64,000 nt of DNA from Calliopum simillimum (taxonomy: Eukaryota; Arthropoda; Insecta; Diptera; Lauxaniidae). The stretch is from assembly GCA_951812925.1 (NCBI GenBank), contig OX638368.1, positions 150,150,492-150,214,491 of the forward strand, written 5' to 3'. The notes below the pieces were generated by a model that saw only the letters and a list, made by a program, of their open reading frames with translations, was not told where the DNA came from and did not search any database. Positions 1 to 64,000 of this stretch are shown piece after piece. Numbering within the stretch: the first letter of the stretch is position 1; every line of letters begins with the position of its first letter. The position numbers and the translations under genes were made by a program.

Positions 1-1240
1 CCTTTTTTACGCTTGATATTTGATAGATAATTGTATATTATTTAGAATATGTTTTTACAAAGAAACATTTTTTTGGGTAATGAAATACATAAACTGACAT
101 TTCAAGTTAAAGGATTGTGATTGCTAAAACATAGCAAATAAAACAATAACAAGTATTTATAAAACAATATAAATCTGTGTATAAATTTGTGGCATTTTGA
201 TAAAACAACCTAACTCGAAATTAGTAACTTTTCAGGAGAACTAAAAAACTGTTTTACTGCTTTTCAATAATGTGGCACAGTTTCGTTGATCCAGTGATTA
301 ATCTACCCTTTCAATACATTTTTCCTTATCTTGAACTGTCAGCTGTCAATTCCTTTTCTCCTATGGTTAGCAAAACATCACCGCACTAATGGCGCTAAGT
401 TCAAATCTTGCGTGTATTATGGGACAGCCTAATATCTCCGGATCTAGAAACCATAGAGATACGGTGATCACATTAAAAGAAGCGTATTTAAATTTTATAT
501 TTATAACTTAAGTCCTAGAAAATTGTCTTATCTCGAATTGTTTTGCCAAAAGTCCACATAAATAAAAATAGTATTCTTCTCATTTTCTTAACTTTTTCGG
601 TTAAAACATCTTGAAATTTTAACGTTACAAATAAATTTTTTCGGCGAACTCGGTTGCAGCATCAAAAAATACGTCAAAACTGTCTTGTCTTATTTTTTTT
701 TTTTAATTTTTTGTAATTAATTTATGCCCTTTTTTATATCGGTTTTTTTCATATTGTGACTTGCGCGACAATTGTCACCAGAAGATTCATTATCAAAAGG
801 TACAATTTAATAGGGAACTGTGGCTTTGATAAATGTTCCAAACACGTTTTTATATACGTATTTTTATATACATTTAAATTTATTCGCAAATTATCAAGAA
901 AATAGAGTTCATATTTAACTATCTGAATTTCTTTCGTTTTTGCTCTCTAAGAAACAAAAACCGATTCCAGTTTTTGAAATAAAAAAGTTAATTAGGTTTA
1001 TAATTTTACTTATTGGGGGAATTTTAGATGCAACTGCTGGCACATATTTGTTTATTTTCTTTTCATAATGGCCTTAGTGGCAACATTTTACATCGAGGTG
1101 AAATTGAAAAAATATGCAAAAATATGAAAATTTCAAATGGCAATTGCAATGCATTTTGGGCCTTGCAAGTCTATGTTGATACAAAATTGTTTTAAATAAT
1201 TGATTACTTATGGTTTGCAATGTTTAGTAGTCATATTTTC
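1..1240. other. AT-rich non-coding DNA
   Basis: No convincing coding sequence, repeat boundary or RNA gene is visible here. The stretch is AT-rich with many short A and T runs. Confidence 0.6.
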
Positions 1241-1299
1241 ATTCGTTTTATGTAAAAAAATTTTCAGGAAGAAGAAGAAAAGTTAGAAAAAAAGGGGGT

Positions 1300-1375
1300 T
1301 GGCGTACGGAGGGGAAAGAATTATGGTACAATGGTGAGGGAGGGGATCGGGAAGGGAAAGAGTTATGGTACCATG
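1300..1375. repeat. short purine-rich direct repeat
   Basis: A purine-rich block ending in TTATGGTAC is repeated at a spacing of about 47 bases (GGGGAAAGAATTATGGTAC, then GGGAAAGAGTTATGGTAC). The open frame on the minus strand here (1248-1520) is low complexity, rich in Pro, Ser and Phe, resembles no family and lies over this repeat. I do not treat it as a gene. Confidence 0.5.
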
Positions 1376-1689
1376 GTCGTAGCGGGTAGGTCGGGTGTAA
1401 TTGAAGGGAAAAAACAACCCTGCACGAGGTGAGCTTTTTTTGACTTTTGGTGAGTTCATTATCATCTAATGACATTTCTGAAATAAAAGTCAAAGTTGGA
1501 ACAATTTTATTGTTCTTCAATTAAATTATAAACTTGTGGTTGGAAAATAAGTGTTGTGCGAGTGAAAATACTCCTGAGTTGGCATGCTAGGCCTCAGGCG
1601 CAGCTGTGTGAACTTGGCACCCAAGTTTAAAAAAAAATGATTTTTTTTTTATAAATCGATAGCATATTTGTTGTAGATGTTTGTAGTGA

Positions 1690-1975
1690 TTTGCATTTCG
1701 TTTGTAGTTTAACGGTTTTCGAGAAATCGAAGTTTAAAAAAAACGTTAGCACCCCACTTTTGAAATCGGTAAAACTGAAAACGCAGTTTCGTTTGAAATC
1801 GCTTGTAGTTGTTTGTAGTGATCTTCATTTCCATTTTGGGCCAACCGTTTTTGAGATATCGAAGTTTAAAAAAAAAGTTAGCCCCCCACTTTTCGGAATC
1901 ATAAAACTGAAAACGCAGTTTTATTTGCAACCGTTTGTAGTTGTTTGTAGTGATTTTCCTTTCGCTTGTAGTTCA
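1690..1975. repeat. two copies of a ~131-bp unit flanking the satellite
   Basis: Two copies of a unit containing ATCGAAGTTTAAAAAAAA, a CCCCACTTTT block and AAACTGAAAACGCAGTTT recur at a spacing of about 131 bases (around 1726 and 1857). They differ from the 142-bp unit that follows but share the words CGTTTGTAGT and TTTGTAGTTGTTTGTAGT. They look like a diverged neighbour or ancestral edge of the main array. The small open frames over them are by-products of the repeat. Confidence 0.75.
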
Positions 1976-2029
1976 AAGGATAAAAAGCTACAAACGATTT
2001 TCTAAAACTCGAAACCGGTTTTTTTTTTA

Positions 2030-3576
2030 ATATTGAATTCACCCAAAAACTAAGTAAGCAGTTCGCTTAACAATCGTTTGTAGTCGCAGAAAAACACTTT
2101 CCTCTTGTTTGAAGTTCAAAGAATAAAAAGCTACAAACGATTTTCTAAAATTTCAAACTGTTTTTTATTATTGAATTCACCTCAAATCCAAGTAAGCAGT
2201 TCGCTTAACAATCGTTTGTAGTCGCAAAAAAACACCTTCTTTTTGTTTGTAGTTCAAAGAATAAAAAACTACAAACGATTTTCTAAAAATTGAAACGGTT
2301 ATTTTTGAAGTATTAATTTTATCCAAAATCCAAGTATGCAGTTCGCTTCAGAATCGTTTGTAGTCGTAGAAAAACATTATCCTTTCGTTTGTAGTTCAAA
2401 GAATAAAAAACTACAAACGATTTTTTAAAATTTGAAACGGTTATCTTTGATATTAATTTTACCTAAAATCCAAGTTTGCAGTTCGCTTCAGAATCGTTTG
2501 TAGTCGTAGAAAAACATTATCCTTTCGTTTGTAGTTCAAAGAATAAAAAACTACAAACGGTTTTTTAAAATTTGAAACGGTTATCTTTGAAATATTAATT
2601 TTACCTAAAATCCAAGTTTGCAGTTCGCTTAAGAATCGTTTGTAGTCGTAGAAAAACATTTTCCATTCGTTTGTAGTTCAAAGAATAAAAAACTACAAAC
2701 GATTTTTTAAAATTTGAAACGGTTATCTTTGAAATATTAATTTTACCTAAAATCCAAGTTTGCAGTTCGCTTCAGAATCGTTTATAGTCGTAGAAAAACA
2801 CTTTCCTTTCGTTTGTAGTTCAAAGAATAAAAAACTACAAACGATTTTCTAAAAATTGAAACGGTTATTTTTGAAGTATTAATTTTATCCAAAATCCAAG
2901 TATGCAGTTCGCTTCAGAATCGTTTGTAGTCGTAGAAAAACATTATCCTTTCGTTTGTAGTTCAAAGAATAAAAAACTACAAACGATTTTATAAAATTTG
3001 AAACGGTTATCTTTGAAATATTAACTTTACCTAAAATCCAAGTTTGCAGTTCGCTTCAGAATCATTTGTAGTCGTAGAAAAACACTTTCCTTTTGTTTGT
3101 AGTTCAAAGGATAAAAAACTACAAACGATTTTTTAAAATTTGAAACGGTTATCTTTGAAATATTAATTTTACCAAAAATCCAAGTTTGCAGTTCGCTTAA
3201 GAATCGTTTGTAGTCGTAGAAAAACATTTTCCTTTCGTTTGTAGTTCAAAGAATAAAAAACTACAAACGATTTTTTAAAATTTGAAACGGTTATCTTTGA
3301 AATATTAATTTTACCTAAAATCCAAGTTTGCAGTTCGCTTAAGAATCGTTTGTAGTCGTAGAAAAACACTTTCCTTTCGTTTGTAGTTCAAAGAATAAAA
3401 AACTACAAACGATTTTTTAAAATTTGAAACGGTTATCTTTGAAATATTAATTTTACCTAAAATCCAAGTTTGCAGTTCGCTTAAGAATCGTTTGTAGTCG
3501 TAGAAAAACATTTTCCTTTCGTTTGTAGTTCAAAGAATAAAAAACTACAAACGATTTTTTAAAATTTGAAACGGTT
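2030..3576. repeat. 142-bp tandem satellite, about 11 units
   Basis: The anchor word GCAGTTCGCTT recurs at 2058, 2196, 2338, 2478, 2620, 2762, 2904, 3046, 3188, 3330 and 3472. Spacings are 138, 142 and 140, then eight times exactly 142. Every unit holds a perfect dyad, GTTTGTAGTT then 12 bases then AACTACAAAC. An upstream AATCGTTTGTAG can pair with the same right arm, so two alternative hairpins compete. The four near-identical 66-residue open frames on the minus strand are products of this periodicity, not genes. Units in the middle and right part are most alike, as expected for recent unequal exchange or rolling-circle amplification. Confidence 0.95.
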
Positions 3577-3858
3577 CCTTTTGTTTGGTTGTACATATGA
3601 TATGTAGTTGAAACAAAGCAAACGTTATTGTTACAAAAGAACTGGGCGAAGCGCAGTCAGCGTAGAATTTCTCGGAACTACGGTACCCATCAAAAGATGT
3701 TTTTGTTGAGGTTTGAATTGAAATATTCACTTTAAATCCAACTTTGCAATTTGTTTTAGAATCGTTTGTAGTTGTAGCAAAACGCTTTTTCATTTGTAGT
3801 TTATAAAATAGAAAGCTACAAACGATTTTTAAAACTTAAAGCGGCTATTTTGGAAATA
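3577..3858. repeat. unrelated junction, then degenerate satellite unit (left half)
   Basis: The regular array stops at about 3576. A different segment follows with the block AGCGCAGTCAGCGTAGAAT and GGAACTAC (3650-3685), which recurs at 4290-4320. From about 3718 a diverged 142-bp-type unit resumes, with the dyad still visible around 3790-3825, and is cut at 3858 by a MITE. Confidence 0.7.
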
Positions 3859-4176
3859 CAGTGAACTCGCGATATTATTAACATTTCAACATATGAACAT
3901 CCCAATAAATGAGCACTTTTCGTACAAAATATGAACTTCCTTCAAAAGCGCTAAAATATGAAGATAATTTTTTTGTCTAAAGTTTGTTTTGAGTTTTGAA
4001 TAAAAAAATATTTATTTCGAAAATAATGAAACTCTATTTCTTTCTTTTAATTCATGAGTCTTTTGTTAATATGAACAAAATAGGAGTTCATGTTATCGCG
4101 AGCACACTGCATTTCGTTAATATGAACAATCTCGCAAAAACGATTTTATTTAGTTCATATCATCGTGGGCCCACTG
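3859..4176. mobile_element. pogo/Tigger-like MITE inserted in a satellite unit
   Basis: The 318-bp segment begins CAGTG and ends CACTG, with imperfect terminal inverted repeats (ACAGTGaactCgCGATat against ACAGTGggccCaCGATga), and TA on both sides (3857-3858, 4177-4178). CAGTG-type ends and TA target duplication fit the pogo/Tigger branch of Tc1/mariner. No transposase remains. Removing the segment and one TA restores a continuous degenerate satellite unit, so the insertion postdates the array. Confidence 0.8.
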
Positions 4177-4902
4177 TATGAATTTTTCGTAAATTCCAAG
4201 TATGCAAATCCTATTAGAATCATTTGTAGTCGTAGCAAAACATTTTTTTATCGTTTGCGGTTCAATCAAAGCTAGCGTATCTGAGCCAAGCGCAGTCAGC
4301 GTAGAAATTCTTGGAACTACAACAACTAAAAGGTTCTCTTCAAGCTCCTATTAAGCTTCAGCAAAAACCAATATCATTAAACTATCCGTTTTTGAGTAAA
4401 AACAAATCAAATTTGCAAGCCATTTTCATTTCCGCACGATGTGCACCCGTTGAAATCTTTTCTTAACTGACTAAAAGTGTACTGAAAAATTTTCATTGCG
4501 TTTACACAGTCAACCTACCCATCAATAAAGTCATCAATACAGCAGAAAGTCAAAAAATTTTGTTATTCGGCAATCAGATTGTCAATACAGATTGATGAGT
4601 GTTTACATTATCAGTTTCTCATCAATCTGCATACATTCTCAGATTGATGGAAAAAAAGTGAACTTGGCATCATTGGCATATTGATGGCTACACTGTTAAT
4701 GTAAAAAGGCCTATTGGCATATTGATGGCTAGATTGTTAATGTAAAAAGGCCTATTCGCAACACTGCAGCACTGGTATTTGTTGTTTTCGTGAATAATTT
4801 TGTTGATTAGCGGATATTTGTGCTATTTGTGGATAATTATTAGAGGTAATCTTTCAAATATTACTAAAAAACACACAAACAAAAAACTATTCAACGCATA
4901 AA
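4177..4902. other. satellite remnant and 5' flank of the BTB gene
   Basis: The right half of the interrupted satellite unit runs to about 4262, then the second AGCGCAGTCAGCGTAG copy (4290-4320). From 4480 to 4750 short inverted words around ATCAATCTG and CAGATTGAT repeat. A 41-bp direct duplication (ATTGGCATATTGATGGCTA from 4672 and 4713) follows. The last ~100 bases before 4903 would hold the promoter and 5' UTR of the BTB gene; I see no clear TATA box. Confidence 0.6.
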
Positions 4903-5823
4903 ATGGAGAAAACTGAAGAATCTTCTTGGCAAAGCCTCGGCCTAAGTGACGCCCTAAACCATTTGTTCAAAACGGGGCATTTATCAGACATCAGCATCTG
5001 TGTTGGCGCCGACGATAGTCACCAGCAGATTTTCAAATGCCACAAATTTGTATTGGCTTGTGGCTCGCCCTACTTTGAAGCCATGTTTTATGGAAGCGAA
5101 GATTCCGTAGAGAAAAAGCAAGCAGAGATAAAAATTTTGGATATTGAACCAGATGATTTTAAATTCTTTCTGGATTACGTTTATGGAAGACGTGAAATCA
5201 AGAATTCCGATGAGTTTTCAATTGAGACTCTACAAAGCTTTGTGTACATGGGGCACAAATTTTTGCAGACAAAAGGTTCAAAATTCGGAGTTGGTGCGAT
5301 TACAAATGCTTTATCTAAACTACGTCTTGTTAATCTTATAAAGCTTTTTGGTTCGGTTATTGATGTGGGCCATAAACAATTGGCTTCAGTTGTTTCTGAG
5401 GAACTCAAATCAGTAATAGCAGAGACGACCACTTTTAATCAGGCTCTACTGAACTTCGATTTGTCTACATTCATTGAATTTTTAAATTGTATTGACGAAA
5501 GCGTTACCGAGTATACTCGCTTTAATTGGGCAGAAGAATACATCAATCAAAATGGTCTTTTTGTAGAAGACTCAAAAAGTAAATCAGATAAAACAGAAAA
5601 TAAAAAAGAAGAAGGTGCTTTATATCAACCAGAACAACAGAATGGCAAGGCTCTTCCAAATTGGATGATGCTATTAGAAAAAATACGATTTGAAGATATG
5701 TCAGTTAATGAACTATGCGAAGGGCCATTAAAATCGAAACTACTTAAATTGGAGAAAAAAAACGAAATCCTTGTTAAAAAATGCAAGCTTTTGGAGAATC
5801 TAAGCGAAGATGAGGATAACTAA
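4903..5823 (+). CDS. BTB/POZ domain protein, single exon
   Basis: Encodes 306 residues with a clear BTB/POZ fold at about residues 22-125: LSDISICVG, then the hallmark FKCHKFVLACGSPYFEAMFY and a DDFKFFLDYVY helix. BTB domains mediate homo- or hetero-dimerisation and, in BTB-BACK proteins, often recruit substrates to Cullin-3 ubiquitin ligases. Residues ~130-220 are helical and look BACK-like. There are no Kelch repeats, zinc fingers or MATH domain. The C-terminus (about 277-300) is Lys/Glu-rich, likely coiled-coil, ending in an acidic SEDEDN. The start is chosen for its good fly context (AAAATG) and because an A-rich leader precedes it. An AATAAA lies about 97 bases after the stop. No intron is visible, so this could be a retrocopy or a short BTB gene. 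Existence is near certain; the exact family member is not assigned. Confidence 0.92.
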   Translation: MEKTEESSWQSLGLSDALNHLFKTGHLSDISICVGADDSHQQIFKCHKFVLACGSPYFEAMFYGSEDSVEKKQAEIKILDIEPDDFKFFLDYVYGRREIKNSDEFSIETLQSFVYMGHKFLQTKGSKFGVGAITNALSKLRLVNLIKLFGSVIDVGHKQLASVVSEELKSVIAETTTFNQALLNFDLSTFIEFLNCIDESVTEYTRFNWAEEYINQNGLFVEDSKSKSDKTENKKEEGALYQPEQQNGKALPNWMMLLEKIRFEDMSVNELCEGPLKSKLLKLEKKNEILVKKCKLLENLSEDEDN

Positions 5824-5919
5824 TAATATTGTAAAGAAAATGCATGCACATCATATTTGAAGTTTGAAAAATGCAACTATTTAAAAGAATTGCAAACTTT
5901 ATGTAATTAATTTTGAATT

Positions 5920-5925
5920 AATAAA
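5920..5925 (+). terminator. poly(A) signal of the BTB gene
   Basis: AATAAA lies about 97 bases after the BTB stop codon, a typical distance for a fly 3' UTR. Confidence 0.7.
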
Positions 5926-5929
5926 TCCT

Positions 5930-6200
5930 TATATATCTACCGATTGGTTTATTTATAATGGTGGTGAAAGAAATATGAGACTTTAGCATCAACGGAGTTG
6001 TCTTAAAGTTAAGCTATGCCTGATTCGTTCAGTGATCAGAGTGATTTCGATCATAACTGAAGGGAACGCAACAAAAGGGCTTATCACTTTCGGATCAGCT
6101 GAATGTTCTTGCCTTTTTTCGGCGAGCTACCTCTTTAACCTTAATTTTAACTTCGTATTCATGTTATAGATGTATGCTTGATGATAATTTTAAGAGTCTG
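5930..6200. other. short intergenic stretch
   Basis: Downstream of the BTB poly(A) signal. Nothing recognisable before the inverted-repeat element at 6201. Confidence 0.5.
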
Positions 6201-6663
6201 TCTATTCGTGGGGACTCGTGTACGCGAAAGCTCAAATTAGCGTATGCAAAAAAAGCTTTCGGAAAACTTGCGTACGCGAAATCCAGTGAAGTTTTATCCT
6301 CCGGGGCCAGTTTCGTTACGCATGATTAATTTAGCGTGCGCGAAATGTTGCGTACGCTATAGTGCATATTAGGAAGTGCAGTACAACTACTACAACAGTT
6401 ATTTTACATAAAAGTAGGGGTAAGTGGGAGGCCTGCGGCCGCAGCTCAGGATTAAAAACTGTCAGACATCCAACACTGGCTTCGCGGCGGCCTTCGGCCG
6501 CGGATCAGTATATAATATATCCAACACATAGTTTGCTAGCCAAATTGCGCGCAGCGCCCCTTCGGGGGAAATAACTTCTATTGATTTCGCATACATAAGT
6601 TGTCCGAAAGCTTTTTTCGCGTACGCTAATTGAGCTTTCGCGTACGCGAGTCCCCCCGAATAG
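6201..6663. mobile_element. inverted-repeat element with CGTACGC-rich ends and GC-rich core hairpins
   Basis: The two ends match in inverted orientation over about 80 bases: CTATTCG, GGGACTCG, GTACGCGAAAGCTCAA, AAAAAAGCTTTCGGA. The repeated word GCGTACGC recurs along both arms. The core contains three strongly GC-rich dyads unlike the AT-rich surroundings: CTGCGGCCGCAG (6433-6444), GCGGCC-TTC-GGCCGC (6487-6501) and CCCC-TTC-GGGG (6557-6567). No transposase is present and no clear target duplication is seen. It is a non-autonomous DNA element or foldback of unknown superfamily. The 70-residue open frame at 6362-6574 is not protein-like. Confidence 0.75.
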
Positions 6664-7913
6664 CCATTTCCTAATTTTAATCATCTAATACTTGTACTTT
6701 ACCAATCAGCCAAATTCTATTTGCCAAGTTAAGTATTAACATTTGTAGTCGCTATTTATAGTTTTGCAAACAATTTCTAAAATATCGTGCCTACATTAAT
6801 CATTCACATGCGAAAAGTTCCAATTTTAAAGTGATTAATTATACCTTAATAGCGCGTTCGGTATATATTCGGTATTTATATATTTGTTTCCTTTCGTATT
6901 TTCTTTCATTGGAATTTTTATGACGCTACGTGTCTAATGTTTGCATGCTTAAATTGCCATGCAAGACTTGGCTTTGACAAAAATGAAGAAGTAATGCTTA
7001 TAATTTTTGAAAAAATCCTTTTCCACATATAAATGTTTTCAGAAGTACTCATTTGACTATGGGCGACCTTAAGTCGCGTTGTTGCATGTAGCATAACGAT
7101 GATAGCGTGATACTTGAGTTTTTTTTCATAATTAATTTTTATACTTTGCTAATGATGTTTGTAAAAAAAAATGATGGTTTAAAACGAAATTAACTCTTAT
7201 TGCTGTTTCTGCAAAATGTGGTCAAGTTATCATTAAAAACGCATTTAGCGAAAAAAAAAAAAAAAAAAAAAAATAGTTTTCTCAAAGGCACATGCCGGTT
7301 TATTAATATCCCAAATAACACATTGCACATCCGCGCGATGTGAGGCAGAAAAGTTTTTTCTATAGGATTTTGATGGGAGACATCTCATTCTCTTTTGTAA
7401 TTTACGTTAATATTTAATTCGAAAGAATTTTTTAAATCCCCTGATTTCAAATTCGAAAGAATTTTTAGAATCCCCTCGACAGATGTTTTTTTAAAATCGA
7501 GTTAGGTGATTTTTCAGTACAAACTTTTTGGCCACTTTTTAAAAAAACCAAAATTTTTAACAAATTCCTAACAGAAAAATGTGAACCGCAAGATTTATTT
7601 TGGAGACTTTTCCCTATTAATTGATACCAAAAACATAAAAATGTAACGATTGAAGTAAAAGTTATAAATTATTGAAAATACGATTGTTTTTGGTAGTTTG
7701 CACACTACAACTTAGAATCCTGTAAGGTATACTTACGTGTGAATTTTTTTCAGAACTTTTAAGGACGCTTCAAATTTTTAAATAATTGGTCCGAAAAAAA
7801 ACCTTTATTGTACTGTTACGGTAATAAAAACGCTCACCTAAGTCCTGACTATAAGTTGTGTTTTTTCATATCTTAAAACATACTTTCACTTAGCTTTTTT
7901 CATATTATGAATG
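6664..7913. other. AT-rich non-coding DNA
   Basis: No gene seen. Contains a run of about 25 A near 7250-7273 and a short direct duplication of ATTCGAAAGAATTTTT followed by AATCCCCT (about 7417-7478). Confidence 0.6.
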
Positions 7914-8099
7914 TAACAGGCTGGCTGAAAAGTTTGTATCGTTTTAAAAAAAAAATAATTTTTTTGGTCAAATTTGGAGCGATATACCTATTCCAGCGCT
8001 TCTCTAGCATTTCGATAACCTTACTGAACACTGGAGAACACAAGAGGGCATGCGAAAAGTAAATCAATCCAAAACGTGATTAGGCAGAAGCTGTTTTAA

Positions 8100-8800
8100 G
8101 GGGGCTTCTCATGTAACACGTCAAAAAGTAGTTGTTTTTCGGGATTGTTTTTCACTCGGAAAATAAAAACACACACAAATAATTTTTTGCATATATTTAA
8201 GAACATGTTTGAACTATAAAAAGAGCATTTTTTCAAAAACTAAAATGACACACGCGACATTTAATAAGTCGGATTTATCGCGGTACATTGTGGAGCCCAA
8301 AGTTTTTATCTGAAACATAAAACAAAATTTTTTATTATTCAGCAGGGTTCCCCTGAGTGCATGAATGTCTGCAACTCCAAAAAATTCGATTCTACAATAT
8401 TGAAATCACGTCTTGAAAAAAAAGTGCTATTTTTTCGTCATTTTTTGTCGCTAAATGGGGCTAAAAAGTGTATAAAATAACTTTTTTTCCACAATTTCAG
8501 ACATTCATGCACTCGTTCAGTTTATAACCTGCACAACACTTTTTAGAAATCAAAAATCGGTTAAGTAGTTTTTTCGCAATCGTGTACCGCGATTTTAAAA
8601 CCATAGTTTTGAGAAAAAACGATTTAAAGTTTGCGTTTCACATACAAAGCGCGCCCGAGCGCGCTGGTTCAATCAATCATATTTTCCATAATATTTAGAG
8701 TTGAGTCATGAAACTTTGGGAATATACTCCCAAGACATTATTCTATCAACCTATGAAAAAAAAAATCGATTTTTTGAAAATTTTACATGAGAAGGCCCCC
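8100..8800. mobile_element. TTAA-flanked non-autonomous element, 701 bp
   Basis: Terminal inverted repeats GGGGGCTTCTCATGTAA and its complement (with one extra C) lie immediately inside TTAA on both sides (8096-8099 and 8801-8804). TTAA duplication is typical of piggyBac- or Kolobok-type transposition. It has no coding capacity. Internally TATCGCGGTACA recurs in inverted form (about 8278 and 8585), and there is a perfect GC hairpin, GCGCGC-CCGA-GCGCGC (8649-8664). Its length is almost that of the TTAA element at 54725-55427. Confidence 0.8.
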
Positions 8801-8925
8801 TTAAACCTCAGCAGAATATATATAAAGACATACAGTGATTATCACCTAAAAAAGATGGGTCTGGTAGAAGACGATTCCTGTAGACACTGTCAAGAGGACT
8901 TGGAAACAACGGAGCATGTGTTATA

Positions 8926-9799
8926 GGGGAGATGTGTGTACCTTGGTCCGAGTGTACCTCGGTCCGAGTGTAGGTTGCCACTCAACAGTTGCACATGTAC
9001 GATAATGTTCTATGGAATTTTCCACTCATACCGGTGACCCATATTAGTAGACTTCGGACCGTCAAGCTGTATGCGTGTATAAAAAGTGACGGAAAAAGTG
9101 TTTTTTGTGTGTAAAAATTTGTTTTTGGAGTAAACTACGAAACGATTTGTGAGAAACTTACTTGAAATATTTCAGATTTACAACATCAGGAAGGAAGTTT
9201 AGTTATTGTTTTAAGCTTTTAGTGTGTTTTAGATGTATTTTCATGAATATATATTATGGGTGTTCACAGTTTTAAAAACATGCTGTCTGTGTGTACCTTG
9301 GACCTATGCTTATTGACCAGCGAGCCTTTTTCGACGGGCAACCAGGAAGCCATAATCGCATCTCAATATAATATTATTATTATTAACGTGTTTAATGTAT
9401 TTAATTGCAACCATTTTTGTTTAATTAATTGTTTTTTACTAAATGCACTTTTTTGTGTTATAATTTTTGTTTATGATTAATTTTTTTTTTATTGAAAAAA
9501 ATTTTACTTTTGATTACATAATAAAAGATTCTTTCATAATTTATTACCTAAATACAATGTATTCTCTTTTATTTTTAATAGTCCAAGGTACACTTGCATG
9601 GTGTACCTTGAACCGTTTGAGATTGCAACGGAAAAAGTAATATTTCTACTCAATGGTAAGACATAACAATATCATTGTAACGTCATTTGATGCTGCAAGC
9701 ATTGTAGAAATATAAAAATCAAAAAACTAAAGAAACTTATTTGGAAAATCCAGCACATTGAAAAAACTGAAAAGCGGACCAAGGTACACACATCTCCCC
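8926..9799. mobile_element. TA-flanked GGGGAGATG element, copy 1 (874 bp)
   Basis: Inverted termini GGGGAGATGTGTGTACCTTG are flanked by TA on both sides. The word TACCTTGG(T/A)CC and its complement recur along both ends as an iterated motif. The second copy at 35681-36564 is closely similar over its whole length (884 bp). It has no transposase and is inserted within the LINE fragment. The short open frame at 9256-9480 is conserved as DNA between copies but shifts relative to the element ends and is not protein-like. Confidence 0.9.
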
Positions 9800-9953
9800 T
9801 ATACTTGCTCCGCTGCGGGGGGACGCAGAATTAAGTAATAAGGTGCCATGATTTTAAATCCCAATAACTTAGGTAATACGAGAGATTTGTAGATAGTCTA
9901 GAATTGTTCTCATAGGGCTGAGGGTCGCAGTGCAATGCAGAGTCTTCAAATAG

Positions 9954-10166
9954 TCACCCTCATCATCTAATTCGATTTTGATTGGAACTTAATCAAATCG
10001 AGATTTCGCTATCATATATTTTGATTTCCAGAATCGGAATCGAAAACTCATCCAGTCAAAACCAAATTTGATAATAAGGCTAATTCAATTTTGGTTGGAA
10101 AAATGTTCGTTTCGAACCTCGATTCGATTTAGTTCCAATCGAAATCGAATTAGATGATAAGGGTGA
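9954..10166. mobile_element. 213-bp MITE with long inverted repeats (TCACCCT ends)
   Basis: The left end reads TCACCCTCATCATCTAATTC and the right end is its near-perfect complement; the match continues for ~37 bases through GATT and GGAACT. It is AT-rich with repeated AATCGAAATCG-type words. No target duplication is evident and the superfamily is unknown. Confidence 0.75.
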
Positions 10167-10834
10167 ACATTTCAATAACTTTCTTGTACTACTCTTCTTG
10201 TCGCTGGGAGCCAAATCTATGAAATAGGGTGTGTGGGGAAGCAATTCGAAATTCGTTCATTATTTAATCATCATTTTCATTATTTTGTGTCTTGGAAAAA
10301 TACCAAACGCGGCAGCCACTTTGAAAGTTACTGTCGCATGCAAATTCTCATGTAAAATTGTAAAGATACCACCTTTTCTCACACCATTTCACTTCAATGT
10401 CTTATAAAACTATTTTGTTTATTTTTTACATGTTTTCCGGAACAACTGCATTTTGGGCGAACAGAGCGTTTATTATTATTAGTTCTTGTATTACCGCCAT
10501 CAAATTAAGTAAGCCAGCCGATTTTCTTAGTGCAGAGTCCGGACCACACTTATCAAGTCAAGTTTTTGCTCTAGCCCTATTTTTTCCCATTACAAAGCCA
10601 GTGTTTTATTAAAACACGAAACTCTTTTTTTATCTATTTTTTTTTTTTCAATAACAAAAGTTTCTATACTCAAAATGCTATAACTCACGAACTAATTGTC
10701 CGAGCGCTGCCATCCCTTAGAAACGATACGAACTTTTCAGCCGGCCTGTTATGTACGTCGAATAACAGTCAAGTTTTTAAAAATGTGAGAGGTAACTAGA
10801 TTGTTAACTATTGAAATAAATTTTTAATGTACAT

Positions 10835-10840
10835 TTTATT
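10835..10840 (-). terminator. poly(A) signal of the small secreted-protein gene
   Basis: AATAAA on the minus strand, about 80 bases after the TAA stop at 10920. Confidence 0.65.
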
Positions 10841-10919
10841 TTAGAAAACATTTTTTTAAAGTGCATCTACCAGCGCCAAATGTCCACAATACATCACTGT
10901 CTGAATTCCTACATTGCTT

Positions 10920-11342
10920 TTATAACGATTTGAGCACAGGACAAAAAGGCTTTATTAATTTCATTACGTCATCAACCACTGGCATCAATAAATGAATCAG
11001 ATCCAGCAATGTCTTTAGCAATGGACACAATTCTGGTATAATTTTAAGTACGCCACTTATTGTAGAGACTATATCACCGAGTTTTGTGCCATCAAGTAAA
11101 GTTTCTCCAACATTTGTTACTTGTGTAAGTGATGCGATAACACCCCCAGACATTTCTACAGCTTGAATATGTTGATTACTTTGTATCAAATAAATAATAA
11201 GTAGCTGCTAAAAGAATTACAAAAATAATTAAATTTAAAAATAAAATTTTAATTTGTTTAACATGGGAGTAGAATTCTAGTTTTAACTTACAAATGTTAA
11301 ATTGGGACAGATTAAAGAAAAAAACCTAATAAGTTTAGACAT
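10920..11342 (-). CDS. putative small secreted hydrophobic protein, two exons (10920-11207, 11292-11342)
   Basis: Exon 1 (11342-11292, 17 codons, starting MSKLIRFFSL) ends at a GTAAGT donor. An 84-base intron ends in TTCTTTTAG. Exon 2 (11207-10920) continues in phase 0 (QLLIIYLIQS) to a TAA stop. Together they encode 112 residues: a likely N-terminal signal or membrane segment (residues 5-27), then a Leu/Ile/Val-rich, probably helical body with exactly two cysteines, each before proline (C78-P79, C106-P107). A TATA box lies about 40 bases upstream of the start and AATAAA about 80 bases after the stop. I recognise no family; small secreted fly effectors or seminal proteins can look like this, but that is only a guess. 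Alternative: the GTATGT overlapping the start codon could act as a donor, leaving a 77-residue protein starting at M36 without a signal peptide. Confidence 0.65.
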
Positions 11343-11558
11343 ACCTTTCGTTTGAATTAGCTATTTGTAGTGTTTTGAAGCCTTTTATATTAGTTACTTT
11401 TTATACTTAAAAATTTTAATGAAGTCACGATAACTAGAAAATTTCACGATTTCAATTACTGTATTCGCGTCTGATTATATTATCTGTTTACAAATGAATG
11501 TATGTATTTATATATGTATAAATTAATGTTTCTTTGTTTGTCCTTTATGTGCTCTACA
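11343..11558. other. 5' flank of the secreted-protein gene
   Basis: Apart from the TATA box, AT-rich sequence with no further feature. Confidence 0.5.
11381..11389 (-). promoter_or_regulatory. TATA box of the small secreted-protein gene
   Basis: TATAAAAGG on the minus strand. A start site about 30 bases downstream leaves a short 5' UTR of roughly 10-15 bases before the ATG at 11342. The spacing supports the two-exon model. Confidence 0.6.
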
Positions 11559-11677
11559 CAGTGGCGGTGTGATTACATTTTTTTAAAAATAATATGTAAA
11601 GATTTTAAAAACATTCTGTTATTATGTAGAAATGTAGTCAATTGGCCCCTCTTTTGACAATATTGGATCCGCCACTG
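11559..11677. mobile_element. 119-bp hAT MITE
   Basis: Ends CAGTGGCGG and CCGCCACTG, flanked by an 8-bp target duplication with one mismatch (GCTCTACA at 11551-11558, GCTCTAAA at 11678-11685). CAG-type ends with 8-bp duplications are diagnostic of hAT elements. It is far too short to encode a transposase and would have been moved in trans. Confidence 0.85.
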
Positions 11678-11943
11678 GCTCTAAAACTATTAAACTGATT
11701 TTCATAAAATTTTCATAGTGTTAGTACGATCAGAAGGTTTCTGTGTCAAAGAATAGCCGGTAATTCGCAATTTCTCTGGAACTCTTTGACGCAGATGAAT
11801 GAGATTTTATACATGAAGTTATTTTTCAAAAGGGATCATTTCCATGTCAAATAAAATTTCTGTAATGAGAAAAAAACAAAAGTGATCCAATTTTAGCTGG
11901 ACTTTAACAACCACAGTATTTTGCAAATTTCTTAGAACTACCA
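11678..11943. other. short non-coding interval
   Basis: Nothing recognised between the hAT MITE and the maT-like transposon. Confidence 0.5.
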
Positions 11944-12054
11944 TACAGGGTCCGGCACTCGAAGTGACACCAATTCAAAAGGCCATAAATTCAGTTTGGA
12001 ATATTACTTTTATTTATTTCAAAGTACAAAATGTGTGAAAATAATACAAAATTC

Positions 12055-13411
12055 AGAATCAATTAATTTTTGCTCGATATGATAACCTTTTGCCTTGACT
12101 ATGGCCTTGAGACGGTCCAAAAACGAATCGCAAACTCCCGAATGTGACTTGCCGGTATTTTGGCCCACTCGCGGACAATGGCTGTCTTCAGTGCCTCAAG
12201 ACTGGTGTATCTTTTAGTTCGGAGCTTGCTCTTCAAAATGGCTCAGAGAAATAATCCATTGGATTCGAGTCTGGTGAATTCGAGAGCCATTGTCTGGTCG
12301 TAATGAAGTTCGGAACGTTAATTTTCAGCCATTCTTGGTTCACCCGAGCTTTGTGAGGCGGTGCCAAGTCCTTTTCAAAAGGTCCATGGTCTGCCACTAA
12401 AATGTTTGTCTGCCCACGGCTTCCAGGCAGCCTCCAGAATACTTTTCCGACAATCAGACCTATCACTGAATCCATCGTAGATACGAATTTCGTGAAATCT
12501 ACGAAAGTGCTATCATTGAATTCGAATTGCTACGACGTGAATTCAAAATTCGTCGATTGGGATCACTTACTCCATCCGAAACTCAAATTTTTTTTTTATT
12601 TCCGACGAATAGATATGACTACCGAAGACATATCCTAATTTTATTAAAGAAGTACTTATAACTCCACGAATTACCAAGTTACGTTCGTAATTTCTTGAAA
12701 TCAATAATAGAATTTTCGTAGATCTCACGAAATTCGTATCTACGATGGATTCAATGATAGGCCTGAATATTTCGCATTTACCTTGATGCCAGGCTCAATG
12801 AAAACGATTGGAGAGCGCCCAACAACGGATACAGCGGCCCAAACCATTACCAGCGGCAGGTGCTGCCTTCTGGTGGCCAATAGATGACTCAAATTCTTGT
12901 ATGAACGGTTGGTCGAGTTTACTTGATCGTTTTGAGAGTTCACAAATTGCTCAATTGGAAAAATTTTCTCGTCAGAAAACACAATGTTCGGAAATTCATC
13001 GCTTTCAGCCAAGCGAAGCAACTCCTTCGCTCTCTGAAGTCTAACTTGTTGCTGCTCCGATGTGAGATCATGCGCTTTTTGGATCTTGTAAGGCTTGACC
13101 TTAAGCTCATTTTTCAGTATGCGTCGGATGCTACGGTCGGATATTTTCAGTTCTTTTGCCATTTGATTGGCACTTCATCAGGGATTTTGCTCAAGTCGTT
13201 TTTTCACTTTTTGATCCATCTCACGTGAAGTTGCAGTCTTTTGATGACCACCTCCATGACGTTTTGCGTTGCTACCAGTATTATTGTAACAAGTTATAAT
13301 GCGATAAACAAAAACTTTACTCACATTAAGGTGTTTCAGCTCACGAACAATCGCTGGTTGTGATTTTTCAGCTAAATATAAAGCAATCACACTATTACGT
13401 TTGAAATCCAT
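12055..13411 (-). pseudogene. DD37D Tc1/mariner (maT-like) transposase, broken
   Basis: Minus-strand pieces give an HTH region (MDFKRNSVIALYLAEKSQ, ISDRSIRRILKNEL), then FSDEKIF with the first catalytic Asp, MVWAAV, GRSPIVFIEPG and, after the nested MITE, FEKDLAPPHKARVNQEWL with the second Asp. The third acidic residue lies in NSPDSNPMD, exactly 37 residues after the second Asp, which gives the DD37D signature of maT elements rather than DD34D mariner or DD34E Tc1. A weaker C-terminal tail continues to about 12055. Frameshifts, a stop and the MITE make it non-functional. Confidence 0.85.
12456..12764. mobile_element. MITE with ~45-bp inverted repeats inside the maT transposase
   Basis: The left end CCTATCACTGAATCCATCG continues with GTAGATACGAATTTCGTGA and is matched by the complement of the right end with only a few differences. 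It splits the transposase frame between KVNAKYS and the segment encoding a SILEAAWKPW-like stretch. The target duplication is unclear, so boundaries are good to a few bases. The plus-strand open frame at 12402-12638 crosses this repeat and is not a gene. Confidence 0.8.
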
Positions 13412-13607
13412 CCCCTTCGATCACTTTTTTGCGTTCACTTTTGGCAAAATGCTTTTGTTCGCTTGTAAACAACACTCCAAACTGTCGTTTAGCAAATTTC
13501 TAGACTGCTGATGCCAGCGGGTCAGCGGCGCGAACGGTCTGAAGTTGGTTACACTTCTAGTGCAGGACCTATATGTTGTCGATGAAGCCATCTTATAATG
13601 TTTTTGT

Positions 13608-13613
13608 TTTATT
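13608..13613 (-). terminator. poly(A) signal of the EF-hand gene
   Basis: AATAAA on the minus strand, about 80 bases beyond the stop codon at 13693. Confidence 0.6.
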
Positions 13614-13692
13614 TCGAAATTATTAACAAGTAATAACAAAAATGGAATATTTCAAATTTAAACAATGAAACGATTTTCAACAATTAAACAAC

Positions 13693-14992
13693 TTATCCTT
13701 CGGGTATAATAACAACTAAAGCTTCTTCCATATCTATGACACCCAAAGCTTTACGAAAATCTTCATATATAACTTGACCAGTATTTGATCCATCCAAGTC
13801 TTCCAATAGACTAAGAGAATAATCAATTATCTGTTGCTCACCCATAACATCACCGTACATTTTGTGCAAAAGCTTAATAAGGTCGTCTCTATCAATGCGG
13901 CCATCCTTATCAGAGTCATACATATCAAATAGAACTATAAGTATTTAAGAACAATTAACATTTTTTGCTGCGAACATACTTCCCTGCTAAGGTGGCAAAA
14001 CATATTCATTAGACTGATTAAAACAAAAAAGAATAAAAAAGATTTTGGAAATACCGCGATTAACCCCAATATCTGAAAGAGGGTGCCAAAAAAGTGTGAA
14101 TTTTGTAAATTTTCAAAATTTAAAAATGGAAATCAAAATAACACTTAAAATGCTACGAGAATCCGAAAACAAAAATTTATTTTTGACAAATTAGAGGAAT
14201 TTAGAAAAAAGAATTGCATCGATTTTCCGCAAAAACACTATTTTGACACTGTGAAAATCCATGTCCATAACTGGCAAAAAAAAATTTTTTTCCGCAAAAC
14301 TATTGTAATAATGAGAGGTCTCTGTATTGAGCAATAAGAACATCTCTGTTTATTTGTATAAAAATCTGAGAACCTAACTGCAAGTTTCAAAAAATTTGAG
14401 ATGGAAAGGGTTTAAAGATACACGGTTTTGTCAGCTCCTAGATCTCAACGAAATAAAGAAAATAAATAAATAAATACATTATTACGAAATGTTTTGCCAT
14501 CTTATCTTGTAATATGAACTTAAATTTTTTACTATGTACATAATTTTGTACTTACAACGATATTTCCTTCTTGTATTAATTTCAATTTGGGCATGTGTTG
14601 TCCTAAGTGTATTGGCTTTAAAGACACTCAAATATGTAGCAAAATGTACAAAATCTATGACTTTCTTACCACCGAACATTGAAGTCAATATAGTTGTAAA
14701 TAAAGGATTTGATGGAATTTTCGATAATGACAGAAAATGACGTTTCATCAAATGTTTCGGAGGTTCTTTATCAGGATATTCGGAAATTATATAAAAGCGA
14801 TTGTATAAATGTTGTATTTCGCCATTAGATACTGTAAAATATTAACATAGATTATGAGTTCATATTACAAAAATAATTTTTATATTTACAGTCTGTGTTT
14901 GCTCTCAAAGCTTGATAGTCTTTTAACGGCACAGGATATGTTTTAACGGATCCTTTGCAACACTTGCACGAGCATAACCAGCTTAAAGGCAT
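13693..14992 (-). CDS. calcineurin-B/CHP-like EF-hand protein, three exons (13693-13934, 14556-14831, 14890-14992)
   Basis: Exon lengths 103+276+242=621 bases give 206 residues plus stop with no frame break. Introns are 58 bases (GTAAAT...TTTACAG) and 621 bases (GTAAGT...TTATAG). The protein starts MPLSWLCSCKCCKGS, a Cys cluster that could be palmitoylated; there is no Met-Gly for myristoylation. Residues 35-125 match the N-lobe layout of calcineurin B, CHP and CIB proteins (LSNGEIQHLYNRF, IPSNPLFTTILTSMF), but EF-hands 1 and 2 lack calcium ligands. EF3 is canonical (loop D133-D144, DSDKDGRIDRDD). EF4 (D174-D185) is weaker but has Gly at position 6 and an acidic last residue. The role is probably a calcium-sensing regulatory subunit or adaptor; the partner is unknown. 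Length is near the usual 170-200. The start follows from the first ATG in an AAAATG context. The exact subfamily is not assigned. Confidence 0.88.
14040..14440. repeat. dispersed repeat inside intron 2 of the EF-hand gene
   Basis: This segment (ACTATTTTGACACTGTGAA, AATAATGAGAGGTCTCTGTA, AAAAATCTGAGAACCTAACT) matches 62400-62590 in the same orientation and 28750-28870 in the opposite orientation. It is an old interspersed repeat with no visible ends, inserted in an intron and not expected to alter the product. Confidence 0.7.
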
Positions 14993-15346
14993 TTTTGAAA
15001 AGAAAACGCAAAAGAAATATCTCAAAGTTTTATTAAATTTTATTTCTCGTTATGATAGAATTTTCGAATGTGACTGATATTGAATTATATACGAATATAA
15101 AAGCCTATTCAAGTAGCACAAAATGATGATAAATCTTTAGTTTAAAATATTCAAATGTTTGAATAGTTCACGACCTTAGTACAACACACATAACTTTCGA
15201 TAAAACTAACTTTGAATGTTTCGTGCCTCATAGCTTCAACAAGTTTCCATGTACGAAATTATTGTTATTTTCTAAGAACGCAAGATTCTATCAGATTCTA
15301 AGTAAACGTTGCTTAAATACATATTTTGAGCAAAATGATGAAGAAT
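14993..15346. other. 5' flank of the EF-hand gene
   Basis: Non-coding, AT-rich. The promoter must lie here on the minus strand, but no TATA box or initiator is convincing. Confidence 0.5.
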
Positions 15347-15614
15347 TACAGTTGCGGTCAACTAATTAGCAACGCAGCGGTGTATTACATTTAATTGTCA
15401 ATGTATCATAATTTTCTGAAGAAACTTTAAAAAATTTATATTGGTTGATGGTCTTACAATAATTATTTGTTAAGTGCACCCCACTTTATGCAAAAGGAAG
15501 CCCCTACTATTTCGTTTTTTAGTATATTGAGTAAGGATTAATAATCCTCTCGGTCATATAATTAACAACGTTTTGTTTATTTTTAATCAAAGCAACTTTT
15601 TATTTAAAAAACAT

Positions 15615-16230
15615 TTAATATTTCGTTGCAAAACCATTATTTCTCATAACTGCTTCAGTCCTACGAGCCATTGAATCCACTAATTTTCGGCACACAGCAT
15701 TTGGAATGGCTTCCCATTCCATCTTTAATTTTGCAAATAACTCCAAGAAGTTTCCAACTTTATGCAACTGAACTTTTTTTTTAATTGCTCCCAGAGGTTC
15801 TCGATGGGATTGAGGTCTAGGCTGCATGAGGGCTGATCCAATAGTGGGGTGTAATTTTCCCCCATACACCGTTTTGTTAACCGCTCGGTATGCTTCGGAT
15901 CGTTATCTTGCTGCAGGATGCAAGACACTGGCATGTTTTCATCACAGAATGGAACCATAAGGTTAAAAATATACTGGTGCTGATCCATATGACCCTCAAT
16001 CTTTGCAATTGGACCAACACCGCGCCATGACATGGATCCCCAGATCATAATATTTCCACCACTATGCTTTAGTGTAGAACGTGTGTATTTTGGGTCAAAT
16101 TTCTTTAGTCTAAGACGACGGAAGTAGGTTTTACCATCAGACGAAACTCTATTAATTTTGGTTTCATCCGAAAAAAGGACTTTTTTCCATTCTTTTACTG
16201 ACCAGTGCCTATATTTCCGGCGAAATGTAA
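15615..16230 (-). pseudogene. Tc1-like transposase, left arm, C-terminal two thirds
   Basis: Minus-strand translation shows RHWSVKEWKKVLFSDETKI with the first catalytic Asp, GGNIMIWGSMSWRGVGPIAK, LQQDNDPKHT with the second Asp and LDLNPIENLWEQLKKK with the final Glu 34 residues later (DD34E). A frameshift in the A-rich KKK stretch separates the last ~60 residues (VGNFLELFAKLKMEWEAIPN to FATKY). The N-terminal DNA-binding domain is missing, so it is inactive. Confidence 0.88.
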
Positions 16231-16269
16231 CCTTTTCTTTCTGTTCACTTCTAATAGAAGAGGCTTCGT

Positions 16270-16690
16270 TTTGGTGTTGGTCCCATTACAAAGATTGAGG
16301 GCCATATAGATCACCACCAGTATATTTCTATCCTTAATGATGTAATGGTTCCATTCTGTGATGAAATCATGCCAGTGTCTTGGATCCTGCAGCAAGATAA
16401 CGATCCGAAGCATACCGAGCGGTTAACAAAACGGTGCATGGGGGAAAATTACATCACACTATTGGATCGGCCTTCACGCAGCCTAGACCTCAATTCCATT
16501 TAGAACCTCTGGGAGCAATTAAAAAAAAAAAAATCAGTTGCATAAAGTTGGAAACTTCTTGGAGTTATTTGCAAAAGTAAAGATGGAATGGGAAGCCATT
16601 CCAAATGCTGTGTGCCGAAAATTAGTGGATTCAATGGCTCGTAGGACTGAAGCAGTTATGAGAAATAATGGTTTTGCAACGAAGTATTAA
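16270..16690 (+). pseudogene. Tc1-like transposase, right arm (inverted copy)
   Basis: Plus-strand copy of the same C-terminal region (VGPITKIEGHIDHHQY, LQQDNDPKHTERLTKRCMG). The catalytic Glu motif is followed by a stop, and the same A-rich frameshift and C-terminal tail are present. It is slightly diverged from the left arm, so the duplication is not brand new. Confidence 0.85.
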
Positions 16691-17000
16691 ATGTTTTTTA
16701 AATAAAAAGTTGCTTTGATTAAAAATAAACAAAGCGTTGTTAATTATATGACCGAGAGGATTATTAATCCTTACTCAATATACTAAAAAACGAAATAGTA
16801 GGGGCTTCCTTTTGCATAAAGTGAAGTGCACTTAACAAATAATTATTGTAAGACCATCAACCGATATAAATTTTTTAAAGTTTCTTCAGAAAATTATGAT
16901 ATATTGACAATTAAATGTAATACTTCGCTGCGTTGCTAATTAGTTGACCGCAACTGTATATATGGTTCTTTCTACGAAATTGTTTCTTAAGCATACTGTA

Positions 17001-18276
17001 AGCAGGGGTGACTTTGATACAAAAAAACAGATTTTTCAAGTTTAGGAGCTTATAATTTCCACAATTTTAAGTTAATGATTTCATTGCTTTAAATTTTTTG
17101 TGGGGGCTTCAGCTTTGATCTCATGTTATAAAGTTTTTACGAAGTAATTACAGTTATTTTTAAATAATGTTATTGTAAGTGGGATAAAGTCACCTCAAGG
17201 GTGGGGTGACTTTAACCGAAAAATTTCATTCATTGATTTTACATGCTATACCTTCAAAGATGTAAAATGAGAGTATAAGGTTTTGTTAACTTGAGTTCTC
17301 TCAATATTTTGGTATATTTGTATAGGCAATCAGTCTAGGTTATGGAATGTTTTCAAGGTCGCGATTAAAAAAAAAATAAAATTTTTGATAAATTCGGTTT
17401 CAGCCTTTGGTATGTTTTAATTATTTGTACATATGTTACATCAAATAACAATATTGATATTTAGGGCTTAGCAAAACTTAAAAAATCCACCAAAACAAGT
17501 TAAAAATCCATTGCAAATTAGAAAATAAAAAATACTTGATTCAAAAAATTAAAAAAACAAAAGAAGTTCTTAGTAGGTAACTTCAAAAATTTCTCTTTTG
17601 TTAAAGGGCTTCGGTGGCTTAATTTTTTGCAAAATTACCTAAATAAATAATAACAAATATCCTTTTTGGGTTTTCATTAAAATATTAAATTGTTTTACGA
17701 AGATCAAAAGGAAAAAATAATTTCACTTTGGCGAAAGACTAGACTTTATTTTCACTACAGTTCACCATACCCAGTGTTGTGGACGTCAATGTGGCCCTAA
17801 TTTGGGTTTCTTTTGAGCCAGCCTAACAATACAAAGTTTTTTGGGGGTGACTTTCAACCGGTCCAAAGTCATCCCAAAAACGTTGTTTTCTAACATACTC
17901 CTATATAAAAATGCATTAAAAATTCTTAGAAGCAAATATATCCATGAAAATCGATTGATTAGGGAAGAAAATTAAACAATAATTTTAGTGATATCATTCA
18001 CACACCGCCACCAATTTTCCTTCTAGTCAATAAGTAGTAATTTTCTGAGCGTTAAAAAATGCTACATAAGACAACTTTTCAAAAAAGCACCAATGTATCT
18101 GAAAGTTCGCTCTCGAATCAAATATTGAAAACAGACGCTAAAAGCCAATACTTCAAGGTTACACATTGACCAAATACAAATCGATAACTAGTCCTTGAGA
18201 TGAAAATATTACGATATTAATCTTTTTTTTTTCTTGCCGGTTAAAGTCGCCCCCAGGTGTCAAAGTCACCCCTGCT
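17001..18276. mobile_element. 1.28-kb TA-flanked element with iterated GTGACTTT motif
   Basis: Inverted ends AGCAGGGGTGACTTTGA and complement, flanked by TA (16999-17000, 18277-18278). GGGGTGACTTT or its complement recurs at about 17005, 17172, 17209, 17845, 17866, 18244 and 18263, mostly in terminal and central clusters. No transposase is readable. Iterated subterminal motifs usually serve as transposase binding sites. The superfamily is unassigned; the layout resembles the GGGGAGATG and GGGGTCTGC elements here. Confidence 0.85.
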
Positions 18277-18278
18277 TA

Positions 18279-19890
18279 CGGTACTTATAAATTAATTTTG
18301 CAAAATAAATATAAAGCTGGAACTCCTTTTAGCCAAAGATCGCGAGTTCTATTATAGAACTCAAAAAAGGTGACTTTTGTTAACTAAAGTTGACTGAAAG
18401 ATTTTCTTAAATGTATGCTTCTACTTACTCAGTGCATGGGGTGCCAATGATGTGGGTGTGGGAAACAAATTAGCTAAATTATGTTCCAGTACATTTTGTA
18501 GTAAAAAAACTTTTTGAAAATTTTTTCTCAGACTACAATGGAGGAGGCTGCAAGTCAGTGTGTGGTGGAAAAATTCACGATAACTCCCATTTACTCACAA
18601 AATATTTGACAAAAGGCTTTACCAAATATGCAAATAAAAAACTTCCAGAATGCAACTTTCATAACTTTCTATTCAACTACTTATGCATAGTAATTAAATC
18701 CCCATTTTTCAAACATTACGATATGATTGAAAATGTCACTCATAGGTTGTAAAAATATATGCAGAGCGAGGACTAAAAATTAAAAACATAAAATTTTGTA
18801 TGTACTCGATACACTGTATTTTATGTGTGAACAAAAATCCGCAATTGCTGATTTTAAACGTTAACATATTCTGTCCATGCCAGACCTTGTGTCGCCATTT
18901 AAACCTATAAAAACAACTATAAACCACTCGATACAAATACGTGCTGCAGTTCGTTGTGTGTAGTTTCAGCGTATATTTCTTGACCGACCAAAGAACTTCT
19001 AATCAACATTAACATCTGTGCGACAAAGGATATAAATTCATTTTAAAAGCAAAACAACGAATTCAACAAAATCATCTACAGGCTGCAGCTTGCATAAAAA
19101 AACATACTTCCACTTTTATCGTGTTGGTTTTTGCCTGCTTCTCATATGCTGCTTTTATAGCCAATTAATTAACACCAACTCCTTAGCCAACGACTTATTT
19201 TACATGTCTAATTAGTTGCTGGTCTACTACCAGCGATAAACAGCATTTCAACATAAGTAAGTAAGAGAAAATGAAAAGGGTATTCTTATGTGAAGACGTG
19301 TAGATTATAACCTCGAAAGATTGAGGTAGCCAGCATTTTTTCGCGGTACTATACTGAAAACATATAAATTTTTTAGCCAGATCTGTAAGCATTCAACCAC
19401 TTTGATAAAGCCTTAAAATCATTTCTTGGAACTATTAAAAATAAGAAATTTTCAATTATTCCGCAGAGTTTATTATAAATTTGTCACTTAACTATGTATA
19501 TATCCAAAGCAAACAATTTTTGGAATATAGTGGATATTATTTTTGGCCTTGCATTTGGCTTTCTAGCATATATTCTATGAATTTACTATAGCCTATACAT
19601 AAAAAAAAAATTAACTAAATAGTAATGTACTATTCGCCGCCAAATGCAAGTTTTATTTTCATAGGTCTCATAGCCTGAACTGCTCCATTTGGTCATAAAA
19701 ATTTAAAAAGCGTTTTTTCACAATTTTTTATTTTTAAACCATAAAATTAGTTCAAACTGGTCTTAAAGTCTTAAAGTGGCTAACTCAACGTATCCAATGC
19801 AATTTTAATTTTCCAACGTCTTTAAGTTTTTGTACGACTAATATCACTGGTTTTATTGCTAATAAAGGCGTTTACGCTCACTATAGTCCG
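18279..19890. other. non-coding DNA
   Basis: AT-rich, with short uninformative open frames only (18558-18752, 18736-18936, 19195-19392). No exon pair, RNA gene or repeat boundary is seen. Confidence 0.55.
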
Positions 19891-20595
19891 GGAGCCGGCA
19901 ATACTAAAAGTGCCGTCATCGCGGATTCTGAAATTTTTAATGCAAAATGGTAGTTTACACTAAGACGAATAAGAAAAGCTTGGTCAGCATGGCTATAGCC
20001 TGGCAGAAATATTTTTAAATGATTTTTGAATTATTAAATTTTCGGAATGTTTTGCTGGCATCGCGGATTTTGATCGATCTTAATATTAATCGATGATAAA
20101 TTTCATTACCATTCAGAAAAAATCCGGCCGACCAAATTTTTTTTTGCCGAAAATGACCGGCAGACCTATTTTAATGGTGCTACAGTGGGTACAATTTCTC
20201 TGTTATCACGGAAATTTGTTTTTTTTTTAAATTTACGTATTTTAATGTCAAATTCAAAAATATCTTGGTATGCGAGCTTAGAAACTGCCGGAAGTACCCA
20301 CTGTCGCACCATTAAAATAGGTCTGCCGGTCATTTTCGGCAAAAAAAAATTTGGTCGGCTGGATTTTTTCTGAATGAATATGAAATTTATCATCGATTAA
20401 TATTAAGATCGATCAAAATCCGCGATGACGGCAAAACATTCCGAAAATTTAATAATTCAAAAACCATTTAAAAATATTTCTGCCAGGCTATAGCCATGCT
20501 GACCAAGCTTTTCTTATACGTCTTAGTGTAAACTACCATTTTGCATTAAAAATTTCAGAATCCGCGATGACGGCACTTTTAGTATTGCCGGCTCC
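19891..20595. mobile_element. foldback element with two 302-bp arms
   Basis: Left arm 19891-20192 and right arm 20294-20595 are reverse complements with few differences, outer edge GGAGCCGGCAATACTAAAAG, inner edge CAGTGGGTAC. The spacer is 101 bases. Mirror-image short open frames on both strands are artefacts of the palindrome. No target duplication was found. Confidence 0.9.
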
Positions 20596-20624
20596 TCGCC
20601 TACTAGCAAAAAAATAAAAAATTT

Positions 20625-21555
20625 TATAAAAAACGAGTATTTTTTTTCCATTTCAACCATTACCTATCAACAGATGCCTATTAAGTTTGGTTGAATTTTT
20701 AACCTTTGTAACTTATTGAGTGTTCACCACCAAAGTGCAGCAAAATGTTTAAAAAAAATCTTTTTTATTGCCAAAATTTAGAGTTTTTACATAAAAATAA
20801 CTTTTTCTTTTCAAATTTATTCTATTTTTTTTACTCTTTCTTGATTTTATAATGACAATCTAACATTAAACGACGAAAAGCAATCATTTTTTCGTATGTT
20901 AGTGCATTATTTTATCGGGTGGTCATATTCAAGTTAAAATTCTAAAAAAATTAATAAATTGTGGAAAATTAAACAATGCAATGTTTTGTGGAAAATTTAC
21001 TATTCCGTCAAGCAAGCGTGGTGGGACACCATGGAAGTGTATCATTTATAGTATACTTTGGTGAACATATAGTTCGTAATGTAGAATGGGCCCCGTCTAT
21101 TATATGTCAGGATGCTTGGTACAAGATCCAGAAAAATGCTATGCGTGCTTGAAATCAGTAATGGATTAAACAATTGCCGGTTTCAAAAAATATTCCCATT
21201 CCAATCAGACCAAAACCATCAAATGTAACTCCATAATGCAACCACATCAAAATTACGCAAAATCGTTTAGATATGATTACACGACGTCTGAAGTTATCGC
21301 AGCGACAGTCGATTGCTTTAGCCAAGAAACTAAAACAAGTAAAGAAGAACCATCAGAAGTAGAATAAATTTGATAAAAAAAAATATTTCAATGTTAAACA
21401 TACAAAATTTTTACGAAAAAAAGATTTTTAGCATTTTTCTGTGCTTTTTGTCAGCGTGAACCCTCAATAGGTTGCAAAAGTGAAAAATGTTACCAAACTG
21501 AATAGCTATCTGTTGATGGGTAATGGTTAAAATGGAAAAAATACCTGTTTTTTAT
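20625..21555. mobile_element. inverted-repeat element with ~130-bp arms
   Basis: The left end (CCATTTCAACCATTACCTAT, CAACAGATGCCTATT) matches the complement of the right end (CCATTTTAACCATTACCCAT, CAACAGATAGCTATT) with indels for about 130 bases. The interior at 21000-21370 on the plus strand may be badly decayed coding sequence, but no motif is secure. Confidence 0.75.
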
Positions 21556-22443
21556 GTAATTTGGTTGGATTATCATAAAAAACGTTTTCAGTGTAGCGTT
21601 TTGAAGCTTTTGCTTATATGGGAGCTGCCACGCCCTCTTGTCCGATTTCAACCAGTTTTTTTTTATATTTCTTCTGACTGAAAACACCGCAAACACAAGA
21701 GGCCAATGAAACTTTCCGACAAATTTTTCGACGCACAATATGTATTGACGTGACGAATGCTGGTGAAAAAGTTAGATCGTAGCGAGATAAACAATTGACA
21801 GTAGTTGGACACATGACAACTACTATTATTTGACATTCATCGACATGAAGATTTGGAGTTTTACAGTAGGGTGAAATTTTGAAAAACCTTTTTGGAGAGT
21901 ATTTAAACTAAAAAAATAATGTCGTTGATTTAAGGTTCCAATTTTTATTTTTTTTACTAGCCTTCTTTGCCTGCTTTGCTCGGCATGTTTCTTTTGTTTT
22001 TTGAGTCCCAATTGCTTGAAAGATATAGATAAGTGTTAATTTACGACACTGCCCACGTCACTAATAAAAATTTAGGTTCAGTTAATTTCATTTCAAACCA
22101 TCTTAAAAATTCCCAATTCCCATAGTTCGCCTTAGATATTCTTCGTTTTGACTTGAATCCTTCGGGTGTCACAGGAAACTATCAGTTAAGGTTTGTTGAT
22201 AGTCCGCCATACAGTTTTTTCCTTTCGTGTAACTAGATATTTTTCGTTTTGACTATGAAGCTTTCGGTTGACCTTCGGAAACCTTCAGGTTTATCATTCT
22301 TTTGTGCATTTCCTATACTTAAAACCTACAACATAAAAATATCATAGCACACATACATTACTTTCCAAACAAAAAGTTTTTGTTTATACTCTCGTTCTCT
22401 TTGCTCATATGATTTTCTCAGAGAAACACAGTTTTTGTAGCTT
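21556..22443. other. non-coding, with a copy of the CACGCCCTCTTGT repeat
   Basis: 21570-21650 holds a dispersed repeat (TTGCTTATATGGGAG, GCCACGCCCTCTTGTCCG) also seen at 33460-33690 and 58970-59880. The rest is AT-rich without features. The open frames at 21490-22011 are not protein-like. Confidence 0.6.
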
Positions 22444-22993
22444 CCCTGCAGTAAAAACCCTGCAGTAAAAATATGAGACAGTCTACAAAAAATACTAGTT
22501 CACGGTTAGTACTAGTCTGAAACTAGTGAAAAAAGGATGCAGTGGAGGTCAGTTCGATATCACTTTGTAGTTTGTAGGGCAAATAAATTTGAATCGTGAC
22601 GAAAACAAATCAGAATTTTAATTTTTTGCTTTTGAAATATTTTGTGTTTTGTTTCAATTGAATTGTGTGTCAAAATAAATTGTGGAAAAAATAAAATAAT
22701 GAATTCATTTTTGTTATTGCTGTTATGAATGTAATTTAACTTTATTTAATTTGTTTTAAGAAAATATAAATCCGAATCTAAAAAAAAGTATTACTATAGG
22801 ACTACTTCAAACCACAACTAGCTCCGGACTGGTGTAAAAGTAATGCATATGGTGCCAATTGAAATTTCGTAGGACATCAACACACAAAAAAGAACAGTTG
22901 CTTGTATGCAAAAGAGATTGAAGTCGGACTAGTACTGGTTGGTAGAGGACTAGTTAATGGACTACTCTTAAACTAGTCCGTTTGCCTGTAGGG
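22444..22993. mobile_element. possible DNA element with CCCTRCAG ends and ACTAGT clusters
   Basis: The left end begins CCCTGCAGTAAAAA (doubled at 22444 and 22458); the complement of the right end begins CCCTACAGGCAAACGGACTA. Both ends carry several ACTAGT words within ~100 bases. No transposase and no clear target duplication, so the boundaries are tentative. Confidence 0.5.
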
Positions 22994-23078
22994 TTGCAAT
23001 GTTTATACTTACTTTTAATACAACTCACAATCAAGTGGAAATTATTGTTACTTTGCAAGTTAAAATGCTCCGGATCGT

Positions 23079-23092
23079 GAACACCACTGTAA
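23079..23092. repeat. target-site duplication, LINE 3' side
   Basis: GAACACCACTGTAA, identical to 24967-24980 on the other side of the LINE. Confidence 0.9.
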
Positions 23093-24966
23093 GTAAGTAA
23101 GTAAATTTATTGAGCCTTTAAATCAATAACAATAGTACATAATAAAAATAGTAACGGTGGAAGGATACATAGAAGATATAATATATATGCTATTACAGTG
23201 GAGTCTTGCAAAATGCTAACAGCAATATTATTACTGATGGAAAAATCAAAAGCTTGCTCATGGCTTTTTGAAGTATATTTGATGTTTTATCAAATAACCT
23301 TAAATCTAAATAACTACAAACTATAAATACTATTTACTCTATATACATATATACACTTAAAAATTACGTTACATTAAGTTTATATTAGCCTCTGTGTGTT
23401 CCAGGGCGTTTTTTCGTGAAAAATTCCAGCAAAAGTAATGCGGGATTCATACCAGATTCTTAATCAAGACTTTCGTTTATAATGCCTACAGGCGATATGT
23501 AAGCAAAGCTAGACCAATTGAATTCATTTTGAGAGTTATATACCGAATTTATCAAATCGTTTTCTATATAGGGAAGTTTGTTAACACATTTTTTTAAATG
23601 CACAAGCAAATATTTACACAAAAGGACAATGCGAGAATGACTGTAGATATAGAAATTGGAGTATCTTTCCGTAAAAGATTCAAAGTTGCGATCTAAGCAG
23701 AATCTTAAAATTTTACGTGCAAATTTTTCAAGACTCTGTGCAACTGTTGGTGAGATAGTGAACCAAATCGGAAACCCATACATTATCACTGAACGGATGC
23801 TTACCTTGTAAATTAATAATTTAGTGTTTATTGGCATATATTTATTCCTTAATAAGTTGGAAAACATTCCAGAAATTTGGCGTGCTTTCTTTAAAATGGC
23901 ATTTGCATGCTTATTGAATTTTAACAGATTGCTGAAAGTTACACCTAAATATTTAATTACATTTTTGAAAGGAATAATTGTTCCATTTAGTGATAATTTT
24001 AACCTTTTACTTTGAGGAACTGCTTTCCAGTGACATTTTCCTGAAGGGTTTCTGATGCAAATGGCTTGCGATTTGGCTGTATTAATTTTGATCCCCCAAT
24101 CTTTATAAAAACTGTTAATTTTTTCTAAGTGTACTTGTACCAAACTCAAAGCCTCTTCTGGAGTGTTACCGTGAGCATAAGCCAGCGAATCATCTGCGTA
24201 AAGAATGCATGTTGAACCGTTAAAAGTATGCGGAAAATCGTGAATGAAAGTACTATAGAGATGAGGAGCCATTATTGCACCCTGTGGGACTCCACTTCTT
24301 ATAAAGCTATATTCTGAAGAAACATGATTTATATTTACAAAAAACTTTCTATCATTTAAAAAGCTATGTAAAATTTTTATGAACGACGGACCAATGCCAA
24401 TAAGCTTATAGATAATACCATTATGATAAGCCTTGTCAAAAGCTTTTTCTATATCCAAAGGCATTGCAACCGTGCATTTCCGCTGCCGAAGGTTAAGGAT
24501 TAAGTCATTTTCAAACTTTAAAAGAGCATGCACAGTAGAATGCTGCTTTTTAAACCTAAATTGAAAATCTGGAATGTATTGAACGTCAACACATTCATCC
24601 ATTTTATCCAAAATTACTCGTTCAAAAAGTTTCCCGATATTTGATAGTAAGGAAATCGGTCTGAAGTTATTGACTTCATAACAATTTGGTTTCTTCTGAA
24701 TTGGAATTACTTTAGCAATTTTCCAGGAATTAGAAAAATAACCATTGTTAATACAATTGTTGAAAATTATTGCTAAAAAATCAAAAATTAATTGGGATGG
24801 TTTCTTCATAAACCCTTTCAAGATGACTTCTTAAGACTTCAACTTTCTCGACGTCATCGGTAATCACAAAGTCATCCTGAACAATTTTTGAGCAAAAATG
24901 TCCACTCTTCTTTTTCATTAATTTATATATTTGTTTAATGCTGTAGGACCAGGTTTTATAAGTTTA
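23093..24966 (-). mobile_element. 5'-truncated Jockey-like LINE with 14-bp target duplications
   Basis: The insertion is bounded exactly by GAACACCACTGTAA on both sides. On the minus strand the 3' end finishes in a TTAC-repeat tail instead of poly(A). It keeps most of the reverse transcriptase but lacks ORF1, the endonuclease and the N-terminal part of the RT. Perfect target duplications and a long open frame suggest it is relatively young. Confidence 0.92.
23460..24821 (-). pseudogene. non-LTR reverse transcriptase, partial (453 residues)
   Basis: Contains RT motifs in order: NNFRPISLLSNIGKLFERVI, catalytic Asp motif LDIEKAFDKAYHNGIIYK, SGVPQGAIMAP (residues ~195-205), catalytic LYADDSLAYAHG and the thumb-side VIKYLGVTF. 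The long C-terminal tail has no RNase H. These fit a Jockey-clade LINE. Upstream minus-strand sequence (KSGHFCSKIVQDDFVITDD) belongs to the same polyprotein in another frame; the conserved region before motif 1 seems to be lost by an internal deletion at about 24815. The RT domain is open, but the element is incomplete and cannot be autonomous. Confidence 0.9.
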
Positions 24967-24980
24967 GAACACCACTGTAA

Positions 24981-26298
24981 ATATACCTTGATTCAAGACA
25001 AAAAATTTGATTTATAGTATTACACCTTTCAGATTTTAGGGCACAATCGTGGAAATTCCAAAAAAGTTTTATTTTTTTTTAATCAAGCTTAGTGTCCATG
25101 CCTTTTATAGAAATCGAGATTTTTGTACGATGAACACGATGGAGTTTTGTGTTTCCTTCCTAATTATTGTATCATAGTTGTAGGTCATCTTGTATATATC
25201 TTCAAGAAACTGTACACATTTAGCTATTTTTTAAAAAGTATTGGCGCCATTTTAAAAAAATAAACTAATACTTTTAGCAAAAGATTAACATTGATGCAAC
25301 TACCTTTTATTGCACTCTGTGTTAGTACATGGTACATTTATATTTTTTTGCTCAGCTGAAAAATAAATTTAGTTCCAATTGCAATGTTTCCTACCACGCT
25401 CATCCAATAGTTTTACCAGATTTATGTATTAATTCTGATTTTGGTTTTTAATTTTGACAAAATTCTGAATGCTTCTTTACCGTCAGCATTATTTTTTAAC
25501 TTGCGCTACAAGAAAAGGATAATATGATAAGATACGCAAGAAAGATATACCGAAATCCATTATACCCACGCAAGAAAAAGTCGATGAAGAAGCAGCAACC
25601 GTAACAAGCATTACCTCCTTAACACGCACATACATAAAATTGTTGTAGAATTTCCAAAACATTTGGATTTTTCTACAACCCAATTCAATTGCAAGAGTTT
25701 CGGCTAAAATTGCTGCCCATTAAGATTTTATTAGTCAAAGTTTTAAATATCAACCAATTAATTTTAATCGCTGTTTGTGCCGTGTCGGTCCAAAATTCAA
25801 CTTTGTTTTCTTCTTTAGGTTGAAATGCTTCTTCACGTGTCCTTTTTTGTTTCGTTCGGTCGCTGGCTACAAAAGCATTCTACGAATGCATTCCTTGTTT
25901 AATTTTTTAGAGATGCGTATCTTCTACGATAGTGACATTTTCTAAATTAACACTAAAAGCTGAAACTAAAATTGCTAATTTGAAATTTTGTTTTTTTTTT
26001 TTTGAGTTTTGATATTTTATAGTGAGATTGCTTATTTCAGTTGTTAAACTTTAGCTTAAAACTACAACAATAACGCTTTTAAAGGATTATCAACGATTTA
26101 TTTACTTCGTCGGTTTTATGAAATAAAATTTTTGTGTGGGATTTTGTAGTTTTCAACTTTTTTTTGTGCATAAAATCCGATTGGGGGGGGGGGGGGTCTT
26201 CTGACAGAATTTGAAAATCTAGAAAACCAAAATCTTGAATCTTAGGTGTGCGCAAAATCTTGAAAAAAAAAAAATCTTGAAAAAAAATATTGGATATA
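24981..26298. other. non-coding DNA with a G13 run
   Basis: AT-rich; no gene. A 13-G homopolymer lies near 26184-26197, close to the left edge of the large palindrome. Confidence 0.55.
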
Positions 26299-27570
26299 TG
26301 AGGAATTCTCAAAAATTGTGGAATTCTACAGTTTTTGAGACACATTCACCAAACTTGGTGGAGAGGTCACTTTTTATATAAGAATCAAAAATTGGAAGGG
26401 TACACGTCAAAAAAAAAAAAAAGTAAAAAAAAGTTACGCATACATATATGAAGCAAAACACGTCAAGTGTACCTGCTGAAATTTTTTTGTCTCCGATTTC
26501 GCTCAAATTTGGCAATATAGTAGTCCTGATATACAAAACAATATTCCGGGAGGATTTGATCATTTATTGTTAAAATACAGGGTGTTGAAGTTGGCGTTTT
26601 TAGTGATTTTCATGAAAAGGTGTTTTTTCAAAAATTTAGAGCTTACACCAAAGTTTGTAATGCAACTTGTCCCATTCATTTTTAAATGTTCTTTTTATAA
26701 AAAAATATTACATGGTGAAAAAAATTTTTTTTCACCGAAATACTTTAAACTTAAAAATACTTTTGAATTTTTTTTTAAAAAAACCCCCCTTAAATTTTTT
26801 TTAAAAGTACTTCAAATTAAAGCATAATTTAAAAGCTTTAAAATGATGTGTGACTCAAGATGGCATTCGGTCGTTGGATGAGAGTTTTTGGCTTTTAAAC
26901 GCTTTTTTCGTAAGATGCCTTCCTCTTGAGTAAACAAAGAGTTTTGCCTGCTGTGGGCGTTTAAAAGCCAAAAACGCTCATCCAACGACCGAATACCATC
27001 TTGAGTCACACATCATTTTAAAGCTTTTAAATTATGCTTTAATTTGAAGTACTTTTAAAAAAAATTTAAGGGGGGTTTTTTTAAAAAAAAATTCAAAAGT
27101 ATTTTTAAGTTTAAAATATTTCGGTCAAAAAAAATTTTTTTCACCATGTAATATTTTTTTTATAGAAAGAACATTTAAAAATGAATGGGACAAGTTACTT
27201 TTCAAACTTTGGTGTGAGCTCTAAATTTTTGAAAAAACACCTTTTCATGAAAATCACTAAAAACGCCAACTTCAACACCCTGTATTTTAACAATAAATGG
27301 TACTAGGACCAAACCCTCCCGGAATATTGTTTTTGTATATCAGGACTACTATATTGCCAAATTTGAGCGAAATCGGAGACAAAAAAATTTTCAGCTGGTA
27401 CACTTGACGTGTTTTGCTTCATATATATATGCGTAACTTTTTTTACTTTTTCTTTTTTTTGACGTGCACTCTTCCAATTTTTGATTCTTATATAAAAAGT
27501 GAACTCTCCACCAAGTTTGGTGAATGTGCCTCAAAAACTGTAGAATTCCACAATTTTTGAGAATTCCTCA
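26299..27570. mobile_element. 1.27-kb palindrome: ~604-bp arms, 54-base loop
   Basis: Left arm 26299-26902, loop 26903-26956, right arm 26957-27570. Outer edge TGAGGAATTCTCAAAAATTG, inner edge GGCTTTTAAACGC. The arms differ by scattered substitutions and short indels, so this is an old palindrome, not an exact mirror. No coding sequence; mirrored short open frames are artefacts. It could be a foldback element or a locus whose transcript folds into a very long hairpin. Confidence 0.92.
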
Positions 27571-28750
27571 TGTTGGGATGGGATCCCTTTTAAATCTTGA
27601 AAATCAATATCTTGTGAATGTGAATTGTTTTTAAAAATATTCATTGTTAAATATTTTCCTATTCAAAATAACCAAAATAATACAAAAACAGTTTCTAATT
27701 ATGTATCACAACTATTAATTAAAGAATACTTTCGTTAAAATTTTATACAAAATATAACATTATTTATAGATAGCTTATGAACTTTATTACTTTACTATTA
27801 CTGACAATCATTAAAGCAAAAGTTCAAAGATACCAACGCCACTACAACAACTAACAATTTTTATGTTTGAAGCAGATGTTACGAAAATAATTAACATTAT
27901 TATAACTAACAAAAATACTAACATTAAATTGAGGCTAATTGCATTTAAGAGCATTTCCAGTGGTAACTAATATAATAAAATTATTTTATAACAAGTTTGC
28001 ATGTGGCAAACTTGTTTTCTAAAAACAACCAAAATGAATTAATATCGTTTTACATTTTTTACTGGTTTTCTATGCGCACGCTTTTTAAAAAGTTTTAAAT
28101 CTTTTTCATTGTGTTTTGCTTGTATGTACATTTAAAACTTAATAAAAAATTGTTATTCTTTTGCTTTGTGTAATTTTTATTGCTGTTGTTTTTGTCATTT
28201 GCTAAATTGTTTGCAGTAAAATTTTTATGACAACTTGTAACAAATGACATGTATAATTTGAAGATAATTATAATAATTACGCGCCATCTACTAACTTGTT
28301 TTACTTAAAAAAAAAAAAATAAGAAAAAAAAATAATTAAATTAAGTACTAAAACTAATTTAGTAAGTAAAGCGTTATTAACAATACAAAGTAGCATCAGC
28401 TGTCCATTGTATGCATTAATTGCTTCATTTCTAATTTCATTTTATATATCTGTTTTGTTGTTAGTTATTTAACTACTCTGAGTGTTGAAAGTTTTACATG
28501 TAATTAACTTGACAGCTTTAAAAGAAAAAACAAAAGATTTTAGCCACAAACTCGCTATGGTACTTGCATAATTGAATGAGCGCGTTCTGTTTTCAGCTAA
28601 AGGAAGGAGCTACCCAGTAAACAAAGTAGTCCTTTAAAGAACTGTAAATTGAGCTCTTAAGAGAAAATACCACACCTTACTTGGTGCCCTATTTTTCAAT
28701 CATTAGCAATATTTTAAAGAGCACACTATGGTTTTTTTTTGACAAAAAAT
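27571..28750. other. AT-rich non-coding DNA
   Basis: No gene, RNA gene or repeat boundary seen. Confidence 0.55.
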
Positions 28751-28870
28751 TGTAGGCCATCATGTCAATTTTTTCGAAATTTGCAGTTGGGTTCTCAGAT
28801 ATTTATAAAAATTCACAGAGCTGTTCTAAGTGCTCAGTATGGAGACCTCTCATTATTAGTTTTGCGAAAA
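28750..28870 (-). repeat. dispersed repeat, inverted copy
   Basis: The reverse complement matches 14300-14400 and 62460-62560 (AATAATGAGAGGTCTCCATA, TGAGCACTTAGAACAGCTCT). It adjoins the foldback at 28928. Confidence 0.7.
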
Positions 28871-28927
28871 AAAAAAGTTATTGGCATGAAACTTTAGAGT
28901 GTTCAAGTGGCTATGAAGGACATAATG

Positions 28928-29263
28928 CCCCAGACAGACGGCAGCTCTAATGCACATTACAGACGTAATAATGTGAAACTTTTTATTGCATGATTTTAGG
29001 CATTTTTTAAATACATATTTCATAGACATTGACTAAAAGAAAATTTCCCAATTCAGGGTCTAAAAAATTCTGAAACATCAAAAACAAGATTTATACTGAG
29101 CTAAGCATCAGAAAAGCTAATTAGAATTTTTTGGATCATGAATTGGGAAATTTTATTTTTGTGAATGTCTATGAAATATGTTAAGAAATGCCTAAAATCA
29201 TGCAATAAAAAGTTTCACATTATTCCGTCTGTAATGTGCATAACAGCTGCCGTCTGTCTGGGG
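28928..29263. mobile_element. 336-bp foldback with CCCCAGACAGACGG ends
   Basis: Arms of about 110 bp (CCCCAGACAGACGGCAGCT at the edge, GAATGTCTATGAAATA inside) separated by a ~110-base spacer. No coding capacity; flanking bases show no clear duplication. Confidence 0.85.
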
Positions 29264-30667
29264 AATAAGTAAGATCCTTATTAATGGGTTTTAATTCATT
29301 ACTTTTCAGCAGATTTCCGTTACTGGCTTGCATTTTGTGTGTATCCATTTTTAATTTCGATGTTTTGAACATATAAAGGATTTTAAAAAATGCACTAATC
29401 TTATCTATAATAATGCAGAAGTGGGTGGAATGGTGTAAAATAATTCATGACAATTGAAAGTGATTTGGAATAAATCAGTAAGAAAATTTACATTTTTATG
29501 AATTTTTCAGGACTCAGTATTTTAATCTTAATTTGATTGGAAAAATCATAAAAAAAATTGCCATATCCCAATGTGCACAAAAACGGATGAGGATCCGTTT
29601 CGAATCCATTACGAGTTCATAAAGGTATAAAAAACGTAATCCGCGGTAACGGATCCATTTCGAACCCGTAACGTACATCAAAAACGAATTCAAAACGCTT
29701 TGTTTGGATAAAAAAAAAAAACATTTTGAAGCGCTTATTAGCGAATAAAAAAAAATTCAATTCCGCAGTGCGGGCCCGTTTCGAATCCGAAACTTATGTA
29801 AAAACGAATTCAAAACGGATTTGCTTTTGAATATGTTAATGTTGTATATTTACAGAAAAAAACCGTTTTGATGCGCCTATTAGCAATTAAAAAATAATTA
29901 AAAGAAAAAAAGGAAGAAAAATAAAGGGTAAAAATCCACCTCTGGCAGCCCAATGTGCACAAAAACGGATGAGGATCCGTTTCGAATCCATTACAAGTTC
30001 ATAAAGGTATAAAAAACGTAATCCGCGGTAACGGATCCATTTCGAACCCGTAACGTACATCAAAAATGAATTCAAAATGCTTTGTTTGGATAAAAAAAAA
30101 AAAAACATTTTGAAGCGCTTATTAACGAATAAAAAAAAAATAAATTCCGCAGTGCGGGCCCGTTTCGAATCCGAAACTTATGTAAAAACGAATTCAAAAC
30201 GGATTTGCTTTTAAATATGTTAATGCTGTATATTTACAGAAAAAAACCGTTTTGATGCGCCTATTAGCAATTAAAAAATAATAAAAAGAAAAAAAAGGAA
30301 GAAAAATAAAGGGTAAAAATCCACCTCTGGTAGGATTCGAACCTGGGCAAATCCGTTTCGATTCCGTAAATACTTCAAATACGAACTCAAAACGGATTTG
30401 CTTTATTTAATTTTTATGATAAAAAAAATATTTTTGATTTGTTTTTTTTTTCTTTTTATTTTATTGCGTATGATTTTATGTAAACTTTTCAAACTCTGTT
30501 TGAAAAAATGTATTTGATTCCAAATTTGAGTATATAACATTTTTTATCAAAAGAAGGGAAGAAAAACAACAGAATACTTATAAAAAAACAACAGAAATTT
30601 GTTTAATATACAAACTTTAAATCTCAACATCAAATAAGTGTACATCAGTTAAGTAAACATTATATCG

Positions 30668-30765
30668 GCCAATAGCCTAGTTGTCTAACGTCTCGTGTAT
30701 GAAAGAGTAATACCCCGGGAGCCTGAGTTCGACTCCCGGCCGGGCTCGTAATTTTTTTTTTTTTT
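30668..30765 (+). ncRNA. tRNA-like Pol III unit, copy 1
   Basis: TAGCCTAGTTGTCTAACG resembles a tRNA A box / D arm. About 45 bases later GAGTTCGACTCCCGG resembles a B box / T arm, and a run of ~14 T ends the unit like a Pol III terminator. The acceptor and T stems are imperfect, and a perfect 7-bp stem CCGGGAG/CTCCCGG overlaps the T arm. It looks like a SINE head or decayed tRNA gene, not a functional tRNA. Duplicated at 31364-31460 together with its surroundings. Confidence 0.45.
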
Positions 30766-31363
30766 TGTTATTTTGTTTTTTTTAATTAAAAATAAGCGCT
30801 TCACCTTGTTTTCTTTTTTTTTATAAGCAGCATTAACATTATTAAAAGCGAATCCGTTTTGAATTCGAAACGGATCCATAAAAGAAGAAAAAACGATTCG
30901 TTTTTTTTTTAGGAATCCTTCCCGCAAACGGATCAGTATCGGATACGTAACGGATTCCGTAACGGATAAAAAGAACGAAAATATGAACCCGTTACGGATC
31001 CGAAACGAGAACGTTTGGCACACTGGGAGGATTCGAACCTGGGCAAATCCGTTTCGATTCCGTAAATACTTCAAATACGAACTCAAAACGGATTTGCTTT
31101 ATTTAATTTTTATGATAAAAAAAATATTTTTGATTTGTTTTTTTTTTTCTTTTTATTTTATTGCGTATGATTTTTTGTAAACTTTTCAAACTCTGTTTGA
31201 AAAAATGTTTTTGATTCCAAATTTGAGTATATAACATTTTTTATCAAAAGAAGGGAAGAAAAACAACACAGAATACTTATAAAAAAACAACAGAAATTTG
31301 TTTAATATACAAACTTTAAATCTCAACATCAAATAAGTCTACATCAGTTAAGTAAACATCATA

Positions 31364-31460
31364 TCGGTCAATAGCCTAGTTGTCTAACGTCTCGTGTATG
31401 AAAGAGTAATACCCCGGGAGCCTGAGTTCGACTCCCGGCCGGGCTAGTAATTTTTTTTTT
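31364..31460 (+). ncRNA. tRNA-like Pol III unit, copy 2
   Basis: A nearly identical copy of the unit at 30668, offset by the 696-bp duplication, with the same A-box-like and B-box-like words and a T-run. Confidence 0.45.
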
Positions 31461-31748
31461 TTTTGTTATTTTGTTTTTTTTTTAATTAAAAATAAGCGCT
31501 TCACCCTGTTTTCTTTTTTTTATAAGCAGCATTAACATTATTAAAAGCGAATCCGTTTTGAACTCGTTTTTGATGTACGTTACAGGTTCGAAGCGGATCC
31601 ATAAAAGTAGAAAAAACGATTCTTTTTTTTTAGGAATCCTTCCCGCAAACGGATCAGTAACGGATACGTAACGGATTCCGTAACGGATAAAAAGAACGAA
31701 AATATGAACCCGTTACGGATCCGAAACGAGTCCGTTTGGCACACTGGG

Positions 31749-34655
31749 ATCATATTCTTTCATGTCTTTTATCTCGGGAGCTAGAAGTCTTGATAAAGGA
31801 AATAAAAAACGCAGTACGAAAAATATCTGATATACCATGCTTTGCCATATTTTGACAGAAATTAGTTGACAACTTTGAAATATTTGAAATGCTTGATGTG
31901 AAGTGCTAAATTCATTGAAACTTTGGGGTGTATTAATAATCAGTGCAAGAGATCATTGTAAATTCTACATAAAAAACAGCGTGCAGTAAATAAATATTTT
32001 ACGAGTAGAAATCAAATTTAATAATATTTTTTATGGTTCAAATGTCAAATTGCGGACAAGTTATGTGTGAGTACATTTAAAATGTTACGGTAAATTGAAA
32101 AATTTGCAAAAAAAAAAAAACCAATTTATTTTTATTATTTTTAGCAAATCGACTTTTTTGCACTTTTGGTAATTAAAATGATTTTTATCTGCAATTTTCA
32201 GTTAAGAGCTGAACATAAAATTTAAATGTTTCTGTGTGAAAGACACACACTTATATAGTTATACTTACATAATAAAGCATAAATTTTGAAAAATTTCATA
32301 TACAAAAATGACCAACAAAAGAAATGATAAATTAAAAAACAGGGGGGAAAAACTGCAACTTTGCCAAAAAATACAATTTTGTCGCATAATAAATTGAGCG
32401 CATGTCATGCGAGATAAAAATCGCACGCAATTTGTTAAATTTTATGATACGTACCTTTTTGTTAAGTATGTATTTTTGTTATGCCCAAATAAATAATTAA
32501 AATGAAGAAATAATTTTTAAGAAAAAATATACAAATCAGCTAAATGCCTTTAAAGTGTTGACCACACAAAGCCACACGCACAGCGATAAAACGTGGGCAA
32601 AAGAAAAAAAAGTTAAATTTAATTTTGTCACAAACACTTCATAAATCCGCCAAAGCGAAGCCGCAAATTCTTTGTAAATTTGTCATAAATTTGAGATTTG
32701 TCTGTTTTCGATGGAAAGGTTAAAGATCTCTTGCGCGTTGTATATGCGATTACATTAATTAAATGGCTGCGTAAAACATGACTAATTAAAACGGGACACA
32801 GGAGAGCTACCAACTAACCTTAGTCGATCTCATATTAAGCTTGTAAGCACGTACCTTTTTTTTGGGGGGACATGTACAAAATTTGCCTTAATTCTTAAGC
32901 ACATTAGTGGAACTTTTCGATTTGCTATGTTTTAGATCTGTAATTAATCTGAATTTTTATACAATTTTATGTCTTTGATAGCATTTTTATAACCCAGGCA
33001 CGTTGGTTCTTTTAACGACAATCAACCACGTTACAAATTTTAATTAGCAGCCCACACAGGTGGTCTAAATTTTACTAAGCAGGTTTTGATGAAATATATA
33101 AAATTTTGTCATTGCAATGGAAGAAGATTACTACTATCATGACTGGAAAAATAACACTCGACTTTTCCAACATAAATAATTTTATGATATTTGTATTACT
33201 TATTTTATTGTAACCGAAACTGCCCGCAGCACTAGCGCTAGGCCCTATGCTCCTTCTAGGAGTTAAAGGAGAATACATACATAAAAGTGCGAAAAATACG
33301 GTTTTGCGTGATATCTGAAAATAAATATCAAGATAAAGCGATTTTTAATCATATATGGTAGTGGGAAGAACTTGTCTATCGCTTTATACTTTGGTTTTCT
33401 CCGCTACATCATAAACTAAAGTATTAAGGTGGTATCTTTGATTTGGCCAAAAACTTAAATCACTACACTGCAGTATTTTGAAAATCTTGCTTATACGGGA
33501 GGTGCCATGCCCTCTTGACCAAATTCACTTAGTCTTTGTTCATTCACATTTCGCTCTAACTATCTTAAGTGTGTGAATGAAATTTGGTTGGATTATTCCA
33601 AAAAATGCTTTCAGTAAAAAATTTTGAAACGTTTGCTCATATGGGTTGTACCACGCCCTCTTGTTCGAACTCACCTAGTTTCTGCTCAGAGCTTTTACTA
33701 ACCATCCCCGATATTTATGTGAATTTGGTTGTTTTATAGAATATAATGCTCTTAATATTGCGTTTTGAATATTTGTTAGCATGTCCATTGATCGATTTCT
33801 ATTACACTGTACAACAATTTTGGGGTTTTCAAAAGTGTTCTTAATGTATTTTGGCCTCTTAAACACGAATATGCTATCCGTTTTTTTTTTGAGTCACGCA
33901 AGGTTTCGGAAAATCCGGCTTAGAAGAACTCACAATTTTTAAAACGCTTCGTATTCAGTTAGCTTAGCAACTAAACATAACAAAATACGTACATATCTCT
34001 TGCTATAGCATCAACAAGTTCGCTGCTTAAGTCTTTTGTTTTATCTTGCGCATGGCAAATAATTTACTCCCGACTGACTACTTGTAAATGTTCTAAGCTT
34101 TAATTTCCATATAAATAATATGTGCGTACTTAAGCAATAAGACCATTTAGCTTTCTATTTAACGCACCTTAATTAACTGCCTTAATGAAGAACTCAATTT
34201 TCATGTTTGATCCTGCTATTCGTAGTACCTCCTTCTCGATCGATGATTAATTACCCATGATACATCATCATCATCTTCTACGGCAAACGCCTGTACACTG
34301 CGCTTACAAATTAAATTTCAATACGAAATGAAACACATTTTTTCACACACGAATGGAACGCGTTCCAAGCCCGAAAAAAAAAAAAACTAATCAAGATGTT
34401 AAGCAGCAGCAGCCGTCAGCAGCAGCGTTGAACTACATACATAGATTGATGGCACCATAGATGGATCATAACGTTGTAGCTTAGATGATGACCAAAGATG
34501 GACAGGCGAACGATGACGTTGGAGTAAAAGATGAATTTGCTTGCAAGTGTGCTGCTCTTCGATTTGACTTTGTTCAACTTTTGTTGAACATATTAATAAA
34601 CAAATGAGTAACGCAGCAAATCGGGATGATGTTTCAATTGGTTTTTATTAACTCA
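31749..34655. other. AT-rich non-coding DNA with a CACGCCCTCTTGT repeat
   Basis: No gene seen. 33430-33700 carries a diverged copy of the repeat at 58941-59928 (CTGCAGTATTTTGAAAAT, CCACGCCCTCTTGT). A short GCAGCAGCAGCC stretch lies near 34406. Open frames here (32628, 33075, 33675) show no domain. Confidence 0.55.
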
Positions 34656-34663
34656 CGTCTAAC
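34656..34663. repeat. 8-bp target duplication, left
   Basis: CGTCTAAC, identical to 36777-36784. Confidence 0.95.
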
Positions 34664-36776
34664 CAGTGTTGCCAACTTAGTGCTTTTCGCACTAGATCTA
34701 GTGCTTTTTTGGGATTATTACCCGTAAAATTTTAGGCCTAGTGCTTTTTAATTTTTAGTGCTTTTTCTAGTGATTTTATTTTTCTTCTTGAAGACTTTGC
34801 TTTGCTAGTTGAATAAAGCTCATAAAATGCTGATGTGAACAGGCTTTTAATTAAGAATTTGTCATATGATCTTGTTCTGCAAATGTTTGAAATGTTTTCA
34901 AAAAAATATTGTTATTGCTATACACAATAAAATTTAAAGTTTTTAGTTTTTCGGTCCGGAAATATATTTGTATATTATTGCGAGATATCCTTATTTAAAG
35001 GCTTATAACTTGGGATGTAGTGATCCAATTGAAAAATAGTTAAAGTACAGCTTGTTCAATTTAATTTTTCCTATCAGTAATCATAAACGAAAATTAATTT
35101 TACTATTTGCTGTTTTTGTTATATAGTTTTTTGTAGACCTCAAAACAGTGATAGAAAAAAACCAAGATAATATTCGTAATAAGAAGGTCACGATTTATAA
35201 TAAATAGCTATAAAAACTGAAAACGGAAAACAATGTTTAGACTGGACTGGGGTAGGGGCTTCAAAACATGAACCACCGCAGATCCTGACAGCATTCACTT
35301 TCTTGTTACTTGTAGTCAGACTTGTGAGAATCTCAGCTCAGTTTTCGTTACTCATATTTTGCATACTCAATTCCGTCTAGCGCTCACTATAAAGAAATTC
35401 GGTAAAAATTAAAGATAAAGTTAAGGTATCCGATAAATTGATAAAAAAATTAGCAACTCCATTGAAAATTAAACATACTCTTGATGAAAAATCATTGATT
35501 CATCACAATTTAATAAGAGACTCTTTATGACAAACACCACTTTCTAGACAAAATTTTGATTTGAAATTTTTGTATGGGGCGATGAACCAATCCAGCAAAA
35601 CGGTTAGCACCACTGAATTCCCCATGCCCGAATTAGGTAAGAATGATCTATTTTCCGTAAGACCAAATTTTCAACTAGTAGGGGAGATGTGTGTACCTTG
35701 GTCCAAGTGTACCTCGGTCCGAGTGGCGGTTGCCACTCAACAGTTGCACGTGTACGATAATGTTCTTCTATAAAATTTTCCACTCATACGGGTGACTCAT
35801 ATAAATAGTCTTCAGACCGTTAAGCTGTACGCGTGTATAAAAAGCGACGGAAAAAGTGTTTTTTGTGTGTAAAAATTTGTTTTTGGAGTAAGCTACGAAA
35901 CGTTTTGTGAGGAACTTACTTGAAATATTTCAGTTTTAAAACATCAGGAAGGAAGTTTAGTTATTGTTTTAAGCTTTTAGTGTGTTTTAGATGTATTTTC
36001 ATTAACATGCGTTATGGGTGTTGACAGTTTTTAAAACATGCTGTCTGTGTGTACCTTGGACCTAGCTTATTGACCAGCGAGCCTTTTTCGACGGGCAACC
36101 AGGAAACCATAATCGCCTCTCAATATAATATTATTATTATTATTTACGCGATTAATGTATTTATTTGCAACCATTTTTGTTTAATTAATTGTTTTTTACT
36201 AAATGTACTTTTTTGTGTTATAATTTTTGTTTATGATTAATTTTTTTCTTTTTATTGAAAAAAATGTTACTTTTGATTACATAATAAATGGTTCTTTCAT
36301 AATTTATTACCAAAATACAATGTATTCTCTTTTATTTTTAATAGTCCAAGGTACACTTGCATGGTGAACCTTGGACCGTTTGAGATTGCAACGCAAAAAG
36401 TAATATTTCTACCCAATGGTAAGACATAGAAATATCATTGTCACGTCATTTGATGCTGCAAGCATTGTAGAAATGTAACTTAGTCAAAAAACTAAAGAAA
36501 CTTTTTTGGAAAATCCAGCACACTGAAAAAACTGAAAAGCAGACCAAGGTACACACATCTCCCCTACAGTGTTATTTATTGCAGTCTTTTTACAAAAGAA
36601 TTGTTTCATAATTAAAATGTTTTTATTAAAAATTACTAAGCTTGTCTGTACACATACGAAACTTTTTCGTTTTTTTTAATTTTTTTTGCAAAATAGAATT
36701 TAGTGCTTTTTTTGGGAAAAAACGCGTTTTTTTGCCGGATTTGGTGCGTTTTCAAATTAAAAACTTGGCAACACTG
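34664..36776. mobile_element. hAT element, 2.11 kb, with a nested MITE
   Basis: Ends CAGTGTTGCCAACTTAGTGC and complement-type TTGGCAACACTG, flanked by a perfect 8-bp duplication. TAGTGCTTTT words recur at both ends, as in hAT subterminal repeats. Excluding the nested 884-bp insertion, the element is ~1.23 kb, too short for a full transposase. The interior 35400-35675 has a short open frame (from 35561) but no recognisable hAT motif. Non-autonomous, and recent enough to keep perfect duplications. Confidence 0.93.
35681..36564. mobile_element. TA-flanked GGGGAGATG element, copy 2 (884 bp)
   Basis: Same family as 8926-9799: GGGGAGATGTGTGTACCTTG ends, TA on both sides (35679-35680, 36565-36566), closely similar throughout. 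It sits inside the hAT element, so it moved after that element arrived. Confidence 0.93.
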
Positions 36777-36784
36777 CGTCTAAC
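36777..36784. repeat. 8-bp target duplication, right
   Basis: CGTCTAAC, matching the left flank of the hAT element. Confidence 0.95.
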
Positions 36785-38937
36785 GAAATTAAGCCGCAGG
36801 GCATTTTCTAGGGATTTTCTATTCGCTTTTATTTATCATTTTCTGTTACTTGATGAGTATTGATGAGTTGTGTTCTTTAAATTGATGAGTTTGGTTACTT
36901 TTTGTTGTATTTTTTTTGTATTCCATTTGAAACTCAAGAGTTGTAATAAGGCAAATAAGTGGAAAAACGCCTCAAACGCCTATCTAATGAGGTTTCAAAT
37001 TTAATTTGGAAAGTGCAACGTTTGTTTTTATTGACTAAATTTTTATGCTCGTTTAATGATAGATAAGAGTTATTTTGTGAATAATTTGTTCTTTTAAATT
37101 TCATGGTGAAAGAACGTATACATGAAGAAAAATTGTTATAACAAAAATTTTATATCTATTATATTTGAAAAAAAAAAAGAAAAAATAAATGTTTGTTCCA
37201 TTAGGTTACCACTTTTGAGATAGTAGGTATGTACATAGGTATTTAAAGTTTCTGACAAAAATTCTATAAAATATAGAAGTAGTACAATGAAATGTTAACA
37301 TATACTAAGTTGAAAATTTTTATATTAAATGTGGTTCTAGCACATTTTATTTATGTGGCCATACATCCTTATATACTGAGATTATGAAATGAAGCTGGCA
37401 ATGGACAGGCCTTACGATCTGAAAATATGTTTTGAAGCTTTTTCTATATTCTTCGATACTATGTTTTTTGTTATTTTTCGTACATAAAAAAAATTGGTCA
37501 AAAATCTCGAAAATCATGAGTCGGATTTAAAACTTTTTTACGCTAATTTTACAGCCAATTAAAGTACATTTCATATGACACTAATATTAGTCAAATCCAT
37601 TAAGGGGTTCCAAACTTATACCGGTTTTCATAAAGCTATATCCCGACATTCCGATGACTATATCTCCGTCAGTTTTGCGAATTTCGAAAAATGGATCTAC
37701 AAAAAGTTGTTCAGAATAGTCCCAGAAATCTTACATTTTTCGGTTTTCTACCGAATCTCAACCACCCTGTATGGAAAATCATGAATGGTTGTACATAAGT
37801 TATACAGAGATTGTTGAGCGGAGCTTCCATTGGTAAAAAAATCAAATAAAAAATAGAAATAAAAACATTGAAACAATAAAAATAAAACAATTTGTGGTGA
37901 TAACTTGCAACAATGAAGTAAGGCGCAAATCGTATGACAGACAGTGGGAGTGTCACAAAAAGTCACACGCTTCCGTACTCTATGATAACAATAGCAGTAA
38001 GAAAAAAAAAAAAAAAAAAAAAATGAAAAACAAAGCAACTGTTGCACAGTGGCACGCACACAACAACAACAACAAATAGTGACAACAAATTAAAATTAGT
38101 TGCAGTGGTGGTTAAAAAGAAACTAAATAAAAAAAAAAAAAAAACTTGACACCGACACCAACCAAAAGACCAAGCAACACTTTAAGCTCTACTCCATGCC
38201 ACACCATAGCCAAGTGGTCATAATTTACACAGATTTCTTGGAAGATACGTAGTATGTCAACAACAACAGCCGCAGCAGCAACACCGGCTATGACAATAAC
38301 CAGCAGTCTTGTCAGTTATGATCATTTTATTCATTATAAATGTTAAATTCTTAATGTTTGCTGCTGCTGCTGCTGGTTAAAGGCCTTACAGTGAAACACT
38401 TTTAAATGATTTAAATGCACATTCATTCAGTAGAAATATTGTGGCTTATGATTTCCCTGTATAAATGACATTAAAGCGTTGATACGCTTCGCTCCGGTGA
38501 CATACGACACTCTGATGCACATTAATCATAGGTCAGTCTGTAGTGTTGCAGGAAGAAGCAACACGATAGTCAGACTGAATTACATGGAAAGTTGTTACAA
38601 GTGGGTTAAATGTGAGATTGCTGGTAATTGGATCAGTTTAACATGCAGACATATCTGAAATACATATATGAAAAAAGCATTTAATTTATTAACTCTCCAA
38701 GGTGATGAAACTCTAAAGAGATGCAAGATCAAAGAGTAAATTTTTTTTTGACTTAAAAATAATGAAAAATAATTTTTTATACCTATAGTACAGTCATTTG
38801 GTAGTTTTATCTGGAAAGTTTTCCAGGATTTTTGCAAATGAGTTATTTCGATCAGTTCTTACAAATATCTCTTTAGCGGTTACATTTTTTATAAAAATGA
38901 ACTTTGAATTGTTTTTGTACGACTTATAACTCAAGAG
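36785..38937. other. non-coding DNA with CAA/CAG-rich patches
   Basis: No gene. Contains a ~21-A run near 38000, ACAACAACAACAACAAA (about 38060) and a CTGCTGCTGCTGCTGG stretch (about 38360), typical of fly intergenic or intronic DNA. A compact imperfect hairpin occurs at 38534-38577. Confidence 0.55.
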
Positions 38938-39226
38938 ATATGGGCATTCCTCAGAAACTTTTAACCTATAGTTATCGTCAAGTTTTAATGTCAAACACAT
39001 GTCATGTCAAACACCTTAGATGCATTTTATTCAAATTGTATTGATTTTTTGTGAGTTTTTTGTGAATGCACATACTTGTTAATGTTTGAACAATATGTCC
39101 GCGGCCCAATATTCACAAAAAATCATTACTATTTGAATTAAATGCATCTAAGGTGTTTGACATGACACGTGTTTGACATCAAAACTTGACAACTACAGGT
39201 TAAGAGTTTCTGAGAAATGCCCATAT
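38938..39226. repeat. foldback with ~97-bp arms
   Basis: Left arm 38938-39036 and right arm 39131-39226 are reverse complements (AAACACCTTAGATGCATTT, GTCAAACAC), with a ~94-base spacer. Confidence 0.85.
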
Positions 39227-39290
39227 ACTAATTCAAAATTTCAAAAAATTAGTAAAGTGTGCCTGCCACTCCCACTAAAATCTTCGTTTA

Positions 39291-39472
39291 CATGTAATCG
39301 GTCGAGTAATCTAAAAAATTGTTTGCACCGATTACTTTCTAGGTTACATAAGGAATGATTTTAACACATGCATGTCATTGGGCGTAATCGATTACCATAA
39401 TAAAACACTCGCTTGCATGTAATCGATCGAGTAATCGAAAAAATTTTTTGTATCGATTACTTTCTGGGTTAC
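39291..39472. repeat. 125-bp-spaced direct repeat rich in GTAATCGATTAC words
   Basis: CATGTAATCG(G/A)TCGAGTAAT at 39291 is repeated at 39416; each copy runs ~60 bases to GGTTAC. Between them lies a perfect palindrome GTAATCGATTAC (39384-39395), and several half-copies occur in both orientations. Confidence 0.75.
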
Positions 39473-40476
39473 TTTTGCGTTATATTAGTACTGAATCAAT
39501 GTAGTAGGACATTATATATATATGGGGTTCAGTTTTGGGCCAAAAGTTCATCAGAGGAAATATTATCTTTTTACTATTTATTTCTTTTGAAATATTAACG
39601 AAATGACTTAAAAATCAAAAAATCTTCAGTAAAAAACAATCGAAATGATTTATTTTCTCACATTACCCATTGCATTACATGTAAGTAATTGAAAAAGTAT
39701 TTCATTATTTATTGCATTACAAATTTATTCAAAAGTTTTATTGGGCTTATGAGTAGGCACAGTGACGTGTTGACCATAAAATTACGATAACTCATGAACG
39801 GTGAGTCACCCATTTGAAGTTAAAATACCTATTTATAGGGAATTACTTGCACTACGTATAGTTCAGGAGATATTTTTTCAAAAAACCTAAAATTTAGAAA
39901 AAAAACTTTTTCCAAAATATTTCCAAAACTGTTCGTCCTAAAAAAAATTATGCATTTCACGAAATCTATTGAAAGAGGAAACTTATTTCATTGAATTTAA
40001 TGAAACTTTAATGAATATTTTTCACAAAAGTTTCAATTAATTCAATGCAACAAATTTTCATTTCCATTGAACTCCTAAATCGCAAAACATACTATTTTTT
40101 CTTATTTTTCATACGAAAGGTGATTTTTTTTTGCTTTCCAAAGGATATATTTTGGAGTACAAAAAAGTAGGTGACGGAGCGTTTTTAGTTGTTAAGTACT
40201 AAAGTAGTAGTAAATTTAGTACTTTAAACCAAATTCGAAAAAATTTGCTTTGGGCTTATAGCCTTAATCAAAACCTTTTTAAAAATTTTTAAGTGTGTTA
40301 CTTAATGACATTTATATATTGAAAATTGATTTTTAATTGAATTTTTAGTCATATATTTGCAAAGATTGATTTAAATGTAAATCTATCAATGCATTTTCTA
40401 ACACATGATTATGACAAATCAAGGAATCAATTATAATTAATTTAGTGAAAAAAATATAATTATAATTACAACAAAA
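39473..40476. other. AT-rich non-coding DNA upstream of the ribozyme
   Basis: No coding sequence or element boundary is recognised. It is examined because any retroelement carrying the ribozyme should flank it; nothing like a reverse transcriptase or GIY-YIG endonuclease can be read. Confidence 0.5.
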
Positions 40477-40523
40477 ATAGTCTGATGAGTCTTTGTGGCG
40501 AAAGACGAAACATATGTCACTAT
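40477..40523 (+). ncRNA. hammerhead ribozyme (stem I open, minimal stem III)
   Basis: All parts of the hammerhead fold are present in order. Stem I: ATAGT (40477-40481) pairs with ACTAT (40519-40523). Core CTGATGA is at 40482-40488. Stem II: GTCTTT (40489-40494) pairs with AAAGAC (40501-40506) around a 6-base loop. GAA is at 40507-40509. Stem III: ACA (40510-40512) pairs with TGT (40515-40517) around a 2-base loop. C40518 is the cleavage position, preceded by GT as in the usual GUC triplet. Very short stem III hammerheads of this kind are known from schistosome and newt satellites and from Penelope-like retroelements, where they may act as dimers. It would self-cleave multimeric or read-through RNA. 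No host element is recognised around it. Confidence 0.9.
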
Positions 40524-42138
40524 AGCCGTGTTTTTAATCCGTTCCAATCAATTTTCTTATTCAATACCTTTTCAAAAATGGTCTTAGCATGAAAAGTGGT
40601 TAAAAATTTTTCCGCTTTTTGTATCCTTCCACAATCCACAAAAAAGTCACTTTTTTGGCATTTCTATCAGATTAGGCATGAAACGAAACTATGTACAAAA
40701 TTTTAGCGAAATCGGAAGGAGTGTGGCAAGTCTTGTTACGCTAGGCATGGAATGGCTGTATATTATTATTGAAACTAAAATGAAACTTTTCTATCCTACT
40801 TTTATCTTAAAAATCCGTACACTTACGGAAAAAAATTTTTAAAAATATACGATTAAAAAAATTTTTATACACATTTGCAGTGAAATTTAAACGAGTTGAA
40901 ATGTCAACGCAAATGTTACACATTACAGAGTGTATAAAACAACCAAGTTGACTTGCAATTAAAATCAAGAACCTTTAAAAATGCCATTAAATGTTAAACA
41001 AGATTTTCAGTGATATTAACGATACGGATGTTTAAGAAAAAAAAAGGGCGCAAGCAGATCCATGTTACGATGATAAGAGAAAATTTCAACTGAAAATGCG
41101 CCTGCATGTACAATTTTTATTATCTAGGACATTTTTTTTTTTTGTAAAAACATTAAATGAAGGGGCTAAATCGGAGCGTACTTTTTGTTATAAACCATAC
41201 CCAACTATAAAGATTTTAAAGATTTCACATTATACAGAAGCAACAGAAATGTTATTAAATTCGTAATAAAATGTCACATTTTTTTTATCATTTCTTACTA
41301 ACACTTGCTGACTTCTGTTGTAACATTTTTGGTTAAAAAATAAAAAAAAAAAAAATCAAAACCTACGTGTAATTAAAATTTATATTTTAAAGAATAAAGT
41401 TGTATGTAAGTACTATAATTTTTCCTCTGTAGCTGCCGCTTTTTCCATTAAAATTGCTATTCCAAGAGAAAATCCATTATTAATTTTTTTACTTATTAGT
41501 GAAGAATGCTTTGCTCATGCGCAGCAGGAGCTGTATGAGTGCGCCTCATTAAGGTACCCAAATGATTTTAATTTTGTGCTTCTCTTTTTTGTTGTTGTTG
41601 TTGTGTTACAATAATTTTAAGTAACACCAACACTTTTTTTATGTGCGCAGGTAGTTCTTTGAAATAAATTATTCTTAAAAATGTTGCTGTTTTTATAGCC
41701 TGTTTAGATAAAGTATGTAGCTCACATTATTATCTTGTAGTTTTTTTTTTATCACAGCATGATTGTGAAATGATATAATAGGGTCATCAATCACATGACG
41801 TTTACTATATGTTGTTATTCCATTCAAATCAAGATATATTGCCGTAACAGCAGATTTGTTTGGCTGAATACATTTGTTTAAAGAAAATCTGCTGGAATAA
41901 AGGCGAAAATTGCCAATGATCAGCTACGCTTTATTGGCATGGTGCTGTAAGGCAGACCAAGCAAAGGCTTTAAAGGAACAAAAGATCTTAAGAACAGTCA
42001 TTAAATGGGAATTAGTACACGCGTTTATGCTTATAACTTTTTCATAAGAAAAGAATTTAAATTTTTTGATCAGGATAGCTTTGGAAAACATGTCAAATAC
42101 TATTTTGTTGAATAAGTTATCAGTTTATTTACGAAGAA
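40524..42138. other. AT-rich non-coding DNA downstream of the ribozyme
   Basis: No gene. Includes an A13 run near 41340 and GTTGTTGTTGTTGTG near 41590. Confidence 0.5.
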
Positions 42139-42665
42139 ATGGATAGTGAAAAGGAAGTGCGTGAACAAATTATAAAAATTGTTTTAAAATAACCCGCAAA
42201 AAAGTGGTTACCATTCTGGAGAAAAATTCAAACCTTTCAGTAAAAAAAACCGCGAAAGGAGAAGCTGGGCTAAAGATCTACAAAGTTTAGAAAGTGCCGG
42301 ATCGGAATGCTTAAGTGAATTGTGAAGCAAAAACACGTGCTAAAAAACTTTATAAAAATTTCGTAAGCAAATTCGAATGTTGCGTTATGTATGACAAATT
42401 TTGCTTCATGCCACTACAACAAAGCGGCTGTTGTGTGGTACCAGCAAAATAATAAGTTTTTGTTCTCAGAGAAGCAAACCCGATGATTTTCTCTGAACTC
42501 CGGCCAATCGAATGATATTGGGTTTCGGTCAAAAGGGGCAACAAAAAAGGCATCCAAGGACATTGCAGTTTTTAAGCGCAAGAAGTGTGCTGCAAGCCAA
42601 ATGATTGGAGATAATACCATCAAAGCATTAATGAGAGGTGTCCCAGGAAAAGTAAAAAATTTTAC
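42139..42665 (+). pseudogene. Tc1/mariner-superfamily transposase remnant
   Basis: Pieces in different plus-strand frames: an N-terminal MDSEKEVREQIIKIV, a middle ARAKKLYKNFVSKFECCVMY around where a catalytic Asp is expected, SELRPIEWYWVSVKR near the third acidic residue and a C-terminal tail (TIKALMRGVPGKVKNF). The ELRPIE-YW block is typical of one branch of the superfamily. Large deletions and many frameshifts; no inverted ends found. Confidence 0.6.
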
Positions 42666-42669
42666 GCTT

Positions 42670-43042
42670 CAAAATCAATAATATGTTTTTTAATCTTATT
42701 TCTTTTTTAATTTGGATTAAATTTGAGTTAATAAACTATGAACTTTTTGAAAATTAACACTCTGGTTACTGAGATGTACATATTTATTTTGTATGTACAA
42801 ATTCCTAATGACTCACTCCTTATATTTTTGTAAATATAATGCATTAATTTAGGAACAAAACTAAACATCTAAATTGTTTTAAATACGGTACTGAAAATAA
42901 GCTCGATCCTAAAGACATTTCATACAAAAATTTAACTTTAGTGTGTGAAATTCTCACTCTCTTGCCATATTTATCTTCCGAAATTAAAGTTTTGAAGTAA
43001 ATTAAACTCGATTTCGAGTGTGCATTCGTACTACAAACAAGA
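42670..43042. other. non-coding DNA between two transposon relics
   Basis: Nothing recognised. Confidence 0.5.
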
Positions 43043-43044
43043 TA

Positions 43045-43829
43045 CAGCTATGGAAAAAGAAAAAGCACGATTGAGTTTATTTAAAAAAAAAATGTATATT
43101 AGTTAGTTTGTTGAATGAATATGTTTGGATTATTGAAGTGAAAATCAATTTATCAAAATTGATGGCAAATTGGACCAATACGGATATGATGCAGCCATTT
43201 TCATTTGATTCCATGTTAGCTAATTGGATCTTCATGCAGGATAATGATCCAAAGCAATAATGATTAGTGCAAAACTGGGTAGAGGCTGAAAAAATCTAAG
43301 TTTTGGACTGGCCAGCTCAAAGACCTGATCTAAACCCAATAGCGAACCTTCTGAATTATGTAAAAAATATTATTTTGCAGAAAAACTATAAAAATATGGA
43401 AGAAATTTGGGCAGGAATTCGAGAAAGCTTGGTATTCCATTCTAAAGAGCAAATACAAAAATCTTGCGGAGAGCTTGTCTCGTAGATGTCGCGAAACAAT
43501 CAAAAATCGTGGCCACAAAATACTTACTTTGTAAGTAAATAATTACAAGTTGTTTTAAGCAGGTTATTCAATATGGTTGCTTTCCTTTTCCACAGGACTT
43601 CACAAGTTTGCTATTCCTGTTTCCAGGTGCTTCTGCATCTTCAAACGCTAAAATGACTTTAACAGAGCTAAATGAAGGAAAATATTTAAAGTAAGTGAGT
43701 GGTTTTTTTAAGCCTATGCACGCCAAATTAATTTTTACTTCAATAATCCAAACATATTCATTCAACAAACTAACTAAAATACATTTTTTTTAAATAAACT
43801 CAATCGTGCTATTTCTTTTTCCACAGCTG
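43045..43829. mobile_element. Tc1-like element with ~108-bp inverted repeats, internally deleted
   Basis: Ends CAGCTATGGAAAAAGAAA and complement are flanked by TA (43043-43044, 43830-43831). The inverted repeats run ~108 bases (AGCACGATTGAGTTTATTT, GTTGAATGAATATGTTTGG), longer than usual for Tc1 but known in Tc3- and Bari-type elements. It keeps only the C-terminal transposase. Confidence 0.92.
43220..43540 (+). pseudogene. Tc1-like transposase C-terminal fragment
   Basis: The plus strand encodes FMQDNDPKQ (second catalytic Asp), then after a stop and frame change DWPAQRPDLNPIANLLNYVK and SRRCRETIKNRGHKI. The catalytic Glu of NPIEN is replaced by Ala (NPIAN). The DNA-binding domain and first Asp are deleted. 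Confidence 0.85.
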
Positions 43830-43831
43830 TA

Positions 43832-46437
43832 TACATATAACCAATAAGATTCACTGTAATTGCCAAATTTTGCAATTGATATTCAATTTTATTCAAAAAT
43901 AAGTTATTGAACTTTGTCTAGCGACTTTAATCTCAGGCTTCTGCCTGATATATATTTTGTAGGTAATTATAATTACATTTACAAGTTACAAATCCTTGAA
44001 ATTTTACTAAAGTACTCCATAATTTCGTCATTGAATGTTGTTTTGATGATTTATTGACTGAGATGTGGAAAAATTTCAGGTCTCAGGTCCCAGTTCTCAG
44101 TTTCTGGAATATTTCAAGATCTTGTTTTTGTTTTTTAGTAGTAAAAATCATTGGGTTTTAAAAAATAGCGCTGAATAAGATTATGAACCTTAGGTATTCA
44201 GTTTCAAAAGACCAATTTTGAAAGCCCATAAAATTTTATTTTTTTAACCTGCCCGTCTTAGATAAGTACAAAAAAGACCTGAGCTGAACTAAGACTACTT
44301 ATCGGAAAAATTTTGTGCCGAAAATTAAGTGTTTTCCTTCCTTCATGAGTAGAATCGCCCAAATGAAACCTCGATTTTTTCTGAAAAAATTTAATTTTTC
44401 TAAAGCAGTGTGTTATGATATGATATTTGCCAATAAATACTTAATACTTAAATACTTAAAGTTTGATGTAAGCTAAGAATTTTTGAAAAAACATTCTTTC
44501 TTAAAAAATTTAAAATAATTGCCAAAAACCAAAAACAAACTAGGGCTAAATACTCCCGCATTTTTAATGAGAAGCATTGGTACTAAAATATTGCGAAATT
44601 TATACCGGCAACATAAAACGTTTCAACTGGCACACTTGGTGCATTTGACTTCATATGTATTTTTGTCTATATTTTCGAATAGGGTAACTTTTTTAGCTCT
44701 TTCGAAAATATCCACCCTATTATATAGCTCTACAGACTATTAAATGGAATTATTGCGAAAAGATCGAATTTCTAACCTTTAAGCTAAATCAATTAGAGAC
44801 TCAGCAATAAACTGAGCGCATCAAAATTGAGCAGCCTAAACGGACGAGAAGCACTCATACTTTATGATTAACTTGGGGCGATACCAACTGGCCAAAAACA
44901 ATAGCAACAACATTACTAAGAACATCAACAATACACACAAACACGATAGGACACACGTACGACCCTAAAGTGCAAATAAATATTAGTTTATGTTCCACCC
45001 AAAAAAAAAAAGTGAAGAAAAACGGCTTAAAATGAATGACGCTGAGTTGCAGTTAAACTTCAAATTCACCAGCGAGTAAACTCCCTAATGGTAGGTTTCG
45101 AAGTAACGAATACAATAAGTGAAATTCTAAAAAAAAGCAGTAGAAAACAACAACAATGAATGTAATGTGTAGCCCAAGATAAATGTTGTGCTAATTTGAA
45201 TTTAATTATAGCCCAGTTATGAAGAAAAGCCATTAACACATGATAGGGGCTGGACAGACAGACATACAAATACTTACATAAGTGGACGGACGAATGAATA
45301 AAACTAAAGTCAGTGCAAAAGTATAAATGCTTGAATAGTAAGCAGGACAGACATTCGGCCATGTTTTGCAAATATTTTGACTTTAAATTGCAAGAAAAAA
45401 AAGTAGGCGTTCAAGGCATGCGGACCATTATAGTTGAGTAGTGTTGGAAAGTGTTGGAAAGTTTAAGAAAAGCATCAACTTTGCAGTCTTCCTTTAAGTA
45501 CAATTTAATGGGTAAAATGCTGTCCAATGATCTTTGAATCCAGTATATGTTCTGAGGTAACCAATTACATAAAGCATTAAGTTTTTGATTTTTTAGATTT
45601 CCGTTGAGTCACTAACATATTTTGAGTTTAAATTGTGCTCTGATAGCTGTTTTTTCATCGAGTAGGCTTATTGCTACATTGGAAAGTGTGCAGGATTGAT
45701 CACACAAACTCTTTGAAAAAATATCTAATGGCTGCTAACAGGCAACTCTATCATTTGCAATAAAAACTTATTGACTAGCATCTACTATGGTTTATTCCAG
45801 TCTAGGCTTCAATATGGCCTGATGTGCTGGGGAGGCGCAAATTTCAATAAAGTTAAGTTCTTTGTTTTTCAGTCTCTCCATTATGTTCTTATAATGAACT
45901 TTGTTTCAATTACGTATTTTAATAAAGTAACAAGATTCTGATAGTGGATTTTGTTAAAGCGGACCAAAAAAATATTTATGTGTTTCGGCGTTTTGAAAGT
46001 TTACATCTGAATTTTTTTTAGGGGGGTCAAAGTTTCGACAAATCGATATATTAAACGGTACGATTCATACATCTGAGATGTTCCAAGCATTCAACAAACT
46101 TTTTTTAGGATATTACAAGGAATATTTTTGTGGAATTTTGATGCCTTTAATTTTTATTAATTTGAGTTAAAATAAATTACACTGTACATTTTAACATTTT
46201 TCAAATAGAATGACTTTCTATTGACGCTTAAAAGTTGCTATATATCGAACAAAACATAAAAATCCACAAAAATTAACGATTCAGAATAGTCTCAGAATAC
46301 TTTTTGTATACTTTCATTAACCCATTTTGTGCCGCGCCAAATTTTTTTCGAATTTACAATTGAAAGTAACATTTTTAAACTAAAATGGACCTAAAAAAGC
46401 CGAATCTGTTCTCCAAAAAATTGTATATATAATAGTT
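43832..46437. other. AT-rich non-coding DNA
   Basis: No gene; several 60-100 residue open frames (44519, 45066) lack any domain or coding character. No repeat boundary recognised. Confidence 0.5.
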
Positions 46438-46760
46438 TTGCCAGGGGGGCTCACACTGGTTCAAAATTCCTTAAAAGCTGGCCAAAAGTCGAAATCGTTA
46501 AAGTTTCGAGACGAAATTTTTTACGTGGGTGTTTTTGAGGTCACTGATTACGAATCTGATGTTAGATTCTTTAAAAATGAAAATGGTGGATTCAAAATGG
46601 CGGATGATTTGTATAAATATTCAACCAAATCCAAAAAAAAAATTTAGTCGGGGGCTTTTGGGATCACTGATCATGAATCTGATATTAATTTTTAAAAAAC
46701 AAAATGGCGGACTCGAAATGGCAAAAAACAACACTTGCACAATTTTTATATCTAATCTAA
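46438..46760. repeat. dispersed AAATGGCGGA repeat, locus 1
   Basis: Two or more units of ~120-145 bases with GTCACTGATTACGAATCTGA and AAAATGGCGGA recur here and, in the same orientation, at 63410-63760. The two overlapping open frames at 46438-46834 are products of this repeat. Confidence 0.7.
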
Positions 46761-47451
46761 AAATTTATTTCAAAACTTTAACTTTGACAGAGTTGTGTCC
46801 TTTATCATGGAGTATGAGCTTTATAATAATATAAAAATTTTATTTTTTTTGGCGAGCAACACATATTAGCACTTTGCAAGCAATATTAGTTAAATTTTCC
46901 TATGGACGCCTCAAAAAAATCGCGTCAAACAAAGAAGGCAAAAAAAGGCACCTAAATTTTTTTATATGTGTTAGAAAAGGTTGCAATCTTCTTAAATCCA
47001 AAAAATATTGGTGGTATGACGTGGTATAAATAAGTTCTGGGCTTTCTTCATAACAATTGCAAACAGATTTTGTGAAATAATTTGATTTTAAGTTAATCAC
47101 AACTATCGGAAAAGTATAAACTATTGCAAGTTTTGAATGGAAAGGTTAGATAGTATTTTCTTTTACGAAGAGATTTCATGTTAAAACATTAAAATCGGTT
47201 CAGTTTTACAGTCACCACACAATTTTTACAGTGAACACTAAATTTCTACTTTTAACTCACAGAATTTTGCGTCTGAGAAGCGTACTTTTGGAGAGATCCC
47301 AAGAGCATTGTAGGAATACCTGGATCTTCCTTACAAATTTTTTGAGGTCTATGACTATCTGTTAGACAATACGGTCCAAAAAAAGTTAATTTAAAAAAAA
47401 TTTTTTTTCAACTTTTGGCCAGCTTTTAATAATTTTGAACGAGTGTGGGGC
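46761..47451. other. non-coding, ends in an inverted copy of the start of the previous repeat
   Basis: 47405-47445 is the reverse complement of 46446-46492 (TTAAAAGCTGGCCAAAAGT), giving a ~1-kb inverted-repeat pair around this stretch. Confidence 0.6.
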
Positions 47452-48401
47452 TGTTGGAAAAGTCGAACAATGGCCGTTTTGAACAATTCAGCTATTATAG
47501 TGAATATGCATATTTACTGCGGAAATAAGCCATACATATTTATAAATTTAATAAAAATACAATTGATATGTTTATTCTATTTTATTTTTTATAATTAATT
47601 CATTTCTTTGTTTATATTTGTTTATTTTTTGTTTTATGTTTTTACATATTTATTGATTTTGCTCCTAATTGTGGTGGGCTGCGAAGCAATTTTTCATGTG
47701 CAAGTGGACTTGACACCTTTTGCACATTCGTAGCGTAGGCTAACTGCATGCTTTGCAGCGTCTGGTTTTATTTTCGGGCTGCACAACTAACTCATGATTT
47801 CCTTTGGCTCGGGGAAGCAGTGGGGCTTGCTCATTGCCTGAATCAGGTAGCGGTTCGAGGTCGCTGTCTTCGTTTTCATCAATCGTTAGTAACAAATTTG
47901 TCGATAAGTCTACTCGAAATGCCAGCTGTGGAATCTTCGGTCGACCTAGAATGTCGTTAACAAAGCAATTAAGTTTCCAAGCGTTGACAACAGATGACTC
48001 TAGAATGGCCAACCTAAGTGGCCACCACAATTTTTTCGATCAAATCGTAGCACGATAATTGGAAACACCAGTATCATGAAATCGTGTTGTCCAAAACTCA
48101 AAGATCGTACATTACTGCAGTTTTCTACAGAAATTTGAAATTTTGCAAAAAAAGTCAAAGGCATCTTTGAATCATTCAAAAATACTTGTTCATATGTTGA
48201 AGGTCAAATGTAGTTTTCCGCAGAATTTTGAAATTTTTCAATGGAAACATTAAAATATTTGAACGCCAATGGAAAAAAATTTATTTGTTTTTTGTTTTTT
48301 TCGAATTCAGAGTTATTCTAGCCTGCTTAGCATAGAAAAGTACACCAACAAAAAATTATGATTTTTTCCGCAAACGGGCATTGTTCGACTTTTCGAACAG
48401 T
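47452..48401. mobile_element. piggyBac-related relic bounded by a ~27-bp inverted repeat
   Basis: AAAAGTCGAACAATGGCCGT on the left is matched in inverted orientation by the right end (complement AAAAGTCGAACAATGCCCGT). The segment contains the C-terminal part of a piggyBac-type transposase. No TTAA is seen at the edges, so the repeat may belong to a later element. Confidence 0.6.
47655..48055 (-). pseudogene. piggyBac-like transposase C-terminal fragment
   Basis: Minus-strand translation WWPLRLAILESSVVNAWKL matches the conserved end of the piggyBac catalytic region. It is followed by an acidic linker (ENEDSDLEPLPD) and the start of a C-terminal Cys region (NKTRRCKAC, then a weak continuation in the same frame). 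The catalytic Asp residues and everything N-terminal are missing. Confidence 0.65.
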
Positions 48402-50900
48402 CATTTTTGTAAGTCTACCAATGCTTCCTAGTGGTAAAAAGTTATAAGTAAATTCACTTTTAGAATATTTTCGACCTTTATCTACCATAAAAAAGTACTT
48501 TTGGACAAATACTATTTACTATTATATCTTTTTTCATTTATTAAAAATGGGTCTGCTTGTAAGCTATTTTTTAACCCCCAACTATAGCACACAGGGGAAA
48601 GGAGGATGGCGGAAATTATTTTTTTCTAAAAGCCAATTAAATTATATATTATATGGTATACCACACAAATTTCCACTTCCACCTCTACATAGAAAAACAA
48701 ATTGATAAAAATAGGCAAATGGGCTCGAAATGGGTTAATAAGAACCAAAAAATGTTGAAATTTACCAACACTACGAAATTGACTTGATTTCACCCTCAAA
48801 CCAAAAGAGTTTGCAACTGCAAGCTGTCTGTTTGTATATCCGGTGCAAATTACCTTAAAATATGGCGTTTAAACTGGTCTTTAGTTGATGGTCGTTCGAT
48901 TCGATGGTTGGTCTTTCGTCCTTCCGTCCGATTGTCCGTTTATCCCTATATTACGTTCATGGTACATGTGCTTTTGCTGCTGCTAATTTCGCTTTAATAT
49001 CGCTTGCTAGAAAACTGAAGCAGCAGCAGCAGCAATTACAACTGCAACAACATCAACGGTAACAGCAACTGCCACACTGCTATATACGAACCAGAGTAGC
49101 GTAGAAACATTCAACGCCTCAGAGGCAAACTCCTGAGAATCAGACATCAGTCAGGCATCAGGGAAAAACGCAATTAATCAAGGTGTACAAATTAATGTAA
49201 CCAGCAGCCAATTAAGGCTGCATTTAAACTCCATACAAGTCGGGCAGTGTTGCAGCTACGAGTAGCAACAACGTACAGGGCACACTAAAGAAAGAAGCAA
49301 GAAATTGGGAAAAAAAGAAAGAAAGAAAAAATCGTTGGTAAATCGTTTTGCATTTGTGGATTAGGTAAATCAGATGGCGCCAATTATTGGTGTGTGTGCA
49401 GCGTGTAGCAACAGCTAATTTGAATAAAAAAGATTAAGTATTTTACATTTCGGAATTTACTTGTCCAAAACTATATTAGGGTGCTTGGAAAAAAATTTTT
49501 ATTTTGTACATTTCGAGCCCTAACCGCAATGCGGTATTTTTTGAAAAATTTTTTTTTTGATGCAAATATGTTCTAAAATGTCATTCACTTCTATACTAAG
49601 TATATGTCGAACATTAAAACTGAATTATGTATATATTTCAATTATATCGTAATAGCCACATTTGTACAGAGGGTTCATTGTAAAAGTTAGCTCATAGGAT
49701 TGAAAATGAAACTAGAAACCCCAGTTTTTTACTTCAAAAATCAGTTTAAATAATATCGATACCTTTTTTTGGCTTCGAAATATCCTAAGCAAAAGTTAAA
49801 TTTTTTTTTAGCAAAACAATTTCAAAAAAAAAAAAAAAAAAAAAAAAAATTCAATATTTTGTTAACACGATCAGTTCAAATTATATATCGATACGTCCAA
49901 CGTAAAAGTTGGTAACTCGAAAATCGTAGTTTTGAGTAAAGAGCATTTTTGTATTTTAACTTTTTTGTTTTTTGTATGAAAACCTATATAAAATATATTT
50001 AGGTTGTGACTTCAAAAATAGCGCCCAGGCTTTCAAATTTCAAGCTAGAGGTACCAAAATTTGACACAATATGGAACCAAATGTGTAGATTTCGAAAAAC
50101 GCTGTCCCGTAAAAGTTGGTAACTCATATTGGAGGTATCGATATATGAGATCTAATATAGACAACATTTAATTTAAAAAAAAAAAAAATTATTGTTGCGG
50201 TTATTGCTCGATATGACGAGGATTTCTAAATTAACAACCTGATCTTTTAAATAATTACCAGAATTAATAGAAATGAAATATATTTGCAATTGTGACTAAA
50301 AAAATAACAACAACAACACATTTCACACCAGGTGGTGTTAACAATTTTACACTTTTATTTTCAATTTTACGTCCAGCACAATAACTATATATCTCTCGAA
50401 GCGACACAGCAGGACTTGCAGCATAAGAATTTGACAGTGAGTCCTGCTGTGATAACTGCATGCCAAGATAGAACAAATAGACATAACACGATGGTCAATT
50501 TGATCGCTATTATGTAGATGTTGTTGTTATTCTTAAGTACTATAAATTACACATACACGCACACTTTCCTTGAAAAAACAACATCGAAATGCTGCACTTA
50601 ATTTTATTTTTATAAATAATACTCCAGTATTTGATGTAATTTGAGGCGAAGAAAAAAATTCCCACGCAAAAACATTTTTATTTTTAACATTTGTAAATGT
50701 TGTTGTTTATTTTTTGCTAAAATTTTTGACCACAATTTAAACTTTGAACTTTTGTGGTTACTGTGCGCGCCCAACTTCATTAGCTTTACGTGATAATAAA
50801 ATGCTGCAAGAAACCTTTAATTTGAAAGAACCTTCAAAATACTCATTTAGATTTTTTTTTATAGCTTATTTGTTTTTTTATCAAATATACATAGCTACAC
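48402..50900. other. non-coding DNA with CAG microsatellite and poly(A)
   Basis: Contains CAGCAGCAGCAGCAA at 49021-49034, a ~23-A run near 49827-49848, recurring TCGATA words at 49755-50150 and a perfect 11-bp hairpin at 50406-50450. No gene. Confidence 0.55.
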
Positions 50901-50919
50901 TGATCAACAAATATGACTA

Positions 50920-51245
50920 AACTCATTACTAAGGGATTAGAGAGAGCTCCAAGCAATCTACTGTCGAAATAAGAATATGGTATTATGAAGGTAAAACAGT
51001 GGGAGAAATTACCAAATCGGCTAGAAAAAGTAAATCCACTGTGCACGACATAATCATGATGTTTCGTGATGACCTCAGGTTGACCAAAAAAAGCGTTCGA
51101 TGTGGAAAGAAATCAACGAAGATCCTTACAAAAAAGCAGAAAAACTCTTAAATGTCCTTAAAAATTTAACTGGAAGAGTTGTTTTCCTAAAAACTGATTC
51201 CAATACATCACATAAGTAAGATTATAATGAGAGAGTTGCTAGAAA
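50920..51245 (+). pseudogene. Tc1-like transposase N-terminal fragment
   Basis: Plus-strand pieces read YYEGKTVGEITKSARKSKST then VHDIIMMFRDD, the paired-like helix-turn-helix of Tc1 transposases, followed by a basic linker with frame breaks. The catalytic domain is absent. Confidence 0.7.
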
Positions 51246-51352
51246 AAATTCATTATATAACATAAAAAGTTGTAAGGCTACCACAGTCGGAAAAAGTCAG
51301 TAAATGTTACCAGTAGAAGGAGTGTGTGAAGGTATTTTTAACTATGATGATA

Positions 51353-52027
51353 ACACAGGCCTACAAAAAATTTTACCAGAAACCAGACCATACTTTTCCG
51401 ATTTATTTTGACGTACTGAATCCAAATCCGGGGTCAGAATTGCTCTATTGGCTCAGGTTTCCGAGATATCCTAACCTGAAAGTGCTAAAAACACTGTTTT
51501 GGCCTATATTTACGCTTATATATCATCGCTTATTGATTTTTACTCCAAAACCATGTATACATCTTCTTAAAGTATGACCCTTAATCTTTTCAATGCCGTT
51601 GAGTTTGCTCAAATATCTTTTTTTCACTGAGATATGCCACTTTGAAAAATTCGAAGTGGGTGGATGGGTTTGTGGAAAGAGTTGTTTATTCACATACATA
51701 AATTCATGAAGTTTGAATTTTTCAAAGTGGCATATCTCAGTGAAAAAAAACAGATATTTGAGCAAACCTAACGGCATTTAAAAGATTAAGGGTCATACTT
51801 TAAGATGATGTTTAAAGGTTTCGGAGTAAAAATCAATAGGCAATGTTATATAACCGTAAATATAGGCTGAAACGGTGTTTTTAGCACTTTTAGGTTAGGA
51901 TATCTCGGAATCCTGAACCAATAGAGCAATTCTGACCCCGGATTTGGATTCACCACGTCAAAATACATCGGAAAAGTATAGTCTGGTCTCTGGTAAAATA
52001 ACGTTGCCAAATTTTGTAGGCCTGTGT
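51353..52027. mobile_element. foldback with ~300-bp arms
   Basis: Left arm 51353 to about 51652 and right arm about 51715-52027 are reverse complements (outer edge ACACAGGCCTACAAAA; inner edge GGCATATCTCAGTGAAAAA). The loop is ~60 bases. The arms contain GAGATATCCTAACCTGAAAG, shared with the foldback at 54226. The open frames here are palindrome artefacts. Confidence 0.9.
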
Positions 52028-54225
52028 AATTCATACTACAAAAATTCAATATATTTTTCAATATTTAAGTACTGAAAATTAAGCTTTTCATTGTTTAACT
52101 TCGACTTTTAATTTGAACTTTTATAAGCTATAATTACATATTTATTCAAACTACATTTTTCCATTGTGAAGGCGCACCCACAATTCAAACATTTTGTTAT
52201 TTTTGTAGACAACGTTGATACAAGCGCGCGCATTTAAGTAGTTGGCAACACTGCCATTCAACGTCACAGCCGTCAACACTGCGGATTTGAATTTTGGTTT
52301 AAAATTAATTGACGGCAATTTAAATGATTTTATTTATTATTAAATGGCCTGCAAAAATATGCCACTAACGAATGGGGTGTCAGTGGCAGAGCGGCATGCG
52401 GTGAGCTGTTTGCGATTCACTGGAACTGTTGTGTGCATTTTATCGATTTGCTTGCAAGGTGCTCTTTGTAAATTAATTGCGAAGTCTTCGTTGAAATCGT
52501 AAGCGCGTATCATTTATTATACAGGTCTGCGAAATTAATTTCCCTTTTAAAGTAATTAGCGATTTTGGTGGTGAACAAGAATCTGTTAATAGGTTTTTTT
52601 CGTCAAGTTATAAATCTGAAATATCTTTGCATATAAGTGCAAATAACTTAGCTTTGTGTCATTTTGCTCGTTTTTAATCCCACGAGCTAACTTTGATCAC
52701 GAGGGCAGTATATCAAATTTTATAGAATAATATTGCCTATGCAATGGTGAGGCAGATCAAGAATATGTAAACTCATCCATACCTACCACGCCTCCTTCTC
52801 TACGCTACAAACGGAAGGACAAAGTGAATATATCCTGGGTGTAGGGTATAAACAACAAAACTGCTAGAGATTTCATTTGTGCATATTTTACAGAAATTAT
52901 TTAGTAATTATTATATGATTTTTCTTTTTGTGTAGCAATATTACCACAAGGAAGCGTCTTCGCGGTGCTGACGGACCAACATTATATACAATGTTCTTAT
53001 ACATTAAAATTTCTTTCGGATTCTGTGTCTACAATAATCATGGATAATAAAAAACGAAAAATCAAAATCATTCATATATAGATTCTCAAGAAAACCGACT
53101 ATAAACATTTTTGCGCCAGTAACGCCCTGCAAATTTAAAATTTGTTTTTCTATTCTTGATTTTTGTAGCTACTTATAACAGCTAGGGATCTCTTGTTAAA
53201 CATTCCGAACTTGATTTTTTCTATCACTTTTTTCTATTTCTATTATTGCTTCAAAGTGCAGAAAGCGCTATTTTCAGGCACATGGCGCTCTTCCGGGATA
53301 TGGTTTAATTCATTTTGATTTTTTTTTTTTTTTTTTTGTTAAAACCAATTTGGTTTCACAATATTTTATAATTCTCCCTCAATTAAAATTAAATGGGGTA
53401 GCATTGACTATCATTTGGTTCATGCTGGCATTTGCGTGTCTCCAACATTCCTCATTTGTTAAGTAGTGGGCGAGTAAATGCGCACCAAATGGTTGCTCAT
53501 TAATAAAAGAAACAGCAATAAATCAAAATAAAATACAAAATATATATTTTTATATGAAACGAAATGCGCAAGTGTCTGTCCGTTCAACTGCCTGCCTGTA
53601 CATATTCCCTAGCTGTAGAAGGTATCATGGCATGATGTATACCATTTCATTTCATTTTTGAAAATCACAGAAGAAAATTAATGTTAATTTTGTTTAAATT
53701 ACTCAACAACAACAGAATTTATTGAAGTAATCAGAGCAGCAACAAAGCAGCAGCAACAACTAAATTGCACGCCATTAATTAGAACCAAAATATAGAAAGC
53801 AATGGCGACCAAAAAGACGTCTGCTGCACGTCATTATGGGCAGAGAGAGAGAGAGAGGCGGCTGAAGAAAAGTGGCAATATGTATAATAATGCAGTGTGA
53901 AATTTAGACGAAAGCTGATAATTTTTACAACAGAATAGATCAGCAAGGTTTGGCTTTTGCTGGCGTTACCGCCATTCAATAGTATACACAAGGTAAAATC
54001 AAACAGCTTTTCGTTATTGACTGGAAAGCAACACATTTTGCAAACGATAACATAAAATTATTCCAGATTAGAATTGGTTCAGATCGTTAATTATGTAACT
54101 TCAACAGAGTTTAGAACACCTCACTGTTTTCAGACAAGCTATTTTAATAGAAGGGTACCATTTTTTTTAACTGATATCAAAAGTCCTGAGTAAAATGACT
54201 TGCTTTCTAAAATCGAAACTACTTA
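52028..54225. other. AT-rich non-coding DNA
   Basis: No gene. 52720-52860 carries a TACCCTACACCCAG-type repeat (minus strand) also seen at 59260-59330. A T17 run lies near 53322, a GA microsatellite at about 53838-53854, and CAACAACAACAG words near 53703. Confidence 0.55.
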
Positions 54226-54712
54226 AGACACTTTTTTTTTGGCAAAATATAAAAAATATGTAAGTCAAACAAAAACTAAAACAGCCATTTTCGATGTATT
54301 TGTCGATGCTGATTATGGTTTTTGAGACATTCTAACTTAAATGTGCCAATAACATATGTTATTTTTAACTATAAAGCGTGATATGGCGGTTGAAATTTGA
54401 ATTATACTGCTATTTTTTTTTTCTCGGAGATAACTTATCCTTTACGTTATTTTGGAAGAAAAAGGAGATATCTACATAAATAAAATTGAGTTTTGAAGAG
54501 AAAAACTGAAAATGTCAACCACTATATCATGTTTCATAGATAAAAATAACGAAGATCTGTTATATCGCTTCAAAAGAAGCGAGAATTAGCACTTTTGAGT
54601 TAGGATATCTCAAAAACCATTTGAGGTACCGGATTCGGAATCAGTATCGACAAATACATTGGAAATAGATGTTTTAGTTTTTGTTTGATTTACTTATTTA
54701 GCCAAAAAAGCG
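54226..54712. mobile_element. foldback with ~125-bp arms
   Basis: Left arm 54226-54358 and right arm 54590-54712 are diverged reverse complements (TCAAACAAAAACTAAAACA, ATGTATTTGTCGAT). The motif GAGATATCCTAACTC...AAGTGCTAA is shared with the foldback at 51353. Confidence 0.75.
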
Positions 54713-54724
54713 TCATCATATTAA

Positions 54725-55427
54725 GGGGACATTCGCCTTTGTAACTAAACAGGATTAATTTTTAAAAATTTTATTATGAAAAAACTATTATATTTATTGA
54801 CAAAATTTCTTTTGTTAAATATTGTCTAAAAAATTTGAAAAAAAATTTTTATTTTATTTTTAGTTTCCCTTGGCTGCTGTAGAGGGCGTCATCCAAAGTT
54901 ACTTTTTAAACGGTAGGACATGTTGTAGACCACCTGTAACAGATTTTTGAAAAATTCAAAATGGATTATATTTTTGAGACTTAAAACTATACAATAAGCC
55001 TCTAAAATTCATACTTTTTTATATTTTGAAGTTTTTGTATGAATATTTATGAAAAATGCGAAAAAATTGACGGACTTACCCTCAAAAAATGCCCCGTAAA
55101 AAAAGGGGGGGGGGGTATTTTTTATACTTTTCAGAGGCTAATTGTTTAATATTTTTTATGAGTAATCAAATGCTTTTTGGTTTTTTAAAATCGGTCGAGT
55201 AGATTCGGAGAAAAATGTCCTACCAGTTTGAAAAGTAACTTTTGGATGACGCCCTCTACAGCAGCCAAGGCAAACTAAAAAAAAAAAAACAAAAACATTT
55301 TTTCAAATTTTTTGGACAATATTTAACAATGTCCAAAAGAAATTTTGTCAATAAATATAATACTTTTTTCATAATAAAATTTTTAAAAAGTGTTTTTCTC
55401 TTTTCAATTACAAAGGCGAATGTCCCC
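54725..55427. mobile_element. TTAA-flanked foldback-type element, 703 bp
   Basis: GGGGACATTCGCCTTTGTAA and complement at the ends, immediately inside TTAA (54721-54724, 55428-55431). The inverted match continues ~200 bases per side, including GGCTGCTGTAGAGGGCGTCA. TTAA duplication suggests piggyBac- or Kolobok-type mobilisation. No coding sequence. Confidence 0.88.
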
Positions 55428-55431
55428 TTAA

Positions 55432-56198
55432 AATAGCTTATTTCAACACCGTGAAAAAAACATTTCTGGAAATTCCATTATTACGCCCAAAAATCTGAAA
55501 GAGGAAAAGAAAATCTCAAAAGAGGTGAGATTTTTTCAATTTATGTGAAGGTCATTTAGAGGTCGCACAACGTCGATATACGCAAAATTTCGGCTTGATG
55601 CACTTTTTATTTTACTAGAGTTCGCCTTGTGGCCGAAATTCGACCATTTCGAGTTTACTATAAAGCAATAAGTTTTAATACTATTTGTTGGTCAATAAAA
55701 CACAAATAGCTTTTAATGTTTTTTCTTAGGGTTCAAGTTATTTTCATTCATAAAAATCGATGGACAGCTTAGTCGCAACAGTGCTCTTTCCATTAAGAGG
55801 CATGTTACTCCTACTAAAGAGCAAAAACTTTTCCATATCTTTCCGTCCTGTTCATTCTGTCCCCATGCCAAAATTCATAAAAATCAATCCCGTTTCTTAT
55901 TACTAACCCTATCTCCATACCAAATTTTATAACCGTGAGAGAATTTTTTTATTTAGGGGCGTGGTACCACCCACTTAAAACATAATAGTCATGTTATCGT
56001 TCCTTAGTGTTAATCCTATCTCTACTGCTCCTCCTCACAGCCTTTCCAGCAAAAAAAGAATCAAGCAAATCGAGTCAGATTTAGGTACAGAAACGGACTG
56101 AATCGATTTCGTTTGCCTATTTATATATAGATTATAATCCCAAAAATGTTCGGAATATATGTATAAAATTATTCGTATTGTACATCGTGATGGAACTA
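55432..56198. other. non-coding DNA
   Basis: Nothing recognised apart from short dispersed words. Confidence 0.5.
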
Positions 56199-56397
56199 AA
56201 GCGAGAAACACATAAAAAGTATGCATGCATCAAGAATTGTCAAATTTAAGTCAAATACATGTCTGCTTATGAGAGCGCCCAGATAGAAAGCATGCTTCGA
56301 GCATACTTTCTATCTGGGCGCTCTCATAAGCAGACATGTATTTGACTTCAATTTGACAATTCTTGATGCATGCATACCTTTTATGTGTTTCTCGCTT
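56199..56397. repeat. 199-base near-perfect palindrome (98-bp arms, 3-base loop)
   Basis: Left arm 56199-56296, loop TCG, right arm 56300-56397. I count about three mismatches in 98 pairs. Outer edge AAGCGAGAAACACATAAAA, inner edge AGATAGAAAG. A transcript would fold into one long uninterrupted hairpin. Confidence 0.95.
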
Positions 56398-56956
56398 AAA
56401 GGAAAGGTGGGAAAAACAATTTTGATCAATGAAAATGGTTTTCCTCTACGGACTCTCCTGAACAGCAAGGAATATTTACATACATATGTGCATTTGATCA
56501 CTATTTTTTGAGCTTCGATCCCTGTGAGGGGCACATTCTCCACACTAGCCCCATAGAATTTTGTTACACGACTGTTTTAAAGCAGTGATGTGCAAAGCCT
56601 ATGCCCGCGGGGACTTGAACTTTAGTGCTTTAAAGCTTTTCGTATACGTATTCACTCACAGGTAAGCGTTCAACTGTGTCAGTAGTAGTTGTGAAGATTT
56701 GCGGCACTTGCTTGCAGCTTATGCAAAATATATGAGCTTTCAATGAGCTTTTACACATTGATGAAATGCACTTGAATTGAATTTGGTTATTATTGATTTA
56801 ATGAAAACCTTACTAAACTAAATTTTAATGTTTAGAAATTTCAATGTTATGATTGGGTTTGATATTTTTAATGTTGAGGAGGCATATTTTTTTCATTAAA
56901 AACTGAAACATTTGCCTTTTTTTTTGCTGGAACCTTATGCGCTTAAAGTTTCTGCA
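56398..56956. other. non-coding DNA
   Basis: No gene or RNA gene seen. Confidence 0.5.
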
Positions 56957-56958
56957 TA

Positions 56959-57577
56959 GGGGTCTGCACAAGACATCTTGAAATAAAGTGTACTTTGTTT
57001 TACACCCACATTTTAGAACGAACTGATGCATTTGATCCAAAAAATTCAAGATTCAAATTATCATGTACACTGATTTCATTTTGACACTATTTACATTGTC
57101 TTGTTTTATCAGTGTGAAAAATAAACTTGGTTCTAAAAAATACTTCAGTGAACTCTATTTTATAAAAACAAATACTTCTACTACGTTTTACAGTGGTACG
57201 AGTAGAGAAACCAGAGTAAAATTTATGATATGGTAACATTTGCAGAATTGTAGTAGCTTTCATGCATTTTCGCGAGAGAGAGAGAGAGCGTTAACAAAAA
57301 AGAGGCACAAGAAGAGAGCGATAAACTACTCTTATCACACCATTAACATTAAGTAGTATACACTACTACTACAGTATGCAACTAAAATAACTGAAACAAA
57401 TCAAACAAGACAAATTAGCACAGTATTTGTTTATTTTCTTTCAAATTCTAGTTCTGTCAAGACATTTACACACGACACTGAACTGGAGCATTTGATAAAT
57501 AAAAAACGGGTACAAAATATAACGTATCTAGAAACGAAATGTCTTAAAACGCAAACAAGACGTCTTGTGCAGACCCC
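56959..57577. mobile_element. TA-flanked GGGGTCTGCACAAGAC element, 619 bp
   Basis: Ends GGGGTCTGCACAAGAC(A/G)TCT and complement lie inside TA on both sides (56957-56958, 57578-57579). Contains a GA microsatellite near 57273-57288. No coding capacity. GGGG ends and TA duplications are shared with the GGGGAGATG family, but the interior is unrelated. Confidence 0.85.
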
Positions 57578-57579
57578 TA

Positions 57580-58938
57580 TTTCTGCAGCCGCCTCTTAGA
57601 CTCCTTGGAAATAAGCAAAGGAATATTTACTTTTCTTTTGAAATAAATTAAAATATTCTGCACTTAAACTGCTAATTAATGACGTGCAATAGAACTTTGT
57701 AATAAAAATTGCTTAATGTTCGTTTAATTAATTAATTATAACTGACAAGTTTTAGTAATTAATTGGGATTTTTTTTTTTCATAAAAAACAAGTTAACGAG
57801 TTATTAAATTGTCACCCAATGTATTTGTCAACGTTATTACTCGTATTAATTCCACCCCCGCAAAAAGTCATCGGGAGAGGTGCATTTGACAAATTGCCAA
57901 ACGTCAGTCACTTAATTAATTGTCAATTAATTAAATTGTAATTTTTTTATATTTATTAAACTGCAAATTACTTACTTCATAGTTGGCAGTAATCATTCGC
58001 TATTGCTGCTTTGGCTCCCACCAACAATGCTGCTGATTGTTGCTTTTGTTGCACTTGTACACGTCATTCATTGTTGTTGGCCTAATAAAACTATATTATT
58101 AAATTTCAATCAATTTAACTTTATAATTGCTGCTTCCATTAAAATGTTCACAAAAGTGTTGCTTGGGGTGGTTGTAAATTAAAAATTAATAGTTGAATTC
58201 TTCATAAAAAAATTCAACCCTGTATGCAGTTGATGAATTTAAATAATAGTGCTTTACCCATACTTTATTTTTTCTTAATTGTCCTATAAGTTTAAAACGT
58301 TTCATTTCGAAAGTGGCTATAGAGTGACCAGTATATCGTTAACATACATTTTAAATTTAACATACAAAACCCGCCTTACTCATATCTTCAATAAATTTCC
58401 GAGAAATAAACCGTAGTACATATGAAACGATGAGTTTTAAAATCCCGCATGTGTCCATTTTTCAAAGTCTTTTAAACATATAAAAGTTTGGTTTAAAAAG
58501 AAATCCACACATTTGAAAAACTCAGAAAAATTAGAAAAAATTTGCATCCTTTAAGGGATGAAAACGTTAGAAAATCAGTGATTTTTACGTAAATTTGGAA
58601 TATTCAGTGGGGAATAGGAAATAGCGAAACTGGGTAATGCTAGTTGAATATGACCTCGGAGGTCTAAGAAACATAAGAAAAATATGTAGGCCTCATTTAG
58701 TCCTTTACAACGATACATAATTTTATAACACCGGATATCACCTGCCGAAATAATTGACAAAAAAAAAAATTATTTTTGCTGTTTTTAGAGTGGTCAAAAT
58801 AAAAAATTTTTTTGTTCTCTAGATACTCTCATGGTAAGTTTTTAAATAGAGGGGGGCCCCTACTGTACAAGATAATGAGATATAATTTACTTATCAATTA
58901 TTTTTTAAACCTGATCTAACTCTGCATATTCTTAAAAA
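57580..58938. other. AT-rich non-coding DNA
   Basis: TTAATTAATTAAT stretches (57720-57960) and GTTGTTG words; no gene. Confidence 0.5.
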
Positions 58939-58940
58939 AA

Positions 58941-59928
58941 CTAGTAAGGGTGTTACCTTTTGCTTGGCCAAACATTAAATACCCAACACTGCAGTATTTT
59001 GAAAATGTTGCTTATATGGAAAGTGCCACGCCCTCTTGTTTAAGTTCACCCAGTTTTTGCTCAGATGCGTTTATAGTTCTTAGTATCTGATTGAAATTTA
59101 GATGGGTTGTCTCAAAAAACGTTTTCGGTATATCGTTTTGAAACTTTTGCTGATATGGTAGGTGCCACGTCATCTTGTCCGAGCTCTCCCAGTATTTGCT
59201 CTTATTGTTTGAGTGAAACTTAGTTATAAACTTATATATGTATTCTTATTTTTATACCCTACACCCAGAGTCCTTCTGTTTGTAACGCAAAGAAGGAGGC
59301 GTGGCAGATAAAGAAAAGTATATATATTCTCGATCAGCATCACCTCCTGGTTGGGTCTGTTTGTCTGTGGAAATAGTTTTTACAGGAAAACTAACCAAGA
59401 CAATTCGATGAAATTTGGTAAAGTGGCTTTGCCGTAAAAGTAAGCTCGAGGGATTAAAAATGAGCGAAATCGGTCAGGACACGCCTAAATTATTCAAAAT
59501 GCAACATTAGGAGTATATTTCACGACAATACAACCAAAATACTTATAAATACTAAGAATTGTAAGCGCAAGCTCTGAGAAAAAACTGGACGAAATCGGAA
59601 AAGAGGGCGTGTCACCTCCCATATAAGCAAAAGCTTCAAAACACTATGCTGAAATTTTACTCAGCCACTAAGAACTATAAATCCAAGCCCTGAGCAAAAA
59701 CTGGGTGAAATCAGACAAGAGGGCGTGGCACCTCCCATATAAGATAAAGCTTCAAAATGTTATACTGAGATAATTCAACCAAATTTCCTTAGACATTGAG
59801 AACAGTAAGTGCAAGAGTTTGAGAGTTCGGAGAAGTGTTGTGGCATCTCCCGTAAAAGCAAAATTTTTAAAATACTACAGTGTAGGGTATTTAGTGTTTG
59901 GTCAGGCCAAAGGTAACACCCTTACTAG
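58941..59928. mobile_element. inverted-repeat element with internal CACGCCCTCTTGT tandem units
   Basis: Left end CTAGTAAGGGTGTTACCTTT and the complement of the right end match for ~75 bases, including ACTGCAGTATTTTGAAAAT-type words. Inside are ~150-165-base units carrying CCACGCCCTCTTGT on the plus strand in the left half and on the minus strand in the right half, so the whole is a diverged foldback. Related copies: 21570-21650 and 33430-33700. Confidence 0.8.
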
Positions 59929-62400
59929 TTTAATATGTCTTTATCTATTTCTGATCCTTAAAAATTTTTAGGCAAAAAATTTAAAAAAAAACAAGAATTC
60001 GAAATATTTGCTTTTTGTTTGGATTCAACATTTTTAGCAAAAAAGTTTTCTAATTTTCTGCTTCGTTCGTTAGATATATTGCAAAAACTGTAAAAGGGTT
60101 ATACAGCCTTTGAAAAAAACTTAAGAACTATATCTTCGTCAAGTATATAACGGGACTTTTTTGCTTCGCTATGTTTGCTATGATCTTTCTCACTCGATTA
60201 ATGTGCATTATGGTTTCGGCATTAAAATTTTTCCATTGAAATTTTGCAATAAAGCTAAGGAAGTCAAATTTTCAGAAGAAAAATACATAAGAACGATTCA
60301 AGATTGGAATTGTCTACTCGAGAAGTTTATTGTCTAGTTGAAATTTCTGTATGACCGGCAAATTTAGTTCGACCTGTGGTAACATAATGTTCTGGAGCAT
60401 CTCAAAAAAATGGACTGCAGGGGCTAAAAGGGCATGCCAAAAAGTTTCAACCCAAAAGCTATGGAATGATTGTTGGAATCCCACATGTTTCATATTGATT
60501 TTAACCGGAAACCACGACTTGACAGTTTAAGTGTCAAAAATGGGTATGATCTGCACGACTATATTCGTATATTAGAAACCATATTATTATATTTACAGTA
60601 CGTACTTAGTATTAAAATCTTTTTTAAATATTCAATGCATTTAATACTAAATTCTTAATATGAAAAGCTAATGGGTTCCAGTAAGATACGATACTTTTTC
60701 CTAGACCGATCAGTTTCTTCATAGCCTTAAAGTTCCCATTATGTTGAATAAGCACTAAATCATTTACAGATTGATAAAATGGCGCTTAACGCTTTTACTT
60801 AACACCAAAAAAAGGCCATTGATGCAAGTTATTGTACGCAAGATCCCCAGAGTAACAGGGCAGTTAATAAAAATGCAGAGATGCAACAGCACTTGAATGT
60901 GAAAATTAATGAGGAGTCGACAGTCCGAGCCTGTTATTGATATAACGTATATTTATTAATGTTATAGGTACATATAGTTGCAACTTGCAGGTATCCGCTT
61001 TTTTTTTCGCTGGATCAATTCATTTACGAAAAGCTGTTGGATTTAACCGACCTGCAGCTAAGCTGTAGCCTTTTGTTGCTTAACATTAACTCTATTTTTC
61101 ATTATGTACACGTAGTCTGTGGCAAAACTCTAGAGATCTTTTTAGTTGAGTTGCTTTCAATTAAATTTATGAGGCTCTTGTTACGTTTAGTAGTTGAAAA
61201 TAATGTAATAAATATATTTGTATATAGCTAGCTATGTTGGAAAAAATAGAGATACTTTTTTTTTTGTTTTGTATTATTGCGGTTTTTGTGAAACTGTGGC
61301 GCCTCATTTTGTTGCGAATGCGCGTTGAGTGCAACAAATGATTTATAATCGTTGAAGCCGTGTTATGGGAGTAAATTACACATTGTTAGTAATAATTTTT
61401 TAAATGTTTTATTTGCTATAACAACTACAACAACAACAATATTAAGAGCTGAAAAGAAGAAAAAACGTAGCTCCCCTTGCCACAACTATTAATTAAGGTA
61501 CTAAAATAATAATAAAGTAAGCAAGTCTATGCATGTTCAATTTGTAGAAAAAAAATCCCTCTTTACTCGATTTGTAGTAAAGTGCTTATTTATTACCTTT
61601 CAACAAAAGTGCTGTTTACGGTTGTTGTTGTTTCTATTGTACAAGACAGCAGCGACAGAAAGACCCCCAACAATTCTAATGCTGCTAACAACATTTCACT
61701 GTCCGTATTTTGTTAACTAATCATGGTTTAAAAATAAATAACAAAAACAAAAACTTTTTAACAAGAAAAACATTATGGAACTAAGTACTTGCGATGCCTT
61801 CCTTCCTCATGTTGCTGTATGCACAACAACAACCACCTCCTCACTTTTTAAAACAAGCTGTCAAATTATCGTTTTACTAATGACACCCCTAATATGTGCA
61901 AATATATTCGTATGCGATTTGCCTATTCCACAAATAAAGGTCAGAACGTTTTTGAGTTAAGTTTTTAAACTACAGATAAGAGGATTTTGAGATACTTAAC
62001 TTAAAATAGTGTGAATCCGCAAAATTAAATTATAGGACTATAATTTTAGAATTCATGATTTTATCAAAAGCTGAGCCTTAGACGACAGTTTTCAGTGCTT
62101 AGTTAAGCACTTTTTGAAAAAATGTTTGGGAAAGCAACAACTAAAGTGCTTAATTTAATACAGATAAATTTGCGTGTTTGATTGTTAAGCACAAAGTAGA
62201 CTGTTGATGTTGCCTTACTACACTGAATATTAGCTGTGTTTAATAGGATTTTAACAGAGTGGCACCACATTTCTACCGATTGTCTTGGCAAGCTGAGGGA
62301 AGTGGTGCGGAAACGAAAGTAAAACTAAACAAAATAAGAAGAAGAAGATAGCACACAAACGCGTTGTAGAAGAAGAGTGATAACTAAGTGTTAACACGCT
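59929..62400. other. non-coding DNA with a possible transposase scrap
   Basis: At about 60375-60420 the plus strand reads GNIMFWSISKKWTAG, weakly like the GGNIMVWG block of Tc1 transposases; support is thin. CAACAACAACAA at 61425 and GTTGTTGTTGT at 61620. No gene. Confidence 0.45.
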
Positions 62401-62590
62401 GCCGTCTAAAACATCGATTTTTCACAAAAAAACCCTACTTTGACACTCTGAAGTTCTTTCCACAAAACTAATAATGACAGGTCTGTCTCCATACTGAGCA
62501 CTTAGAATAGCTCTGTGTATTTTTATAAAAATCTGAGGACCCAACTGCAAATTTCGAAAATTTGAGCTGGAAAGCGTCTACTGTACACTA
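62400..62590 (+). repeat. dispersed repeat, copy 3
   Basis: Matches 14220-14430 and the complement of 28750-28870 (CTACTTTGACACTCTGAA, TACTGAGCACTTAGAATAGC). Confidence 0.7.
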
Positions 62591-63410
62591 CTGCTCACAA
62601 TACCCACGAGCCTTACATTTTCCATCTCGTAAAATTGCAAATATATCAAACTGATAATGATATAAAATACAACTTATTTATGGAATGATCAACAGTAATA
62701 TTTTGTTTTTGTTGCTAAAACAGCGCCAACAACAGAACATGCAAAAAAGTGCAATTAAGTTGCTGGCTGGCATTTACGTACCGTGAGCATTTAAACGCCA
62801 TTCATTCATTCATTCATTGCCTATGAATATTGGCAACACCAAAAGCGTTGAAATTTTGTTTTAAAAGTCAAAACACGGAAACCCATATTTTGTCTAAATT
62901 GCCGTCTCTATCGACTGGGGAAGTCGTCTATTGTTACTGAATACAATGCACAATGGACTAAATCACTGACTGGTTGACTGGCTGACAGTTGAACAGTTCG
63001 TCATTAAGCAATGAAACACTTTAATTGCCAATTATTACTTTTTTCTTGGCTTAATTGTATCTGAGTGTGTGTGTGTGTTTCACTTTATTGTATAGGGTGG
63101 TATAACTAAATGATGTTGTAGTACGTGCAACATTTGCTAAATACTATGACTTTGCATATCAATTGCAAAGTTTTTAGTTGTTCGCACATGCTAATTTGTT
63201 TGCTTATTATTTAGTATTAATGTTTTATTTTTCTTTAAACTAGATAAAGATGTACCATATAGGAAAACGACCGCTTCATGATCAATTTGATATTATCGCA
63301 ACGATAACTTTATTCACATTTCTTATGAAAATCGTATACTTCATTGCAGCTCCAATTTAAATTCTACTCTTAGATTTTCTCGTTGCACAGTGATCGAAAA
63401 ATCTGACCAA
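62591..63410. other. non-coding DNA with microsatellites
   Basis: ATTC repeated about five times near 62798-62818 and GT repeated seven times near 63066-63080. Confidence 0.55.
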
Positions 63411-63800
63411 AATTCTTCAAGTCGGTAATGAGGGGTTTTTGATGATGCTAATTATGAATCTGAATTCCATTTTTCAAACAACAAATTGTAAGATGGTGGA
63501 CAAAATACTGCTAAACTGGATTTGTTCTCGCAAAATTCGGTAATTAGGAATTTTTGATGATGCAGATTACGAATCTGAAACCCATTTTCAAAAAACCAAG
63601 ATGGCGGATCAAAACTGGTGAACCAAATTCTGCTAATCTGCAACTATTCTCACCGAAAACTGTATATGAGAGTTTCTGGTGTTGCTTATGACAAATCTGA
63701 AATCAACTTCTTAAAATAAAAATTGGCGGATCCACAATGGCAAACCGCTTAGCGCAAAACTAAATCAATCAACAAGAAGTCAGTATATTGAAGTTTTTGA
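63411..63800. repeat. dispersed AAGATGGCGGA repeat, locus 2
   Basis: Three ~115-120-base units with GATGCTAATTATGAATCTGA-type and AAGATGGCGGA words, same family as 46438-46760. The remaining bases to 64000 are non-coding. Confidence 0.7.
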
Positions 63801-64000
63801 GGTCGCTGATTAAGCATATCGGCATTTCCGCCAAAAAGTTCACCGTGAGCCAAAAAATTAAAATCATCATATCTCCGAAAATATTTACATACATATGTAA
63901 AAAGCACAAAGAAAAATAATGTGTACTGGAAAAAATGGGGGTATCACGCCCCCACAAAGACCACTTCATCATATCTCCGAAAATATTTATCGCACATAAA

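Follow-up and report, generated by a model that had tools for sequence, protein, structure and literature searches.

The hammerheads of Penelope-like elements, described by Cervera and de la Pena in 2014, are reportedly of type I with a short stem III, as in the motif presented here, and in the account attributed to Lunse et al. 2017 they are said to cleave as dimers. Minimal and classical type I hammerheads have already been described in animal non-coding DNA (PMC7761336), and type I hammerhead repeats are known in insects too (PMC7229834). Newt and viroid hammerheads have a described dimer mechanism (PMC6155905), and one has been suggested for Penelope elements (PMC7761336). For the hammerheads of Aedes, which have a palindromic stem/loop III, a dimer has been proposed as a hypothesis, and the Aedes RNA that was assayed showed no cleavage (PMC3088659). 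For most type I hammerheads of invertebrates, a stable helix III and good monomer cleavage are described (PMC7761336), which counts against a dimer mode. In one Penelope-like element, cleavage was dispensable for transposition in vitro, and RNA-seq ends at the site were not found (PMC11167929).

The motif lies in a 64-kb stretch of DNA from the fly Calliopum simillimum, called the window in its entirety, and occupies 47 bases at 40477-40523 of the forward (+) strand, where every core base can be read directly from the sequence. Stem I pairs ATAGT (40477-40481) with ACTAT (40519-40523), and between these strands follow the catalytic core CTGATGA (CUGAUGA, 40482-40488), stem II (GTCTTT at 40489-40494 with AAAGAC at 40501-40506, six Watson-Crick pairs around a GTGGCG loop), the core GAA (40507-40509), and stem III, ACATATGT (ACAUAUGU, 40510-40517), a perfect palindrome, all on the + strand. 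Both core segments are placed alike by sequence, by the Rfam alignment, and by a custom covariance model, and stems I and II consist of Watson-Crick pairs only, 11 in all. By the general rule that hammerheads cut 3′ of C17, the predicted cleavage site falls 3′ of C17 of the GUC triplet, at 40518/40519 (+). The elements CUGANGA, GAA, A15.1-U16.1, and H17 are all present, in type I order. An earlier note on this DNA had listed a 5-bp stem I, CTGATGA, a 6-bp stem II, GAA, and GUC in succession at 40477-40523, and each was confirmed in that order.

The three helices are open at stem I, which is the topology of type I, and stem III has only 2 bp as a monomer. In one molecule this stem can form at most 2 bp with a 4-base AUAU loop, and in two molecules 8 bp; the 3-bp stem III of the earlier note had to be corrected, since its loop of 2 bases would be too small. 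Palindromic ACNNNNGT words make up 15 of 149 in the window in any case, which counts against the reading favoured below. By eye, GGC in loop II (40497-40499) could pair with GCC at 40525-40527, a candidate tertiary contact between stem I and loop II. An extended stem I was considered and rejected, because 502 of 2000 shuffled flanks pair equally well.

Rfam returned no match over the whole window at gathering score. With a 301-base stretch as query, Hammerhead_1 (RF00163) gave a full-length alignment to exactly 40477-40523 at 21.5 bits (E 0.0072 against 4227 families), which falls below the gathering cut-off of 34 bits for this family. A relaxed Rfam run over the whole window (E up to 10) did not have Hammerhead_1 among its listed matches, presumably because it was dropped by stricter filters, and its only hammerhead row was Hammerhead_3 (40455-40516, 22.7 bits, E 2.7). 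This type III reading was rejected because the full set of type I pairs would go unused in it. A RAGATH-1 match in the 301-base stretch (16 bits, E 3.3) was likewise set aside. The earlier note would have counted the lack of any covariance-model hit against the motif; this lack holds for Rfam at gathering score, but not for the sub-threshold Hammerhead_1 match or for the custom model. Judged by sequence and pairing, the motif is a type I hammerhead, though it lies under Rfam's own cut-off, and annotation based on Rfam would miss it.

The custom model started from the pattern CTGANGAGTC...GACGAAAC...GTC, which collected 94 stretches from viral contigs and 61 from prokaryote genomes and required a stem III longer than that of the motif. 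Stretches with paired stems numbered 37 after removal of near-duplicates, and the covariance model was built from 23. The collected genome loci are titled as bacteria, archaea, or their assembled genomes, and no collected stretch, viral or prokaryote, is shown to be related to the window. A corrected pattern gave 28 stretches in viral contigs, with a stem I of more than 2 bp in 0 of 29 rows, and viral-contig patterns using the motif's own stem III found no stretch. With the model of 23 hammerheads, the motif scored 42.2 bits (E 1.1e-12) and was the sole match in the 64 kb at E up to 10, in a comparison that is partly circular, the pattern positions having been chosen after the motif and the Rfam consensus were seen, and with E-values that are rough owing to a short calibration. 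The control consisted of 71 loci that bear the pattern but whose contiguous stem I does not exceed 2 bp; among the 113 matches in them, 12 scored above 42.2 bits. Of these 12, five sit in L177 and L165, two viral contigs in which matches recur, so the control set itself holds apparent real hammerheads. For a smaller control, 26 of the 71 loci were picked by eye; its 27 matches all stayed at or below 34.6 bits, a flattering outcome to which we give no weight. The score of 42.2 bits places the motif within the range of real hammerheads, and no more.

Some of the collected loci deserve separate mention. Repeated hammerhead-like matches (E up to 10) occur in the viral contigs L165 (nine in 3.4 kb, 2991-6428), L177 (six), and L160 (five). 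In L165, one match directly follows an ORF at 3085-3411 and another precedes an ORF at 3846-4151, a placement that suggests possible processing of transcripts between genes. Among the prokaryote loci with the type I pattern, 25 of 61 (within L098-L154) are titled Legionella or Legionellaceae, and most of them share nearly the same hammerhead.

For the pattern CTGANGA..CGAAAC..GTC, the window has one occurrence where 0.02 are expected, and two of 100 shuffles contain it. A loose descriptor, which allows G-U pairs, covers both strands, and sets minimum lengths of 5, 6, and 3 bp for stems I, II, and III, was run on order-2 Markov sequence of the window's composition. It gave four matches, two of them sharing one core, in 1.6 billion simulated bases, equivalent to 3.2e-4 per window or about 5 per gigabase; in the window itself, on both strands, the motif is its only match. 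The Rfam E-value of 0.0072, scaled by hand, corresponds to about 6 such chance matches per gigabase. For a strict Watson-Crick consensus with CGAAAC, GUC, and a 6-base loop, the expectation is about 5e-9 per window and about 8e-5 per gigabase, assuming independent bases and with a descriptor fixed post hoc, after the motif had been seen. For one window, chance does not account for the motif, and in the strict form the same is true of a genome; in the loose form, a few chance occurrences would be expected in a large genome. A chance resemblance, in which AT-rich DNA matches a hammerhead descriptor without ribozyme descent, is in our estimation unlikely. It would agree with the Rfam score below gathering, with the type I match missing from the relaxed whole-window list, with the single copy in the window and the absence of a recognised element around it, and with the rate of the G-U-allowed shape, given that a scan covers many windows. 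Against it stand the 11 of 11 Watson-Crick pairs combined with CGAAAC, GUC, and the 6-base loop, as well as the score from a model of natural hammerheads.

The computed energies favour a two-molecule over a one-molecule hammerhead, although each is surpassed by another fold. The monomer hammerhead has -4.0 kcal/mol, against -6.7 kcal/mol for another monomer fold. The double hammerhead of two copies reaches -19.8 kcal/mol, since ACAUAUGU is self-complementary over 8 bp, a palindromic arm duplex that alone accounts for -7.0 kcal/mol. The best dimer fold, at -21.0 kcal/mol, retains the palindrome and drops stems I and II. Compared with shuffles, folding showed no excess stability, with 100 of 200 shuffles as good for 47 nt and 167 of 200 for 91 nt.

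We favour, with confidence somewhat above even, the explanation that the motif is a true type I hammerhead and most likely derives from a hammerhead-bearing repeated element of the fly, of which it would be a lone dispersed copy or a remnant. We infer transcription, cutting, and origin alike. The RNA of the motif, if transcribed, would cut itself between 40518 and 40519 to give a 2′,3′-cyclic phosphate and a 5′-OH. With its 8 palindromic bases, stem III is barely stable within one molecule, and cutting would therefore be expected to be poor in the molecule alone and better in a double hammerhead, whose stems I and III would be common to two copies, carried either by one tandem transcript or by two separate transcripts. 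The source element may have been a retrozyme-like tandem repeat or a Penelope pseudo-LTR. It is highly improbable, in our view, that the motif is a single-locus hammerhead outside any mobile family that works only when two transcripts meet; if it were, cutting would depend on RNA concentration.

The surroundings of the motif have a GC content of 28-31% and look non-coding. They hold transposon debris, in the form of a fold-back, a DDE transposase remnant, and a jockey-like reverse transcriptase. The fold-back is a 289-bp palindrome at 38938-39226, 83% self-complementary and MITE-like, with a match to a microRNA family model below cut-off. The DDE transposase remnant (43300-43482; DDE_3, E 0.016, below cut-off), which we take to be mariner-like, is adjoined by an inverted repeat of about 110 bp with 94% identity (43042-43151 and 43725-43832). 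The reverse transcriptase is encoded by an ORF of 453 aa at 23460-24821 (-); among its relatives with a named organism, the best come from Lucilia cuprina, Bactrocera latifrons, and Haematobia irritans, in keeping with DNA of a fly. Elsewhere in the window, a satellite-like tandem array occupies 1953-3576 (142-bp unit, 11.5 copies, 93% matches), a 384-bp unit is present in two tandem copies at 29567-30330 (96% matches), and an imperfect hairpin of about 225 bases at 51573-51797 matches MIR7533 at 79.9 bits, below the cut-off of 230. A BTB protein search gave one relative.

A host-domesticated solo copy, which might for example cut an intron or an untranslated region, would fit a motif that is intact and solitary in the window, and a host role of such a kind has been suggested for conserved amniote hammerheads (PMC7229834). 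No gene was located around the motif, and the monomer is predicted to be weak; we regard domestication as very unlikely.

The earlier note had seen only one copy in the window, and the same count was obtained by pattern, descriptor, similarity, and custom model. The interpretation given in that note is borne out in part: the type I hammerhead is complete, its weak stem III is of the sort described for animal elements, and the DNA around it is fly-like in character. The suggestion that the flanking 1-2 kb may be a decayed or undescribed retroelement with self-cleaving RNA is plausible, but local tests found no retroelement in the flanks. Within the favoured explanation of a dispersed copy or remnant, two source elements can be distinguished. 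The motif may come from a short, retrozyme-like tandem repeat (about 150-400 bp) spread via circular RNA, as one monomer or as a relic; we hold this as a tentative reading at less than even weight. Its type I fold, low GC, and the presence of a stem III agree with this origin, and retrozyme-like repeats have been reported in insects (PMC7229834). For animal retrozymes, however, arrangements from dimers up to large multimers are described (PMC7229834), and no tandem repeat over the motif was found in the window, nor any direct repeat of at least 16 bases overlapping it within 38.5-42.5 kb. Stretches similar to the motif region elsewhere in the window amount to at most 18-base matches (E 0.022 or worse). 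Target-site-like flanking repeats were rejected because their counts are near expectation (longest exact match 11 bases, AT-rich, one against 0.61 expected; ten-base matches four against 1.8). A search of phage records with 38-42 kb gave no match.

Alternatively, the motif may belong to a Penelope-like element, the coding region of which would have decayed or fall outside the ORFs searched. Such elements carry minimal type I hammerheads, some of them in pseudo-LTRs (PMC7761336, PMC11167929). The interval 36.5-44.5 kb, however, has 42 stop-to-stop ORFs that reach 50 aa, and a Pfam search of 20 of them gave no match to a reverse transcriptase or GIY-YIG domain. The reverse transcriptase of the window, at 23.5-24.8 kb, is jockey-like and 16 kb from the motif, and Penelope hammerheads usually do without the non-conserved helix III bases that the motif has (PMC7761336). 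A Penelope origin is possible and, on balance, doubtful. Finding copies of the motif would show the carrier element.

The present motif was not found reported in the literature consulted. The type I hammerheads of interspersed repeats in Aedes aegypti (Perreault et al. 2011, PMC3088659) resemble it in their dipteran host and apparently in their type I order, and both have a palindromic stem/loop III that is fully pairable in a dimer. The dimeric stem III is of 10 bp in Aedes and 8 bp here, a comparison made by description and not by sequence, and the Aedes motif is multi-copy, whereas the present one is known from one copy in the window (PMC3088659). Metazoan non-LTR retrozymes (Cervera and de la Pena 2020, PMC7229834) share with it the type I fold and low-GC surroundings, and those of some hosts also the weak helix III, but they sit in short tandem repeats, of which none lies over the motif in the window. 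The hammerheads of invertebrate retrozymes mostly have a stable helix III, unlike the motif, and those of Penelope-like elements are usually without the extra stem III bases present in it (PMC7761336). By these comparisons, the motif is of an ordinary class, one more type I hammerhead of a kind known in many animals. The hammerheads of D. pseudoobscura, Musca, Rhagoletis, and Hermetia are of type III and open at stem III (PMC7936874), whereas the motif is open at stem I, and it adds a well-formed type I hammerhead to the DNA of higher flies, in which the published examples found are of type III.
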